Positions 1 to 64,000 of a stretch of 64,000 nt of DNA are shown here, piece after piece. Source of the DNA: Candidatus Pantoea edessiphila (GTDB lineage Bacteria > Pseudomonadota > Gammaproteobacteria > Enterobacterales > Enterobacteriaceae); assembly GCF_002933335.1 (NCBI RefSeq), contig NZ_PDKS01000004.1, positions 1-64,000 on the forward strand, read 5' to 3'. The position numbers and the translations under genes are program-made. Every line of letters begins with the position of its first letter. Position 1 is the stretch's first letter. The notes below the pieces were generated by a model, which saw only the letters and a program-made list of their open reading frames with translations, searched no databases and was not told the DNA's origin.

Positions 1-104
1 ACGCGATGGTACCACCTGAATCCATGCCGAACTCAGAAGTGAAACGTCGTCGTGCCGATGGTAGTGTGGAGTTTCTCCATGTGAGAGTAGGTAACTGCCA
101 GGTT
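1..104 (+). rRNA. rrf: 5S ribosomal RNA, 3' part (5' end outside window)
   Basis: The first ~104 bases match the enterobacterial 5S rRNA from about base 15 to the 3' end. They contain the strongly conserved CCATGCCGAACTCAGAAGTG core and the closing helix strand CTGCCAGG. The remaining rRNA genes would lie to the left of the window. In E. coli the rrnA operon is also followed by mobA and dsbA, so the location is syntenic. The 3' end abuts the stop codon of the convergent mobA gene, leaving no normal spacer for a terminator. Confidence 0.95.
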
Positions 105-689
105 CTAATATTTATACAAGTTTTTGTAATTTTTTAGATCTATTTGAGTATTGATATTGTAGAATAACAGCTCAGAATCAATAAATAATATGGGATATCC
201 CCCATATCTTTTAAAAAAATCAATTAAATTATACTTATTGAGATCATTTTCTTTTAATTTGTATAATTTAATTATTTTGCGATTAATTAATACCATAGTA
301 GGATGATCTCTTATTTTAGATCTTACCCATAAGATTGGGGCAATGTGCTTGTTTTTTAATAATTTTTCTACAAAATTTAATGGTATATTAGGTGTATCAC
401 AAGGACAAAATACTGCCCAATCAGTATTAATAAAATTAAATGAACTAATTATGCCACATAAAGGCCCCGAAACATTTTTAAATGAATCTTGAATAACTGC
501 ATAACCACTTGATTTATAAATATTAATATTACGATTAGCATTAATTATTATATTGTTAACTTGTGGTTTTAATCTACGCAGAACATGTTGATATAGTGGC
601 ATACCATATAAAGAAATTAGTCCCTTATCTTTACCATTCATGCGTAAGCTTTTTCCGCCTGTGAGAATTATTCCAGTTAATACATCCAT
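105..689 (-). CDS. mobA: molybdenum cofactor guanylyltransferase MobA
   Basis: MobA transfers GMP to molybdopterin to make the guanine dinucleotide form of Mo cofactor used by DMSO-reductase-family enzymes. The 194-aa product equals the family length. It starts with the nucleotidyltransferase signature ILTGGKSLRMNGKDKG (residues ~8-23; the family has LAGG...RMGG.DKGL) and has FCPCDTPNIP near residue 95, matching the E. coli metal/GTP site. The stop codon TAG touches the 3' end of the convergent 5S rRNA. mobB, which precedes mobA in E. coli, is absent. No molybdoenzyme is encoded in this window, so the client enzyme must lie elsewhere, or the gene may be on its way out. The frame is intact and looks functional. 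Confidence 0.93.
   Translation of the reverse strand: MDVLTGIILTGGKSLRMNGKDKGLISLYGMPLYQHVLRRLKPQVNNIIINANRNINIYKSSGYAVIQDSFKNVSGPLCGIISSFNFINTDWAVFCPCDTPNIPLNFVEKLLKNKHIAPILWVRSKIRDHPTMVLINRKIIKLYKLKENDLNKYNLIDFFKRYGGYPILFIDSELLFYNINTQIDLKNYKNLYKY
115..135 (+). terminator. possible weak terminator of the rRNA operon inside the mobA 3' end
   Basis: A 5-bp stem (tacaa/ttgta, 115-119 with 124-128) and a 4-nt loop are followed by six T residues at 130-135, just downstream of the 5S rRNA on the same strand. It is the only hairpin-plus-T-run close to the 5S 3' end, and it lies within the last codons of the oppositely oriented mobA. The stem is short and AT-only, so this is a tentative call. Confidence 0.25.
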
Positions 690-813
690 ATTATAAGCAC
701 CATTTTTTATAGTAAATAATTTGTGTTAAGATGTTCTTAAAATATTTTAAATATTATCATAAATTTAATTAAACTATGTCTACTTAAATAAAATTAATGA
801 GGAAACTTTAAAT

Positions 814-1422
814 ATGAAAAAATTTTATACAATGTTTATTGGAATACTCATCTCATTTAATATCTTTGCTGCACAATTCATTGATGGTAAACATTATATT
901 ACTTTATCGCAACCAATTTTAAATCAACCGCCAGTAGTCGAATTTTTTTCTTTTTTGTGTCAATATTGTAACCAATTTGAAAATCATATGATTAACTATC
1001 CATTACCAAAAAACATTAAAATAACAAAATATCATGTTGATTATAATGGAAAAGAATCTGTTATTACTCATGTATGGGCTATGGCTATAGCTTTAGGTGC
1101 TGAAAACAAATTAATGAAATCAATTTTTAACAGCGAAAAAGAAAATCAGGATATAACAAACACTAATGTATTGAAAAATATATTTATAAAATCTTTGAGT
1201 GTTTCTTCTAAAGAATATGAAGCTTTATGGAATAGTTATACAGTAAAAATGATAATTGATAAACAACAAAAAGCAGCCAAAGATTTTAATGTATTAAATA
1301 TACCAACAATATTTGTTAAAGGAAAATACATGATTAATATTAAAGATTTAGGTATTCCATTAGATAATAGTTCTATTAATAGTTATTTTGATATAATAAA
1401 GTTTTTAGTTAACAAAAAATAA
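814..1422 (+). CDS. dsbA: periplasmic thiol:disulfide interchange protein DsbA
   Basis: DsbA donates disulfides to proteins entering the periplasm and is re-oxidised by DsbB. The 202-aa precursor starts with a signal peptide (MKKFYTMFIGILISFNIFAA, likely cut before AQF or QF). The thioredoxin-like core follows E. coli DsbA throughout (VVEFFSFLC, KYHVDYNG, AWAMAIALG). The cis-proline loop is present (LNIPTIFVKGKY). The active site reads C49-Q-Y-C52 instead of the CPHC of E. coli. The central dipeptide sets the redox potential, so this enzyme may be a weaker oxidant. A GAGG-like ribosome site lies about 11 bases before the ATG. The gene precedes polA, as in E. coli, with yihF missing. Confidence 0.95.
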   Translation: MKKFYTMFIGILISFNIFAAQFIDGKHYITLSQPILNQPPVVEFFSFLCQYCNQFENHMINYPLPKNIKITKYHVDYNGKESVITHVWAMAIALGAENKLMKSIFNSEKENQDITNTNVLKNIFIKSLSVSSKEYEALWNSYTVKMIIDKQQKAAKDFNVLNIPTIFVKGKYMINIKDLGIPLDNSSINSYFDIIKFLVNKK

Positions 1423-1460
1423 TTTTAAAATGATAATAAATAGTTATTTATAAAATATTC

Positions 1461-2318
1461 ATGAAACCCTTAATTCTAATTGATGGATCATCAGCTTTAT
1501 ATAGAGCATATCATGTTTTCCCTTTTCTAATTAATAGCAGAGGTGAACCAACTGGTGCAATATTTGGATTCATTAATATATTAAAAAATTTAATTAATAG
1601 ATATCAACCAAGTCACATTGCTATAATATTTGATAGTTCTTCAAAAACTTTCAGACATGAACTGTTTAAACATTATAAGTGTAATCGTTCACCTATGCCC
1701 AATAATTTGCGTATACAAATTGATCCATTATACGAAATTATATTAGCAATGGGTTTAAAAATTATTACAGTGAATGGAGTTGAAGCAGATGATGTTATTG
1801 GTACTTTAGTATATAAGTTTAATAAAACAGGCATTTTTATATTAATTAGCAGTAATGATAAAGATATGGCACAGTTAGTGACTCACCGTGTTAATATGAT
1901 TAATAATATTAACAAAAATCTTATGGGACCGGATGATATTAAAAAAAAATATGGTGTTTTACCCGAATTAATAGTAGATCTTTTCGCTATTATGGGTGAT
2001 AGCACAGATAATATTCCTGGAATACCTAAAATAGGAAAAAAAACAGCATTGATCTTACTAAGAGAAATAGGAAATATAAAAAGAATATATTCTAATCTTG
2101 ATAAAATATCATCTCTTTCATTTCGTGGTGCAAAAAATATTGCTCTTAGACTTAATAAATATCGTGAAATAGCTTTATTATCATATAAATTAGCGAAAAT
2201 TAAAACAGATGTTATAGTGAATTCAGAATATGAAGATTTAATTATGAATAATATAAATACTTTATTATTAAAAAAATTATTCAATCGTCATGAATTTAAA
2301 AGATTTTTAGATAATTAA
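1461..2318 (+). CDS. polA: DNA polymerase I, separate N-terminal 5'-3' exonuclease (flap nuclease) part
   Basis: This 285-aa ORF is the 5' nuclease domain of Pol I, which removes RNA primers and flaps. It aligns with E. coli PolA from its N terminus to about residue 290. The metal-binding acidic motifs are all present: LIDGSSALYRAY, VEADDVIGTL, SSNDKDMAQL and MGDSTDNIPG. It ends at FNRHEFKRFLDN, exactly where the E. coli 5' nuclease domain gives way to the linker before the Klenow part. The frame closes with TAA at 2316, followed in the same frame by TAA at 2319 and TAA at 2328. The split is therefore fixed, not a single sequencing error. Buchnera is known to keep only this half; here the other half also survives next door. 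Confidence 0.93.
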   Translation: MKPLILIDGSSALYRAYHVFPFLINSRGEPTGAIFGFINILKNLINRYQPSHIAIIFDSSSKTFRHELFKHYKCNRSPMPNNLRIQIDPLYEIILAMGLKIITVNGVEADDVIGTLVYKFNKTGIFILISSNDKDMAQLVTHRVNMINNINKNLMGPDDIKKKYGVLPELIVDLFAIMGDSTDNIPGIPKIGKKTALILLREIGNIKRIYSNLDKISSLSFRGAKNIALRLNKYREIALLSYKLAKIKTDVIVNSEYEDLIMNNINTLLLKKLFNRHEFKRFLDN

Positions 2319-2375
2319 TAAAACAAATAAAGATGTATTATTATCTATTGGTATTCTTTATTTTTAATAAAATCA

Positions 2376-4199
2376 ATGAAAACATTAAGTTTAATTCTTA
2401 CTCAAAAAAAGTTTGATTGTTTGATTGAAAAAATTAATAAAACCAATATTTTTGCATTTCATTTAGAGATGAATTTTTTGGATATATTTTCTACTAAAAT
2501 TGTAGGAATCAGTATTTCTTTAATTTCAGAATATACAGCTTATTTACCACTTAGTCATGATTACGAAAATGCACCAGAACAACTAGATACTAATGTAGTT
2601 TTGAAATATCTAAAACCTTTATTTGAAAACGTTAAAATATATAAAATAAGTCGAAATATCAAACAACAAATATTGATTTTAAAAAATCATAATATAATAT
2701 TAAATAATATTTTTGATATTAATTTAGAATCTTATGTTCTTAATAATCTATCTGGTAAATTTGATTTACTTAAATTATCCAAAATTTGGTTAAAAAAATA
2801 TGATATTAGTTGTTTTGAAAATATTTTTAATAAATTTAAGTGTCAAAATAATTTTAATAAAATTCCCGTCGATATAGCTGCATCCTATTTATGTAATAAT
2901 GTAAATATTATCTTAATTTTGCATATAATAATGTGGAATGAATTACAAAAAGATTTACAATCAAAAAAAGTATTTCAAACAATAGAGATACCAATGATAG
3001 GAGTACTTTCCAGTATAGAAAGAAACGGTGTACTTGTTGATCAACAATTACTTTCAAAACAGTCTAAATTGATCCATAATAATTTGATTGAATTAAAATT
3101 ACAAGCCCATAAAATATTAGGAGATTCTTTTAACTTGTCTTCTCCTAAACAAATTAGAACTATTTTATGTAAAATTAAAGAAATAGATTTAAATATAAAA
3201 ACGCCTAAAGGAGAACTATCAACAAATTGCGAAGTTTTATCTAAATTTGCATCAAAGTATCCTTTATTAAAAATAATTTTAAAATATAGAAGTCTATTGA
3301 AGCTAAAATCTTCATATATTGACAAGTTATTGATGATGGTTAATTCTACCAGCGGTCGCATTCATACCTCTTATCAACAATCACTAACTGTAACAGGTAG
3401 ATTATCATCTACATCGCCTAATTTGCAAAATATTCCTGTAAATGAATCTCAAGGATTTTTTATTCGTCAAGCATTTATCGCAGGAAAGTTTAATAAAATT
3501 GTTTCAGCTGATTATTCACAAATTGAATTGCGCATTATTGCATCTTTATCACAAGATAAAAACTTATTAGAAGCATTTAATAAGGACGAAGATATTCATT
3601 GTGCAACTGCTGCAGAATTTTTTAGGTTGCCAATAAAAAAGATAAATAATCAACAACGCCGCATTGCAAAAAAAATTAATTTTAGTGTAATTTATGGCAT
3701 AAGTTCTTTTGGTTTAGCAAACCAATTGAATATTAACATAAAAAAAGCGAAAGAATATATAGATATTTTCTTTAAGAGATATCCCAATGTATTAACTTAT
3801 ATAAAAAATACCTATCAATCACTAGTTGATAAAGGATATATTACAACCTTGGAAGGTCGTAAGTTATATTTGGCAAATATAAAAACAGGTAATTGTATAC
3901 ATAGTAAATCGATAGAACGTAATGCTATTAACGCTCAAATACAAGGGACAGCAGCTGAGATAATCAAAAAATCTATGGTTAATATAGACAATTGGCTAGA
4001 AGGTAAAGACCGTAACACCATTAAAATGATTATACAAATACATGATGAGCTCTTATTTGAAATTCATGAACATTATATAACAATGTACAGTAAAAAAATT
4101 AAATTTTTAATGGAGCATAGCATACAATTAAAATCTCCACTATTAGTTAAAATAAGAACGGGATTGAATTGGAATGACATGTATAATCAAATTATATAG
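2376..4199 (+). CDS. polA: DNA polymerase I, separate Klenow-type part (decayed 3'-5' exonuclease plus polymerase)
   Basis: This 607-aa ORF, in the same frame as the upstream half and 57 bases after it, matches E. coli PolA from about residue 330 to the C terminus. The polymerase site is complete: motif A VSADYSQIELRI (D379, E384), motif B R428...K432...F436...Y440, and motif C QIHDE (H556, D557, E558). The proofreading domain (residues ~1-190) keeps its fold-level similarity but has lost metal ligands. E. coli D355, D424 and D501 correspond to H29, Q98 and N175; only E357 is kept (E31). I infer a polymerase without proofreading. The start is uncertain: no clear ribosome site precedes ATG 2376, so expression may depend on translational coupling or an upstream unrecognised start. 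Confidence 0.92.
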   Translation: MKTLSLILTQKKFDCLIEKINKTNIFAFHLEMNFLDIFSTKIVGISISLISEYTAYLPLSHDYENAPEQLDTNVVLKYLKPLFENVKIYKISRNIKQQILILKNHNIILNNIFDINLESYVLNNLSGKFDLLKLSKIWLKKYDISCFENIFNKFKCQNNFNKIPVDIAASYLCNNVNIILILHIIMWNELQKDLQSKKVFQTIEIPMIGVLSSIERNGVLVDQQLLSKQSKLIHNNLIELKLQAHKILGDSFNLSSPKQIRTILCKIKEIDLNIKTPKGELSTNCEVLSKFASKYPLLKIILKYRSLLKLKSSYIDKLLMMVNSTSGRIHTSYQQSLTVTGRLSSTSPNLQNIPVNESQGFFIRQAFIAGKFNKIVSADYSQIELRIIASLSQDKNLLEAFNKDEDIHCATAAEFFRLPIKKINNQQRRIAKKINFSVIYGISSFGLANQLNINIKKAKEYIDIFFKRYPNVLTYIKNTYQSLVDKGYITTLEGRKLYLANIKTGNCIHSKSIERNAINAQIQGTAAEIIKKSMVNIDNWLEGKDRNTIKMIIQIHDELLFEIHEHYITMYSKKIKFLMEHSIQLKSPLLVKIRTGLNWNDMYNQII

Positions 4200-4214
4200 T
4201 ATTAATTAAAGATT

Positions 4215-4820
4215 TTATCCTTTAAACCATATATTTAGTTTTTGATAAACATTTTCAATGCCTATGTTTTTTATAGAAGAAACTATCTCTACTTCAATAT
4301 CTACTGTATTAAAGTTTGATAAATTTTTATTCATTATATCTAATCTCATTTTCCTTGTAGAAAAGTTCAGCTTATCTGCTTTAGTTAGTAAAACAAGCAA
4401 AGAAATATTTTGCTGATTTGCTAATTGAATAATAAACTTATCAAAGTCGTTCAATATACAATTGATATCTAATAATAATAATAACCCTTTTAGGTTTTTA
4501 TTTATTTTTATATATTCTATCAACGTATATTGCCATTGTTTCTGGTTTTTCCTAAAAACTTTAGCATAACCATAACCAGGTAAATCTACTAAATATTTGT
4601 TTTGCACTATTTCAAATAAATTAATTAATTTTGTACAACCAGGTGTTTTACTAGTACGCGCTAGATGTTTTTGATGTGTTAATCTATTTAATAAACTAGA
4701 TTTGCCAGAATTGGAACGACCTATAAATGCCACTTGAATGTTATACCGATCATCAGGTAAATAATTTATACTGGGAGCGCTTATAATAAAACGAGTATTA
4801 TGATAATTTAATTTAAACAA
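4215..4820 (-). CDS. engB: ribosome biogenesis GTPase EngB (YihA)
   Basis: EngB is an essential GTPase for assembly of the large ribosomal subunit. G1 (GRSNSGKSSLLN), G3 (DLPGYGYA) and G4 (TKADK) are all present, and the protein matches E. coli YihA from FKLNYHNTRF to its C terminus. No ATG lies near the N terminus. The open frame can begin at TTG 4835 or TTG 4820; alignment with the E. coli start (MTNLNYQQTHF) favours 4820, giving about 201 aa. It is convergent with polA and follows it by 15 bases, as in E. coli, but the small RNA gene spf that separates the two there is gone. Confidence 0.92.
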   Translation of the reverse strand: MFKLNYHNTRFIISAPSINYLPDDRYNIQVAFIGRSNSGKSSLLNRLTHQKHLARTSKTPGCTKLINLFEIVQNKYLVDLPGYGYAKVFRKNQKQWQYTLIEYIKINKNLKGLLLLLDINCILNDFDKFIIQLANQQNISLLVLLTKADKLNFSTRKMRLDIMNKNLSNFNTVDIEVEIVSSIKNIGIENVYQKLNIWFKG

Positions 4821-5282
4821 AACAGTATAATCCAAAGTAAATTAATAGGAATTCAGTATAACACTACAGATATTTATAAAATTAATAAACATTAAAAGTA
4901 ATTATTTTATTGTTTTATAACCGAAAAATATTTTTAAAATATAATATTTATTATTTTATATCTAATAATTATCATATTTTATCATATTAATATTAAATTA
5001 TCAGAAAATATAAAGAATATTTTAAATAGAAACAATTTAACTAATTATTAAAGTGCAATTTATGAATATTATTTTAGATTTATTTATGTAATATCTTGTT
5101 TAATTGTGTTATTAATAAATAATGTAATTTAATATTGTATATTATTGTTATCCATTATATGACATTTAATCTATTTCAGATAATTGATCTTTATATCATG
5201 TAGAAAAATTATTCAAATTATTTTATTATCACACTGGATGTGTTTCTTGATATTTCAATATTAGTTAAAGGAGGTAAAATTG
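4821..5282. other. AT-rich intergenic region where the E. coli yihI-glnA interval would be
   Basis: About 450 bases lie between the divergent engB and typA genes. In E. coli, yihI, hemN, glnG, glnL and glnA lie here. I found no frame or relic of these that I could recognise. The region must hold the promoters of both flanking genes, but base composition is too biased to name -10/-35 boxes reliably. Confidence 0.5.
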
Positions 5283-7103
5283 TTGATTAATAATATACGC
5301 AATATAGCAATTATTGCGCATGTCGATCACGGAAAAACAACTCTGGTTGATAAATTACTTCAGCAATCTGGTATCTTTAATATCAATCATGAGATCATTG
5401 ATCGAGTAATGGATTGTAATGAATTAGAAAAGGAACGAGGTATTACTATTTTATCAAAAAATACTGCAATTAAATGGAATAATTATCATATTAATATTAT
5501 TGATACTCCAGGACATGCTGATTTTGGAGGTGAGGTTGAACGTATTTTATCAATGGTAGATGCGGTCTTATTAGTTGTAGATGCTATTGATGGTCCTATG
5601 CCTCAAACAAGTTTTGTTACTAAAAAATCATTAGATTATAATTTAAAATTTATATTAGTTATCAACAAGATAGATAGATATGAAGCTCGTCCTGATTGGG
5701 TTGTTAACAAAGTATTTGATATGTTTTTTAATCTAAATGCTAATGATGAACAATTAGAATTTCCTATCATATACACGTCTGCTTTGAATGGTATAGCAGG
5801 ATCACATTATAATAACATGGGTAAAGACATGACACCTTTATACAAGGAAATTATTAAAAATACACCACCTCCACAGGGTGACGTAAACGCTCCTTTGCAA
5901 ATGCAAATATCTCAACTACATAGAGATAATTATCTAGGTTTGATGGGGATTGGACGTTTAAAAAATGGTGTGATTAAGCAAAACCAACATGTTATTGTAA
6001 CTAATCGTAATGGAAAAATACTCTCTGGTAAAATTAACAAAATATTCGGTTATTTAGGTTTAGAACACATTAATATTAATTTGGCAGAAGCTGGAAACAT
6101 AGTAGCGATTACTGGCTTAAATGAATTAAATATATCTGATACTATATGTGATCCAAAAAATGTGAGAGCCATGCCTAGTTTGAAGGTTGATGAGCCAACA
6201 ATTAGGATGTTTTTTAATGTTAATACCTCCCCATTTTGCGGTAAGGAAGGAAAATATTTAACATCACGTAAAATATTCGATAGATTAAAAAAAGAAGCAA
6301 TTCACAATATTTCTCTTAGAGTTGAAGAAACCAAAGATTCGGATGTTTTTTGTGTTTGTGGTAGAGGAGATCTGCATATTTCTATTTTAATAGAAAATAT
6401 GCGTCGAGAAGGTTTTGAATTCGCGGTATCACGTCCGAAAGTAATTTTTCGTGAAATAGACGGTCGAAAACAAGAACCATTTGAAGAAGTAATATTGGAT
6501 ATTGAAGAACTACATCAAGGATTAATAATGCGAGCAATGGGAGAACGTAGAGGTAACCTTAAAACAATGGAAATTGATAGAAAAGGACGTATAAGACTTT
6601 ATTATATTATGCCTAGCCGAGGTTTAATTGGATTCCGTAATCAATTTATGCAATTGACTTCAGGTAGTGGCAATTTTTATTCTACATTTATTCACTACGA
6701 TGATGCATATACATGTAATATCAGACAACGCCAAAATGGTGTTTTAATTTCTAATAGTCAAGGTAAAACAGTGGCATTTGCACTATATGGTCTTCAAGAA
6801 CGCGGAAATTTACTAATTAATCAAGGTACAGAGGTGTATGAAGGACAAATAATTGGTATTCATAATCGTTCTAACGATTTAACTGTAAATGTTCTTGCTA
6901 GTAAAAAATTAACCAACATGCGAGCTTCTGGATCAGATGAAACTATAAATCTTACTCCTCCATTAAAAATGACTCTAGAACAAGCAATTGATTTCATTAA
7001 CGATGATGAACTTGTAGAAGTAACTCCTAAATCAATTCGTATAAGGAAACGGTATTTAAAGGAACATGAGCGCAGACGAGCTTTGCGCAATAATATTTAT
7101 TAA
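5283..7103 (+). CDS. typA: ribosome-associated GTPase TypA/BipA
   Basis: TypA is a translational GTPase related to EF-G/LepA that helps ribosome assembly and growth under stress. The ~606-aa product matches E. coli BipA end to end: G1 AHVDHGKTT, switch 2 [11 protein letters not shown]4 NKIDR, and the C-terminal VRVE-like and BipA-specific regions through [16 protein letters not shown]. It has no ATG start. Two adjacent TTG codons at 5280 and 5283 follow a strong Shine-Dalgarno AAAGGAGGT (5267-5275). The second gives 7-base spacing and exactly matches the E. coli N terminus (MIEKLRNIAI versus [10 protein letters not shown]), so I choose 5283. Confidence 0.95.
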
Positions 7104-7116
7104 ATAATATTAAAAA

Positions 7117-9195
7117 TTAAATATTGGTGTCAAAAAATTTTTTTGAAATCCAACGATCAATTATATTTTTAGCTTTTTTAGGATAGTACTGGTAAATATA
7201 ACATGCTGTTTGATGTGTATCAGATATCATGAATTGATGGCGTAAAAGATTTGCTATCTTGAATTCAAGAATACCGGTTTGTTTTGTCCCAAATAATTCT
7301 CCTGGGCCACGAATTTCTAAATCTAATTTTGCAATCATAAATCCATCATTAATATTTCTTATTGCTGCTAATCTTCTTTTTGCTAATTTGCTTAACGGTG
7401 GTTTATATAATAAAACACAATATGACATTAAGGTACTTCTTCCTACGCGACCACGCAATTGGTGCAGTTGTGCTAAACCTAAACGTTCTGCATTTTCTAT
7501 AATCATTAAACTAGCGTTAGGAATATCAACACCTACTTCTATTACAGTTGTAGTAACTAATAATTGTAATTTTTTATTTTTAAAATTATTCATAGTCAAT
7601 TGTTTATCTGCCAATTTCATTCTACCATGAACTAAACCAATTTTTAAATCTGGTAATGCATTATTTAAAATTTTCCAATTGACCTCTGCTGCTTGTGCTT
7701 CCAATAATTCTGATTCTTCAATTATAGGACATACCCAATAAACCTGGCGGCCTTCTAAACAAATATTTTTAACGCGTGTAATAATTTCATTTCTTCGAAT
7801 ATCTGGGACCACTATAGTTGATACTGGAGTTCGTCCGGGAGGAAGTTCATCGATAACAGAAATATTAAGATCAGCATAAGAGATCATTGCTAAAGTACGA
7901 GGAATAGGTGTTGCTGTCATTATCAATTGATGAGGACGAAAATTATTTTCTTCACCCTTTTTCCATAAAGCTAAACGTTGATGCACACCAAAACGATGTT
8001 GCTCATCTATAATTATTAAAGCTAATTTATTAAATTGCATTTTTTGCTGAAATAATGTATGAGTACCAACTACTATAGAAATAGTACCATCAACAATCTT
8101 TTCTCTTTGAATTTCGCGTTCTTTAGATTTTTGTTTCCCAACTAACAAACCTACTTGTATACCAAGAGGAGTAAACCATTGTCGTAAGTTATCGACATGT
8201 TGTTCTGCTAGAAATTCAGTTGGTACCATGAATGCTACTTGTTTTCCATAAGCTATAACATTAAGAGCAGATAAGGCTGCTACTAAAGTTTTACCAGAAC
8301 CAACATCTCCTTGTAATAAGCGAGCCATAGGATAATTTTTGGATAAATCTTGTTCTATTTCTTTAAGTACTCTTTTTTGAGCATTAGTTAAAGCAAAAGG
8401 AAGATTAGACAATAGATTATTTATTAATTTATGATCTTTAGGTATAGGTAAAGCAGCATAGCTAAGTATAGTATCACGAGCAATTAACATTTTAAGATTA
8501 TGAGCTAATAACTCTTCAAATACTAATCTGTTAGTTGCTAAATTAATCTGGTTTTCTAATTCTTCATAATTTGTATTTAAAATAGGACGATGTATAATAT
8601 TTAAAGCTTCATGAAAGCTGATTAAATTTTTATTTAATTTTTTAGGAATTAGCTCATTTAATTGATTATTATCTAAAATAATTAATGCTTGATCTATTAA
8701 ATTACGTAAAATTAATTGGTTAATGCCTTCAGTAGTCGAATAAATGGGAGTTAATATTTTTTTTATTATGATGTTACTTTTTATTTTATAAGCAGTATAT
8801 TCAGGATGTATAAGTTCAATTCCATATCTACTATTGTTTATTATTCCGTATGCAACAATATATCGACCAGGAATTAAAATATTTTTCATTTTAGCATTAA
8901 AATGAAAAAACTTAATTGTTAAGATACCGCTTCCATCGGTTATTTGACATATCATAATACGGCAACGGTTGTAGATTATCTTGGTCTGTACAACCTTACC
9001 TATCACTGTAGCATATAAACCAAATACTAAATTTTTAATTAATTGAACTTTTGTACGATCTTCATAACGTATAGGAAAATGAAATAATAAATCCTGTACA
9101 GTATGCAAACCCATTTTAGCTAATTTTTTTATTTGAAATAAACTAACCTTTTTTAAGTTATATATTAATGTATTATTCAACGAATTTGTGTTCAT
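7117..9195 (-). CDS. recG: ATP-dependent DNA helicase RecG
   Basis: RecG remodels stalled replication forks and branched recombination intermediates. The protein has the N-terminal wedge/OB region (LHTVQDLLFHFPIRYEDRT, GRYIVAYG), Walker A QGDVGSGKTLVA, the DEQHRFGVHQR box (DExH), TATPIPRTLA, and the C-terminal helicase motifs VTTTVIEVGVDIPNAS and QLRGRVGRS. The frame can begin at ATG 9219 or ATG 9195. The latter gives 692 aa, essentially the E. coli length (693), and the same distance to the LHTVQDLL motif. It converges on typA with a 13-base gap. trmH and spoT, which sit between recG and rpoZ in E. coli, are missing. Confidence 0.95.
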   Translation of the reverse strand: MNTNSLNNTLIYNLKKVSLFQIKKLAKMGLHTVQDLLFHFPIRYEDRTKVQLIKNLVFGLYATVIGKVVQTKIIYNRCRIMICQITDGSGILTIKFFHFNAKMKNILIPGRYIVAYGIINNSRYGIELIHPEYTAYKIKSNIIIKKILTPIYSTTEGINQLILRNLIDQALIILDNNQLNELIPKKLNKNLISFHEALNIIHRPILNTNYEELENQINLATNRLVFEELLAHNLKMLIARDTILSYAALPIPKDHKLINNLLSNLPFALTNAQKRVLKEIEQDLSKNYPMARLLQGDVGSGKTLVAALSALNVIAYGKQVAFMVPTEFLAEQHVDNLRQWFTPLGIQVGLLVGKQKSKEREIQREKIVDGTISIVVGTHTLFQQKMQFNKLALIIIDEQHRFGVHQRLALWKKGEENNFRPHQLIMTATPIPRTLAMISYADLNISVIDELPPGRTPVSTIVVPDIRRNEIITRVKNICLEGRQVYWVCPIIEESELLEAQAAEVNWKILNNALPDLKIGLVHGRMKLADKQLTMNNFKNKKLQLLVTTTVIEVGVDIPNASLMIIENAERLGLAQLHQLRGRVGRSTLMSYCVLLYKPPLSKLAKRRLAAIRNINDGFMIAKLDLEIRGPGELFGTKQTGILEFKIANLLRHQFMISDTHQTACYIYQYYPKKAKNIIDRWISKKFFDTNI

Positions 9196-9572
9196 TCCAA
9201 GATTATTTATTATATTCAATATAAATTGTTACAATATATTTTGATATTAATAATTTTTATTAAGATATGTTTTAATCATATCAAGTATAATAAGATCTTA
9301 TCTTTCTTAAGATTTGTTTTAATTTATTTTAAAACAAATAAAAAATACATTATATTTTTTATTGAAATTATTAATGTGTCATAAGTATTGAAAAGATATT
9401 ACGTTAATGAAATGTATTGTCTCACATGAATAAGTTTAAAGATATTTCATAATCAACTGAACTAAAATATTTTTTAAAGGTAATATTAGCTAAAATGTTT
9501 TGCTATAATCAACACAGTTACAAATCAGTGCGTTTGATCATATTAAATAAAAACTGAGTTTTCTATTTTTAT
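9196..9572. other. intergenic region at the place of the lost spoT-trmH genes
   Basis: About 375 bases separate recG from rpoZ. In E. coli spoT and trmH lie between them. I translated the part next to rpoZ and saw no convincing SpoT or TrmH relic. The interval is AT-rich and shows no hairpin strong enough to call as a terminator. Confidence 0.5.
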
Positions 9573-9791
9573 TTATTTTTTTAAATTATCATGGGTATTT
9601 AAAATTTGTTTTGTAATTAAATTTTCTTCGATTTCACGTAATGCTATAACAGTAGGTTTATCATTTTCTGGTGAGACCAAAGGTTCTTGACCTTCTACCT
9701 GTATTTGACGTGCCCTTCGTGCAGCTACTAATACTAAGTCAAAGCGATTCCCTATTTTTTCTACTGCTTTCTGAACTGTTATTCTTGCCAT
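9573..9791 (-). CDS. rpoZ: RNA polymerase omega subunit, C-terminally shortened
   Basis: Omega helps assemble the beta' subunit into RNA polymerase and in E. coli forms part of one ppGpp-binding site. The first ~65 residues are nearly identical to E. coli ([20 protein letters not shown], then [10 protein letters not shown]). The product is 72 aa instead of 91, so the variable C-terminal tail is gone. It lies 48 bases downstream of gmk on the same strand, so the two are probably cotranscribed, as in E. coli. Confidence 0.95.
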
Positions 9792-9839
9792 GGCATCATC
9801 AACTCACTTATTATACTGTTCAGTATTATATTAAATTAT

Positions 9840-10466
9840 TTAATAAATTGCTAATAAATTGTTAATTAAATTCTTATAACGTATTGTTTGACGTAATATA
9901 TTTAAACGTTCTGCACAAATAATTGATTTAAGTTCTGATAATGCTACATTAAAATCGTCATTTATGATTAAATAATCATATTCTTTATAGTGCCGCATCT
10001 CCTCTATTGACTTCTTCATTCTAAGAGTTATTACTTCTTTATTATCTTGACCACGACTTAGTAATCTTTTATTTAATTCATTTTTTGATGGAGGTAGTAT
10101 AAAAATACTTTTAGTATTAGAAATTTTATTGCGAATTTGCTGAGCACCCTGCCAATCAATATCAAGTAAAACATCAAATCCTCTAGAAATAATATTATTT
10201 ACTTCGGTTAAAGAAGTTCCATAATAATGTTTAAATACCTGTGCATATTCGAGAAAATCGTGATTTGCAATCATTGTTTCAAATTCACTTTTACTAATAA
10301 AATAATAATGCTTTCCGTGAAGTTCCCCTGGACGTATACTACGTGTAGTATATGAAATAGAAACACGTATTGAATGCATTTTTTTTATTTCTAGTAATGC
10401 TTGAATTAAACTAGATTTTCCTGTTCCACTAGGTGCAGAAACTATATGTAAAATACTCTGAAACAT
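9840..10466 (-). CDS. gmk: guanylate kinase
   Basis: Gmk phosphorylates GMP/dGMP to the diphosphates for nucleotide and RNA/DNA synthesis. The 208-aa protein has the P-loop SAPSGTGKSSLI near the start and the GMP-binding region (YTTRSIRPGELHGKHYYF). It also has the conserved LLDIDWQGAQQIR and IFILPPSKNEL segments, and matches the 207-aa E. coli enzyme throughout. It is the first gene of a gmk-rpoZ unit. Its upstream region, shared with the divergent prlC, contains a 48-bp perfect palindrome. Confidence 0.96.
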   Translation of the reverse strand: MFQSILHIVSAPSGTGKSSLIQALLEIKKMHSIRVSISYTTRSIRPGELHGKHYYFISKSEFETMIANHDFLEYAQVFKHYYGTSLTEVNNIISRGFDVLLDIDWQGAQQIRNKISNTKSIFILPPSKNELNKRLLSRGQDNKEVITLRMKKSIEEMRHYKEYDYLIINDDFNVALSELKSIICAERLNILRQTIRYKNLINNLLAIY

Positions 10467-10753
10467 TAGTCTAATATAATTGATTTAATGTAATAAAAAA
10501 AAGATATTTTTATTCCTAAATATGTATTTTATATACATAGGTAACTCTAAATTAAAGCTTAGTATATATATCTCAATTTTGTGGTTAAGAGATATTAGAT
10601 ATAATTATATATTAATATTATCAGTTTTCTTAATAAAGCATTTAATTTATTAAAACAAACAATTATGATATATATTTAAATTTTATATTGCCAAAATAAT
10701 ATTTTTATTCTAATAATAAAAATTGATTACTACTTATCTATAAAGAATATTAA

Positions 10754-10801
10754 ATATAGTCATTAGAATTATTTGCATGCAAATAATTCTAATGACTATA
10801 T
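10754..10801. repeat. perfect 48-bp palindrome without spacer
   Basis: The sequence 10754-10801 is identical to its own reverse complement over all 48 bases, centred on GCATGC at 10775-10780. The first mismatch occurs at 10753/10802. It lies in the 404-base interval between the divergent gmk and prlC genes, about 70 bases before the prlC start codon. It has no T-run typical of a terminator. It could be a cruciform, a transcript hairpin in the prlC leader, or a binding site for a dimeric protein. Function unknown. Confidence 0.9.
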
Positions 10802-10870
10802 AAACAAAATGTTCTTAAGTGATAGTGATAATGAAAGGTACTATTTATATAATATTAAAGGAATATAGAT

Positions 10871-12937
10871 ATGATTAATCCATTACTCACTTCTTTTACA
10901 CTGCCACCTTTTTCTAAAATCAAACTTGAACATATAATACCAGCTATAATCGAAGTTTTAAAAGATTGCAAATTAACTGTAGAAAAAATATCATCTCAAA
11001 AAATTCATTACAGTTGGAATAATGTTGTAAAACCTATAGATGAACAACATGATCGCTTGAATAGAATTTTTTCACCAATTAGTCATTTAAATTTAGTTAA
11101 AAATAATACCGAATTACGCAAAATATATGAGCAGGCTTACTTATTAATACTACAATATTATAATTGGGAAAAGCAAAATAAAAATTTATATCAAGCATAT
11201 GTATATTTACAACAACAAGATCAATATATATTATTAAATACCTCACAAAAAAAACATTTAGATAATATAATAAATGAATTTAAATTATCAGGAATTGATT
11301 TAGGAGAAGACAAACAAAAACGGTATCGTGAAATCATTGACCGTCTATCTCAATTAGAACTTGTTTATAATAATAATGTATTAGATTCTACTATGAATTG
11401 GAAAAAATTAATTACTAATAAAAAACAATTATCTGGAATAAATCAAAATATATTGTTTTCTATTTATCAAAATTCAAAAAATTATAACAATGAAAGTTGG
11501 TTGTTAACGTTAGATTTTCCTGTTTATTCTTCAGTAATAACTTACTGTAATAACGATCAATTACGCGAAGAAATGTATTTAGCTTATTCAACTCGTGCTT
11601 CTGATCAAGGACCTAACGCTCATAAATGGGATAACACCAATATTATTAACGAACAGTTATCACTTAGATATGAGTTAGCACAATTATTAGATTTTAAATC
11701 TTTTGCAGATAAAGCTTTAGTTAAAGAAAGTTCTAAAAATCCACAAAAAGTATTAATATTTTTAGATACTTTATTGAGTGCCATTGATACTAAAGTAAAA
11801 AAAGAGATATCACAATTGGAACAATTTGTAAAAACACGATACAATATTAATAAATTAAATGCATGGGATATTGCTTATTACAGTCAAAAACAAAAACAAT
11901 ATCTTTATAATTTTAACGATGAACAATTACGTCCTTATTTTCCCGAAACACGTGTTTTATCTGGTTTATTTGAGTTAGCAAATCGCATTTTTGGTATTAG
12001 TATAATTAATTATCCTCAGATAGATTCTTACCATAAAGATGTAAAATTTTTTAATGTATTTAATAATAAAGGAGAGTTATTAGGCGGTTTTTATATTGAT
12101 CTATATGCTCGAAAAAACAAATGTAGTGGTGCTTGGATGGATATTTGCACTAATCGAATGCGTAAAAAAAATGGAAAAATACAAAAACCAATCTCATATA
12201 TTGTTTGTAATTTTACAGATTTGAATCAAAATAAACCAGCTATATTTACTCATAATGAAGTAATAACTTTATTACATGAATTTGGTCATTGTCTTCATCA
12301 TATACTAACATCCATAGAAATTCCTGCTATCTCAGGTACAAATGGAATACCGTTAGATATAATTGAATTTCCCAGTCAATTCATGGAAAATTGGTGTTGG
12401 GAATCAGATTTTCTTTCATTAATTTCTGGTCACTATGAAACTAATGAACCAATCTCTAGTGAAATCATAAAAAAAATATTACAATCAAAAAATTATCAGA
12501 TAGGTTTATTTATTTTGCGTCAAATAGAATTTAGTTTATTTGATTTAACTATACATTATGAATTTCATCCTCAAAAAAATAAAGATATACTTAACATTTT
12601 AAATAAAATAAGAAAAAATATTGCTGTCTTTCCTTATTTAAAACAGGATAGATTTCCTCACGCTTTTAACCATATTTTTAGTGGCTGCTATGCTGCTCGT
12701 TATTATAGTTATTTATGGGCTAATGTTTTAGCTTGTGATGCATATTCTGTTTTTAAGAAAAATGGTATTTTCGACCAAAAAACTGGAAAATTATTTTTAG
12801 AAAATATATTGAAACTTGGAGGATCAGAAGATTTTATGAATATGTTCCAAAGGTTTCTTGGTCGTGCGCCAAATATAAATGCTTTGCTTCAACAATATGG
12901 AATTAATGTGTTTAATAATAAAAATAAACATACATAA
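10871..12937 (+). CDS. prlC: oligopeptidase A (zinc M3 metallopeptidase)
   Basis: PrlC/OpdA degrades short peptides, including cleaved signal peptides, in the cytoplasm. The 688-aa product matches E. coli OpdA (680 aa) from MINPLLTSFTLPPFSKI to its C terminus. The zinc motif HEFGH is in LLHEFGHCLHH near residue 470, with the downstream third ligand region EFPSQFMENW. A ribosome site AAAGGA precedes ATG 10871. The adjacent convergent pitA is also near prlC in E. coli, while the junction with gmk is not conserved, so a rearrangement end point lies in the upstream interval. Confidence 0.95.
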   Translation: MINPLLTSFTLPPFSKIKLEHIIPAIIEVLKDCKLTVEKISSQKIHYSWNNVVKPIDEQHDRLNRIFSPISHLNLVKNNTELRKIYEQAYLLILQYYNWEKQNKNLYQAYVYLQQQDQYILLNTSQKKHLDNIINEFKLSGIDLGEDKQKRYREIIDRLSQLELVYNNNVLDSTMNWKKLITNKKQLSGINQNILFSIYQNSKNYNNESWLLTLDFPVYSSVITYCNNDQLREEMYLAYSTRASDQGPNAHKWDNTNIINEQLSLRYELAQLLDFKSFADKALVKESSKNPQKVLIFLDTLLSAIDTKVKKEISQLEQFVKTRYNINKLNAWDIAYYSQKQKQYLYNFNDEQLRPYFPETRVLSGLFELANRIFGISIINYPQIDSYHKDVKFFNVFNNKGELLGGFYIDLYARKNKCSGAWMDICTNRMRKKNGKIQKPISYIVCNFTDLNQNKPAIFTHNEVITLLHEFGHCLHHILTSIEIPAISGTNGIPLDIIEFPSQFMENWCWESDFLSLISGHYETNEPISSEIIKKILQSKNYQIGLFILRQIEFSLFDLTIHYEFHPQKNKDILNILNKIRKNIAVFPYLKQDRFPHAFNHIFSGCYAARYYSYLWANVLACDAYSVFKKNGIFDQKTGKLFLENILKLGGSEDFMNMFQRFLGRAPNINALLQQYGINVFNNKNKHT

Positions 12938-12973
12938 CAACTAAATTAAAATATTTAATTTAGTTGTTTTTGG
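12936..12973 (+). terminator. Rho-independent terminator overlapping the prlC stop codon
   Basis: A perfect 15-bp stem (12936-12950 paired with 12954-12968) closes a 3-nt ATA loop. The T-rich tail continues to about 12971. The left arm starts inside the prlC stop codon TAA (12935-12937). It sits between the convergent prlC and pitA genes and terminates best in the prlC direction. The stem is AT-rich, but its length and tail make a terminator the best reading. Confidence 0.7.
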
Positions 12974-13018
12974 TTATATATTATGTTTAAAATTAAACAC
13001 AATATTATAATAATTAAA

Positions 13019-14518
13019 TTATATTAATTTTAATATTAACCAATAAACTAAACCAGATAGTAAGATACATATAGGAATAGTCAATATCCATGCCATAATG
13101 ATATGTTTAATAGTACGCCAATGAATTTCTCCTCTATCTGCTAACATAGCGCCAGCTACTGAAGAAGAAAGTATATGAGTAGTAGATACTGGCATTCCGG
13201 TATAACTTGCAATACCAATTGAAATTGCAGCTGTTATTTGAGCACACATTCCCTGAGCGTATGTCATACCCTTTTTACCTATTTTATTTCCTATAGTAGA
13301 AGCCACTCTACGCCAGCCAATCATGGTCCCAATACCTATTGCTAAAGCAACTATAACTATAATCCAAAAAGGTGCATACTCTATACTACATAGCAGATCT
13401 AGTTTTAATTTACAAAGTAAATACTTATCATTTGTATTTATATCTGGTAATTTTGCAAATTTATCAATAGTATCAGCCATACATAACAACAAATTTCTAA
13501 TTTTAATCTTGTTAATGACTGAAAGTTGATTATAGTTTTTTAAATCATTAAATAATATCTTAGTTTGATTTATGGTATCAAACTCATTAATTGAATAGCA
13601 ATGAAATTTTTTCCCTTCTTCTTTGGTATCTATAAATCTTGAAATATGTGTTTTATTTGATTTATGCAGTATCTTTATAGATACCATATGTTGCTTATAA
13701 TACTTTTCAAGATTTATAATCGCATCTCGAGTACGTGTAATTTCATAATCAGAAGAATTAATATTAACTACAAATCCTGATGGTGCAATACTAATTAAAA
13801 CCAACATAATCAAACCAATTCCTTTTTGACCATCATTAGATCCATGAGAATAACTTACACCCAAAGCAGATAATATAAGAATAACCCTTGTCCAGAAAGG
13901 AGGTTTTTTCTTTCCGTATATTTTCTTACGGTTAGAAGGAGTCATATGAATTCGTGCGTATTTTTTATTGTCACTACAGTAATGACGCAGAATAAAAATT
14001 AATCCACCAGAAATTATTAAACCGATAATAGGAGATATGATTAATGAACTAAAAACTCTTATAATTTTAAAAACATTAAGTGAATCAAGTAATGGATTAT
14101 TATTAATTATTGTATTTGTTAAAGCAATTCCAATAATAGCACTAATTAAAGTATGAGAACTAGATGTAGGTAAACCCATATACCATGTACTAAGGTTCCA
14201 AATAATTGCAGTCAATAACATGGAAAATATCATAACAATCCCATGAGATGACCCGACGTTTAACAATAAATCTGTAGGAAGTAAATGAACTATAGTGTAA
14301 GCTACACTTAATCCTCCTAAAAGAACACCAAAAAAATTAAATATTCCAGACATAATTACAGCAAGTTGAGCACGCATAGTGCGTGTATATATTACTGTTA
14401 CAACTGCATTGGCTGTGTCATGAAAACCATTTATCGCTTCGTAACACAATACAAATATTAGAGCTATAATTAATAGTAACTCAGTATTTATATCCATACC
14501 ATCAAATAGATGCAACAT
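13019..14518 (-). CDS. pitA: low-affinity inorganic phosphate transporter PitA
   Basis: PitA is an inner-membrane symporter that takes up metal-phosphate complexes. The 499-aa protein equals the E. coli length. It has the two PHO4-family repeats ([20 protein letters not shown] near the N terminus and [20 protein letters not shown] near the C terminus) and many hydrophobic membrane segments. A hydrophilic central loop of about 150 residues is divergent in sequence. The gene has no overlap with its neighbours and lies downstream of metK on the same strand, with a 288-base gap. Confidence 0.95.
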
Positions 14519-14806
14519 AAATTTTGCGCCATTTTTAATAGAACATGAACAGTATTTATTATATTATCCTTGATAATCTTCTCTATAATTAGCAAAAGAA
14601 AAAATTAGGGTTAATTTAATGATGAGTTATAATTATTCTAAATATAATCAAATAACAAGTTAAGATACAATTAGTGATTTAATTGGAAATAATTATATTA
14701 ACTACATCTATTAATAATTTAATAAAGTAAATTAATTTATTTGTACATAAATAATTTCACAAAAAAATAATTAAAATCGGTTTATTTAAAATAAATATTG
14801 TTAGAC

Positions 14807-15955
14807 TTAGTAAAAAGCACTTCTTAACTGTTTTACTTTGTCAATTTTTTCCCATGGAAAATTTTTTCTACCAAAATGGCCATATGACGCCGTTTTTCTA
14901 TAAATGGGATATAGTAAATCAAGCATTTTTATAAGTCCGTAGGGACGTAAATCAAATAAATCGCGAATTACCATTTGCAATTTTTTTACGGAAATTTTTT
15001 CAGTACCAAAAGTATTTATCGTAATAGACGTAGGATCGGCAATTCCTATAGTATAGGACAATTGAATTTCACAACGATCTGCAAGATTAGCAGCAACTAT
15101 ATTTTTAGCAATATAACGAGCAGCATATGCTGCTGAACGATCAACCTTAGAAGGATCTTTACCTGAAAAAGCTCCTCCACCATGTCTAGCCATCCCTCCA
15201 TAAGTATCAACAATAATTTTACGTCCTGTTAAGCCACAATCACCCATGGGACCTCCAATAACAAATCTTCCTGTTGGATTGATATAATACTTAGTTTGAG
15301 TATGCAACCATTTTTCAGGTAATACTGGCTTAATTATATTTTCCATGATAGATTCTTTTAAATCTATTTGATTTACATAACTTGCATGTTGAGTAGATAA
15401 GACAACAGTATCAATTCCAATAACTGTATGATTTTCATATTTAAAAGTAACTTGGCTTTTTGCATCTGGAAGCAACCATGGTATTGTTCCGTTTTTTCTT
15501 AATTCAGCTTGACGTTGAACTAAACGATGTGCATAAGTTATGGGAGCTGGCATGAAAACATCAGTTTCATTTGTAGCATAACCAAACATTATACCCTGAT
15601 CTCCTGCTCCTTGTTCTAAAGGATTAAGACGATTAATACCCTTATTAATATCCTGAGATTGTTTACCAATAGCATTTAAAATAGCGCATGAATTAGCATC
15701 AAAACCCATGTCTGAATGTATATAACCGATTTCACGAACCGTGTTGCGGATAATTTCTTCAATATCAATCTGAGCATTGGCAGTAATTTCTCCTCCAACT
15801 AGAATCATACCCGTTTTAATATATGTTTCGCATGCTACACGAGCTTTAATATCTTGTTCGATAATTGCATCAAGAATAGCATCAGAAATTTGATCAGCTA
15901 TCTTATCCGGATGACCTTCTGATACAGATTCAGATGTAAATAGAGTTATGGCCAT
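14807..15955 (-). CDS. metK: S-adenosylmethionine synthetase
   Basis: MetK makes S-adenosylmethionine from methionine and ATP. The 382-aa protein matches E. coli MetK (384 aa) throughout: [20 protein letters not shown] at the N terminus, [12 protein letters not shown] (ATP binding), and the P-loop-like [19 protein letters not shown]. Its length, residues and both ends are conserved, so it is very likely functional. It links to the sulfate assimilation block in this window because methionine is a product of that pathway. Confidence 0.97.
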
Positions 15956-16211
15956 TGTATTTTTTTAGCCTTATAAAAATATTGATATACTATTTAACTA
16001 ATCTTAAATTTTTATACTCTTCGACAATATCATCACTACAAATAAAAAAGGTTATCAGAAACAACATTAAATTTGATTTCTAAGAATAAATGTTATTTGT
16101 TAATCATAGATGTTCATTTGCATTGATAATTGAATATATTATATTTATTAATTTATATTAACAAATAAATTTAATTAACCAAGAAAAATTATCTATATAA
16201 TCAATATTAGT

Positions 16212-16240
16212 TTACTCTATTAAAATATTTAATAGAGTAA
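16212..16240. repeat. 13-bp inverted repeat between metK and tktA
   Basis: Arms 16212-16224 and 16228-16240 are perfect reverse complements around a 3-nt ATA loop. The element lies in the 614-base interval between the divergent metK and tktA genes. No T-run follows in either direction, so a terminator is unlikely. It may be a leader hairpin or operator, or chance in AT-rich DNA, although 13 perfect pairs are above what I would expect. Confidence 0.6.
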
Positions 16241-16410
16241 CTTACATATAGCATATATTGATTATTGAATTACTATAAATTATTTAAGTAATTATTGTAC
16301 AAATAGTAAGTAATATGTTAATTGATATTTTTTATCAAAATTTCAAAAACATTTTATATTATATTAACCATTTACTCAAAACACTAAAAATCTAAGAGAA
16401 CATAAATCAT

Positions 16411-16440
16411 ATTTATAGAATGTTAATTTATAGAATGTTA
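16411..16440. repeat. two tandem copies of a 15-bp unit upstream of tktA
   Basis: ATTTATAGAATGTTA is repeated exactly at 16411-16425 and 16426-16440, about 130 bases before the tktA start. It looks like a recent slippage duplication. The rest of the 15956-16569 interval holds no recognised gene. Confidence 0.9.
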
Positions 16441-16569
16441 AAAGATAATGTTGTTTTATATGTTTTATATAAAATATAAAATTAACGTTAGTATCATATA
16501 ATGTTAGTATAATAAGTTTTATTTTAGTAAACTGACACAGTCATATTAAACTTATTTTTGGAGCATAAA

Positions 16570-18570
16570 ATGCCCTCTCATAAAGAACTTGCTAACGCTA
16601 TTAGAGTATTAAGTATGGATGCAGTGCAAAAAGCCAATTCTGGCCATCCTGGTGCTCCAATGGGTATGGCTGATATTGCAGAAGTATTGTGGCGTAAATA
16701 TTTAAAGCATAATCCTAATAATCCATTTTGGTTTAATCGTGACCGTTTTGTATTATCTAATGGTCATGGTTCTATGTTAATTTATAGTCTTTTACACCTT
16801 ACAGGTTATGATCTTTCTATAAATGAATTGAAAAATTTTCGCCAATTACATTCCAAAACACCAGGTCATCCTGAATATCGTCATACCATAGGAGTTGAAA
16901 CAACAACAGGTCCATTAGGGCAAGGGCTTGCAAATGCCATAGGTTTTGCTATTGCAGAAAAAATATTATCATCTCAGTTTAATCGTCCTAATTATAATAT
17001 TGTAGATCATAATACCTATGTTTTTGTCGGTGATGGTTGTATGATGGAAGGGATATCTCATGAAGTATGTTCATTAGCTGGTACATTAAGATTAGGAAAA
17101 TTAATAGTATTTTATGATGATAATGGTATTTCTATTGATGGACATACTGAATATTGGTTTACAGATAATACCGCTAAACGCTTTGAAGCTTATAACTGGC
17201 ATGTAATAAAAAAAATAGACGGTCATGACGCAACTGAGATTATCAAAGCAATAGAACAAGCGAAAATCATAAATAATCAACCTTCTTTATTGATATTTAA
17301 GACTATTATCGGTTATGGATCACCTAATAAGGGAGGCACTCATAATTCTCATGGAGCTCCTCTAGGTGAAAATGAAGTTATGTTGACTCGTAAATATTTA
17401 AATTGGAAACATCCACAATTTGTAATTCCACAGGAAATATATGATGCTTGGAATTCAAGAATAAGAGGACAAAATTTAGAAATAGAATGGAAAGAAACAC
17501 TAAACTCTTATTCAAAAAAATACCCTGAACTGGCTGCTGAGTTTCAACGAAGAATACATGAAATATTACCAGATAACTGGAATAATATAACAAAAACATT
17601 TATAAAAAATTTACAAGAAAATCCTGAAAATATTGCTGGTAGAAAATCTTCTCAAAATACTATAGAGATATTAGGAAATATACTTCCTGAATTACTTGGT
17701 GGTTCTGCTGATCTAACACCTAGTAATCTTACGATGTGGTCTGGTTCTAATCCAATTAATAAAAATTTTGATGGAAATTACATACATTATGGAGTAAGAG
17801 AGTTCGGTATGACTGCTATTGCTAATGGTATTGCAATACACGGAGGTTTTTTACCATATACTGCTACTTTTCTTATGTTTAGCGAATATGCACATAATGC
17901 TATACGTATGGCAGCATTAATGAAGATTCGTCATATTATGATATATACGCATGATTCTATTGGAGTAGGAGAAGATGGACCAACACATCAGCCGATTGAA
18001 CAAATTTCTAATTTACGTACTATACCTAATATGAATCTTTGGCGTCCTTGCGATCAGGTTGAATGTGCTATAGCATGGAAATGTTCTGTAGAAAGGAAAG
18101 ATGGTCCTAGTATTTTAGTGCTTTCCAGGCAAAATTTAGTACAACAAAATAGAACTTCTGACCAGATAAAAAATGTAGAACGAGGTGGTTATATCTTAAA
18201 AGATTGTCTTACAAAAAAACCAGATCTTATTTTGATAGCTACTGGTTCAGAAGTAGAATTAGCTGTTGCTGCTTACAATAAATTATCTGATGATGGTTGC
18301 AAGGTTCGTGTAGTATCTATACCATCTACTAATGTATTTGATAGACAGATAGAATCTTATCGCGAATCAGTTCTACCAAGTAAGATAAAAATCAGAATTG
18401 CCATTGAAGCAGGTAAAACTGATTTTTGGTTCAGATATGTTGATACTAATGGTAAAATTATTGGTATTAACAGTTTCGGTATGTCAGGAACAACTGATAA
18501 ACTATTTAATTTTTTTGGTTTTACTGTAGATAATATTATATCAACAGCTAAAAGCTTGTTAAGTAAATAA
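16570..18570 (+). CDS. tktA: transketolase
   Basis: Transketolase moves two-carbon units in the non-oxidative pentose phosphate pathway and supplies erythrose-4-phosphate for aromatic and pyridoxal synthesis. The 666-aa protein matches E. coli TktA. The thiamine diphosphate motif runs from GDGCMMEG to the NN-equivalent [10 protein letters not shown]. The [14 protein letters not shown] and [15 protein letters not shown] segments of the pyrimidine domain are intact. The frame is open further upstream to TTG 16558, but ATG 16570 follows a GGAG ribosome site (16560-16563) by 6 bases and matches the E. coli start ([12 protein letters not shown] versus [12 protein letters not shown]). Confidence 0.96.
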
Positions 18571-18712
18571 AATATCATTTATTTTTTAAATAATTTATAA
18601 TTATTTTGATAAAATGTAATGTATAAACTTTATTGGCTTTTGAAAGTTATTTTCATAATATTAAATAAACAATTAAAATATATTATATTTTAATTGTTTA
18701 TTGGTATGCAAT

Positions 18713-19738
18713 ATGATTTTTAGAATAGCAATTAACGGTTTTGGCCGTATCGGACGCAATATAGTACGTGCATTATATGAAAGTAAAAGAAATAATAAAA
18801 TTAAAATAATAGCTATTAATGAAATAGCTGATTTAAGTATAATGGCTCATTTACTTAAATATGATACTACTCATGGTATCTTTTCTTTTAATGTACATCA
18901 TGAAAATGATGTAATTCATATTAATGATGATGCTATAAAAATTTTTCACTATGATAAAATTAATAAATTGCCATGGAATGAACTAAATATAGATGTTGTG
19001 CTAGATTGCACAGGAATCTATGGTACACGTAACGATGGTAATGAACATTTAAAAGCAGGAGCTAAAAAGGTTCTATTTTCTCATCCAGGAGCCGATGATC
19101 TTGATGCAACTATAGTATATGGAATTAATGAAAAAACAATTAAATCAAAACATCAAATTATCTCTAATGCATCATGTACAACTAACTGTATAATTCCTAT
19201 TATTAAATTATTAGATGATGAATTTGGTATTAAATTTGGAACAATTACTGTTGTGCATTCATCAATGCATGATCAAAAAACAATAGATGTCTATCACAAT
19301 AATAATCCTCTTTTATCTCGTTCTGCTAGTCAATCTATTGTTCCAATTAATACTCGCTTAGCGGATGGAATTACTAGAATCTTCCCTAAATTTAAGAATT
19401 GTTTTGAAGCTATATCTTTACGAGTTCCAACTATCAATATTACTGCTATTGACTTTGATGTTTTAGTTAATAAATCTGTTAATTTAAATATAGTTAATAA
19501 ATTATTTAAAAAAGCTGCACAAGAATTATTAAGAGGTATTGTTGCATATAGTGATTTACCATTAGTTTCAGTAGATTTCAATCACAATGCTCACAGTGTT
19601 ATCATAGATAGCACTCAAACTAAAGTAATTGGTTCCCATCTAATAAAAACTTTACTTTGGTGTGATAACGAATGGGGTTTTTCGAATCGTATGATAGATA
19701 CAGCAACACATATAGCTATGATTAATGCATCTAGTTAA
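18713..19738 (+). CDS. epd: D-erythrose-4-phosphate dehydrogenase
   Basis: Epd oxidises erythrose-4-phosphate to erythronate-4-phosphate, the first step of vitamin B6 synthesis in enterobacteria. The protein is GAPDH-like: Rossmann motif [10 protein letters not shown], catalytic Cys in SNASCTTNC, and CDNEWGF near the C terminus. It matches Epd rather than GapA ([39 protein letters not shown]). I choose ATG 18713 because it fits the E. coli N terminus; an upstream in-frame TTG at 18701 is less likely. It is followed by pgk and fbaA, as in E. coli, likely in one operon. Confidence 0.95.
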
Positions 19739-19773
19739 CCAAAGATTTCTTTAATATAGGATATAATATATTT

Positions 19774-20928
19774 ATGATTAGGATGGATGAATTAAATATT
19801 TATAATAAACGTGTATTAATAAGAGTAGATTTTAACGTCCCAATGAAACAAGGAAAAATATTATCAGATACACGTATTCTTGCTTCCTTACCTACTATTA
19901 AATTAGCTTTACAAAAAAACGCACAAGTTATAATTATGTCTCATTTGGGTCGTCCATGTGAAGGAGTTTATGACGATAAATTTTCTTTGTTGCCAATAGT
20001 TGAATATTTAAAAAATAAATTAATCAAATATAAGATAAAATTAGTAAAAGATTATTTAGGTGGAATTATATTAAATCAAGGTGAAATAATTGTATTAGAA
20101 AATGTTAGATTTAACCATGGAGAAAGTAAAAATGATGAAGTTCTTGCTAGAAAATATGCTGCGCTATGTGATATATTTGTCATGGATGCTTTTGGAATAG
20201 CACATAGATCTCATGCATCTACCTGTGGTATAGCTAGATTTGCTGATGTTTCATGTATAGGTGGTTTGTTTTCAAATGAACTAAATATTTTAAGTGAAGT
20301 AATGAAAACACCAAAACGACCATTAGTTGTAATTGTGGGTGGTTCTAAAATTTCCACTAAATTTGATTTATTAAATACTCTATCTAAAATCGCAGATTAT
20401 GTTATTGTAGGAGGTGGTATTGCAAATACTTTTCTAGCAATTGAAAATAAAGTAGGTAGATCGCTTTATGAACCAAATTTTATTGGTTTAGCCAAACAAC
20501 TACTTAGTAAATATAATATTCAAGTTCCTATTGATTTACGCATATCAACTGAATATTCTGAAAATTCAGTTGATATTATAAAAAATCGTACAGATATTTT
20601 AGGTAATGAATTTATACTAGATTTTGGGGATAAGACTATACAATCATTAGTATTAATATTAAAAAAAGCAAATACAATTTTATGGAATGGTCCTTTAGGG
20701 GTTTATGAATTTCCAAACTTTCGTAGAGGTACTGAAATTATTGCCCACACTATTGCTAATAGTCATGCTTTTTCTGTAGCAGGAGGCGGAGATACATTAG
20801 CTGCTATTGATTTGTTTGGTATTAAAGATAGTATATCTTATATTTCAACTGGTGGCGGGGCATTTTTACAATTTATTGAAAGCCAAAGTTTACCTATTAT
20901 TTCTATAATGAAAAGACATGTTAAATAA
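19774..20928 (+). CDS. pgk: phosphoglycerate kinase
   Basis: Pgk makes ATP and 3-phosphoglycerate in glycolysis; the latter is also the substrate of SerA in this window. The 384-aa protein has the substrate motif [26 protein letters not shown], and the nucleotide loop [10 protein letters not shown] followed by [13 protein letters not shown]. It matches the 387-aa E. coli enzyme along its full length. It lies 35 bases after epd and 25 bases before fbaA. Confidence 0.97.
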
Positions 20929-20953
20929 TTTTTTTTAATATTAGGATACAAGG

Positions 20954-22033
20954 ATGTCTAAAATTTTAGATTTTGTTAATTCTGGTGTTGTTAACGGTGA
21001 TGATCTTAAAAAAATTTTTATAATAGCAAAAAAAAATAAGTTTGCTTTACCAGCTATAAATTGCATTAATACTGATTCTATAAATGCTGTTTTAGAAGTT
21101 GCCTCCAAGGTCAGATCTCCTGTAATCATTCAATTTTCTAATAGTGGATCAGTATTTTTTGCCGGTAAAGGATTGCGTTCTAGAAAATCACAAGATTTAG
21201 CTATTTTAGGTTGTGTTGCAGCTGCTAATTACGTACACTTCATATCAGACAAATACGATATTCCTGTTATTTTACATACTGATCATTGTACAAAAAATTC
21301 ACTACCGTGGATTGATGGATTACTAGAGGTTGGTATAGAGTATTACTATAAAACTGGCAAGCCCTTGTTTTCTTCTCATATGATTGATCTATCACAAGAA
21401 CCGTTAAAAGAAAATATAGATATATGTAGCAATTATTTAATGCAAATGTCAAAAATAAATATGACTTTAGAAATCGAATTAGGTTGCACAGGTGGTGAAG
21501 AAGATGGTATTGATAATAGTCATATAGATTGTTCTAAACTATATACTAGTCCAGAAGATATAAATTTTGCTTATGAAAAATTAATAAAAATTAGCAGCAA
21601 TTTTACAATTGCTGCATCATTTGGAAATGTCCATGGTGTTTATAACAAAGGTAATGTTAATCTAACTCCTATTATATTACATAATGCTCAAGAATTAATT
21701 TCTAAGAAATATAATTTACCTAAAAATACATTGGATTTTGTATTTCATGGTGGTTCTGGTTCTTCAGATCACGAAATAAAAGAATCTATCAATTATGGTG
21801 TAGTTAAAATGAATATAGATACAGATTCTCAATGGGCTACATGGAAAGGAGTTCTTCGTTACTATAAAAATAATATTGATTATTTGCAATCGCAATTAGG
21901 AAACCCAGAAGGAGCAAATATACCTAATAAAAAATACTATGATCCAAGAGTATGGTTACGTCATACTCAGTTGTCTTTACAATCTTGTTTACAAAGTTAT
22001 TTCGAGAAACTCAATGCAGTTGATTTGTTATAA
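20954..22033 (+). CDS. fbaA: class II fructose-bisphosphate aldolase
   Basis: FbaA interconverts fructose-1,6-bisphosphate with two triose phosphates. The 359-aa product has exactly the E. coli length. The zinc ligand segment HTDHCT, the ELGCTGGEEDGIDNS loop, the second zinc histidine in FGNVHGVY and the phosphate-binding FHGGSGSS segment are all present. It is the third gene of the epd-pgk-fbaA series. The N-terminal eighth is more divergent than the core. Confidence 0.97.
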   Translation: MSKILDFVNSGVVNGDDLKKIFIIAKKNKFALPAINCINTDSINAVLEVASKVRSPVIIQFSNSGSVFFAGKGLRSRKSQDLAILGCVAAANYVHFISDKYDIPVILHTDHCTKNSLPWIDGLLEVGIEYYYKTGKPLFSSHMIDLSQEPLKENIDICSNYLMQMSKINMTLEIELGCTGGEEDGIDNSHIDCSKLYTSPEDINFAYEKLIKISSNFTIAASFGNVHGVYNKGNVNLTPIILHNAQELISKKYNLPKNTLDFVFHGGSGSSDHEIKESINYGVVKMNIDTDSQWATWKGVLRYYKNNIDYLQSQLGNPEGANIPNKKYYDPRVWLRHTQLSLQSCLQSYFEKLNAVDLL

Positions 22034-22153
22034 ATTAATATCAATAAATAATTATTATGATTTTGTTAAAACCATTATCTCAATAATGATAATTACTTTG
22101 TAAGGTTGTTGATAAACAATTTATTATTATTTTTAATAAACATTATAAACATG

Positions 22154-22981
22154 ATGAGTACATATTTTATTAATAAGATCAATGAAATGATCTACTGGAT
22201 TTCAAATAATCAAGCAATGATTTTAATTCACATTTTTAATATAATTTCTGCTATAATAATAGCCGTGATAGGTGTGCTCATTTCTCGTATGTTGTCAAAT
22301 GGAATTAGACACGTATTATTGGTACGTAATATTGAAATTACTGTCGCTGATTTTCTAGCAGGATTAATAAGGTATAGTATCGTTGCTTGTGTAATTAGTG
22401 CAGCATTAGGTCGTATTGGTATACAATCTACATCATTAATCACTGTATTAGGTGCAGCTAGTTTAGCTATAGGATTAGCTCTGCAAGGTTCACTAGCAAA
22501 TTTAGCAGCCGGAGTGTTATTGATTACATTTTACCCTCTGCGAGCAGGAGAAAAAGTTGATATAGGAGGAGTAACTGGTAGTATTATAAACATCGAAGTT
22601 TTCTCTACTACTCTAAAAAGTTATGATGGTAAAATTATTATTTTACCAAATAGTAAAATAATTAGTAGTGTGATAATTAATTTTTCGCGGGAAAACATTA
22701 GGTGTAATGAATTTGTTATTAATGTAGCATATGAAGCAAATGTAGATGAAGTAATCAAATTACTAAGAGAGGTTACTGCATCAGATAAACGAGTATTGAA
22801 AGACAAAGAAATTCAAATTGGTTTAAATGAAATAAATTCTTCTTCCATTAAATTTATTGTTAGATGCTGGTGTAAAACTGATGATTTGCAAAATGTTTAC
22901 TGGGATTTGTTAAAAAATTTTAAAATCATGTTAGATGCGAATAATTTTAGTATTGCTTGTTCACAACATGCTAAATCCTAA
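22154..22981 (+). CDS. mscS: small-conductance mechanosensitive channel MscS
   Basis: MscS opens under membrane tension to release solutes on hypo-osmotic shock. The pore helix TM3 pattern of alternating Gly/Ala is intact (LGAASLAIGLALQGSLANLAAG), followed by the beta domain (GEKVDIGGVTGSI, FSTTLKSYDGKIIILPNSKI). E. coli alignment supports a start at ATG 22154 (MSTYFINKINEMI) or the adjacent ATG 22151. A TTG at 22106 would add an unusual hydrophobic extension. The product is about 275 aa against 286, with the C-terminal tail shortened. Position after fbaA is as in E. coli, with argO and argP missing afterwards. Confidence 0.94.
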   Translation: MSTYFINKINEMIYWISNNQAMILIHIFNIISAIIIAVIGVLISRMLSNGIRHVLLVRNIEITVADFLAGLIRYSIVACVISAALGRIGIQSTSLITVLGAASLAIGLALQGSLANLAAGVLLITFYPLRAGEKVDIGGVTGSIINIEVFSTTLKSYDGKIIILPNSKIISSVIINFSRENIRCNEFVINVAYEANVDEVIKLLREVTASDKRVLKDKEIQIGLNEINSSSIKFIVRCWCKTDDLQNVYWDLLKNFKIMLDANNFSIACSQHAKS

Positions 22982-23169
22982 AATAAATCAATTTATCCTC
23001 TTAATTAAATCATATCTTAGATTGGATATGGTATTTATTATATATTTAAATTGTTTAATGACTTATTACGCAAGTTATTTTGTTTATATTAATTAAAATA
23101 TCTGTAATTTATGAAAAAGATTTATTTTATACTGTTATTAATTTTATTTATTAGGTATTTAAATATATC

Positions 23170-23829
23170 ATGGATCAAAATAGCTTAAAAAAAGCTGTAG
23201 GTTTGGCTGCGGTTGAATTTATACAACCTGATACTATTGTTGGTATAGGGACAGGATCTACTATTAATTATTTTATCAACTCATTGAGCTCTATTAAATT
23301 TAAAATTAAAGGTGTTGTTTCTAGTTCTGAACAATCAACAAATAAACTAAGAAATTTTGGTATAAAAATAATAAATTTAAATGAATTAAAATTTTTACCT
23401 TTATATATTGATAGCGCAGATGAGATAGATCCTCAAATGTGTATGATTAAAGGTGGAGGAGCGGCATTAACTAGTGAAAAGATTATTGCATCAGTAGCAG
23501 AAAAATTTATATGTATTGTAGATGTTTCTAAAAAAGTTAATATATTAGGGAAATTTCCTGTACCAATTGAAGTAATCGGTATTGCTCGTGGTTTTGTTAC
23601 GCGTGAATTAGAGAAGATAGGAGGTATTGTCAAATATCGTCGAGGCATAATAACAGATCACGGAAATATTATTTTGGATATATATAATTTATCTATTTCA
23701 AATCCTATTTTATTAGAACAACATATAAATTCTATACCTGGCGTCGTTACTGTAGGCATTTTCGCGTCTCGCAAAGCGGATATTTTATTGGTTAGTGACC
23801 ATAATGGTATTAATACTATTATAAAATAA
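23170..23829 (+). CDS. rpiA: ribose-5-phosphate isomerase A
   Basis: RpiA interconverts ribose-5-phosphate and ribulose-5-phosphate, feeding nucleotide synthesis and transketolase. The 219-aa protein has the E. coli length. The substrate-binding IGTGSTINYFI, the catalytic region SADEIDPQMCMIKGGGAALTSEK, and the end segment IPGVVTVGIF are conserved. No overlap with its neighbours; serA follows 87 bases later, as in E. coli. Confidence 0.97.
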   Translation: MDQNSLKKAVGLAAVEFIQPDTIVGIGTGSTINYFINSLSSIKFKIKGVVSSSEQSTNKLRNFGIKIINLNELKFLPLYIDSADEIDPQMCMIKGGGAALTSEKIIASVAEKFICIVDVSKKVNILGKFPVPIEVIGIARGFVTRELEKIGGIVKYRRGIITDHGNIILDIYNLSISNPILLEQHINSIPGVVTVGIFASRKADILLVSDHNGINTIIK

Positions 23830-23916
23830 TATTACTAAAGATATATATCCTATTTTAATTAGTGATTTTGCTAATACAAATTATATTGTACTGAACTTTC
23901 AGTTTGGGTGGTATAT

Positions 23917-25137
23917 ATGGAAAAAGATAGAATTAGATTTTTACTATTAGAGGACATACACAAAAGTGCAATACACAATTTAAAATCTTCAGGATATTCC
24001 AATATTGAATCTTATAAAACTGTTCTTGATAGTGATTATTTAAAAAATTCTTTGATTAATGCGCATTTTATTGGGATTCGTTCTAGATCAAAAATAAACA
24101 AATATATTTTATCTTTAGCAAAAAATTTACTAGCTATTGGCTGTTTCTGTATAGGAACAGATCAGATTGATTTAATTCATTCAGCAATAAGTGGTATCCC
24201 TATTTTTAATGCACCATTTTCTAATACCCGTTCTGTTGCAGAGTTAGTAATTGGTGAAATGTTAATAATGTTACGTGGAGTTCCGGTAGCTAATGCAAAA
24301 ATGCATTGTGATATTTGGTATAAAACTGCGAAGGGTTCTTTTGAAGCTCGTGGTAAAAAAATTGGAATCATTGGTTACGGTCATATTGGAATGCAATTAG
24401 GCATATTAGCAGAAAGTTTGGGAATGCATGTGTTTTTTTATGACCTTGAAAATAAGCTTTCTTTAGGTAATGCAATACAAGTTGATAATATACATGACTT
24501 ACTTAGGATGAGTGATGTTATTAGTATACATGTTCCAGAAACACAAGCAACTAATAATATGATTAGTGCAAAAGAACTATCTTATATGAAATCAACAGGT
24601 TTATTAATTAATACATCACGTGGTAATGTAGTAAATTTATTAGATTTATATAATGCATTAAAAGACAAAAAGATAGCAGGTGCAGCTATTGATGTATTTC
24701 CATCTGAACCTATTAATAATAGTTCTTTTATTTCCTCTTTAAAAGAATTTGATAATGTTATTCTTACTCCTCATATTGGAGGATCTACAGAAGAAGCACA
24801 AGAAAATATTGGAATCGAAGTTAGTAGTAAATTAATAAAATATTTTGAAAATGGTTCTACAATATCAGCGGTAAATTTTCCTGAAGTTTCATTGCCTATT
24901 CATAAATATCATATGAGTAGATTTATACATATACATAAAAATTTACCTGGAATTTTAAATTCTATTAATCAGATTTTTGCTGATCACAATGTTAATATTT
25001 TTTCACAATATCTACAAACATCATCATCTATAGGTTATGTAGTAATAGACGCAAACGCTGAAAAACAAATATTGGAAATAATTTTAAAATTATTGCAATC
25101 TATTAAAGGAACAATTCGAACTCGTTTATTATATTAG
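23917..25137 (+). CDS. serA: D-3-phosphoglycerate dehydrogenase
   Basis: SerA oxidises 3-phosphoglycerate in the first step of serine synthesis; serine is the carbon acceptor for sulfide in cysteine synthesis. It has the NAD site GIIGYGHIGMQLG, the catalytic Arg in NTSRGNVV, the Glu segment, and His in LTPHIGGST. The C-terminal ACT domain keeps HIHKNLPGIL and NVNIFSQYLQTS. The Gly-Gly hinge before the ACT domain in E. coli (LHGGRR) is replaced by HKYHMSR with two extra residues. Mutation of that hinge is known to weaken serine inhibition. An in-frame GTG at 23908 exists, but ATG 23917 is closer to the E. coli start and has a GGGTGG ribosome site. Confidence 0.95.
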   Translation: MEKDRIRFLLLEDIHKSAIHNLKSSGYSNIESYKTVLDSDYLKNSLINAHFIGIRSRSKINKYILSLAKNLLAIGCFCIGTDQIDLIHSAISGIPIFNAPFSNTRSVAELVIGEMLIMLRGVPVANAKMHCDIWYKTAKGSFEARGKKIGIIGYGHIGMQLGILAESLGMHVFFYDLENKLSLGNAIQVDNIHDLLRMSDVISIHVPETQATNNMISAKELSYMKSTGLLINTSRGNVVNLLDLYNALKDKKIAGAAIDVFPSEPINNSSFISSLKEFDNVILTPHIGGSTEEAQENIGIEVSSKLIKYFENGSTISAVNFPEVSLPIHKYHMSRFIHIHKNLPGILNSINQIFADHNVNIFSQYLQTSSSIGYVVIDANAEKQILEIILKLLQSIKGTIRTRLLY

Positions 25138-25150
25138 TAAATTGTTTTAA

Positions 25151-25741
25151 TCACCACCTCCATATTTTTGATGGAGTTATTATTATAGGTAACGGTATAT
25201 CCCATTCCATAGTTGGTATTTCTTTAACCAACTGAAAATCATGTGCTAGTCCAACAGGTAAAAAGGAATCTTTTGACCAAAATTGTAGTATACGGTCATA
25301 AAATCCCCCTCCAAAACCTAATCTTTGGCCTTTGAGGTCAAAAGCTACTATTGGTACTAACATAATATCAATTTTATTAGGAGATATTAAATATTTAGAA
25401 TTAAATTCAGGTTCCATAATATTTAATTTGTTTGGAATTAATTTGGTTTTTGAATGATACTCTATAAATAATAGATTACGAGGTGCAAAAGGATTTAAGA
25501 TAGGAAGAAAAATACTTTTTCTTTTTTTCCAAAAGTAATATATTGCATGATTAGTATCTATTTCTCCATCTATTGATAAATAAGAAGCTATATTGTTTGC
25601 ATTTACTATCGGTTCATAATTGACTAATAGTTTAGTTAATTGTACTGATGATTCTTTTTGTTTTTTTTCTGATATAGAACATCGTAAATGACGCATACGG
25701 TTCCTAATATGATATCTTTGCAATATTTTTTTTTTTAACAT
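25151..25741 (-). CDS. fau: 5-formyltetrahydrofolate cyclo-ligase family protein (Fau/YgfA)
   Basis: This enzyme converts 5-formyl-THF to 5,10-methenyl-THF in an ATP-dependent reaction and so recycles folate. The 196-aa protein has the C-terminal family motif LGFGGGFYDRIL and the N-terminal RHLRCSIS. The middle IDGEIDTNHAIYYFW segment matches E. coli YgfA (182 aa). It converges on serA with a 13-base gap, as in E. coli. In E. coli the 6S RNA gene ssrS lies just upstream; the corresponding region here (25742-26031) is AT-rich and shows no 6S-like sequence. Confidence 0.9.
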   Translation of the reverse strand: MLKKKILQRYHIRNRMRHLRCSISEKKQKESSVQLTKLLVNYEPIVNANNIASYLSIDGEIDTNHAIYYFWKKRKSIFLPILNPFAPRNLLFIEYHSKTKLIPNKLNIMEPEFNSKYLISPNKIDIMLVPIVAFDLKGQRLGFGGGFYDRILQFWSKDSFLPVGLAHDFQLVKEIPTMEWDIPLPIIITPSKIWRW

Positions 25742-26031
25742 ATATGTACTGTCTATTTTTGATTAAATCTTTTAATTGCAATTAAGTGTTGTAAATAACA
25801 ACATGATTTTATAATTAAGACCATTATTTAAATTAATCTATGATTTTAATTGCGATTGTGTTAGATTTATGGAAATGTAAGTATTACTATATTGATTCAA
25901 AGCTATATTATTATATTTAAAATTTAGTATAATTTTTCTATAATGTATTATAAAAATTAAAAATAGTTATTATAAATAATGAATTCTCATTCTCATAATA
26001 TCCAAACATAAATATTATAAGAACATAACGT

Positions 26032-27348
26032 ATGATTTCAATTAATATATTAAAAAATCGCAGAAAAAAAATTATATCACAAATGGTTTATGATAGTGCA
26101 ATATTATTATTTGCAACTCCTGATAATAAACAAAATAAATGCAAGTTTAATCAAAATAAGGATTTTTGGTATTTTACTGGTTTTAATGAACCTGATTCTT
26201 TGTTAGTAATGATAAAAAAAGATGATAAATTTATTCGAAAGATATTATTTAATAGATCTAGAGATTTCGATGAAGAAATTTGGGTAGGTCGTCGTTTAGG
26301 GCAGGATGCAGCTTTAAGTATAATAGATGTTGACTATGCATTCCCGTGGAATAGTGTATATGAAAATCTTTATAAATTATTAAGTGGATTAAAAGTAATA
26401 TATCATGCTTGGGGGGAATATGCAGAAGTTGATCAATTAGTATTGAATGTACTTAAATATCTAAATGAAAAAAGATTGCAGGGAAAAGGTTCAAGTCCAA
26501 ATACAATTATTGATTGGCGTCCTTTAGTTCATAAAATGCGTTTGTTTAAAGATTTAGAAGAAATAAATTATATTCGAACCTCAGGTAAAATTAGTGCATT
26601 AGCACATACTAGAGCTATGAAATATTGCCGTCCTGGTATTTTTGAATATCAATTGGAAGGTGAAATTCATCATGAATTTTACCTTCACGGATCAAGATTT
26701 ACATCTTATGATACTATAATAGGCTCAGGAATAAACTCATGTATTTTGCATTATACACAAAATAACACTAAAATGCGCAGCGGTGATCTAGTATTAGTTG
26801 ATGCTGGATGTAATTTCAATGAATATGCTAGCGATATTACTCGTACCTTCCCAGTAAATGGAAAATTTACTCAACAACAGCGAGATATATATAATATTGT
26901 ATTAAATTCATTAAAAACTGCAGCTTCAATATTAAAACCAAATATTAGTATTAGGGATATTAATAATATTGTAATACAAATTATGATTAATGACCTAATT
27001 AAATTAGGTTTATTAACAGGTACACTAGATGAAATAATTTCTAAAGGTTCTTATCGTAAATTTTTCATGCATAATTTAAGTCATTGGTTAGGACTTGATG
27101 TTCATGACGTCGGTTATTACGATATATCAATTAACGATCAGGTTTTAAAACCAAACATGGTTTTAACAATAGAACCAGGAATATATATTTTACCTGATAT
27201 ACATGTGCCAAATGAATATCATGGAATCGGAGTGAGAATAGAAGATAACTTTATAATAACTGAAACAGGTAATGAATGTACTACTAGTGGTGTTGTGAAA
27301 GAAATTAAAGATATAGAAAATACTATGGAATCACTAAAAGAAATATAA
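26032..27348 (+). CDS. pepP: Xaa-Pro aminopeptidase P
   Basis: PepP removes N-terminal residues that precede proline. The 438-aa protein (E. coli 441) has the creatinase-like N-terminal domain and the pita-bread catalytic domain. Metal ligands are in VDAGCNFNEYASDITRTFP (two Asp), HNLSHWLGLDVHD (His), EPGIYI and GVRIEDN (two Glu). In E. coli, zapA, ygfB and ubiH/ubiI flank pepP; all are absent here. Intact and probably functional. Confidence 0.95.
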   Translation: MISINILKNRRKKIISQMVYDSAILLFATPDNKQNKCKFNQNKDFWYFTGFNEPDSLLVMIKKDDKFIRKILFNRSRDFDEEIWVGRRLGQDAALSIIDVDYAFPWNSVYENLYKLLSGLKVIYHAWGEYAEVDQLVLNVLKYLNEKRLQGKGSSPNTIIDWRPLVHKMRLFKDLEEINYIRTSGKISALAHTRAMKYCRPGIFEYQLEGEIHHEFYLHGSRFTSYDTIIGSGINSCILHYTQNNTKMRSGDLVLVDAGCNFNEYASDITRTFPVNGKFTQQQRDIYNIVLNSLKTAASILKPNISIRDINNIVIQIMINDLIKLGLLTGTLDEIISKGSYRKFFMHNLSHWLGLDVHDVGYYDISINDQVLKPNMVLTIEPGIYILPDIHVPNEYHGIGVRIEDNFIITETGNECTTSGVVKEIKDIENTMESLKEI

Positions 27349-27443
27349 TATATATTATTAGTATTTAATAAAAGATATCAAATTATTCCTGTGAATATAG
27401 GAAATTATTTTTTAATAGAATTATTAATTTTAATAAAAGTTTT

Positions 27444-28403
27444 TTATATATAATAATGTATTGGTTGAATCATTAAACAGCTGTTTTCGTCATGTTTAAT
27501 ACGTAATATGCTATTAGGAGAAATTTCTTTATTCATTACTGCCTGAACCCAAATTGTGTTATTATCTAATTTTACTGACGCTAGAATTTTACCAATAACT
27601 TTCCAATATTTAGTTGTTTTTATTTCTAAAGAGTCGCTTATTTCAGGTAAACAATTAGATTTCCCTGCCAACCAGTATAGCCTGTTTTTGTTAATACCAA
27701 GGTATTTAGCTCGAGCAATTACTTCTTGTCCTATATAACACCCTTTGCCAAAGCTTATAGCACCTAACATATGTAAATTAGTAGCCTGTGGTATAAATTT
27801 ACCAGTACTTTGGATATTGATTACAGGAATACCTGCTTCAATATCTAATGCTAACCATTGATCACTGTTAGCAAAACTTGCTTTGTTTAATAATTTATTC
27901 TGTAAAATATTTCCTGTTGTTTTGTTTGTAACTATTAAAAAACGTTCAATAGGATTTTCAAACCATAAAATAGCAGTAGTTGTATTATACTGAACTACTG
28001 GTGTGTTAATATTAGGTACTATTGTAAATAAATTTTCTAATGTTTGTTTAGCTTGCATGCCAGATAAACCTAACAAAAATTGGTTATCATATACAAAATC
28101 TACTTTTGAAAATAATGAATATTTTTTTATTTCATTTAATTGAATTTCAATTATTTCTTTACGTATAATATAAGCAATATTGTTGATAAAATAAAATATA
28201 CGTAAATTGCTCCACATTTTTCCTGATGAATTACAATGTGCTGTCAAGTAATGTTGATTTTTCTTGATTTGCGTTATATCTAAAGTTAATTGAGTTTGCA
28301 AATATTTAATTGCATCAAGACCATAAACTGAAACTAAAGCCCAATCATCAAGAAACATTAGAGTTAAAGGTAAACGTGATGAAGATTCTACAGGTTGTCT
28401 CAT
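27444..28403 (-). CDS. ygfZ: folate-dependent Fe-S cluster maintenance protein YgfZ
   Basis: YgfZ is a GcvT-like tetrahydrofolate-binding protein that supports certain Fe-S enzymes. The signature K-G-C-Y-x-G-Q-E-x3-R is present as GKGCYIGQEVIARAKYLG around residue 230. The 319-aa length is close to the E. coli 326, and the N-terminal LDDWALVSVYGLDAIKYLQTQ matches the family. It converges on pepP. Retention is consistent with Fe-S enzymes such as CysI in this genome. Confidence 0.93.
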   Translation of the reverse strand: MRQPVESSSRLPLTLMFLDDWALVSVYGLDAIKYLQTQLTLDITQIKKNQHYLTAHCNSSGKMWSNLRIFYFINNIAYIIRKEIIEIQLNEIKKYSLFSKVDFVYDNQFLLGLSGMQAKQTLENLFTIVPNINTPVVQYNTTTAILWFENPIERFLIVTNKTTGNILQNKLLNKASFANSDQWLALDIEAGIPVINIQSTGKFIPQATNLHMLGAISFGKGCYIGQEVIARAKYLGINKNRLYWLAGKSNCLPEISDSLEIKTTKYWKVIGKILASVKLDNNTIWVQAVMNKEISPNSILRIKHDENSCLMIQPIHYYI

Positions 28404-28680
28404 AATTAGTTTATAAGTTATATAGTAATAATTTATTTATATAGAATTATTATTCTTTAATAGTATTAATATAATTATATTAAACTATATTCATATGTTA
28501 ATACAAAATATTTATAATTAAAAATTAATTATATTTTTAATTATAAAATTCATGTTATTATATAAAAGATTGCAAATCGCACAATAAAAATACACAAATA
28601 AACTAATTTATGTATGTTTATGTTACATAGGCTAAATATAAATTTCAATATCAATCATAAAATAATATAGTGAATAATCA

Positions 28681-30420
28681 GTGTTAAATTATAAAATTAT
28701 ATTACGCAGACGTAAGGCTACTGTTAAGGATAGTTTGCCTACACATTTACCTCCATTAATAAAGCGTATTTACTTAAATCGAGGAGTATGTGATCCTGAA
28801 CATTTAGAAAGAAGCATAAAAAAATTATTTTCATTTAAATCATTATATGACATAGATAAAGCAGTAGTAATACTACATACTATGTTAGTACATAATCGTA
28901 AAATTATAGTAGTAGGAGATTTTGATACTGATGGGGCAACTAGTACTGCTCTCACTGTATTAGCTTTAAGAAGTATGGGTAGTAAAAATGTTGAATATTT
29001 AATACCGAACCGTTTTAAAGATGGATATGGTTTGAGCGAACAAATAGTAACACATTTACATAATGTGGGGGCTGATATGATACTAACAGTAGATAATGGT
29101 ATTTCATCCCATGAAGGTGTTAAATGTGCTAAAAAATATAACATACCTGTAATTATTACTGATCATCACCTTCCTGCTGATCAACTACCTGATGCTGAAG
29201 CTATTATAAATCCTAATATTACAAGATGTTCTTCATTATGTTCATTAGCAGGTGTTGGTGTTGCCTTTTATCTGATGATAGCTCTAAGAACTTATTTGCG
29301 TAAACAAGGATGGTTTAATGGAAAATGGTCTGAGCCAAATTTAGCAAATTTATTGGATCTTGTAGCATTAGGTACTATTGCAGATGTAGTACCTCTTGAT
29401 ATAAACAATAGAATTCTAGTATGGCAAGGATTAATTAGAATTCGTTCTGGAATTTGTCGACCTGGAATTATAGCTTTGTTAGAATTAGCTAACCGTAGTT
29501 TCAATGATTTATCAACAGATGATCTTAGTTATGTATTGGGACCACGTCTTAATGCAGCTGGAAGATTAAATGATATGACAAAAGGAGTAGCATTATTATT
29601 AACAGATGATTTAAATCAAGCTCGTGTTTTATCTAACGAATTAGATCTATTGAATCAAACTCGAAAAAAAATAGAAAATATCATGCAAAATGAGGCATGG
29701 AGGTTATGTAATATATTAAAGCAAAAAGAAAATAACTTGCCTTTAGGTATTACTGTTTATCATCCTAAATGGCATCAAGGAGTAGTAGGGATAGTAGCTT
29801 CACGTCTCAAAGAACGTTTTCGTCGTCCGGTAATTGCATTTGCACCTACAGGTATAGGAGATGGTGTTTTAAAAGGATCAGGGCGTTCAGTAGAAAATTT
29901 ACATTTAAGAGACATACTTTCACATTTAAACATGCTAAATCCAAAATTAATGATAAAATTTGGAGGGCATTCTATGGCTGCTGGTTTATCCATTAAGGAA
30001 TCAGATTATGATGAATTTAGTCAACAATTTTCTATAGTTGTCAAAAAATTATTCGAAGATAAGCTGATTTCATATATAGTATGGTCTGATGGGTGTTTGC
30101 AACCTACAGATTTTTCTATTCAAACCGCTTATCTCTTGCGAGAAGCTGGACCGTGGGGGACATCATTTCCTGAACCTACTTTTGATGGCAAATTTGAATT
30201 AATTAGACAACGTCTCATAAATAAAAGACATTTGCATGTTTTATTAAGGACTATTGATGTTGGTACAGTAATCGATGGAATGTTATTTAATGTAGATACC
30301 GATCATTGGCCAAACAATAATATTAACAAAGTTGAATTAGTATACCGATTAGATATAAAAAAATATCGAAGCAAGCATTCTGTTCAATTAATTATAGAAT
30401 ATTTATGGCCGTTATATTAA
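28681..30420 (+). CDS. recJ: single-strand-specific 5'-3' exonuclease RecJ
   Basis: RecJ degrades single-stranded DNA from the 5' end in recombination and mismatch repair. The 579-aa protein (E. coli 577) has the DHH-family motifs: VVGDFDTDGATST, TVDNGISSHEG, ITDHHLPAD (the DHH box), and the DHHA1 glycine-rich region FGGHSMAAGLSI. It starts with GTG 28681, which fits the E. coli N terminus (MKQQIQLRRRE versus MLNYKIILRRRK). It precedes prfB and lysS, as in E. coli; dsbC and xerD, found upstream in E. coli, are absent. Confidence 0.95.
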   Translation: MLNYKIILRRRKATVKDSLPTHLPPLIKRIYLNRGVCDPEHLERSIKKLFSFKSLYDIDKAVVILHTMLVHNRKIIVVGDFDTDGATSTALTVLALRSMGSKNVEYLIPNRFKDGYGLSEQIVTHLHNVGADMILTVDNGISSHEGVKCAKKYNIPVIITDHHLPADQLPDAEAIINPNITRCSSLCSLAGVGVAFYLMIALRTYLRKQGWFNGKWSEPNLANLLDLVALGTIADVVPLDINNRILVWQGLIRIRSGICRPGIIALLELANRSFNDLSTDDLSYVLGPRLNAAGRLNDMTKGVALLLTDDLNQARVLSNELDLLNQTRKKIENIMQNEAWRLCNILKQKENNLPLGITVYHPKWHQGVVGIVASRLKERFRRPVIAFAPTGIGDGVLKGSGRSVENLHLRDILSHLNMLNPKLMIKFGGHSMAAGLSIKESDYDEFSQQFSIVVKKLFEDKLISYIVWSDGCLQPTDFSIQTAYLLREAGPWGTSFPEPTFDGKFELIRQRLINKRHLHVLLRTIDVGTVIDGMLFNVDTDHWPNNNINKVELVYRLDIKKYRSKHSVQLIIEYLWPLY

Positions 30421-30471
30421 TTTCAATTATATTTATTGTAAACAAAAATAAAACATTGTTAACTGATATTT

Positions 30472-30529
30472 AAATAGATTTTAAGTAATTATCGTTATCA
30501 AAATAGATTTTAAGTAATTATCGTTATCA
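30472..30529. repeat. two exact tandem copies of a 29-bp unit between recJ and prfB
   Basis: The units 30472-30500 and 30501-30529 are identical over 29 bases and directly adjacent. The second copy ends 29 bases before the prfB start codon, so both would fall in or near the prfB promoter or leader. This looks like a recent slippage duplication. Confidence 0.95.
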
Positions 30530-30558
30530 AATTGAATTTTATATAAAGAGCTAAAATA

Positions 30559-31657
30559 ATGATAGAAATACAATCAATTAGCAATCTTATACATAGTTTA
30601 CATGAACGTAATAATAGGTTAAGGAGTTGTTTTTGATTATACAAATAAAAAACGGAGGCTTGAAGAAATAAATGTTTTACTAGAACAGCCAAGCGTATGG
30701 AGTGACCGTGATTATACACAAACCTTAAGCAAAGAACGATCTGTTTTGACAATTATAATTGATGATCTTGATAATATTTTGCTAAAATTAGATGAAAGTG
30801 GGGATTTTTTTGAATTAGCTAAAAATATTAAAGATGAGAACGCAATAAAAGAAGTCATAAAAGAACTATACATCATTGAAAATGATTTAACAAAATTAGA
30901 ATTTAACAATATGTTTTCAGGCAATAATGATCAATGTGATTGTTATATAGATTTTCAATCTGGTTCTGGTGGAACTGAAGCGCAAGATTGGACTAGTATG
31001 TTGATGAGAATGTATTTACGCTGGTTAGAATGTAAAGGTTTTAAAAGCCAAATTATTAATGAATCTCCTGGAGATATTGTAGGCGTAAAATCAGCTACTA
31101 TTCATGTATCAGGACATTACGCGTTTGGATGGTTGCGCACAGAAACAGGAATTCATAGATTAGTACGTAAAAGTCCTTTTGATGCTGGCCATCGTAGACA
31201 TACTTCTTTTAGTTCAGTTTTTATATATCCTGAATTAGATCATTACATTAACATTGATATTAGTTTGTCAGATTTACGCATTGATGTTTATAGAGCATCA
31301 GGTGCAGGAGGACAACATGTTAATCGTACAGAATCAGCTGTACGTATCACTCATATTCCTACTGGTACTGTAACCCAATGCCAAAATAATCGCTCTCAGC
31401 ATCAAAATAAAGAACAAGCTATTAAACAAATGAAAGCCAAGTTATATGAAATAGAAATCAAGAAGAAAAATAATGAAAAGAAGATCCTTGAAGAAAACAA
31501 ATCCTGTATAAGTTGGGGAAATCAAATTAGATCTTATATACTTGATGATTCTCGTATTAGAGATTTAAGAACCGGAATAGAAATACGTAATGTGCAAGAA
31601 GTATTAAATGGTAATTTAGATCCATTTATAAAAGAAAGTTTAAAATTAGGTTTATAG
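30559..31657 (+). CDS. prfB: peptide chain release factor 2, with programmed +1 frameshift
   Basis: RF2 terminates translation at UGA and UAA. The coding sequence is split: 25 codons from ATG 30559 ([20 protein letters not shown]...) reach an in-frame TGA at 30634. A +1 shift at TTT (30631-30633), skipping base 30634, continues as [13 protein letters not shown] to 31657. The shift site keeps the E. coli layout: a Shine-Dalgarno-like AGGAG at 30622-30626, one codon, a slippery codon (UUU instead of CUU), then UGA. RF2 hallmarks are present: [10 protein letters not shown], tripeptide region [13 protein letters not shown], and the GGQ loop [15 protein letters not shown]. The product is ~365 aa. 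RF2 thus controls its own synthesis through UGA read speed. Confidence 0.95.
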
Positions 31658-31666
31658 GAATATAAA

Positions 31667-33187
31667 ATGGTTGAAAAAACACATATTTCTAAAAATGAAA
31701 ATAATATCAAATTAAACGCTGAATTAAAATTACGCAGGGAAAAATTAAATATATTACGTAAAAATGGTACTATAGCATTCCCTAACGATTTTAGACGTGA
31801 TTCAACTTCTGATCAGTTACATAGCAAGTATGATCATATTTCTGCACAGGAATTAAAAAAATTAGATATTAAAATAAATGTCGCAGGTCGCATAATAACA
31901 AAACGCATTCTAGGTAAAGCGTCTTTTATTACTTTGCAGGATTTTGGTGGTCGTATTCAACTGTACGTAACTTGTCAAGATATATCAGACAACAATTATA
32001 ATGACCATTTTAAAACATGGGATATAGGTGATATTATTGGTGCTTATGGTCGTTTATTTAAAACAAATACTGGAGAGTTATCTATCCAATGTTTAAAAGT
32101 TTGTTTGTTAACTAAATCTCTTCGTCCATTGCCTGATAAATTTCATGGTTTACATAATCAAGAATTAAGATATCGCCAGCGTTATCTAGATTTAATTGTG
32201 AACAATAAATCTAATAGTGTTTTTAAGATGCGTGCAAAAATTATAAATACTATTCGTAATTTTATGCTGAACTCTGATTTTATAGAAGTAGAGACTCCTA
32301 TGATGCAGAATATACCAGGAGGAGCAGTAGCACGCCCATTTATTACTCATCACAATAAATTAAACATTGATATGTATTTGCGTATTGCACCAGAATTATA
32401 TTTGAAACGTTTAGTAGTAGGAGGATTTGAACGAGTATTTGAAATAAATAGAAATTTTCGTAATGAGGGAATATCATCCATTCATAATCCAGAATTTACT
32501 ATGATGGAACTTTATATGGCTTATACAGATTATAAAGATCTAATGAAGTTGACAGAAAAATTATTACGATTGATAGCTACGAGTGTTCTTGGCACAACTA
32601 TTGTATCGTACGGTAAATTAACATTTGATTTCAATAAATCATTTGAAATATTAACTATGAAGGAAGCAATAATAAAATATTGCTCAAAAATAAACATAAG
32701 CAATTTAAAAAACTATGATGCATTAGTAAAAACAGCTGAATCAATAGGTATTGAATTAAAAAAGCATTGGAGTTTAGGTCATATAGTGAATGAAATTTTT
32801 GAAAAATATGTGGTATCAAATTTAATACAACCTACATTTATTACAGAATATCCATCAGTTGTTTCCCCTTTAGCACGTCGTAATGATATAAATCCTGAGA
32901 TAGCAGACAGATTTGAGTTTTTCATAGGTGGTTATGAGATTTGTAATGGCTTTTCTGAGCTTAATGATCCAGATGATCAAGCTAAAAGATTTATGCAACA
33001 ATTTAGGGATAAATATCAACCTGATGAATCAATATTTTACGATGAAGATTATATTATAGCTTTAGAGCATGGATTACCTCCTACTGCTGGTTTAGGTTTG
33101 GGTATTGATCGAATTACTATGTTGTTTACTGACTGTCATAGTATTCGTGATGTCATCTTGTTTCCTACATTGCGACCAAAAAAATAA
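31667..33187 (+). CDS. lysS: lysyl-tRNA synthetase
   Basis: LysS charges tRNA-Lys with lysine. The 506-aa class II synthetase (E. coli 505) has the N-terminal OB anticodon-binding domain ([21 protein letters not shown]). Motif 2 is [23 protein letters not shown], and motif 3 is [12 protein letters not shown]. The [15 protein letters not shown] segment is intact. It begins 9 bases after prfB and is very likely cotranscribed with it, as in E. coli. Confidence 0.97.
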
Positions 33188-33500
33188 TTTAACAAATATT
33201 TATATATAATTAATTAAAAATTTACTAATTTAGTATTAGTATTAAAGATTGTTTATTATGTGATAATTTATAATAACCATATATTGTTTATATCTAATAT
33301 CTATTTTAACGTTATTTTACATATAATTTAATTATTTTATCAATAACAATTATTAAATAATCATTAATAAAAATCACGTCTATTCTTAATAAATTCTATT
33401 TGGCGCATAAAAATATATTTTTTTATATTCATCATTATTAATGATATATTATTTTTTCAATGTGTAATTATTTTTAATCGGATGCTATAGGAGATTAACT
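33188..33500. other. AT-rich intergenic region upstream of lysA
   Basis: About 313 bases without a recognised gene. The end carries the lysA ribosome site AGGAG at 33489-33493, seven bases before ATG. In E. coli many genes lie between lysS and lysA; I saw no relic I could name. Confidence 0.5.
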
Positions 33501-34775
33501 ATGCCTCTTTCTTTAAATGATGCCAATATAGCAATAAATTATAATAATTTATTAAAAATAGCACAGTATTATAAAGGTCCTTTTTGGGCTTATGATGCTC
33601 AAATTATAAAGTCTCGCATTTCTCAACTACGTAATTTTGATATTATACGTTTTGCTCAAAAAGCTAATTCAAATATTCATATTTTACGCTTAATGCGTTC
33701 AGAAGGTGTAAAAGTTGATTCTGTTTCTTTAGGAGAAATAGAACGAGCATTAATAGCTGGTTATCAAGCTGATAATGAAGATATAGTATTTACAGCAGAT
33801 ATATTTGATGAAATGACATTAAAACGTGTTGTTGAGTTAAAATTACAAGTTAATGTCGGATCTATTGATATGTTAACTCAACTTGGTTTATTATCTCCCG
33901 GTCATTCAATTTGGTTACGTGTAAATCCTGGTTTTGGTCATGGTTTTAATAAAAAAACAAATACAGGAGGAGAAAATAGCAAACATGGAATTTGGTATAA
34001 TCATTTATTTTTAGCTCTATCAATAATTCATAAATATAAACTTCGTTTATTTGGTATTCATATACATATAGGTTCAGGAACGGATTATCATCATTTAAAA
34101 CTAGTATGTAATTCAATGATTCGTACTGTTATAGAATTAAACCAAGATTTAGAAGCTATTTCTGCAGGAGGTGGATTATCAATTCCATATCATTTTGATG
34201 ATGTTAAAGTTAATACAGAACATTATTTCAATATGTGGCATAAAGTCAAACAATGTGTTTCTAATTATTTAGGTCATACAGTGAAATTAGAGATAGAACC
34301 AGGTCGTTTTCTTGTGGCTGAATCAGGAGTATTAGTATCTCAGATACGAGCAATAAAAAATATGGGAGACAAACATTTTATTTTAGTTAATGCTGGTTTT
34401 AATGATTTAATAAGACCTTCAATGTATGGTTGCTATCATCATATATCTTTGATGACCAGAGATAATCGTTACATAGATTCAAATAAAACCACTAATAGTA
34501 TAGTGGCTGGACATTTATGTGAATCTGGTGATGTATTTACTCAATCAGAAGGATATACATTACAAACTCGTACTATCCCTTTAGCACAAGTAGGAGATTA
34601 TTTAGTATTTCATGATTGTGGCGCATATGGTGCGTCTATGTCTTCTAATTACAATAGTCGTCCTTTAATTCCTGAAGTGTTGTTTAATAATGGTAAATGT
34701 ATGGAAATTCGTAGAGCACAAACAATTCAGGATTTAATATCTTTAGAATTAATTTACAATGAAATTGCCACATAG
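33501..34775 (+). CDS. lysA: diaminopimelate decarboxylase
   Basis: LysA converts meso-diaminopimelate to lysine, the last step of lysine synthesis. The 424-aa protein (E. coli 420) has the pyridoxal-phosphate lysine in RFAQKANSNIHILRL and the HIGSGTDYHH and SAGGGLSIPY loops. The substrate/dimer segments CESGDVFTQ and YGASMSSNYNSRPL are also present. Full length and intact, consistent with lysine supply to the host and the cell. A clear AGGAG ribosome site precedes it. Confidence 0.97.
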   Translation: MPLSLNDANIAINYNNLLKIAQYYKGPFWAYDAQIIKSRISQLRNFDIIRFAQKANSNIHILRLMRSEGVKVDSVSLGEIERALIAGYQADNEDIVFTADIFDEMTLKRVVELKLQVNVGSIDMLTQLGLLSPGHSIWLRVNPGFGHGFNKKTNTGGENSKHGIWYNHLFLALSIIHKYKLRLFGIHIHIGSGTDYHHLKLVCNSMIRTVIELNQDLEAISAGGGLSIPYHFDDVKVNTEHYFNMWHKVKQCVSNYLGHTVKLEIEPGRFLVAESGVLVSQIRAIKNMGDKHFILVNAGFNDLIRPSMYGCYHHISLMTRDNRYIDSNKTTNSIVAGHLCESGDVFTQSEGYTLQTRTIPLAQVGDYLVFHDCGAYGASMSSNYNSRPLIPEVLFNNGKCMEIRRAQTIQDLISLELIYNEIAT

Positions 34776-34803
34776 TGAGTGTAGCAAAAACGTTAATATT
34801 AAT

Positions 34804-35478
34804 TTATACATGATAACCTGATACTATTATTTTAGTAAAATCTTTTTTTAAATAAAAACTCCTAGGTAAAGTTAAAATTATTTCACTTTCTTTACTAATA
34901 GTTCTATTTAGCGATCTACAACTAGAAGTTTTAGCTTTTAGTTGTAAAAACACACCACGATAATTATTAACATAATTTATCCTATTAAAAACTATCATGT
35001 CCATTATTTCTTCCCAATCTTTACGTAAGATCATGTCTTCCTTTATACTAGGGTTCCAAAGAAAAGATCTACCAATTCTACGCATTTTTAGAGGAATATT
35101 ATTGTTACCTTCTACAGGAATCCATAGTATATTAGATAATTTATTTCTAATATTACTTTTTTTCCAAGTACTGCTGATGTTTTTTATTAAAGAAGTTGTA
35201 CAAATAAAAGTGTTTTCTATAGGACATCCTAATGAATCTATCGGTATAGTCTTGAGTTCTATTCCTAAATGCACAAAATCTTGTTCAGGTTTATTATATG
35301 AATTTACACCTAAATATATTTCCATTAATCTTCCAATCCAACCTTTGTTAATTTTTAGATCATTAGGAATTAACAAACCTGCATTATTAGCCAAATTTTC
35401 TAAAGTAAATCCTGCTAATGCCTGAGCTCTTGATAATAAAGTAATTTTATTTTTTGGTTTGTTTTGAAAATATTTCAT
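34804..35478 (-). CDS. mutH: DNA mismatch repair endonuclease MutH
   Basis: MutH nicks the unmethylated strand at hemimethylated GATC sites during mismatch repair. The 224-aa protein (E. coli 229) keeps the catalytic D...E.K pattern in KPEQDFVHLGIELKTIP, plus KGWIGRLMEIYLG, LWIPVEG and LPRSFYLKKDF. It converges on lysA. The end of mutS at the right edge of the window suggests that mismatch repair is still working, provided MutL and Dam methylase are encoded elsewhere. Confidence 0.95.
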   Translation of the reverse strand: MKYFQNKPKNKITLLSRAQALAGFTLENLANNAGLLIPNDLKINKGWIGRLMEIYLGVNSYNKPEQDFVHLGIELKTIPIDSLGCPIENTFICTTSLIKNISSTWKKSNIRNKLSNILWIPVEGNNNIPLKMRRIGRSFLWNPSIKEDMILRKDWEEIMDMIVFNRINYVNNYRGVFLQLKAKTSSCRSLNRTISKESEIILTLPRSFYLKKDFTKIIVSGYHV

Positions 35479-35980
35479 AATAATATTTAAATAATAGTTC
35501 GTTTATTTAATAATCTCTTTACATATTTATTAATATTAGTTGAATATACTAAATAACATAAAAAAACTTATAATGATAAAAGATACTGCAATAGTTTATT
35601 TTATATTTAATAAATGATAATATGAGATCTTATAGTAACCATATTAAAATTGTTTATATGATATAAATCAAGAAAATTTTATATTTTCAAACTCGTTTTA
35701 TAACTTAATTATGAGTAATATAACACAGGAAATTTTAATCAAGAATATTGTAATTCGAAACTACAGAAAAAGTACTATTATTATAGACAATGTAATTTGC
35801 TAAAATCACTTAATATCTATCGATTAAATTTTAAATTAAATACAACATAATATTAAAAATTATATTAATGGATATTAAGCATATTTATAATTAAAATTTA
35901 CATTGATTTCATAGGTCATCTAAATGCTATAAAATATTATTTCAAATTTTATTAACGTTCTTCCTACTTTTAATGTTAAG
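35479..35980. other. AT-rich intergenic region at the place of the lost rppH-ptsP genes
   Basis: About 500 bases between the divergent mutH and lgt genes. In E. coli rppH (nudH) and ptsP lie here. I see no open frame of note, no strong hairpin, and no relic that I could assign. Confidence 0.5.
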
Positions 35981-36841
35981 ATGAATATAAAATATATAAC
36001 TTTGCCAAAAATCAATCCTATCATTTTTTCTATAGGACCAATTTCTTTTCGTTGGTATGGTCTAATGTACCTAGTAGGTTTGATTTTTGCTCTATGGTTA
36101 GCTAAGCTTCGTGCAAAAAAATATAACTATAGTATAAAAGAAATAGAAGGCTTAATATATCATTGTTTTTTTGGTGCTATTATAGGTGGTAGGATAGGTT
36201 ATATGTTCTTCTATAATTTACCACTGCTTATAGATAAACCTTTATCTTTGATTAAGATTTGGGAAGGAGGCATGTCATTTCATGGAGGATTACTAGGTGT
36301 TATATTAATAATTGTTTATCATTGTTATAAAAATCAACGCATATTTTTCGAAATTTCAGATTTTATAGCTCCATTAATTCCATTTGGATTAGGTGTAGGA
36401 CGTTTAGGAAATTTCATTAATGGGGAATTATGGGGTAGAGTAGATTTATATTTCCCATTCACAGTATTTTTTCCTAATGCATATAATGAAGATTTAAAAA
36501 CTGCTTTAGAAAACCCAACATACCAATCATTATTTGAGTATTATGGAGCATTACCTCGCCATCCTTCTCAATTGTATGAATTTATCTTGGAAGGAGTTAT
36601 TTTATTTTTCATTCTAAATATATTTGTACTTAAAAATAGACCTTTAGGTAGCACATCTGGTCTTTTTTTAGTTTGTTACGGTATATTTCGAATATTAGTA
36701 GAATTTTTCCGAGAACCAGATATTCAATTGGGATTGTTTTATGATAGCATAACTATGGGACAGATTTTATCTTTACCAATGTTTATAATAGGTATCATTA
36801 TTCTTGTATGGTCTAATTTTAATCTCAAAAACAGAAGATGA
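35981..36841 (+). CDS. lgt: prolipoprotein diacylglyceryl transferase
   Basis: Lgt attaches diacylglycerol to the lipobox cysteine of lipoproteins in the inner membrane. The 286-aa protein (E. coli 291) has several membrane segments, the essential His in MSFHGGLLGV, and the family signature GVGRLGNFINGELWGR. RHPSQLYE and the C-terminal GILVEFFREPD-like motif (FRILVEFFREPD) are intact. Its stop codon is 4 bases from the thyA start, so the two are cotranscribed, as in E. coli. Confidence 0.96.
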   Translation: MNIKYITLPKINPIIFSIGPISFRWYGLMYLVGLIFALWLAKLRAKKYNYSIKEIEGLIYHCFFGAIIGGRIGYMFFYNLPLLIDKPLSLIKIWEGGMSFHGGLLGVILIIVYHCYKNQRIFFEISDFIAPLIPFGLGVGRLGNFINGELWGRVDLYFPFTVFFPNAYNEDLKTALENPTYQSLFEYYGALPRHPSQLYEFILEGVILFFILNIFVLKNRPLGSTSGLFLVCYGIFRILVEFFREPDIQLGLFYDSITMGQILSLPMFIIGIIILVWSNFNLKNRR

Positions 36842-36845
36842 ATAA

Positions 36846-37637
36846 ATGCAAAAATATTTAGACTTAATACAATATATATTAAATAAAGGAATTAAAAAAC
36901 CTGATCGTACTGGTATTGGTACCATATCTATCTTTGGATATCAGATGCGATTTAATTTAAATAATGGTTTTCCGTTATTAACCACTAAAAAGTGTCATTT
37001 TTCTTCTATAGTTCATGAACTGATATGGTTTTTGAAAGGTGATACCAATATTAAATATTTGAAAGAAAATAAAGTTTCTATTTGGGATGAATGGGCAGAT
37101 ACTCAAGGAAATTTAGGACCAATTTATGGAAAACAATGGCGAAGTTGGAATACGCAAACAGGACAAATTGATCAAATACAGCAAGTTATTGATATATTGA
37201 ATACTGATCCCCATTCCAGACGTATTATTGTATCATCTTGGAATGTCAGTGATTTAAAAAATATGGCATTACCGCCCTGTCATATTTTATTTCAGTTTTA
37301 TATATCAAATAATAAATTATCCTGCCATTTTTATCAGCGTTCATGTGATGTTTTTCTAGGTTTACCTTTTAATCTTGCAAGCTATGGATTATTAGTGCAC
37401 ATAATGGCACAACAATGCAATTTCAATGTAGGAGAATTAATTTGGAGTGTGGGAGACGCTCATTTATATCAAAATCACCTAGAACAAGCTTTTTTGCAGT
37501 TAAAAAGAATACCTCGTATATTGCCTAACTTGATTATCACAAGAAAACCAAAAACGATATTTGATTATGATTTTAAAGATTTTGCAATTAAAGATTACTA
37601 TCCGTATCCAAACATTAAAGCACCTATTGCTATTTGA
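36846..37637 (+). CDS. thyA: thymidylate synthase
   Basis: ThyA methylates dUMP to dTMP with methylenetetrahydrofolate. The 263-aa protein (E. coli 264) carries the catalytic cysteine in [12 protein letters not shown], the [19 protein letters not shown] segment, and [10 protein letters not shown]. The folate-binding C terminus IKAPIAI is complete. The start is ATG 36846, 4 bases after the lgt stop codon. Confidence 0.97.
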
Positions 37638-37792
37638 TCATTTTATTAAATAAATATAATTATTGCCCTATTTTTAAAGACATAAATTTTAACAAGTGTG
37701 CTTTCATGAACATTATTATCTCATTTCTATCATGGATGTTATATGGAAAATAATTTATTAATTAGTAATTATAGTTAGTCAATAGGAAATTT

Positions 37793-40700
37793 ATGCTTTA
37801 TATATACCACTCTAATCAACTTAATATTCTTAAAAAATTATTGAATACAATAATTAATCGCAAATTAAGCTGTGATCATTTTGCAGCAGAATATATCCTT
37901 GTAAAGGATTTAGATGTAGCTAGATGGTTAAAAACAGGAATATCGTTACAATTTAACATTGCTGCTAATATTAAATGTAATATATTTGAAAAATTCATTT
38001 GGGACATTATGTATAAAATATCACCTGAGGTCATTCCAAAAAATTTTTCAAATAAAAACAATATTATTTTTATGATTTTATCTAGAATACCAAAAATATT
38101 AAAAACAAATGATTTTCATTTTCTTTCAAATTATCTAGATAATTGTCGTAATAAAAACAATTTGTTTCATTTTAGTGAAGGAATGGCTAATATTTTTGAG
38201 AAATATATAATTTATCGACCAGATTGGCTACAAACTTGGGCAAATGGAAAACTAATTGATAATCTTGGTAATGAACAATTATGGCAAGCTGCTATCTGGC
38301 AAGATTTAATATCTTTCTATGGGATTCAATTAAAAAAATATTCATTTCAACAAAATAACTTTTATTCACTTTTTATAAAAAAGTTACATCAGAACTCAAA
38401 TATAAAAGAATTTTTACCACCTCGTTTATTTGTTTTTGGCATATCTTCTTTTTCGCCTTACTACATAAAAATTCTAAATGAAATAAGCTGTTATATTGAC
38501 ATTCATTTATTTATTAGCAATCCATGTCGTAATTATTGGGGAGACATTCAAGAACATATTATTTTACCAAGAAAATCAAAAAATCATCAACAAATTATAG
38601 ATCAAGATTTAATTAACATTAGTTCTAATTATTGGTCAGAATTTTTTAGAAACACATATAAACAACACATCAATAATCCACTATTAGTCTCTTGGGGTAA
38701 GTTAGGTTGTGATAATTTGTTTCTTCTTAATCAGTTAGAATCTAGTAATCACGATGATATTTTTGTAGATATTAATGAAGATAATTTATTGCATTGTATT
38801 CAAAGCGATATTTTAAATCTCAAGAATAGTAGTGTTATTGGGCTAAGTTACAAAGACTTAGAATGTAATAATCAAAAGCGTTGTATCTATAACATAGATA
38901 GATCGATTTCAATCAATGTTTGTCATACTATACAACGTGAAGTGGAAGTATTACAAAATTATTTGGTAGAATTAATTAATTCTGATTCCAATCTTAATGT
39001 AAATGATATTATAGTAATGGTAGCTGATATTGATATTTATATACCATTTATTAAATCAACATTTTATGATAAATCAATCAAAAAATTTTTGCCTGTTACA
39101 ATTTTGGATCATAGTATTACCAAAGAAAATCCAATAGTTATTGTTTTTTTAAAATTGTTATCTTTAGATAATAATAATTATATTCTTGAAGATATATTAT
39201 CTTTATTAGATGTAAAGTCTTTAGCAGACCATTTTTTTATAGAAGAAAATCAGTTAATTTTATTACAATATTTAATTGATAATAATTATACTTATGAGAA
39301 ATTAAATGAATTTAAAATTTTATTAGAAAGTAATGATATCGAAAACAATCACAGAGCATTGTATAATACAAAAGAAATTTTATTAGATCATCTCAGTGAA
39401 TATTCAAAAAATATTTTGTCATCTAATATACCAATCAATGATTTGTTAAGTATTTTATTAAAAAATCTAGAACACATGATCTTAAAGATTAATAGTTGGA
39501 GTTTAATATTCAAAAAAAGTTACTTATTAAAAGATTGGCTGCCTTTATGTAGACAATTAATTGATGATTTTTTTAATATAAATAATAAAGATGAATCTGA
39601 GTCAATTTTTTTCTTTATAGAATATAATTGGAAAAAACTAATATATAATAGCAAAAAATTCATTTTTGAAAAAATTTCAATTGTATTATTGAAAAATATC
39701 TTTATTAATCAACTAGATCAGGAAAATAATAATAAAAATTTTCTCCCAGGAAAAATTAATTTCTGTGAATTAAATTACATAAGGTCTCTTCCATTCAAAG
39801 TTATATGCTTACTAGGAATGAATAAAGATGATTATCCCAGAAAACCAAATTTGAGTGAATTAAATTTAATGTATCAACAACCACGAAAAGGAGATTCTCA
39901 TCTTATAGATGAAGATCGATACTTATTCCTGGATATTTTAATATCTGCTAAAAATAAACTTTATTTAAGTTATATTGGTAGATCTGTTAAAGATAATACA
40001 GAATGTTATCCCTCTATTTTGGTAACTGAATTGTTAGAATATATTGGGCAAAACTTTTATCTTAAAGGCGATGAAAACATTAAAATAGATGATAGTTATA
40101 AAAATGTTAAAAAATATCTATTACAATATCACAATAGATTATCATGTACGCCAAACAACTTTAAAGCTAATTTCAAGACATCAAAAATTTTTGTTGATGA
40201 GCAATTGACAGTAGCGCAAGTCACAAAGCTACCACAATGTAGTTTTGTTAATGCATTAACAACATATAAGGTGGATTATTTAAAAATAAATCAATTGTTA
40301 TATTTCTGGAGCCATCCAGTACGCGCTTGGTTTAATAAAAGATTAAAAGTATTATTCCCCCTTCAACAATACTCATCAAAAAATATATCATATCATTATG
40401 AAGATTTAAAACTTTACCGAACTAAATATAATTTACTAAATGCGCTAATAGAAAAAAATAACGATGCTATCCAAAATATTTACAATCATAATAAAGTATT
40501 CGGTTATTTACCTCCAGGTGTCTTTGCAGAATTATTTTGGAATGATTTAAAGCAACAAATGCAGCAAATAGCAATAAAAGTTATTGATGATTTGAGAGAA
40601 AATAATACTTGGGAAATCAATTTAAAACTTCAAGATTTAACTTTAATAGGTTCATTAAAACAAGTACAATCAAATGGATTAATTCGATGGTCTCCAAACA

Positions 40701-41170
40701 TACTCACTATTAAAGATGGACTTCTACTTTTATTAGAACATCTTATCTATTGTGCAACAGGAGGTAATGGTAATAGTAAAATGATTGGAATGTCTAAAAG
40801 TTATTGGTATTTTCACAATATACAAAAAAATAAATCTATCGATTTTTTAAATAAATATATCACTGGGTATCTTTCTGGAATGACTAATCCTTTATTATTA
40901 TTTAATAAAATAGGTAGTACTTGGTTAAGGTATTGTTATAATAAAAAAACTAAAAAATTAATTACTGATAAATTTTCTATAGCAAAAGCACACAATAAAT
41001 TATTAATTGCTTTAAATGGAGAATATAACATTTTGTCAGGGGAGAACAAAGATCCTTATGTACAACGTTTATATCGTAATTTAGGAGATTTAGAGATAAA
41101 ACAAATAAAAAAATCCGCAGAAATATGGTATTTGCCAGTATTACAAGCACATCAAGATATGAAATGGTAA
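37793..41170 (+). CDS. recC: exonuclease V gamma chain RecC
   Basis: RecC is the scaffold of RecBCD; it holds the DNA fork, splits the strands and reads the Chi site. The 1125-aa frame has the E. coli length (1122) and matches along its whole extent. Examples are FFNPC-like FISNPCRNYWGDI, NPLLVSWGKLGCDNL, VCHTIQREVEVL, MVADIDIYIPFI, KVICLLGMN and the C-terminal YCATGGNGNSK. It has many substitutions but no frame breaks. Its partner recB follows 75 bases later; ptrA, between them in E. coli, is gone. Only RecB helicase remains as a partner. Confidence 0.93.
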   Translation: MLYIYHSNQLNILKKLLNTIINRKLSCDHFAAEYILVKDLDVARWLKTGISLQFNIAANIKCNIFEKFIWDIMYKISPEVIPKNFSNKNNIIFMILSRIPKILKTNDFHFLSNYLDNCRNKNNLFHFSEGMANIFEKYIIYRPDWLQTWANGKLIDNLGNEQLWQAAIWQDLISFYGIQLKKYSFQQNNFYSLFIKKLHQNSNIKEFLPPRLFVFGISSFSPYYIKILNEISCYIDIHLFISNPCRNYWGDIQEHIILPRKSKNHQQIIDQDLINISSNYWSEFFRNTYKQHINNPLLVSWGKLGCDNLFLLNQLESSNHDDIFVDINEDNLLHCIQSDILNLKNSSVIGLSYKDLECNNQKRCIYNIDRSISINVCHTIQREVEVLQNYLVELINSDSNLNVNDIIVMVADIDIYIPFIKSTFYDKSIKKFLPVTILDHSITKENPIVIVFLKLLSLDNNNYILEDILSLLDVKSLADHFFIEENQLILLQYLIDNNYTYEKLNEFKILLESNDIENNHRALYNTKEILLDHLSEYSKNILSSNIPINDLLSILLKNLEHMILKINSWSLIFKKSYLLKDWLPLCRQLIDDFFNINNKDESESIFFFIEYNWKKLIYNSKKFIFEKISIVLLKNIFINQLDQENNNKNFLPGKINFCELNYIRSLPFKVICLLGMNKDDYPRKPNLSELNLMYQQPRKGDSHLIDEDRYLFLDILISAKNKLYLSYIGRSVKDNTECYPSILVTELLEYIGQNFYLKGDENIKIDDSYKNVKKYLLQYHNRLSCTPNNFKANFKTSKIFVDEQLTVAQVTKLPQCSFVNALTTYKVDYLKINQLLYFWSHPVRAWFNKRLKVLFPLQQYSSKNISYHYEDLKLYRTKYNLLNALIEKNNDAIQNIYNHNKVFGYLPPGVFAELFWNDLKQQMQQIAIKVIDDLRENNTWEINLKLQDLTLIGSLKQVQSNGLIRWSPNILTIKDGLLLLLEHLIYCATGGNGNSKMIGMSKSYWYFHNIQKNKSIDFLNKYITGYLSGMTNPLLLFNKIGSTWLRYCYNKKTKKLITDKFSIAKAHNKLLIALNGEYNILSGENKDPYVQRLYRNLGDLEIKQIKKSAEIWYLPVLQAHQDMKW

Positions 41171-41245
41171 AATATATTGTGATTTATTTTTATTGACTAA
41201 ATAAATTTAAATTATTAACAACTTTTAAATTAGATAATAATATCA

Positions 41246-43828
41246 GTGAACAAGACAAATATTAAGATATTAAATCCCATAGCACTACCACTACAAGGTA
41301 GTAGACTTATTGAAGCTTCAGCTGGAACTGGGAAAACTTTTACTATTAGTTTACTATATTTAAGATTGCTTTTAGGATTACAAAATCAAAATGCATATTA
41401 TAGACCTTTATCTGTTGAAGAAATTCTTGTAGTAACTTTTACTGAAGCAGCTACTAATGAATTAAGACAACGAATACGCGGTGATATACATCAACTAAGA
41501 TTAAGTTGTATACGAGGAAAAAGTGATAATAATATGCATCAATTATTGCTTGATCAGATTGATGATCCGCAAAAGGCTATAGAAAGATTATTGATTGCTG
41601 AATTTAATATATACAATGCAAGTATTTATACAATACATGGTTTTTGCATGAGAGTACTTAAGGCTTTTAATTATGAATTCAACATAATATTCAGAAATGT
41701 ATTACTAACTGATGAGTATAGATTATTAAAGAAAATCACTTTAAATTTTTGGCAAAGTAGATGTTGTTCTATGTCATTAGAATTGGGACGTATAATATCA
41801 GCTGAATGGAACAGTGCAGACGATTTTCTCTCTACTATATATCATGTTTTTCAAAAAAACTATATACAAGATATTACCAATGCATGTTGTTGTACAGAAA
41901 ATTTAGAATCAAAACACATTGACAATTTAGCTCGTATTCATGATATAAAAAAAATATGGAAAATCTATCATCGAGATATATTATTATATATTAATTCTAT
42001 TAACATTAACAAACGAATTTATAGCGAAAAGAATTTAAAACATTGGATTGATAAAATAACAATATGGTCTAATAGTATTACTTTAGACTATCAAGTTCCA
42101 AAAGAAATCATAAGGTTTAGACAATCTATAATTCAAGAAAACACAATGAATTCAGATGTTAAACATAAATTATTTGAAGCTATAGATAATTTTTTGTTTA
42201 AACCTTTATCTTTGAGAAATATTTTTATTACTGAAGCGTTGATTGATATCAGCAATGGTCTTAAGAAAGAGAAGCTTTTACAAGGATTGGTAAGTTTTGA
42301 TGATTTATTATATTATCTAGATGCAGCTTTAGAGCAGCCAAATGCTAATATATTAGCTAATAATATTAGAAATTATTTTCCAGTATTATTAATTGATGAA
42401 TTTCAGGATATTAACCCCCAACAATATCGAATTTTCTCTAAAATTTATTCAAAACAAACAAAAAATGCATTAATAATCATAGGTGATCCAAAACAATCAA
42501 TTTATTCATTTCGTGGTGCTGATATTTCTACATATTTTAATATGCGTCATGATATTAAAGATATTTATACTTTAGATATAAATTGGCGTTCATCAACAGA
42601 AATGACTAAAAGTGTTAATTGCTTGTTTACACAACAAAAGTTACCATTTATTTCTTCTGAAATCACTTTTAATCCAGTTAAATCTTCTATTAAAAATCAA
42701 TCACTAAAATTTATTCTTAATGAACATAAATATCCTTCTATGTGTTTGTGGTTACATCCTGTTAATAATATTCATCTAAATGATTTTGAAAAAGATATAG
42801 CTAAACAATGCGCTTTTGACATACATCAGTGGATTGCAGCTAGTAATCAAAAAAAAGCATATTTAATGAAAAATAATGATTTGCAAGCACTGCGACCTTC
42901 TGATATTGCAATTCTAGTGCGTAATCGTCGTGAAGCCAATTTAATACACAGTGCTCTAAAATTATTTAATATTTCCTCATGTTATCTTTCTGATTTGGGC
43001 AGTGTTTATAATACTATTGAAGCACGTGAGCTATTTTACTTGCTGAAAGCAATACAATATCCCAAAGAGAAACAATTGATACGTACAGCATTAGCAACTT
43101 CAATTTTTTCTATAGGATTAGATTATATCGAATCATTATCAAATGATGATAAAAAAATAAAAATTTGGATTGATAAATTTTCTCATTGGAAATTATTATG
43201 GCAAAAAAATGGTTTACTACCAATGCTACACATTATAATATCACAATATATAACAGAAAATATTGTAGCTTCACATGATGGTAATCTTAGATTCACAAAT
43301 CTAATGCATTTGGGTGAATTACTACAAACTCAATATGTAATATCAACAGGTCCAAATCAACTGTTAAATTTCTTTTTAAAACAAATTGCCAATTCTGATA
43401 ATCAATCTATTGATCAACAAATACGTTTAACAGAAGATACCAATATCATACGTATTATTACTATACATAAATCAAAAGGTTTACAGTATCCTATAGTATG
43501 GTTACCATTTGCATTGAATTTTGCTGTAAATAATAAAAATCATTATTTTGATGATATACCAATTAATCAAGAAAATAAGGAATACATAATAAATGAAGAC
43601 TTACGACTTCTCTATGTAGCTGTTACTAGATCTATTTATCATTGTAGTATTGGTATTTCAACTTTTGTAAAGGGATTAAAAAACAATTCTAATGATTTAT
43701 ACAAAAGTGCTTTAGGTTATTTGTTAGAATGTAATCATAATACTAATCTGCAAACATTAATGGATTATATTCATAAATTACATTGTATTGATATTAAATT
43801 AATAGATGTAAAACTAAAAAACAGATAA
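41246..43828 (+). CDS. recB: RecB helicase part of exonuclease V, nuclease domain lost
   Basis: RecB is the 3'-5' helicase and nuclease subunit of RecBCD. This 860-aa frame starts with GTG 41246 and matches E. coli RecB residues 1 to about 870 of 1180. All SF1A helicase motifs are present: EASAGTGKTF, VTFTEAATNELR, TIHGFCMRVL, LIDEFQDINPQQ, GDPKQSIYSFRGAD, TIHKSKGLQYPIVW and LRLLYVAVTRS. It stops just after SALGYLLECNHNT, at the end of the helicase core. The C-terminal nuclease domain that normally follows survives only as broken fragments downstream. The recD gene that follows recB in E. coli is absent. A helicase without nuclease is the likely product. Confidence 0.92.
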   Translation: MNKTNIKILNPIALPLQGSRLIEASAGTGKTFTISLLYLRLLLGLQNQNAYYRPLSVEEILVVTFTEAATNELRQRIRGDIHQLRLSCIRGKSDNNMHQLLLDQIDDPQKAIERLLIAEFNIYNASIYTIHGFCMRVLKAFNYEFNIIFRNVLLTDEYRLLKKITLNFWQSRCCSMSLELGRIISAEWNSADDFLSTIYHVFQKNYIQDITNACCCTENLESKHIDNLARIHDIKKIWKIYHRDILLYINSININKRIYSEKNLKHWIDKITIWSNSITLDYQVPKEIIRFRQSIIQENTMNSDVKHKLFEAIDNFLFKPLSLRNIFITEALIDISNGLKKEKLLQGLVSFDDLLYYLDAALEQPNANILANNIRNYFPVLLIDEFQDINPQQYRIFSKIYSKQTKNALIIIGDPKQSIYSFRGADISTYFNMRHDIKDIYTLDINWRSSTEMTKSVNCLFTQQKLPFISSEITFNPVKSSIKNQSLKFILNEHKYPSMCLWLHPVNNIHLNDFEKDIAKQCAFDIHQWIAASNQKKAYLMKNNDLQALRPSDIAILVRNRREANLIHSALKLFNISSCYLSDLGSVYNTIEARELFYLLKAIQYPKEKQLIRTALATSIFSIGLDYIESLSNDDKKIKIWIDKFSHWKLLWQKNGLLPMLHIIISQYITENIVASHDGNLRFTNLMHLGELLQTQYVISTGPNQLLNFFLKQIANSDNQSIDQQIRLTEDTNIIRIITIHKSKGLQYPIVWLPFALNFAVNNKNHYFDDIPINQENKEYIINEDLRLLYVAVTRSIYHCSIGISTFVKGLKNNSNDLYKSALGYLLECNHNTNLQTLMDYIHKLHCIDIKLIDVKLKNR

Positions 43829-44085
43829 TAAATCAATCAATAAAATATCTAGCTAATCAAACATTAAAACATTATACATAATATTTCTATTAATTAGTTG
43901 ATTAAGAATTGTTTATTAGATCTAAAAAATAATAACAAGTTTGATTTTTTTATTAAAGTTAAAAACAATTAAACAATCCAAGAAAGCAAATAAAAAATTT
44001 TATTAATGACTTACAATTATATTAATAATATGTATTATTAATATAATTTATTAAATAATTTGTTCAAAAAATAGTTTTCAATAAA

Positions 44086-44440
44086 GTATTCGAGCAAAAA
44101 TGGTTAGAAAATCAGATAATTCAATATAGATGTAAATTATTAAAAAAGTCATCAGATATTAATAATTGGGTAGATGTGATTTTATCTAAAACATTAGATA
44201 ATACAAGGTATTAATCTTAAAGATATTAAAAATGTTGATTATATAAAAGATATGGAATTTTTTATTCCTATTAAAAGTGCTTCGATTATATCAATATCTA
44301 TTAAAATTAGATAATAAAGAAGAAAAAAATTAGTTATTAATGAAATAAAGGGAATGATTTCAGGTCGTATAGATAAAAATTCTAATAACAGTAGTATTAT
44401 TAAATTAAGCCCTAATAAACATACAATTAATAAAATTGAT
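44086..44440 (+). pseudogene. recB: decayed C-terminal nuclease domain of recB
   Basis: Fragments in two frames match the missing end of E. coli RecB in the right order. The first, 44086-44211 (VFEQKWLENQ... INNWVDVILSKTLDN), resembles the segment ending EWITAVLQAPLNET. After a shift, 44207-44312 reads GINLKDIK... DMEFFIPI, like GVSLSQLS... EMEFYLPI. From 44342 EIKGMISGRID resembles VRGMLKGFID, which holds a nuclease Asp. The following DYKSN nuclease motif is not recognisable. Stops and shifts interrupt the series, so this is a relic. It lies between the recB stop codon and the convergent argA. I see no recD relic here. Confidence 0.8.
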
Positions 44441-44488
44441 ATTGCACTGTGTAATTATAAAAGTGCTTATTGAATATATTCATGTATT

Positions 44489-45820
44489 TTAATTTAAATC
44501 AGCCACAAGAACTTTGGAAAGTCTTTGATAATTATACATATCTTTTTTTATTTTTGGTAAAAACTCAACACTTACTGGTTTAAAACCACGTTCTTGAAAC
44601 CAATGAATACTTCTGGTCGTTAAAACAAATATTTGCTTTAATCCCATTTTACAAGCCTGTGATGATATTTTTTGTAACAATAATTCTCCTCGGGATGAGT
44701 TTCGGTAATCGGGATGAACAGCTAAGCAAGCCATTTCACCTATATTTTCTTCCATAAAAGGATATAATGCCACACAAGCGATGATTAAATTATCTCTAGT
44801 AATTATTATAAATTTATCAATTTCCATTTCTAATTGTTCTCGAGATCTCCTAACTAATACACCTTGCTTTTCAAGAGGGCGAATTAATTCCAATATTCCT
44901 TTTATATCATTGATAGTTGCTTGTCTTATCTGCTCAGCTGATTCCATTACTACTTGTGTACCAATACCCTCACGTGAAAATAGTTCTTGTAATAAAGAAC
45001 CGTCTTCCCGATAACTAATTAAATGACAGCGATGAACTCCACTTCTACATGCTTCAATTGAACCTTGTAGAAAGCGTGTTATATCTGAAAAATTATCTTT
45101 TTCTTTTTTTTTAAAAACATTTAAGTAATGTTGAGCATTTTTTGGCAATAATTCGGAAATTATATTACCGTCATTACTAATTACTCCTTGTTCAGAACAA
45201 AATCCTATCATTTTTTCTGCTTTTAGTTTAATAGCAAGCTGTGTCGCAATTTCTTCTGAATTTAAATTAAAACTTTCACCGGTAACAGAAACTGCTACAG
45301 GCCCTAATAAAACAATAGCATTATTATTTAGTTGATAATGAATTGCTTGTGTATCAATACGACGTATTTTACCACTGTGGCAATAATCTATACCATCTTC
45401 TATGCCTAATGGTTGAGCAGTTATAAAATTACCGCTAATAACATTAATATTTATACCTTTTAATGGAGTATTATTCAATGACATAGACAAAAGAGAAGTA
45501 ATATCAAGTTGCAAAAGACCAGCTGTCTGTTTTACTATTTCAAGTGATTCTTTATTAGTAACACGAATAAATTTATGGTAGATAGCTTTAATGTTATTCA
45601 GTAACATATAAGCATCTATTTGAGGGCGTGCACCGAAAACTAGAACCAAACTAATACCTAAACTATGTATTAAACCTATATCATTAATAATATTAAAAAA
45701 ATTACTATTAGCAATTGTTTCACCACTTAGCATTATAACAAATATTTTACCTCTATGAGTATTAATATAGGGTACTGTATGGCGAAAGCTACGAATTAAT
45801 TCATTGCTACTTTTTTTCAC
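44489..45820 (-). CDS. argA: amino-acid N-acetyltransferase ArgA
   Basis: ArgA acetylates glutamate, the first and feedback-controlled step of arginine synthesis. At 443 aa it equals E. coli ArgA. The N-terminal amino-acid-kinase-like regulatory domain has [23 protein letters not shown] and [14 protein letters not shown]. The C-terminal GNAT domain has [36 protein letters not shown] and [16 protein letters not shown]. The convergent arrangement with recB is as in E. coli. The regulatory domain is well conserved, so inhibition by arginine may still occur. Confidence 0.96.
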
Positions 45821-46049
45821 ATATAACCTTTATTTAATTATTTTTGTGTATAGATGTTTTGAGAATTAATGAATTGATATTAATTGGAATCAATATAAAG
45901 ATATAACTTTAATATTAACTACTTATTATTAAGTTCTCTTTTTACTTTAGTTTAAAAAAACTATAACCCAATTATAAATTGATTATAACATAATTGCATA
46001 TTTTACGAATGTTTATTTAAATGGTAAAATTAAGCTCTTAATAAAATAC

Positions 46050-46126
46050 TGGTTGCGGGAGCTGGATTTGAACCAGCGGCCTTCGGGTTATGAGCCCGAC
46101 GAGCTACCAAACTGCTCCACCCCGCT
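46050..46126 (-). tRNA. metZ: initiator tRNA-fMet (anticodon CAT)
   Basis: The reverse complement folds as a 77-nt tRNA with anticodon CAT and an encoded CCA end. Initiator identity is shown by the three G-C pairs in the anticodon stem (GGGCTCATAACCC) and the absence of a Watson-Crick pair at 1:72. Base 1 reads A here, where E. coli has C1 against A72. D and T loops match E. coli initiator tRNA. It lies near argA, as metZWV does in E. coli, reduced to one copy. Confidence 0.96.
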
Positions 46127-46333
46127 TTTTGCTGTATATTATTATTAAGATAAGTATACTTAATATTCAACACTATTGCAAATTTTATTTTGTAAATATT
46201 AGTTACTCTAAAAATCAATTGTACATTACACTATTAATTTAAATAACTTAAAATTATATTTAATAACTTTTAAGTTGCTGCGGAAACATTTGCAATGTTA
46301 AATATTGATTAAAATAACATTTTAATGTATTCA

Positions 46334-47176
46334 TTATTGACGTACTAATCTTAAACAAACAGGAGAAAATGGTACATTACTACGCCAAGGATTGATATCT
46401 ATACCTCCTCTACGCGTATATCTCACATATACTGTTAGTTTTTCTGGACAACAAAAATGCAATATATCATTAAATATTCGTTCAACGCATTGTTCATGAA
46501 ATTCTTTCTGGTTACGAAACGAAATTAAATAACGGAGAAGTGATTCGTAGTTGATACTAAACCCTGTATAATAAATCATAATTGAACCACAATCTGAATT
46601 ATTAGTAATTGGGCAATTAGATTTAAATAAATGACTAATTAACGTTTCCGTAACTATTTTATTGCTTGTTGCTCCTAATAAATAACTTGAATTAAAATTA
46701 TAATCTTCAACTTCTATATCCTGTTCATCAATACAATAACCTCTAAAATGGTTTATAGACTGCACTTTAATTTCGTTTAAGCGGAACAATGACACAGAAA
46801 CTTTACTTTTGACACAAATACTTAAATTATGTTCTAAAATATTACGTAAATCACTCCAAGTATCAAATTTAGTTTGAATGAAACTATGAAGATATAATTT
46901 AAAACTCTTAGAGTCTATTAAATTTTTACTGCTAGAATCAAATACTATTTTTCCTATGCTTACCTGTGGTAAACCTTTATTATTTAGCCAAGATAGTTCA
47001 TACAATGTCCAAATATCATTTCCAAAAAATGGTATCTTATTATAAGATAAACCAATCGTTTTACGATGTAAACTACGAGGTATTACTTTTAATATATTGA
47101 GACCATAATTTTTTTTGCAAATTATATTCTTAGTTAACAACATATTATCTGGTATATTTTTATTACATATAGACAT
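46334..47176 (-). CDS. queF: NADPH-dependent 7-cyano-7-deazaguanine (preQ0) reductase QueF
   Basis: QueF reduces preQ0 to preQ1 in the synthesis of queuosine, the modified base of tRNA wobble position 34. The 280-aa bimodular protein (E. coli 282) has the NADPH-binding LIDSKSFKLYLHSF (family ESKSFKLY, here with Asp for Glu). The catalytic Cys is in SNCPITNNSDCGS; FHEQCVERIFND and YTRRGGIDINPWRS are also intact. The enzymes that make its substrate, QueD and QueE, appear only as decayed relics between eno and cysJ, so its present role is unclear. Confidence 0.94.
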   Translation of the reverse strand: MSICNKNIPDNMLLTKNIICKKNYGLNILKVIPRSLHRKTIGLSYNKIPFFGNDIWTLYELSWLNNKGLPQVSIGKIVFDSSSKNLIDSKSFKLYLHSFIQTKFDTWSDLRNILEHNLSICVKSKVSVSLFRLNEIKVQSINHFRGYCIDEQDIEVEDYNFNSSYLLGATSNKIVTETLISHLFKSNCPITNNSDCGSIMIYYTGFSINYESLLRYLISFRNQKEFHEQCVERIFNDILHFCCPEKLTVYVRYTRRGGIDINPWRSNVPFSPVCLRLVRQ

Positions 47177-49356
<2,180 letters not shown>

Positions 49357-49412
49357 AAATATTGCTATTTTTTAATTGTATAATATTAATATTATATTAA
49401 GGAATAATGATC

Positions 49413-50687
49413 ATGTCTAAAATTGTAAAAGTGATAGGTCGTGAAATCATCGACTCCCGCGGTCACCCAACCGTAGAAGCAGAAGTACATTTAAAAAATG
49501 GTTTTATAGGAATAGCTTCTGTACCATCTGGTGCTTCTATAGGATCACGTGAAGCATTGGAATTAAGAGATGGAGATCCATCTCGTTTTTTTGGAAGAGG
49601 TGTCACTAAGGCCGTTTCTATTATTAATAACATTATAGGTAAATCAATAAAAAATAAAGATGCTAGAGATCAGAAAGATATTGATAATTTCATGATTAAT
49701 TTGGACGGTACTGAAAATAAATCTAATCTTGGTGCAAACTCTATTTTAGCAGTTTCTTTAGCTAATGCTAAAGCTGCTGCTGCTTCAAAAAATCTATTTC
49801 TTTATGAACATATTGCTGAATTAAATGATACACCAAAAAAATATTCTATACCTTTACCTATGATAAATATAATTAATGGAGGTAAGCATTCTGATAATAA
49901 TGTTGATATACAAGAGTTTATGATTCAACCTATTGGTGCTAAAAATATTAAACAAGCTATACGTATGAGTTCAGAAATATTTCATAATTTATCTATCGTA
50001 CTTAGAAAAAAAGGTATGAGTACAAATGTAGGAGATGAGGGAGGATATGCACCAAATTTAAAATCAAATACTGAAGCTTTAGAAGTTATAAGTGAGGCTA
50101 TAATAGGTGCAGGTTATAAATTGGGTATTGATATTACTTTAGCTATAGATTGTGCTGCTTCTGAATTATATAAAAACAACCTATATCATTTAAAAGGAGA
50201 AAATAAAATATTTACTTCAGATAAGTTTACTTATTTTTTAAAAGAACTCACTGAAAAATATCCAATTACTTCTATTGAAGATGGTCTAGATGAATCTGAT
50301 TGGCAAGGTTTTGCTAATCAAACTAAAATTTTTGGAAACACAATGCAGTTAGTTGGTGATGATTTATTTGTAACCAATACTAAAATTCTGCAAAAAGGTA
50401 TAAATCAAGGAATTGTTAATTCTATACTAATAAAGTATAACCAAATTGGTTCACTAACTGAAACTTTAGCTGCCATTAAAATGGCAAAAAGTGCTAATTA
50501 TAAAACAATAATATCTCATCGTTCTGGTGAAACAGAAGATACAACAATTGCTGATTTAGCGGTAGGTACTGCAGCAGGACAAATTAAAACAGGTTCATTA
50601 AGTCGTTCTGAACGTATAGCTAAATATAATCAATTGATTCGTATTGAAGAAAAAATTAGTCATAAAACCACTCATAATTATTTTTAG
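49413..50687 (+). CDS. eno: enolase
   Basis: Eno interconverts 2-phosphoglycerate and phosphoenolpyruvate; in enterobacteria it is also a scaffold of the RNA degradosome. I choose ATG 49413 ([20 protein letters not shown]); ATG 49407 is too close to the AAGGA ribosome site. The product is 424 aa against 432, with a shortened C-terminal tail. Metal and catalytic segments are present: [44 protein letters not shown] and [18 protein letters not shown]. One oddity is GASIG in the mobile active-site loop, which is normally GASTG. Confidence 0.96.
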
Positions 50688-50821
50688 ATAGAAATGCTAA
50701 TTAATGTAAAAAACTTCTATATATTAAATAATAATATTATTATTTAAGTAATTTATGAACTATAAAAAACTATTTTTGAATAGTTAATTTTATTATTCTA
50801 TAATTAAACCAATAAGTCAAG

Positions 50822-51070
50822 ATGAAATATCCTATAATATTAGGAGAGAAGGTTTATATTCAGATATTCTAATTACCTTTATGCGTTGTTAAGGCATGTC
50901 TAGTGAATTTTGATTTATGAGAAACTAAATATACCTGTAAAAATTAGGAAATAAAATTAATTCTTTAGAAGATGTTTAATTAATAGAAAATAGTAGTACT
51001 TATAATATTTACTGTTCAGAAAAAATATGGGTCATCATATTCACTAATAATAAATATGAATAATAGTTAT
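50822..51070 (+). pseudogene. queE: relic of queE (7-carboxy-7-deazaguanine synthase)
   Basis: The start MKYPI at ATG 50822 resembles E. coli QueE MQYPI. After a frame shift, EGLYSDILITFMRC, stop, G (from ~50848) aligns with EGYFTGVPAIFIRLQG. Stops and substitutions remove the radical-SAM CxxxCxxC motif, so there is no function. Similarity fades after about 50940, and the end given is approximate. In E. coli queE also lies near eno, which supports the assignment. Confidence 0.6.
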
Positions 51071-51234
51071 CCATTATTGTTATAAGCGTTTCATAGATCT
51101 ACCGAAATAAAATTTTTAGTAAAAAACTAAATGACAATGACAAAAAATTATTTCTTTACTCCTCAATAATGGTAATTATATTAATAATAAGACTATTAGG
51201 AATAATATGCTTGTTATAATTAATAAAAATATAA

Positions 51235-51540
51235 GTTACGTTTTTTCTCTATAATATCAATTATCTCATAATTATTTATTTTAAACATACTTGAAAGAAT
51301 TGGGTATAGTTTTGATTGATTATAAATCAATTTCTCTCATTTTTTTACTAGTAATGTTTTCTGATCTTAGAATTTCATTAAAATAACTCTTGTCTAAAAG
51401 ATCATAAATTGGCAAGAGCTCATTTATTTTAGAAAAATCCATTAGCAATATAGTTTGTTATTTGTTTTTCCTATAACTTCTAAATAATTTCTAAAGTATT
51501 ATTTCCATATATAATATCTGATTATATGAATTATTTGGAT
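51235..51540 (-). pseudogene. queD: relic of queD (6-carboxy-tetrahydropterin synthase)
   Basis: On the minus strand, 51320-51442 reads MDFSKINELL... then YDLLDKSYFNEI...ENITS. This aligns with E. coli QueD IDFAELKAAF...YERLDHHYLNDI...ENPTS. Upstream, YLEVIGKTNNK resembles RLEITGEVDPH. Downstream, QSKLYPILSSM resembles QVKPVVPLLSAV. Stops and frame shifts separate the pieces, and the zinc His motifs are not recognisable. It lies divergent from cysJ, as in E. coli. Confidence 0.72.
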
Positions 51541-51699
51541 TTGATGAATTGTAAATATTATTATGTATGTTAGTTTATTTTCTATTTAGTTATTTGATAT
51601 ATTTAAGGTTTATTTAAATTTCAAATGATAATTTGATAACTTTAGTCATATTATCGATTTTACAAGTAAATTATATTAAATAATGACATTTTTAATGAG

Positions 51700-53484
51700 A
51701 TGGACAATTCTTTAGGATTTTCTGAATTTAAAATTCCAATTACTTTAGAACAATTGGATAAATTACAGTCAATTACAATAGATTTATCAAAAAGTCAGTT
51801 ATTATGGATTTCAGGTTACATCTGGGGTATAGCTAATAAAAATACATTTATAAAAGAAGAAACACCTATAATAACAATTATATCAGCATCCCAAACAGGA
51901 AATGCTAGACGTTTAGCACAATGGTTTAATGAGCAGCTTAAATCAGCTAAATTAAATACTAATTTAATTAATGCTAGTAATTATAAATTTAAAAAAATTC
52001 AACAAGAAAAAATATTAATATTAATTATATCAACTCAAGGTGAAGGTGAACCACCAGAAGAATCAACTTCTTTATACAAATTTTTAATGTCTAAAAGAGC
52101 TCCCAAAATGACTAATACCTCTTTTGCGGTATTTGGTTTAGGAGATTCTTCATATGAATTTTTTAGTAAAGCAGGGAAAGATTTCGATAAAAGATTAGAT
52201 GCATTAGGTGCAAAAAGGTTGATAAATAGAGTTGACGCTGATATCAATTATGAAGATCAAAAGGAAAAATGGTGTAACCTGTTAATTAATCAACTTAAAT
52301 ATTATATAACAAATAATTTATTAAAACAAGACAAAAAAAACTTCATACAAAACGTTAACAAAAATATAGGTGTTGATTATACTAAAAATAATCCTTTTAA
52401 CGCATGCTGTTTGGTAAATCAAAAAATTACAGGTAAAAATTCAGAAAAAGATATACGTCATATTGAAATTGATATAAGTAAATCTAACATATATTATTAT
52501 CCCGGTGATGCTCTTGGGATTTGGTATAAAAACAACACTAATTTAATTAGTGAAATATTAAATTTAGTTGGTTTAAAAGGTAATGAAAAAGTTAAAATTC
52601 AAAATAAAATTTTATTAATTAAAGATGCTTTAAAAAAGCATTTTGAATTAACAAAAAATAGCAAGAATATAGTCAAAAAATACGCAATTTTATCAAAAAA
52701 TAACAATTTATTTTCTATATTAAATGATAATTATCAACTAACGAAATACTCAAATTTATATCCTATTGTTGACATGATTCGTTTAAATCCTAGCAAGTTA
52801 ACACCAGAACAACTAATTAGTTTATTACGTCCTTTAACACCTAGATTGTATTCTATATCTTCTTCACAAAATGAAGTGGAAAATGAAATACATATTACAG
52901 TAAATATAGTCAGTTTTTATATTGAAAATTATTTTCGAGGTGGAGGTGCTTCTACTTGGTTATCTAATTGTATAGAAGGAGATATGATTGATATTTTTAT
53001 TGAAAGAAATGATCATTTTCGTTTGCCTCTAGATCACACATTACCAATAATTATGATTGGAGCTGGTACTGGTATTTCTCCTTTTAGAGCATTTATGCAA
53101 CAGCGCGAATATGATGGTGCTTCTGGTAAAAATTGGTTGTTTTTCGGTAATCACTGTTTTACAGAGGATTTTTTATATCAATTGGAATGGCAAGAATATA
53201 TAAAAAAGGGTCTTCTAAATAAAATTAGTTTAGCATGGTCACGTGACCAATCTGAAAAAATTTATATACAAGATAAAATTCGTGATAATGGAAATGATGT
53301 ATGGTATTGGATTAAGGAAGGAGCGCATATTTATATTTGTGGGAATGCTAACAGTATGGCAAAAGATGTTGAAAAAGTATTATTGGAAATTATTGCGAGA
53401 CATGGTCATATGAACTTTACAAAAGCTGAAGATTTTCTAAACGATTTGCGTATTGAACACCGTTACAAAAGAGATGTATACTAA
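51700..53484 (+). CDS. cysJ: sulfite reductase flavoprotein (alpha) subunit CysJ
   Basis: CysJ passes electrons from NADPH through FAD and FMN to CysI. The 594-aa protein (E. coli 599) has the flavodoxin domain ([38 protein letters not shown]). The FAD domain ([25 protein letters not shown]) and NADPH domain ([43 protein letters not shown]) are also present, with C terminus RYKRDVY. Its stop codon overlaps the cysI start by one base, so the two are translationally coupled. Confidence 0.97.
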
Positions 53485-55199
53485 TGAATGAAAAAGATCT
53501 AAATAGTATTTTAATTATCAAAGGAAAATTAGAAGATGCTGAACGTGTAAAAGAACAAAGCAATTATTTACGTGGTACTATTGTGCAAGATCTTGAGAAC
53601 GAAATCACAGGTGGTTTTACAGGAGATAATTTTTTATTAATTCGTTTTCATGGAATGTATCAGCAAGATAACAGAGATATTAGAGCTGAACGTATTAAAC
53701 AAAAACTAGAACCTCTACATTCTGTAATGTTACGTTGTCGATTGCCAGGTGGAGTTATTACCACAGAGCAATGGTTGGCTATTGACAATTTTGCTAGCAC
53801 TAAAACTACTTACGGTAGTATTCGTTTAACTAATCGTCAAACATTTCAATTGCATGGTATTCTAAAAAAAAATATTAAATCAACTCATAAAATGTTACAT
53901 CAAATAGGTTTAGATTCATTGGCTACTGCTAATGATGTTAATCGCAATATACTATGTACTTCTAATCCTCTTGAATCGAATCTACATAAGAAAATTTTTG
54001 AATTAGCGAAAAAACTTTCTGAGCATCTCTTACCTCGTACAAAAGCATATGCAGAAATTTGGTTAGATAAAAATAAAATTGTAAATACAGATATAGAACC
54101 TATATTAGGTAAAACTTATTTGCCACGAAAATTTAAAATCACACTTGTTATTCCTCCCCATAATGATGTTGATTTACATGCTAATGATCTTAATTTTATA
54201 GCAATTGTAAAAAATGAGAAATTGATAGGTTTTAATCTATTAATAGGAGGAGGTTTATCTCTAGAACATGGTAATAAAAACACTTATCCTCGTACCGCTA
54301 CCGACTTTGGTTTCTTTCCATATGCAAAAGTACTAGATGTAGCTACAGCAGTAATTACTATACAACGAGATTGGGGGGATCGTACTAACCGCAAAAATGC
54401 TAAAACAAAGTATACAATAGAACGTGTGGGTATTAAAATTTTTAAAAAGGAAATAGAATCAAGATCAGGAGTTAAACTGCAAAAAAGTATTCCTTATCAA
54501 TTAAATACCAGAGGTGACCGCATTGGTTGGATCAAAGGTATAGATAAAAAATGGCATTTAACGTTATTTATTCAAAACGGACGTATCATAGATAGTCAGA
54601 AATGTTTTTTAAAAAAAGGAATTGCTGAAATAGCAAAAGTCCATCAAGGTTATTTTCGCATAACTGCTAATCAAAATATAATTATAGCCGGCGTTTCAGA
54701 GAACAAAAAAAATGATATTGAATCAATTGCACTTAAATATGGTTTAATGGCAAATATATCATCACAAAGAAAAAACTCTATGGCTTGTGTCTCTTTTCCT
54801 ACATGTCCGCTAGCTATGGCAGAAGCTGAACGTTTCTTGCCAAATTTTCTAACAAAAATAGAAAAAATCATGCAATCTAATGGTGTAGGAGAAAAATATA
54901 TAGTATTGCGTGTTACAGGTTGTCCGAATGGTTGTGGAAGGGCTATGTTAGCTGAGATTGGTTTAGTAGGTAAAGCATTAGGTCGTTATAACTTGCATAT
55001 TGGTGGCAACCGAATAGGCACAAGAATAGCTCGAATGTATCGTGAAAATATTAATGAAATTGAAATCATTTCTCATATTTCCAAATTAATAGAACATTGG
55101 GCTAAAGAAAGTTATGAAGAAGAAGATTTTGGTGATTTTGTAATAAGAGTTGGCATTATAAAACCAGTATTAGATCCAGCTAAAGATTTTTGGGAATAA
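53484..55199 (+). CDS. cysI: sulfite reductase hemoprotein (beta) subunit CysI
   Basis: CysI reduces sulfite to sulfide by six electrons on a coupled siroheme and 4Fe-4S centre. The 571-aa protein (E. coli 570) keeps all four cluster cysteines, two in [14 protein letters not shown]-like [11 protein letters not shown] and two in [12 protein letters not shown]. The siroheme/sulfite-binding region [14 protein letters not shown] and the parachute region [12 protein letters not shown] are also intact. It overlaps cysJ by one base and is followed by cysH after 4 bases: a cysJIH operon. Confidence 0.97.
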
Positions 55200-55203
55200 A
55201 AAT

Positions 55204-55929
55204 ATGTTAGATATTTCAGTGCTTAATAAAACATCAAAATCAGAATGTGACAAAATATTACTTAAAATAAATGTTCAATTAGAATCCTTTACAGCAGAAG
55301 ATCGCATTATTTGGGCATTAGAAAATTTACCTAGTGTTCATGCATTATCTTCAAGTTTTGGTATTCAATCGGCAGTATGTTTACATTTAGTTACAAGTAT
55401 AAAACCTAATATTCCAGTGATTTTAATAGATACTGGTTACTTATTTTCAGAAACTTATCAATTTATTGATGAATTAGTTGAAAAATTTAAATTAAATTTA
55501 CATATTTTTCGCTCTAACATTTCACCTGCATGGCAAGAAGCACGCTATGGAAAATTATGGCAACAAGGCCTAAAAGGAATTGAAAAATACAACAAAATAA
55601 ACAAAATAAATCCGATGAATAATGCCCTTAGATCTTTAAATATAAATAGCTGGTTTGCGGGTTTACGTAGGAGTCAATCTAAAAGCAGATCTGATTTGTC
55701 TATATTAACAATTCAACGTGATACTTTTAAGATTTTACCAATTATAGACTGGGATAATCGTCAAGTTCATTATTATTTAAAAAAACATCACTTAAAATAT
55801 CACCCTTTATGGGATAAAGGCTACTTATCTTTAGGAGACATTCATACTACTAGCATTTGGGAACCAGGTATGACAGAAGAAGATACTCGATTCTTTGGTA
55901 TAAAACGTGAATGCGGCATTCACGAATGA
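55204..55929 (+). CDS. cysH: phosphoadenosine phosphosulfate reductase CysH
   Basis: CysH reduces PAPS to sulfite and PAP using thioredoxin or glutaredoxin. The 241-aa protein (E. coli 244) has the modified P-loop [10 protein letters not shown], the substrate Arg segment [13 protein letters not shown], and the catalytic C-terminal motif KRECGIHE. It lacks the paired cysteines of the Fe-S (APS-reducing) type, so PAPS and hence CysC are required. Last gene of cysJIH. Confidence 0.96.
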
Positions 55930-55970
55930 TTAATTTGCTATTAATATAACAACTAAACTATATTCTGTTT

Positions 55971-55996
55971 ATTAATTTTTTTTAAAAATTAATTTT
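55971..55996 (+). terminator. possible terminator of cysJIH
   Basis: Arms 55971-55980 (ATTAATTTTT) and 55984-55993 (AAAAATTAAT) pair perfectly around a TTT loop and are followed by T residues to 55996. It lies 42 bases after the cysH stop codon. The stem is only A and T, so the call is weak. The rest of the cysH-cysG interval (to 56248) shows no gene. Confidence 0.35.
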
Positions 55997-56248
55997 CAAT
56001 GTATTTAATAAAACGTTTAGAACATACTATTTTATTGATTAATATTATTTATGTAGTTAATATTACATTCTACTATTAAGTTTATTTAATGTCAGGGTTA
56101 TTCAATCAAAAATATCTTAAATTACTATTTAATTTATATATTTATTCTATTCAGTAACTAATCATAATAATTCATAATTTAATTGTAATAAATCAGAAGA
56201 GTTATAATTCACTATAACAATAGGTCATTATATGTTATTAAGGTTCAA

Positions 56249-57661
56249 GTGAATTATTTACCTATATTTGCTTATTTATATCACCGACCTGTTTTAGTGA
56301 TTGGTGGAGGCATTGTTGCTAAAAGAAAAATTGAGCAACTATATCGTGCTGGTGCATACATAAAAATTGTTGCTAGTCAAATTTGTAATGAAATAGAGGA
56401 ATTAATAGAACTATATCAAATAGAATGGATATCTACTAAATTTGATCCCATACAGTTAGATAATGTATTTTTAGTAATAGCAGCAACCAATGATGCTATT
56501 CTTAATGAAAACATCTATAAGGAAGCAAATATCAGATTTAAACTGGTTAATGTAGTAGATGACAAATTCAATTGCAATTTCATATTTCCTGCTATCATAG
56601 ATCGTTCACCTGTATTAATAGCAATATCTTCAAGTGGAACATCCCCTATATTAGTAAGAATATTACGAGAAAAATTAGAAGCACTATTGCCGAAAAACAT
56701 AAGTGAAATTGCATTAATAGCTGGTAAATGGCGCAATAAAGTAAAAAAATATTTTTTTTCCTTGTCTGATAGACGTCGTTTTTGGGAACGAATATTTAAC
56801 GGACCATGTATTAATCAAATAATTAAAGGAAATATTAAAAAAGCAAAACTTATTTTACATAATGAATTAAATATTAGACCAAATTATTCAGGAAAAATTA
56901 TTTTAGTAGGAACTGGTCCTGGAGATAGTAATTTGCTAACCCTAAGAGCACTGCAAGTAATGCAGTTAGCAGATGTGGTATTATATGACAATTTAGTCAG
57001 CAAAGAAGTATTAGAATTAGTCCGTAGAGATGCAGAGTTTATCTTTGTTGGTAAAAAATTTGGTTGTCATATTTTTTCACAAAAAGATATTAATACAATT
57101 TTAATTAAATTAGCATTACAAGGGAAATACGTAGTTCGATTAAAAGGAGGAGATCCATTTATTTTTGGACGTGGAGGTGAAGAAATTCAAGCTGCAAAAG
57201 AAGCAGGTGTTCCTTTCCAAGTGGTTCCTGGAATCACAGCAGCAATAGGTGCTACTGTATATGCCGGCATTCCATTGACTCATCGTGATTATGCACATGG
57301 AGTTACATTTATTACAGGTCATGACCATTTAGAAAATATTACTGATTGTGTTTCTCTTATACTTAAAAAACAAACATTAATTATTTATATGGGTATTACA
57401 AAAGCAACAAAAATCAGTAATCTATTAGTTAGTAAAGGTTGTATTAAATCGACACCAATAGCAATTATTAGTAAAGGAACAAGACAAGATCAAAAAGTGT
57501 TGATTGGAACGCTGGAAAAATTAGGATGTTTAGCATCGTGTGTTTCTACTCCAGCATTAATAGTAATTGGAGAAGTTGTCAATCTACATAGTAAGCTTAC
57601 ATGGTTTAATAGTGAAGTAAAATACCAACATCCTAAATCTTGTATTATCAACTTATCCTAA
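56249..57661 (+). CDS. cysG: siroheme synthase CysG (trifunctional)
   Basis: CysG makes siroheme for sulfite reductase from uroporphyrinogen III in three steps. The 470-aa protein (E. coli 457) has the N-terminal dehydrogenase/ferrochelatase domain (MNYLPIFAYL, VIGGGIVAKRKIEQL, NVVDDKFNCNFIFPAIIDRS). The C-terminal methyltransferase domain has GTGPGDSNLLTLRALQ, GGDPFIFGRGGEE, VVPGITAAIGA and YAGIPLTHRDYAHG. The GTG start at 56249 fits the E. coli N terminus. It precedes cysD by 9 bases, so it is the first gene of a cysG-cysD-cysN-cysC unit. E. coli K-12 has cysG elsewhere. Confidence 0.95.
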   Translation: MNYLPIFAYLYHRPVLVIGGGIVAKRKIEQLYRAGAYIKIVASQICNEIEELIELYQIEWISTKFDPIQLDNVFLVIAATNDAILNENIYKEANIRFKLVNVVDDKFNCNFIFPAIIDRSPVLIAISSSGTSPILVRILREKLEALLPKNISEIALIAGKWRNKVKKYFFSLSDRRRFWERIFNGPCINQIIKGNIKKAKLILHNELNIRPNYSGKIILVGTGPGDSNLLTLRALQVMQLADVVLYDNLVSKEVLELVRRDAEFIFVGKKFGCHIFSQKDINTILIKLALQGKYVVRLKGGDPFIFGRGGEEIQAAKEAGVPFQVVPGITAAIGATVYAGIPLTHRDYAHGVTFITGHDHLENITDCVSLILKKQTLIIYMGITKATKISNLLVSKGCIKSTPIAIISKGTRQDQKVLIGTLEKLGCLASCVSTPALIVIGEVVNLHSKLTWFNSEVKYQHPKSCIINLS

Positions 57662-57670
57662 GGTAATGAT

Positions 57671-58579
57671 ATGGACTCTAAGCAACTCAATCATATATAT
57701 CAATTAGAAGCAGAAAGTATTTATATAATCCGAGAAGTTTTAGCAGAATTCACAAATCCAGTAATGATGTACTCCATAGGAAAAGATTCTTCAGTAATGT
57801 TACATTTAGCAAAGAAAGCTTTTTACCCTGCTAACCTTCCATTTCCTTTATTACATATAGACACAGGTTGGAAATTTAACGAAATGTATGATTTTCGTGA
57901 TAATATAGTGAATTCATTGGGAATTGAACTATTAGTTCATCGTAATTTAAAAGGTGTTGAGATGGGTATTGATCCTTTTATCCACGGTAGCACCAAATAT
58001 ACGGATATTATGAAAACAGATGCTCTAAAGCAAGCTTTAAATAAATATAAGTTTGATGCAGCATTTGGTGGAGCACGTCGTGATGAAGAACGTTCTAGAG
58101 CAAAAGAACGTATTTATTCATTTAGAGATCAATTTCATCGATGGGATCCTAAAAATCAACGACCTGAAATTTGGAATAATTATAATGGTCAAGTTAATAA
58201 AGGTGAGAATATTCGTGTGTTTCCTTTGTCAAATTGGACAGAACTAGATATTTGGCAATATATTTTTTTAGAAAAAATTAAAATTGTATCACTTTATTTT
58301 TCAGCAATACGTCCTGTACTAAAAAGAGGAGATATGCTTATTGTGATTAATGATAATCGCATTTCTTTAGAAGAACATGAATTAGTGGAAAAACGTATGG
58401 TACGTTTTCGCACTTTAGGATGCTGGCCTTTAACAGGTGCTGTAGAATCTACAGCACAAACACTAGAAGAAGTTATAGAAGAGATGATGTTATCTAAAAC
58501 AAGTGAACGTAAAGACCGTTTAATTGATATAGATCAATTGAATTCGATGGAACAGAAAAAAAAACAAGGATATTTTTAA
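57671..58579 (+). CDS. cysD: sulfate adenylyltransferase subunit 2 CysD
   Basis: CysD, with CysN, activates sulfate to adenosine phosphosulfate (ATP sulfurylase). The 302-aa protein (E. coli 302) has the PP-loop [58 protein letters not shown] and [11 protein letters not shown]. Everything expected of the family is present. It lies between cysG and cysN with short gaps. Confidence 0.98.
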
Positions 58580-58591
58580 GGAATTGTACAT

Positions 58592-60013
58592 ATGAATAGT
58601 GCAATAGAAAATGTAAATAGTACTATTAAAAAAAATAGTGTTAAAAATTGGTTATTTTTGCGAAAAGATCTGCTACGTTTTCTGACTTGTGGTAATGTAG
58701 ATGATGGTAAAAGCACGCTAATTGGTCGTCTATTGCATGATTGTTGTTATATATATGAAGATCAACTATCATTGCTATATAATGATAGTAAACGTTATGG
58801 AGTTCAAGGTGAAAAACTGAATTTGGCTTTACTTGTTGATGGTCTACAAGCTGAACGTGAACAAGGAATTACTATTGATGTCGCTTATAGATATTTTTCT
58901 ACTGTAAAAAGAAATTTTATAATTGCTGATACCCCAGGACATGATCAGTATACTCGTAATATGGTAACTGGAGCATCAACTTGTCAGTTAGCCGTTATAT
59001 TAATAGATGTTTGTAAGGGCATAGTTCATCAAACTAGACGACATAGTTTTATAGCTGCTTTATTAAATATTAAACATTTAGTAGTAGCCATTAATAAAAT
59101 GGATTTAGTTGATTACAATACTGATATATTTAATAAAGTAAAAAAAGATTTTCTTAATTTTTCAGTAAAATTACCACAGTACATGAAGATTAATTTTGTT
59201 CCTATATCTGCGCTTAGAGGTGATAACGTAGTAACTAAAAGTGCAAAAATGTCTTGGTATAGCGGTCCCACTTTATTAAATATATTAGAAAACACTGATT
59301 TAAAAAATTTAGCAGATAGTCAATTTATGCGTTTTCCTGTGCAATACGTTAATTGTTTTAAAACAGATTTTCGTGGTTATTCTGGCACTATATCTTCTGG
59401 TATCATAAATATTGGTCAACGTATAAAAATTCTACCTGTTGGTCTAGAATCAATTATATCACGTATCGTAACCTTTGACGGTGATTTAGATGAAGCAATT
59501 GCTGGACAAGCTATTACTTTAATTTTAAAAGATGAAATTGATATTAGTAGAGGAGATTTAATTGTAGATATTAATACTAATATCAAACCAGCAAAAACTG
59601 CTCTTGTTAAAGTTGTATGGATGTCAGAAAGACCTATGAGAGTAAATCAGAGTTATTATGCTAAAATAGCTTGTAAAAAAATTGTTATTAATGTAGAAAA
59701 TATAATACATCAAATTAACATAAATTCATTAGAAACATATAAAGTTAATAATTTATCATTAAATAGTATAGGATTAGTAAAAATAAATTTTGAAGAAACT
59801 GTAATTATAGAAACATACAGTGATAATATAGTAACAGGGAGCTTAATTTTTATAGATCGCATGAGTAACGCTACTATGGGAGCAGGTATGATTTATAAAA
59901 GTAAAGTAGGTTTTGAAAATTATCAAGATAAATATAGTAGTTTCGAATTGGAATTAAATGCACTAATTCGTAACCATTTTCCTCATTGGAATATACGTGA
60001 TTTACTATCGTAA
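58592..60013 (+). CDS. cysN: sulfate adenylyltransferase subunit 1 CysN (GTPase)
   Basis: CysN is the EF-Tu-like GTPase that drives sulfate activation by CysD. The 473-aa protein (E. coli 475) has G1 [17 protein letters not shown], the switch region [17 protein letters not shown]3 [12 protein letters not shown] and G4 NKMDLVD. The beta-barrel domains ([24 protein letters not shown]) follow. It is not fused to an APS kinase domain; cysC follows as a separate gene after 8 bases. Confidence 0.97.
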
Positions 60014-60021
60014 TTAAAATA

Positions 60022-60621
60022 ATGCAATATAAAAATATAATTTGGCATCAACATTTTATTACACAAAAATTAAGAGAACAGAAAAACAAACATAAAGGTG
60101 TTGTATTATGGTTTACTGGTTTATCTGGTTCAGGTAAATCTACTGTTGCAGGATTTTTAGAACAAAAATTATATCATATGAATATTAATACTTACCTGTT
60201 GGATGGTGATAATTTGCGTCATGGATTATGCAGTGATTTAAGTTTTAGTAATTTAGACCGTAAAGAAAATATACGTCGGATAGGTGAAGTAGCAAAACTA
60301 ATGGTAGATGCTGGTTTATTAGTAATGACTGCATTTATTTCTCCTAATCGATATGAACGGAGAATGGTACGAAAACTATTTAATAATGATCGATTTGTTG
60401 AAGTATTTATTAATACTCCTTTAAGTATTTGTGAGTCCAGAGATCCCAAAGGTTTATATAAAAAAGCCCGTTCTGGAAAATTATGTAATTTTACCGGCAT
60501 TGATAGTCATTATGAAATTCCAGAAAAACCAGACATCAAGTTAAACGGCGAAGAGTCAATTAATCAATTAGTTGATAATTTATTAAATTTCCTTATAGAA
60601 AGAAATATTATAAATGTTTGA
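60022..60621 (+). CDS. cysC: adenylylsulfate kinase CysC
   Basis: CysC phosphorylates APS to PAPS, the substrate of CysH. The 199-aa protein (E. coli 201) has the P-loop [14 protein letters not shown], the APS-binding [11 protein letters not shown], the phosphoserine-type segment [11 protein letters not shown], and the lid region [18 protein letters not shown]. It is the last gene of the cysGDNC unit. A 9-bp inverted repeat (60621-60629 with 60640-60648) starts at its stop codon but lacks a T-run. Confidence 0.97.
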
Positions 60622-60764
60622 TTTAATTGGAAATTATTGCAATTAAATTAATTATGCTATGCATTATTGTAAGTATAATTATGTTTATAATATTTTAAAT
60701 ATTAATAGTAATTAATTAAATTTTTTATTAATATAATAAATACAAAAATTATTTAATATTGATT

Positions 60765-61466
60765 ATGAACAGTTTATGTATTAAACAAAATATAGTCGCT
60801 ATAGTACCAGCTGCCGGTATTGGCAAACGCATGAAAATATCAATTCCTAAACAATATCTAATTGTTGGTAAACAAACTATTATTGAGCACTGTATTTCAA
60901 ATTTACTTTCTAACTCTTATATTAAGCATATCATTGTTGCTTTAAATGTTAATGATAGATATTTTTCCAAACTGCCTATAGCACATGATAATAGAATAAC
61001 ATGTGTTACGGGAGGAGCAACTAGAGCACAATCAGTATTATCAGCATTAAAAGCTGTATATAACTCAAATTGGGTCATAATACATGATGCATCAAGGCCT
61101 TGTTTACATAAAGAAGATTTAAATCGTTTAATAAAAATACGTGAAAAAAGTAATATAGGAGGTATATTAGCTGTTCCTGTAATCGACACTATTAAGATTA
61201 GTAATAATAGAAAAACAATTATAAAAAAAACAGTAGAACGCGATAACCTTTGGCGTGCTATGACACCACAGTTTTTTTATTATCCTTTAATAGTCTCTTG
61301 TATGACAGTAGTTATACAAAAAGGTATAAATATTACAGATGAATCTTCAGCTTTAGAATTATGTGGTTATTATCCTATCTTAATACAAGGACGTAATGAT
61401 AATATCAAAGTTACTTATCCTGAAGATCTCTTGCTTACAGAAATTTATCTAAATAAAAGTGGTTAG
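60765..61466 (+). CDS. ispD: 2-C-methyl-D-erythritol 4-phosphate cytidylyltransferase
   Basis: IspD makes CDP-methylerythritol in the non-mevalonate isoprenoid pathway. The 233-aa protein (E. coli 236) has IVPAAGIGKRMKISIPKQYL (CTP binding), VTGGATRAQSVLSAL, IIHDASRPCL, and TDESSALELCGY. ATG 60765 fits the E. coli start better than the in-frame TTG at 60759. ftsB, which precedes ispD in E. coli, is absent. ispF follows 11 bases later. Confidence 0.96.
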   Translation: MNSLCIKQNIVAIVPAAGIGKRMKISIPKQYLIVGKQTIIEHCISNLLSNSYIKHIIVALNVNDRYFSKLPIAHDNRITCVTGGATRAQSVLSALKAVYNSNWVIIHDASRPCLHKEDLNRLIKIREKSNIGGILAVPVIDTIKISNNRKTIIKKTVERDNLWRAMTPQFFYYPLIVSCMTVVIQKGINITDESSALELCGYYPILIQGRNDNIKVTYPEDLLLTEIYLNKSG

Positions 61467-61477
61467 GATATTAAATA

Positions 61478-61954
61478 ATGCGTATTGGACATGGTTTTGA
61501 TGTACATGCTTTTGGTAGTATTAATCCTCTTATTCTTGGCGGAGTAGTTATCCCTTTTAAGTACGGTTTAACAGCCTACTCTGATGGAGATGTGGTTATA
61601 CATGCTCTTATTGATGCTTTCTTAGGTGCAGCAGCTATGGGTGATATAGGAACTTTATTTCCCGATAATAGTCCTATTTTTAAAAACGTAAATAGTTTTC
61701 ATTTGTTAAATGAAGTATGGAAAGATATAGTTTTAAAGGATTATTCTTTGGGCAATATAGATCTGACGATCTTGGCACAAAATCCAAAACTTGCCCCATA
61801 TTTAAAACAAATGCATATTAATATCTCTAAAAATCTTAATTGTCAAATAAATAAAATCAATATAAAATCTACTACAACTGAAAAATTAGGATTTATCGGA
61901 CGCGGAGAAGGCATTGCATGTCACGCTGTGGTATTGCTATTAAGCAATAATTAA
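61478..61954 (+). CDS. ispF: 2-C-methyl-D-erythritol 2,4-cyclodiphosphate synthase
   Basis: IspF cyclises the IspE product to MEcPP in the same isoprenoid pathway. The 158-aa protein (E. coli 159) starts [13 protein letters not shown], holding the zinc Asp8/His10. It has the third ligand in [24 protein letters not shown], and [24 protein letters not shown] at the end. It is the second gene of an ispDF pair; truD, surE and pcm, which follow in E. coli, are missing. Confidence 0.97.
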
Positions 61955-62153
61955 TTTTATTGAAAGATGAGCTAACTATAAAAATCATAATCCACAATCT
62001 ATATTCAAACAAATATCCCTTTCAATTTATTTTGCTTGTTTAATAAATTATGTTTTACATATAAAACATTTATTAAATAACACAACCAAAAATATTATAT
62101 TAATTATTAAATATAATAAAATCATACACTAATTGGTAATGTCACGTAATAGT

Positions 62154-62202
62154 TACAACATATTAGTTTTGAATAGCTTTTATTAAAAACTAATATGTTG
62201 TA
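62154..62202. repeat. 17-bp perfect inverted repeat between ispF and rpoS
   Basis: Arms 62154-62170 and 62186-62202 are perfect reverse complements separated by 15 bases. The element lies 200 bases after ispF and about 445 bases before rpoS. There is no immediate T-run. It could end ispDF transcription, fold in a long rpoS leader, or be a protein-binding site. The remainder of 61955-62532 has no recognised gene. Confidence 0.85.
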
Positions 62203-62532
62203 GAATAAAATAGGTGATTTATTAAAATTCAAAATATTGATATAATTCTTCCAATTATACAATAATAGTTATTTTAATTATAAAAAAAAGGTAAATAAAG
62301 AATTTTATTTATATAAATAAGATTACACATTGTTAAATATAATTATTTAAATATAACAATATTTTTAACATATGTTGCGTAAATCAATAATTGATATTTT
62401 GAGTGATTTGATTTCATAAAATGTTAAAAATAATTATTTACATATTTGTCTTTATAAAATATATTTTGGTTTGCAAAAACACGTAAGTAAAAGCACCAAA
62501 TATATTACTAATATAAATTATATAAATAGTAT

Positions 62533-62595
62533 TTTAAAATTCGTTGTTTATAAGGAACAATTTGCAACCGTTGTAGAATAATATTACAACAATAA
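62533..62595 (+). pseudogene. nlpD: relic of the nlpD 3' end upstream of rpoS
   Basis: In one frame the region reads FKIRCL, stop, GTICNRCRIILQQ, stop (TAA at 62593). The E. coli NlpD end is FEIRYKGKSVNPLRYLPQR, stop. Matching F-x-I-R, T/S-I/V, N, R, I/L and Q in order, together with the position just before rpoS, indicate an nlpD relic. In E. coli the main rpoS promoter lies inside nlpD. The match is short, so confidence is moderate. Confidence 0.5.
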
Positions 62596-62646
62596 TATAG
62601 GCTGGAGGGGGGTCGTTTTGCTTTGAGATCACAGGTAGGACCAAGT

Positions 62647-63636
62647 ATGAATTATGATATACTGAAATTGAATAAAATACATGAAAATATGGATTTTAAA
62701 GAATGTAAAAATGAATTTTTTCACGGTAATGATTTTATAGAAACGGATCTGGGAGATGATAATATTGTAGAAGAAGAAATATTGCCAGGAACTACTCAAC
62801 GAATTTTGGATGCTACACAATTATACCTTGGTGAAATTGGGTATTCTCCTTTGTTAACAGCTGAAGAAGAGATTTTTTTTGCTCGCCGCGCATTAAAAGG
62901 TGATATTATTTCTCGAAAGCGCATGATAGAAAGTAATTTGCGTTTAGTAGTAAAAATTGCTCGTCGTTATAGCAATAGAGGTATGGCATTATTAGACTTA
63001 ATTGAAGAAGGGAATCTTGGATTAATTAGAGCTGTAGAAAAGTTTGATCCAGAACGAGGTTTTCGTTTTTCCACTTATTCTACTTGGTGGATTCGTCAGA
63101 CTATAGAACGAGCTATTATGAACCAAACTCGTACTATTCGTTTACCTATCCACATTATGAAAGAACTAAATGTTTATTTGCGTACTGCTCGCGAACTTTC
63201 TCATAAACTTGATCATGAACCAAGTGCAGAAGAAATAGCAGAAAAATTAGATAAACCTGTTGATGATGTAAACCGTATGTTAAAACTTAATGAACATATC
63301 ACTTCAGTTGATATGCCTCTAGGTATAGATTCTGAAAAAGCCTTGTTGGATGTTTTGGCAGATGAGAAAGATGAAGGTCCTGAAAATGCTACACAAGATG
63401 ATGACATGAAGAAAAGCATCATTAAATGGTTATTTGAATTAAGCATAAAGCAAAGAGAAGTATTATCACGTCGATTTGGTTTATTAGGTTATGATGCAGC
63501 TACTCTAGAAGATGTTGGACGTGAGATTGGATTAACTCGAGAGCGAGTACGTCAAATTCAAGTCGAAGGATTAAGAAGATTGCGTGAGATTTTGCAATCT
63601 CACGGTTTAAATATTGAGGCTTTATTTTGTAAATAG
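62647..63636 (+). CDS. rpoS: RNA polymerase sigma factor RpoS (sigma-38)
   Basis: RpoS is the stationary-phase and general stress sigma factor. The ~329-aa protein (E. coli 330) is near-identical in the conserved regions: region 1.2/2 ([50 protein letters not shown]), region 3 ([20 protein letters not shown]), and the region 4 helix-turn-helix ([20 protein letters not shown]). ATG 62647 is chosen because the preceding bases GATCACAGGTAGGA match the E. coli rpoS leader and its ribosome site. The open frame upstream to TTG 62623 is leader. Only the acidic N-terminal ~45 residues have diverged. Target promoters cannot be read from this window. Confidence 0.96.
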
Positions 63637-63675
63637 CATGATCATTTTATTATCAATCTATGAAAATAAAATTTG

Positions 63676-64000
63676 TTAGCTTTGTATTGACTTTAAAATA
63701 TATATTAAATCAATAGCTTCGCGTGGTGTTAGATTATCCGGATCTATTTTTTTGATAATATTCTTTATAAGAGATATGTTTTGTTCTATTGGTGGTGCTA
63801 GCACAAAATCATTTGTAGCTGAGTTAGAGCGAAAATGACGATTTTCTATCTCTAACTCATTTAATTTTTTTTTTGCTAAATTAATAACTTCTTTGGGAAC
63901 GCCAGCTAGTAAAGCGACAGAAAAACCATGACTTTTATTCATACTTCCAATTTTAACAGTATGCATAAATGCTATGTTGTCTTCTTGTTCTATTGCATCA
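63676..64000 (-). CDS. mutS: DNA mismatch repair protein MutS, C-terminal end (continues beyond window)
   Basis: MutS recognises mismatches and starts repair with MutL and MutH. Only the last ~108 codons are in the window. The reading continues through the right edge (DAIEQEDNIAFMHTV), matching E. coli LDALEHGDTIAFMHSV, then FSVALLAGVPKEVINLAKKKL, and ends with DPDNLTPREAIDLIYILKS, the C-terminal helix region. It converges on rpoS, as in E. coli. With mutH at 34804-35478 this implies a retained mismatch repair system. Confidence 0.95.
   Translation of the reverse strand, partial: DAIEQEDNIAFMHTVKIGSMNKSHGFSVALLAGVPKEVINLAKKKLNELEIENRHFRSNSATNDFVLAPPIEQNISLIKNIIKKIDPDNLTPREAIDLIYILKSIQS

Follow-up and report, generated by a model that had tools for sequence, protein, structure and literature searches.

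Textbooks present DNA polymerase I (Pol I) as a single protein that couples the steps of nick translation. In Candidatus Pantoea edessiphila, the polA locus instead encodes the 5' nuclease and the Klenow-type polymerase as adjacent open reading frames (ORFs), which raises the question of whether this is a working gene fission or a gene in decay. The original prediction, made from the window alone (the whole 64,000-nucleotide stretch of DNA that was analyzed), had described a 285-aa nuclease ORF and a 607-aa Klenow ORF in the same phase, divided by 57 bases, with in-frame stops at 2316, 2319, and 2328. Straight translation of positions 1461–4199 confirmed this arrangement (Table 1).

Table 1. 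Features of the fissioned polA locus and its syntenic markers (coordinates refer to the window).
Feature	Coordinates	Strand	Basis
dsbA-like gene, upstream syntenic marker	814..1422	+	PF01323; same neighbor across the genus
5'-nuclease gene (PolA.1-type, flap endo/exonuclease)	1461..2318	+	ORF list, ATG start, 285 aa, Pfam
Spacer, 57 bases, in-frame stops at 2319 and 2328	2319..2375	+	Translation of 1461-4199
Klenow-type DNA polymerase gene (PolA.2)	2376..4199	+	ORF list, ATG start, 607 aa, Pfam
3'-5' exonuclease domain (Klenow ORF), without its catalytic aspartates	2376..2945	+	Residue check
Polymerase domain of the Klenow ORF, 13/13 active-site residues kept	2946..4196	+	Residue check, PF00476
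engB/yihA-like GTPase gene, downstream syntenic marker	4215..4835	-	PF01926; same neighbor across the genus

Pfam searches recovered 5'-nuclease, 3'-5' exonuclease-like, and family A polymerase domains, spread over the two ORFs: 5_3_exonuc_N (PF02739, 6e-54) and 5_3_exonuc (PF01367, 1.3e-25) in the first, DNA_pol_A (PF00476, residues 224-601, 1.1e-131) and DNA_pol_A_exo1 (PF01612, 6.6e-15) in the second. Residues 7-601 of the Klenow ORF align with residues 10-603 of the 605-residue E. coli Klenow chain (E 2.9e-174; E. coli sequences are ∼47% identical), and this near end-to-end match to a solved structure already fixes its fold. The nuclease ORF ends at about E. coli residue 290 and the Klenow ORF spans residues 327-928, so that the missing stretch is the inter-domain linker, ∼36 residues, where the break had been predicted to fall. 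Because the stops and spacer mean that the domains are not encoded as one polypeptide, as they would be in a PolA orthologue, we term the locus a fissioned polA rather than an ordinary Pol I gene. Nor is it a solo 5' nuclease of the Buchnera type, since the Klenow ORF is present (the sole match of its kind in the 841-kb genome).

Gene order in the window is mobA-like, dsbA-like, nuclease ORF, Klenow ORF, engB-like, typA-like, recG-like, and the left edge of the window seems to catch the tail of an rRNA operon. Names not given by a Pfam match, including engB, are our presumptive assignments, and the order dsbA - polA - engB, which we take to be that of E. coli-like genomes, is matched here. Shine-Dalgarno-like motifs were absent at both ORF starts, compared with their presence in 18 of the 44 window ORFs. 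Nothing closely related to the Klenow ORF was found in a plasmid collection (best identity 47.7% among the matches listed), and a contig scan for similar loci returned one distant SAR86 locus.

Six species of the genus were compared, the window's genome (G000) and five others (G001–G005). Two of these, G002 and G004, have the same two-ORF arrangement, and their Klenow ORFs share 70 and 64% identity, respectively, with that of the window. In all three split species the Klenow ORF starts at a homologous Met (E. coli residue 327) and carries D424Q, as would be expected of a break that is shared and vertically inherited. For G001, G003, and G005 the nuclease was matched and a Klenow match was absent at the search level. 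The 697-base gap before engB in G005 contains a collinear Klenow relic (protein-level match, 41.2 bits vs. 27.3 for the best of 200 first-order Markov control sequences), and the corresponding gaps of G001 (189 bases) and G003 (142 bases) gave no significant protein-level Klenow match. Nucleotide BLAST of these AT-rich gaps against the Klenow gene produced many overlapping matches (one of them at E 9e-7 in the G001 gap), which were uncontrolled and are not used here; G001 may hold a short relic. A tree of 11 concatenated proteins placed G003 outside the other five and paired G000 with G002 (support 100 for each), with the order of G001, G004, and G005 poorly supported (55-60). Read against the Klenow absences, this tree suggests that the polymerase was lost two or three times, and loss from three of the six species implies that the Klenow half is dispensable in this lifestyle.

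Two candidate correlates of Klenow retention were rejected. RNase HI and RecA were found in 6/6 species and hence do not separate keepers from losers. A tie to nucleotide excision repair also failed: UvrB (PF12344) was found in 4 of the 44 genomes searched (one match, in G082, covering 23/43 positions with an internal stop) and in none of the six species of the genus, keepers and losers alike.

All 11 listed 5'-nuclease residues are kept in the six species, as are all 13 listed polymerase residues (D705 and D882 among them) in the three Klenow ORFs; the roles of these and of the proofreading residues are those we take them to have. At the proofreading site, D355, D424, and D501 are lost in all three Klenow ORFs (D355H, D424Q, and D501N in the window), and E357 is kept in two of them, the window's included. 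The claim that both halves keep their key motifs therefore stands for the 5' nuclease and the polymerase and fails for the 3'-5' exonuclease site. With that site lost, the Klenow-half protein would resemble an exonuclease-minus Klenow enzyme. In the available text of PMC12926913, substitutions of proofreading residues are reported in about half of PolA1 enzymes, so that loss of the tetrad does not exclude PolA orthology.

To place the locus in its family, we surveyed 295 genomes drawn from the GTDB family, 243 of which had a Klenow match; this is a sample, with weaker matches given without positions and 32 no-match genomes not itemised, so splits in larger genomes could be missed. There were 42 genomes of ≤1.8 Mb with a Klenow match, setting aside G000 and G004 (already known) and G109 (added later). 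Their polA is one long frame in 26, two open ORFs split at the linker in 11 (G012, G087, G120, G121, G124, G164, G232, G233, G253, G305, and G306), and in pieces or ruins in five (G015, G034, G084, G149, and G209). G023, counted among the 26, has a break near the start of its nuclease part. Twelve further genomes (1.6-3.3 Mb), picked by hand, added one split, G068 (2.4 Mb), which was found only through that choice, and one gene broken inside the nuclease part (G175). G033 was set aside as likely error-rich (49% complete, both halves in pieces).

Together with the three species of the window's genus, this gives 15 split genes; in all of them the proofreading site is damaged and the polymerase site intact. 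On a polA tree (FastTree, 46 taxa, G068 left out), the 14 split taxa form eight maximal all-split clades, which amount to eight split events if re-fusion is disallowed. G012, G124, and G164 each adjoin full-length relatives. The placement of fast-evolving taxa may be affected by long-branch attraction, and six independent splits is the cautious number that we infer. The window's split is one of several parallel fissions, old and selected. A stable fission of this kind had been predicted to be unusual; it is not singular, given that 11 of 42 reduced-genome relatives and G068 are split likewise.

Proofreading residues were also compared in full-length polA, with calls in divergent sequences resting on automatic alignment and with G023 and G274 left out of the residue check of long frames. 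At least one of the four residues is lost in 26/26 genes from genomes of ≤2.0 Mb (25 plus G109). In the larger genomes examined (≥2.1 Mb), all four are retained: by 25 of 27 loci in the first set, where the exceptions are the reduced G018 and G013, and by 10 of 12 in the second, where the split G068 and G109 are the exceptions (the keepers include G175, the gene broken in its nuclease part). Within the sampled family, genome size cleanly separates proofreading loss from retention; across bacteria, proofreading inactivation is described as unrelated to genome size in the text available of PMC12926913. The polymerase site kept 12/12 listed residues in 32/32 and 10/10 full-length entries, with no damaged full-length polymerase site. 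In this sample, proofreading would seem to go before the other two Pol I activities.

The explanation we favor, and consider very probable from the sequence evidence, is an old, working fission of polA into a two-protein Pol I, consisting of a free nuclease and a free, proofreading-dead Klenow-type polymerase. polA would have split in the inter-domain linker before the common ancestor of the three species, and D424Q, common to all three, makes it probable that proofreading was already lost by the time of the split. Both proteins, a flap endonuclease and a polymerase from adjacent genes, are presumably made. Most likely they would share nicks in trans: strand displacement and gap filling would fall to the polymerase, cutting of the flap or RNA primer to the free nuclease, and sealing to ligase. 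In other species of the genus, the polymerase gene would then have decayed or vanished while the nuclease stayed.

The freed Klenow protein could instead have taken on a new specialized job, such as lesion bypass, in place of Pol I gap filling. Selection on it despite the lost exonuclease site would fit such a role, as would the missing UvrB, which implies that gap filling in nucleotide excision repair is probably gone from the genus. We consider this unlikely, however, because the proofreading damage in every full-length polA from genomes of ≤2.0 Mb means that the loss needs no new role, and because the listed polymerase residues are unchanged.

Selection on the two halves was estimated as dN/dS (NG86) for the three pairs among G000, G002, and G004. 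With dS at 0.5-0.9, near saturation, the values are approximate: 0.27, 0.28, and 0.26 for the Klenow ORF and 0.24, 0.29, and 0.29 for the nuclease, with ten neighboring genes at 0.13-0.38. Within the Klenow ORF, divided at residue 190 (a domain edge of our choosing), the polymerase part gave 0.23-0.26 and the exonuclease part 0.29-0.44. Neutral simulation (n = 1000), run at the G000-G002 raw synonymous divergence of 0.453 per site, predicted a mean of 48 stops in the Klenow ORF and a minimum of 27; the observed number is 0. Two other multi-species split genera gave Klenow values of 0.26-0.39 and 0.30-0.49, near those of their nuclease halves (0.30-0.36 and 0.29-0.49, respectively). The ratio of polymerase to nuclease distances is 1.02-1.40 in the genus; across nine split pairs it is 0.64-1.40 (median 1.02) and across 12 full-length pairs 0.74-1.24 (median 0.92), so that relaxation after the split is at most slight, and the polymerase half may be slightly relaxed.

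Both halves are thus open in more than one species and appear to be under purifying selection there, the pattern of a gene fission. A comparison of dN/dS between the halves had been proposed beforehand, with a value near 1 in either to be read as a pseudogene; neither comes near it. The proposed comparison of polA in related symbionts found the same split in G002, G004, and other genera. The predicted stable fission at the Klenow boundary is accordingly supported by the two sister species, the purifying selection, and the intact nuclease and polymerase residues. That the Klenow ORF is a young pseudogene, recently broken and only intact-looking, would agree with loss of the Klenow half from half of the genus, with the dead proofreading site, and with the slightly raised polymerase/nuclease ratio in G000-G002. 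We nevertheless judge it quite unlikely, as the break is common to three species. The other two have diverged from the window at 30 and 36% of Klenow residues, yet all three ORFs are open, keep the listed polymerase residues, and have dN/dS of 0.26-0.28. The window's Klenow ORF has no internal stops or frameshifts; true decay looks different, as in the copies interrupted by stops and frameshifts in G034, G084, and G209 and in the eroded relic of G005.

A fused Pol I might still be made by recoding, whether through stop readthrough, frameshifting, or slippage on A/T runs. A single slip could fuse the halves in genomes where their frames overlap, as they do in G004, whose Klenow reading frame begins before the nuclease ORF is closed, and, by 19-68 bases, in six genomes from other genera. 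Slippage is also possible in G121 and G306, where a lysine run heads the Klenow frame and no start is convincing. For the genus, recoding is very improbable. Three in-frame stops lie between the window's same-frame ORFs, and in G002 both the nuclease frame and the Klenow frame are closed by stops ahead of the Klenow start. Moreover, the spacers measure 57 bases in the window, 79 in G002, and 41 in G004, with three different frame relations; readthrough or slippage is therefore not conserved, there being no conserved frame relation with a slip or readthrough site, and the shared Met opens the Klenow ORF throughout. An assembly or sequencing error, which the draft state of the genome (11 contigs) might invite and which had been named in advance as a possible undoing of the prediction, is scarcely credible, given that the three stops and ∼36 lost linker residues are beyond any single indel and that a comparable state occurs in two other genomes of the genus and in genomes of other genera. 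Taken together, the shared Met and D424Q, the dN/dS values, the retained residues, and the differing frames point to one old fission into two constrained genes, with no conserved recoding.

Genomes with decaying or missing Klenow halves bear on the order of events. In the relic genomes G005, G034, G084, G149, and G209, the nuclease ORF ends 4-16 residues beyond the last E. coli-aligned residue, in the linker. The Klenow sequence of G034 and G084 is nearly complete yet in pieces, and the relic of G149 (E 3.8e-7, ten stops) lies below the threshold of the later search. Nuclease frames that lack a Klenow partner are comparable in length: a search of 19 genomes, four of them among these ruins, gave 18 matches, 15 of which are open at 287-321 codons; the frame is 264 codons in G106 and carries an internal TGA in G081 and G131. 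These nuclease ends and frame lengths, together with the literature, suggest the order proofreading loss, split, polymerase loss, and the best reading is that a working fission often precedes loss of the polymerase. The window's split probably represents an intermediate on the way to the solo 5' nucleases seen in smaller genomes, and split polA is a plausible missing step between these and full-length Pol I. Because one genus shows the series split, ruin, gone, the order is testable.

A stronger claim, that fission is the usual gateway to polymerase loss (proofreading dies, the linker breaks, the freed polymerase decays, and a solo nuclease is left), can be offered tentatively, and we lean somewhat against it. 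A dead polymerase site is toxic within full-length Pol I, D705A appearing lethal in E. coli MG1655 (PMC3686724), so that this site could not decay while fused. Consistent with a gateway, no full-length polymerase site is damaged, all 15 split genes are proofreading-damaged, and the relic nucleases end in the linker. The idea is weakened by lesions outside the linker, which show that the gene can break elsewhere as well: in G023 and G175 the nuclease part is interrupted and the Klenow part open, and G015 has a further break between its exonuclease and polymerase parts.

The closest engineered counterpart is a chromosomal E. coli polA-split strain (PMC3686724, seen in part, as for the findings that follow), which makes two separate proteins with little viability defect. 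Like the window, it has nuclease and Klenow parts separate at one locus; unlike the window, it is lab-made, with the break at codon 324, an overlapping stop/start, and proofreading intact. The strain departs from the wild type in a partial Feb phenotype and, counting against the favored reading, in a ∼25-fold drop of Red recombination when the cassette is double-stranded and in poor plating of lambda red mutants. In the same source, strains with just one polA part have lower cell densities and viabilities, D424A has little or no effect in the tests made, and neither D140A nor D705A could be obtained, both being apparently lethal. Compared with E. coli PolA itself, the window retains the same domains, the 5'-nuclease and polymerase residues, and the classical fragment boundary, and differs in having two genes for one protein, in lacking the ∼36-residue linker, and in having lost proofreading. 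Natural lineages in which the halves are separated and both selected suggest that the coupling of nick translation is dispensable.

Other systems resemble the window in part. In Bacillus subtilis, per the accessible text of PMC10191290, the polymerase part of Pol I works beside the free flap endonuclease FenA and is what rescues a polA deletion; as in the window, a free flap endonuclease accompanies a Pol I without proofreading, although FenA is an extra gene beside an intact polA rather than a fissioned N-terminus. The alaS / alaXp fission of Portiera (PMC5322561, in part) likewise turned a two-domain symbiont gene into two genes, one of them lost in some strains, for a different gene and in a different symbiont lineage. 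Losses of the polymerase part are reported in Cardinium (PMC12842512, available text), and in the portion of PMC6403173 at hand, 23 of 81 endosymbionts have the 5'-nuclease part alone and 29 of 81 have neither part. The same source gives the nuclease part alone in 16 of 18 Buchnera and full-length PolA in two, so that the remark that Buchnera keeps only the first half was broadly right. Such solo nucleases (also PMC12926913) resemble G001, G003, and G005, where the nuclease is encoded alone, and differ from the window, where the polymerase gene is still present and constrained. In the open literature, most subscription papers lying outside our scope, we came across no account of polA being naturally split and stably functional in that form.

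Among annotation issues, PMC6403173 does list polA "frameshifts" in Ca. Ishikawaella capsulata and Ca. Pantoea carbekii; these are said usually to separate the two parts, in a section that contains no test of selection or function. G087, placed in another genus than the window's, is taken to be Ishikawaella because its RepB is 100% identical to that of plasmid pAst at the same coordinates. Its nuclease frame runs to 301 codons and its Klenow frame to 621, with the same linker break as the window, the two frames overlapping rather than separated. The window most likely comes from a stinkbug gut symbiont close to Ishikawaella: its genome contains a 13-kb contig (C1) that carries genes resembling those for thiamine synthesis, along with a RepB that matches the one on Ishikawaella pAst at 76% identity; a match to this RepB occurs in all six genomes of the genus, the G002 copy being in two pieces.

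The state of the Pol I proofreading tetrad (D355, E357, D424, and D501 in E. coli numbering), which forms the 3′-5′ exonuclease site within the Klenow half, differed with genome size among the polA genes examined. In genomes of 2.0 Mb or less, the tetrad was damaged in all 40 polA genes, 26 of them full-length and 14 split, and it was likewise damaged in the split polA of one larger genome of the same GTDB family, G068 (2.4 Mb). With G068 set apart, genomes of at least 2.1 Mb retained an intact tetrad in 35/35 polA genes. Opposite states were found even within a single genus, in which the tetrad of G066 (1.4 Mb) was damaged whereas that of G202 (2.2 Mb) was intact.

Among split polA genes elsewhere in the family, all three species of one genus (L115, L116, and L117, in G232, G305, and G120, respectively) have an ATG in the Klenow frame upstream of the stop codon that ends the nuclease frame, an overlap that suggests translational coupling of the two halves. 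The Klenow frames of L112 and L113 (in G121 and G306) were without a convincing start codon, and a fused product generated via slippage is possible in these two genomes. A lysine run is present at the head of both frames.

All six species of the window's genus (G000–G005) yielded matches to RecA and RNase HI, but none yielded a match to UvrB. Contig C1 of the window's genome (G000) is a probable plasmid, with genes that we take to be gdhA-, thiC-, thiE-, thiF-, thiG-, thiH-, and thiD-like. Its RepB is a relative of that of the Ishikawaella plasmid pAst and was matched in 6/6 species of the genus; the ast genes had no match in the three contigs examined.

Probable plasmid of the window's genome
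Locus	Contig	Length (bases)	Content
L080	G000:C1	13,174	cupin gene, repB, gdhA-/thi-like genes

Breaks of other kinds were also observed in polA. In G015 (L069, L053) the gene is in three pieces, corresponding to the nuclease, an exonuclease part, and a polymerase part, with frames that are separate or overlapping. In G175 (L128; 3.1 Mb) the break falls within the nuclease part, where the frames overlap, and the Klenow part is open; this break may be an error or a real lesion.
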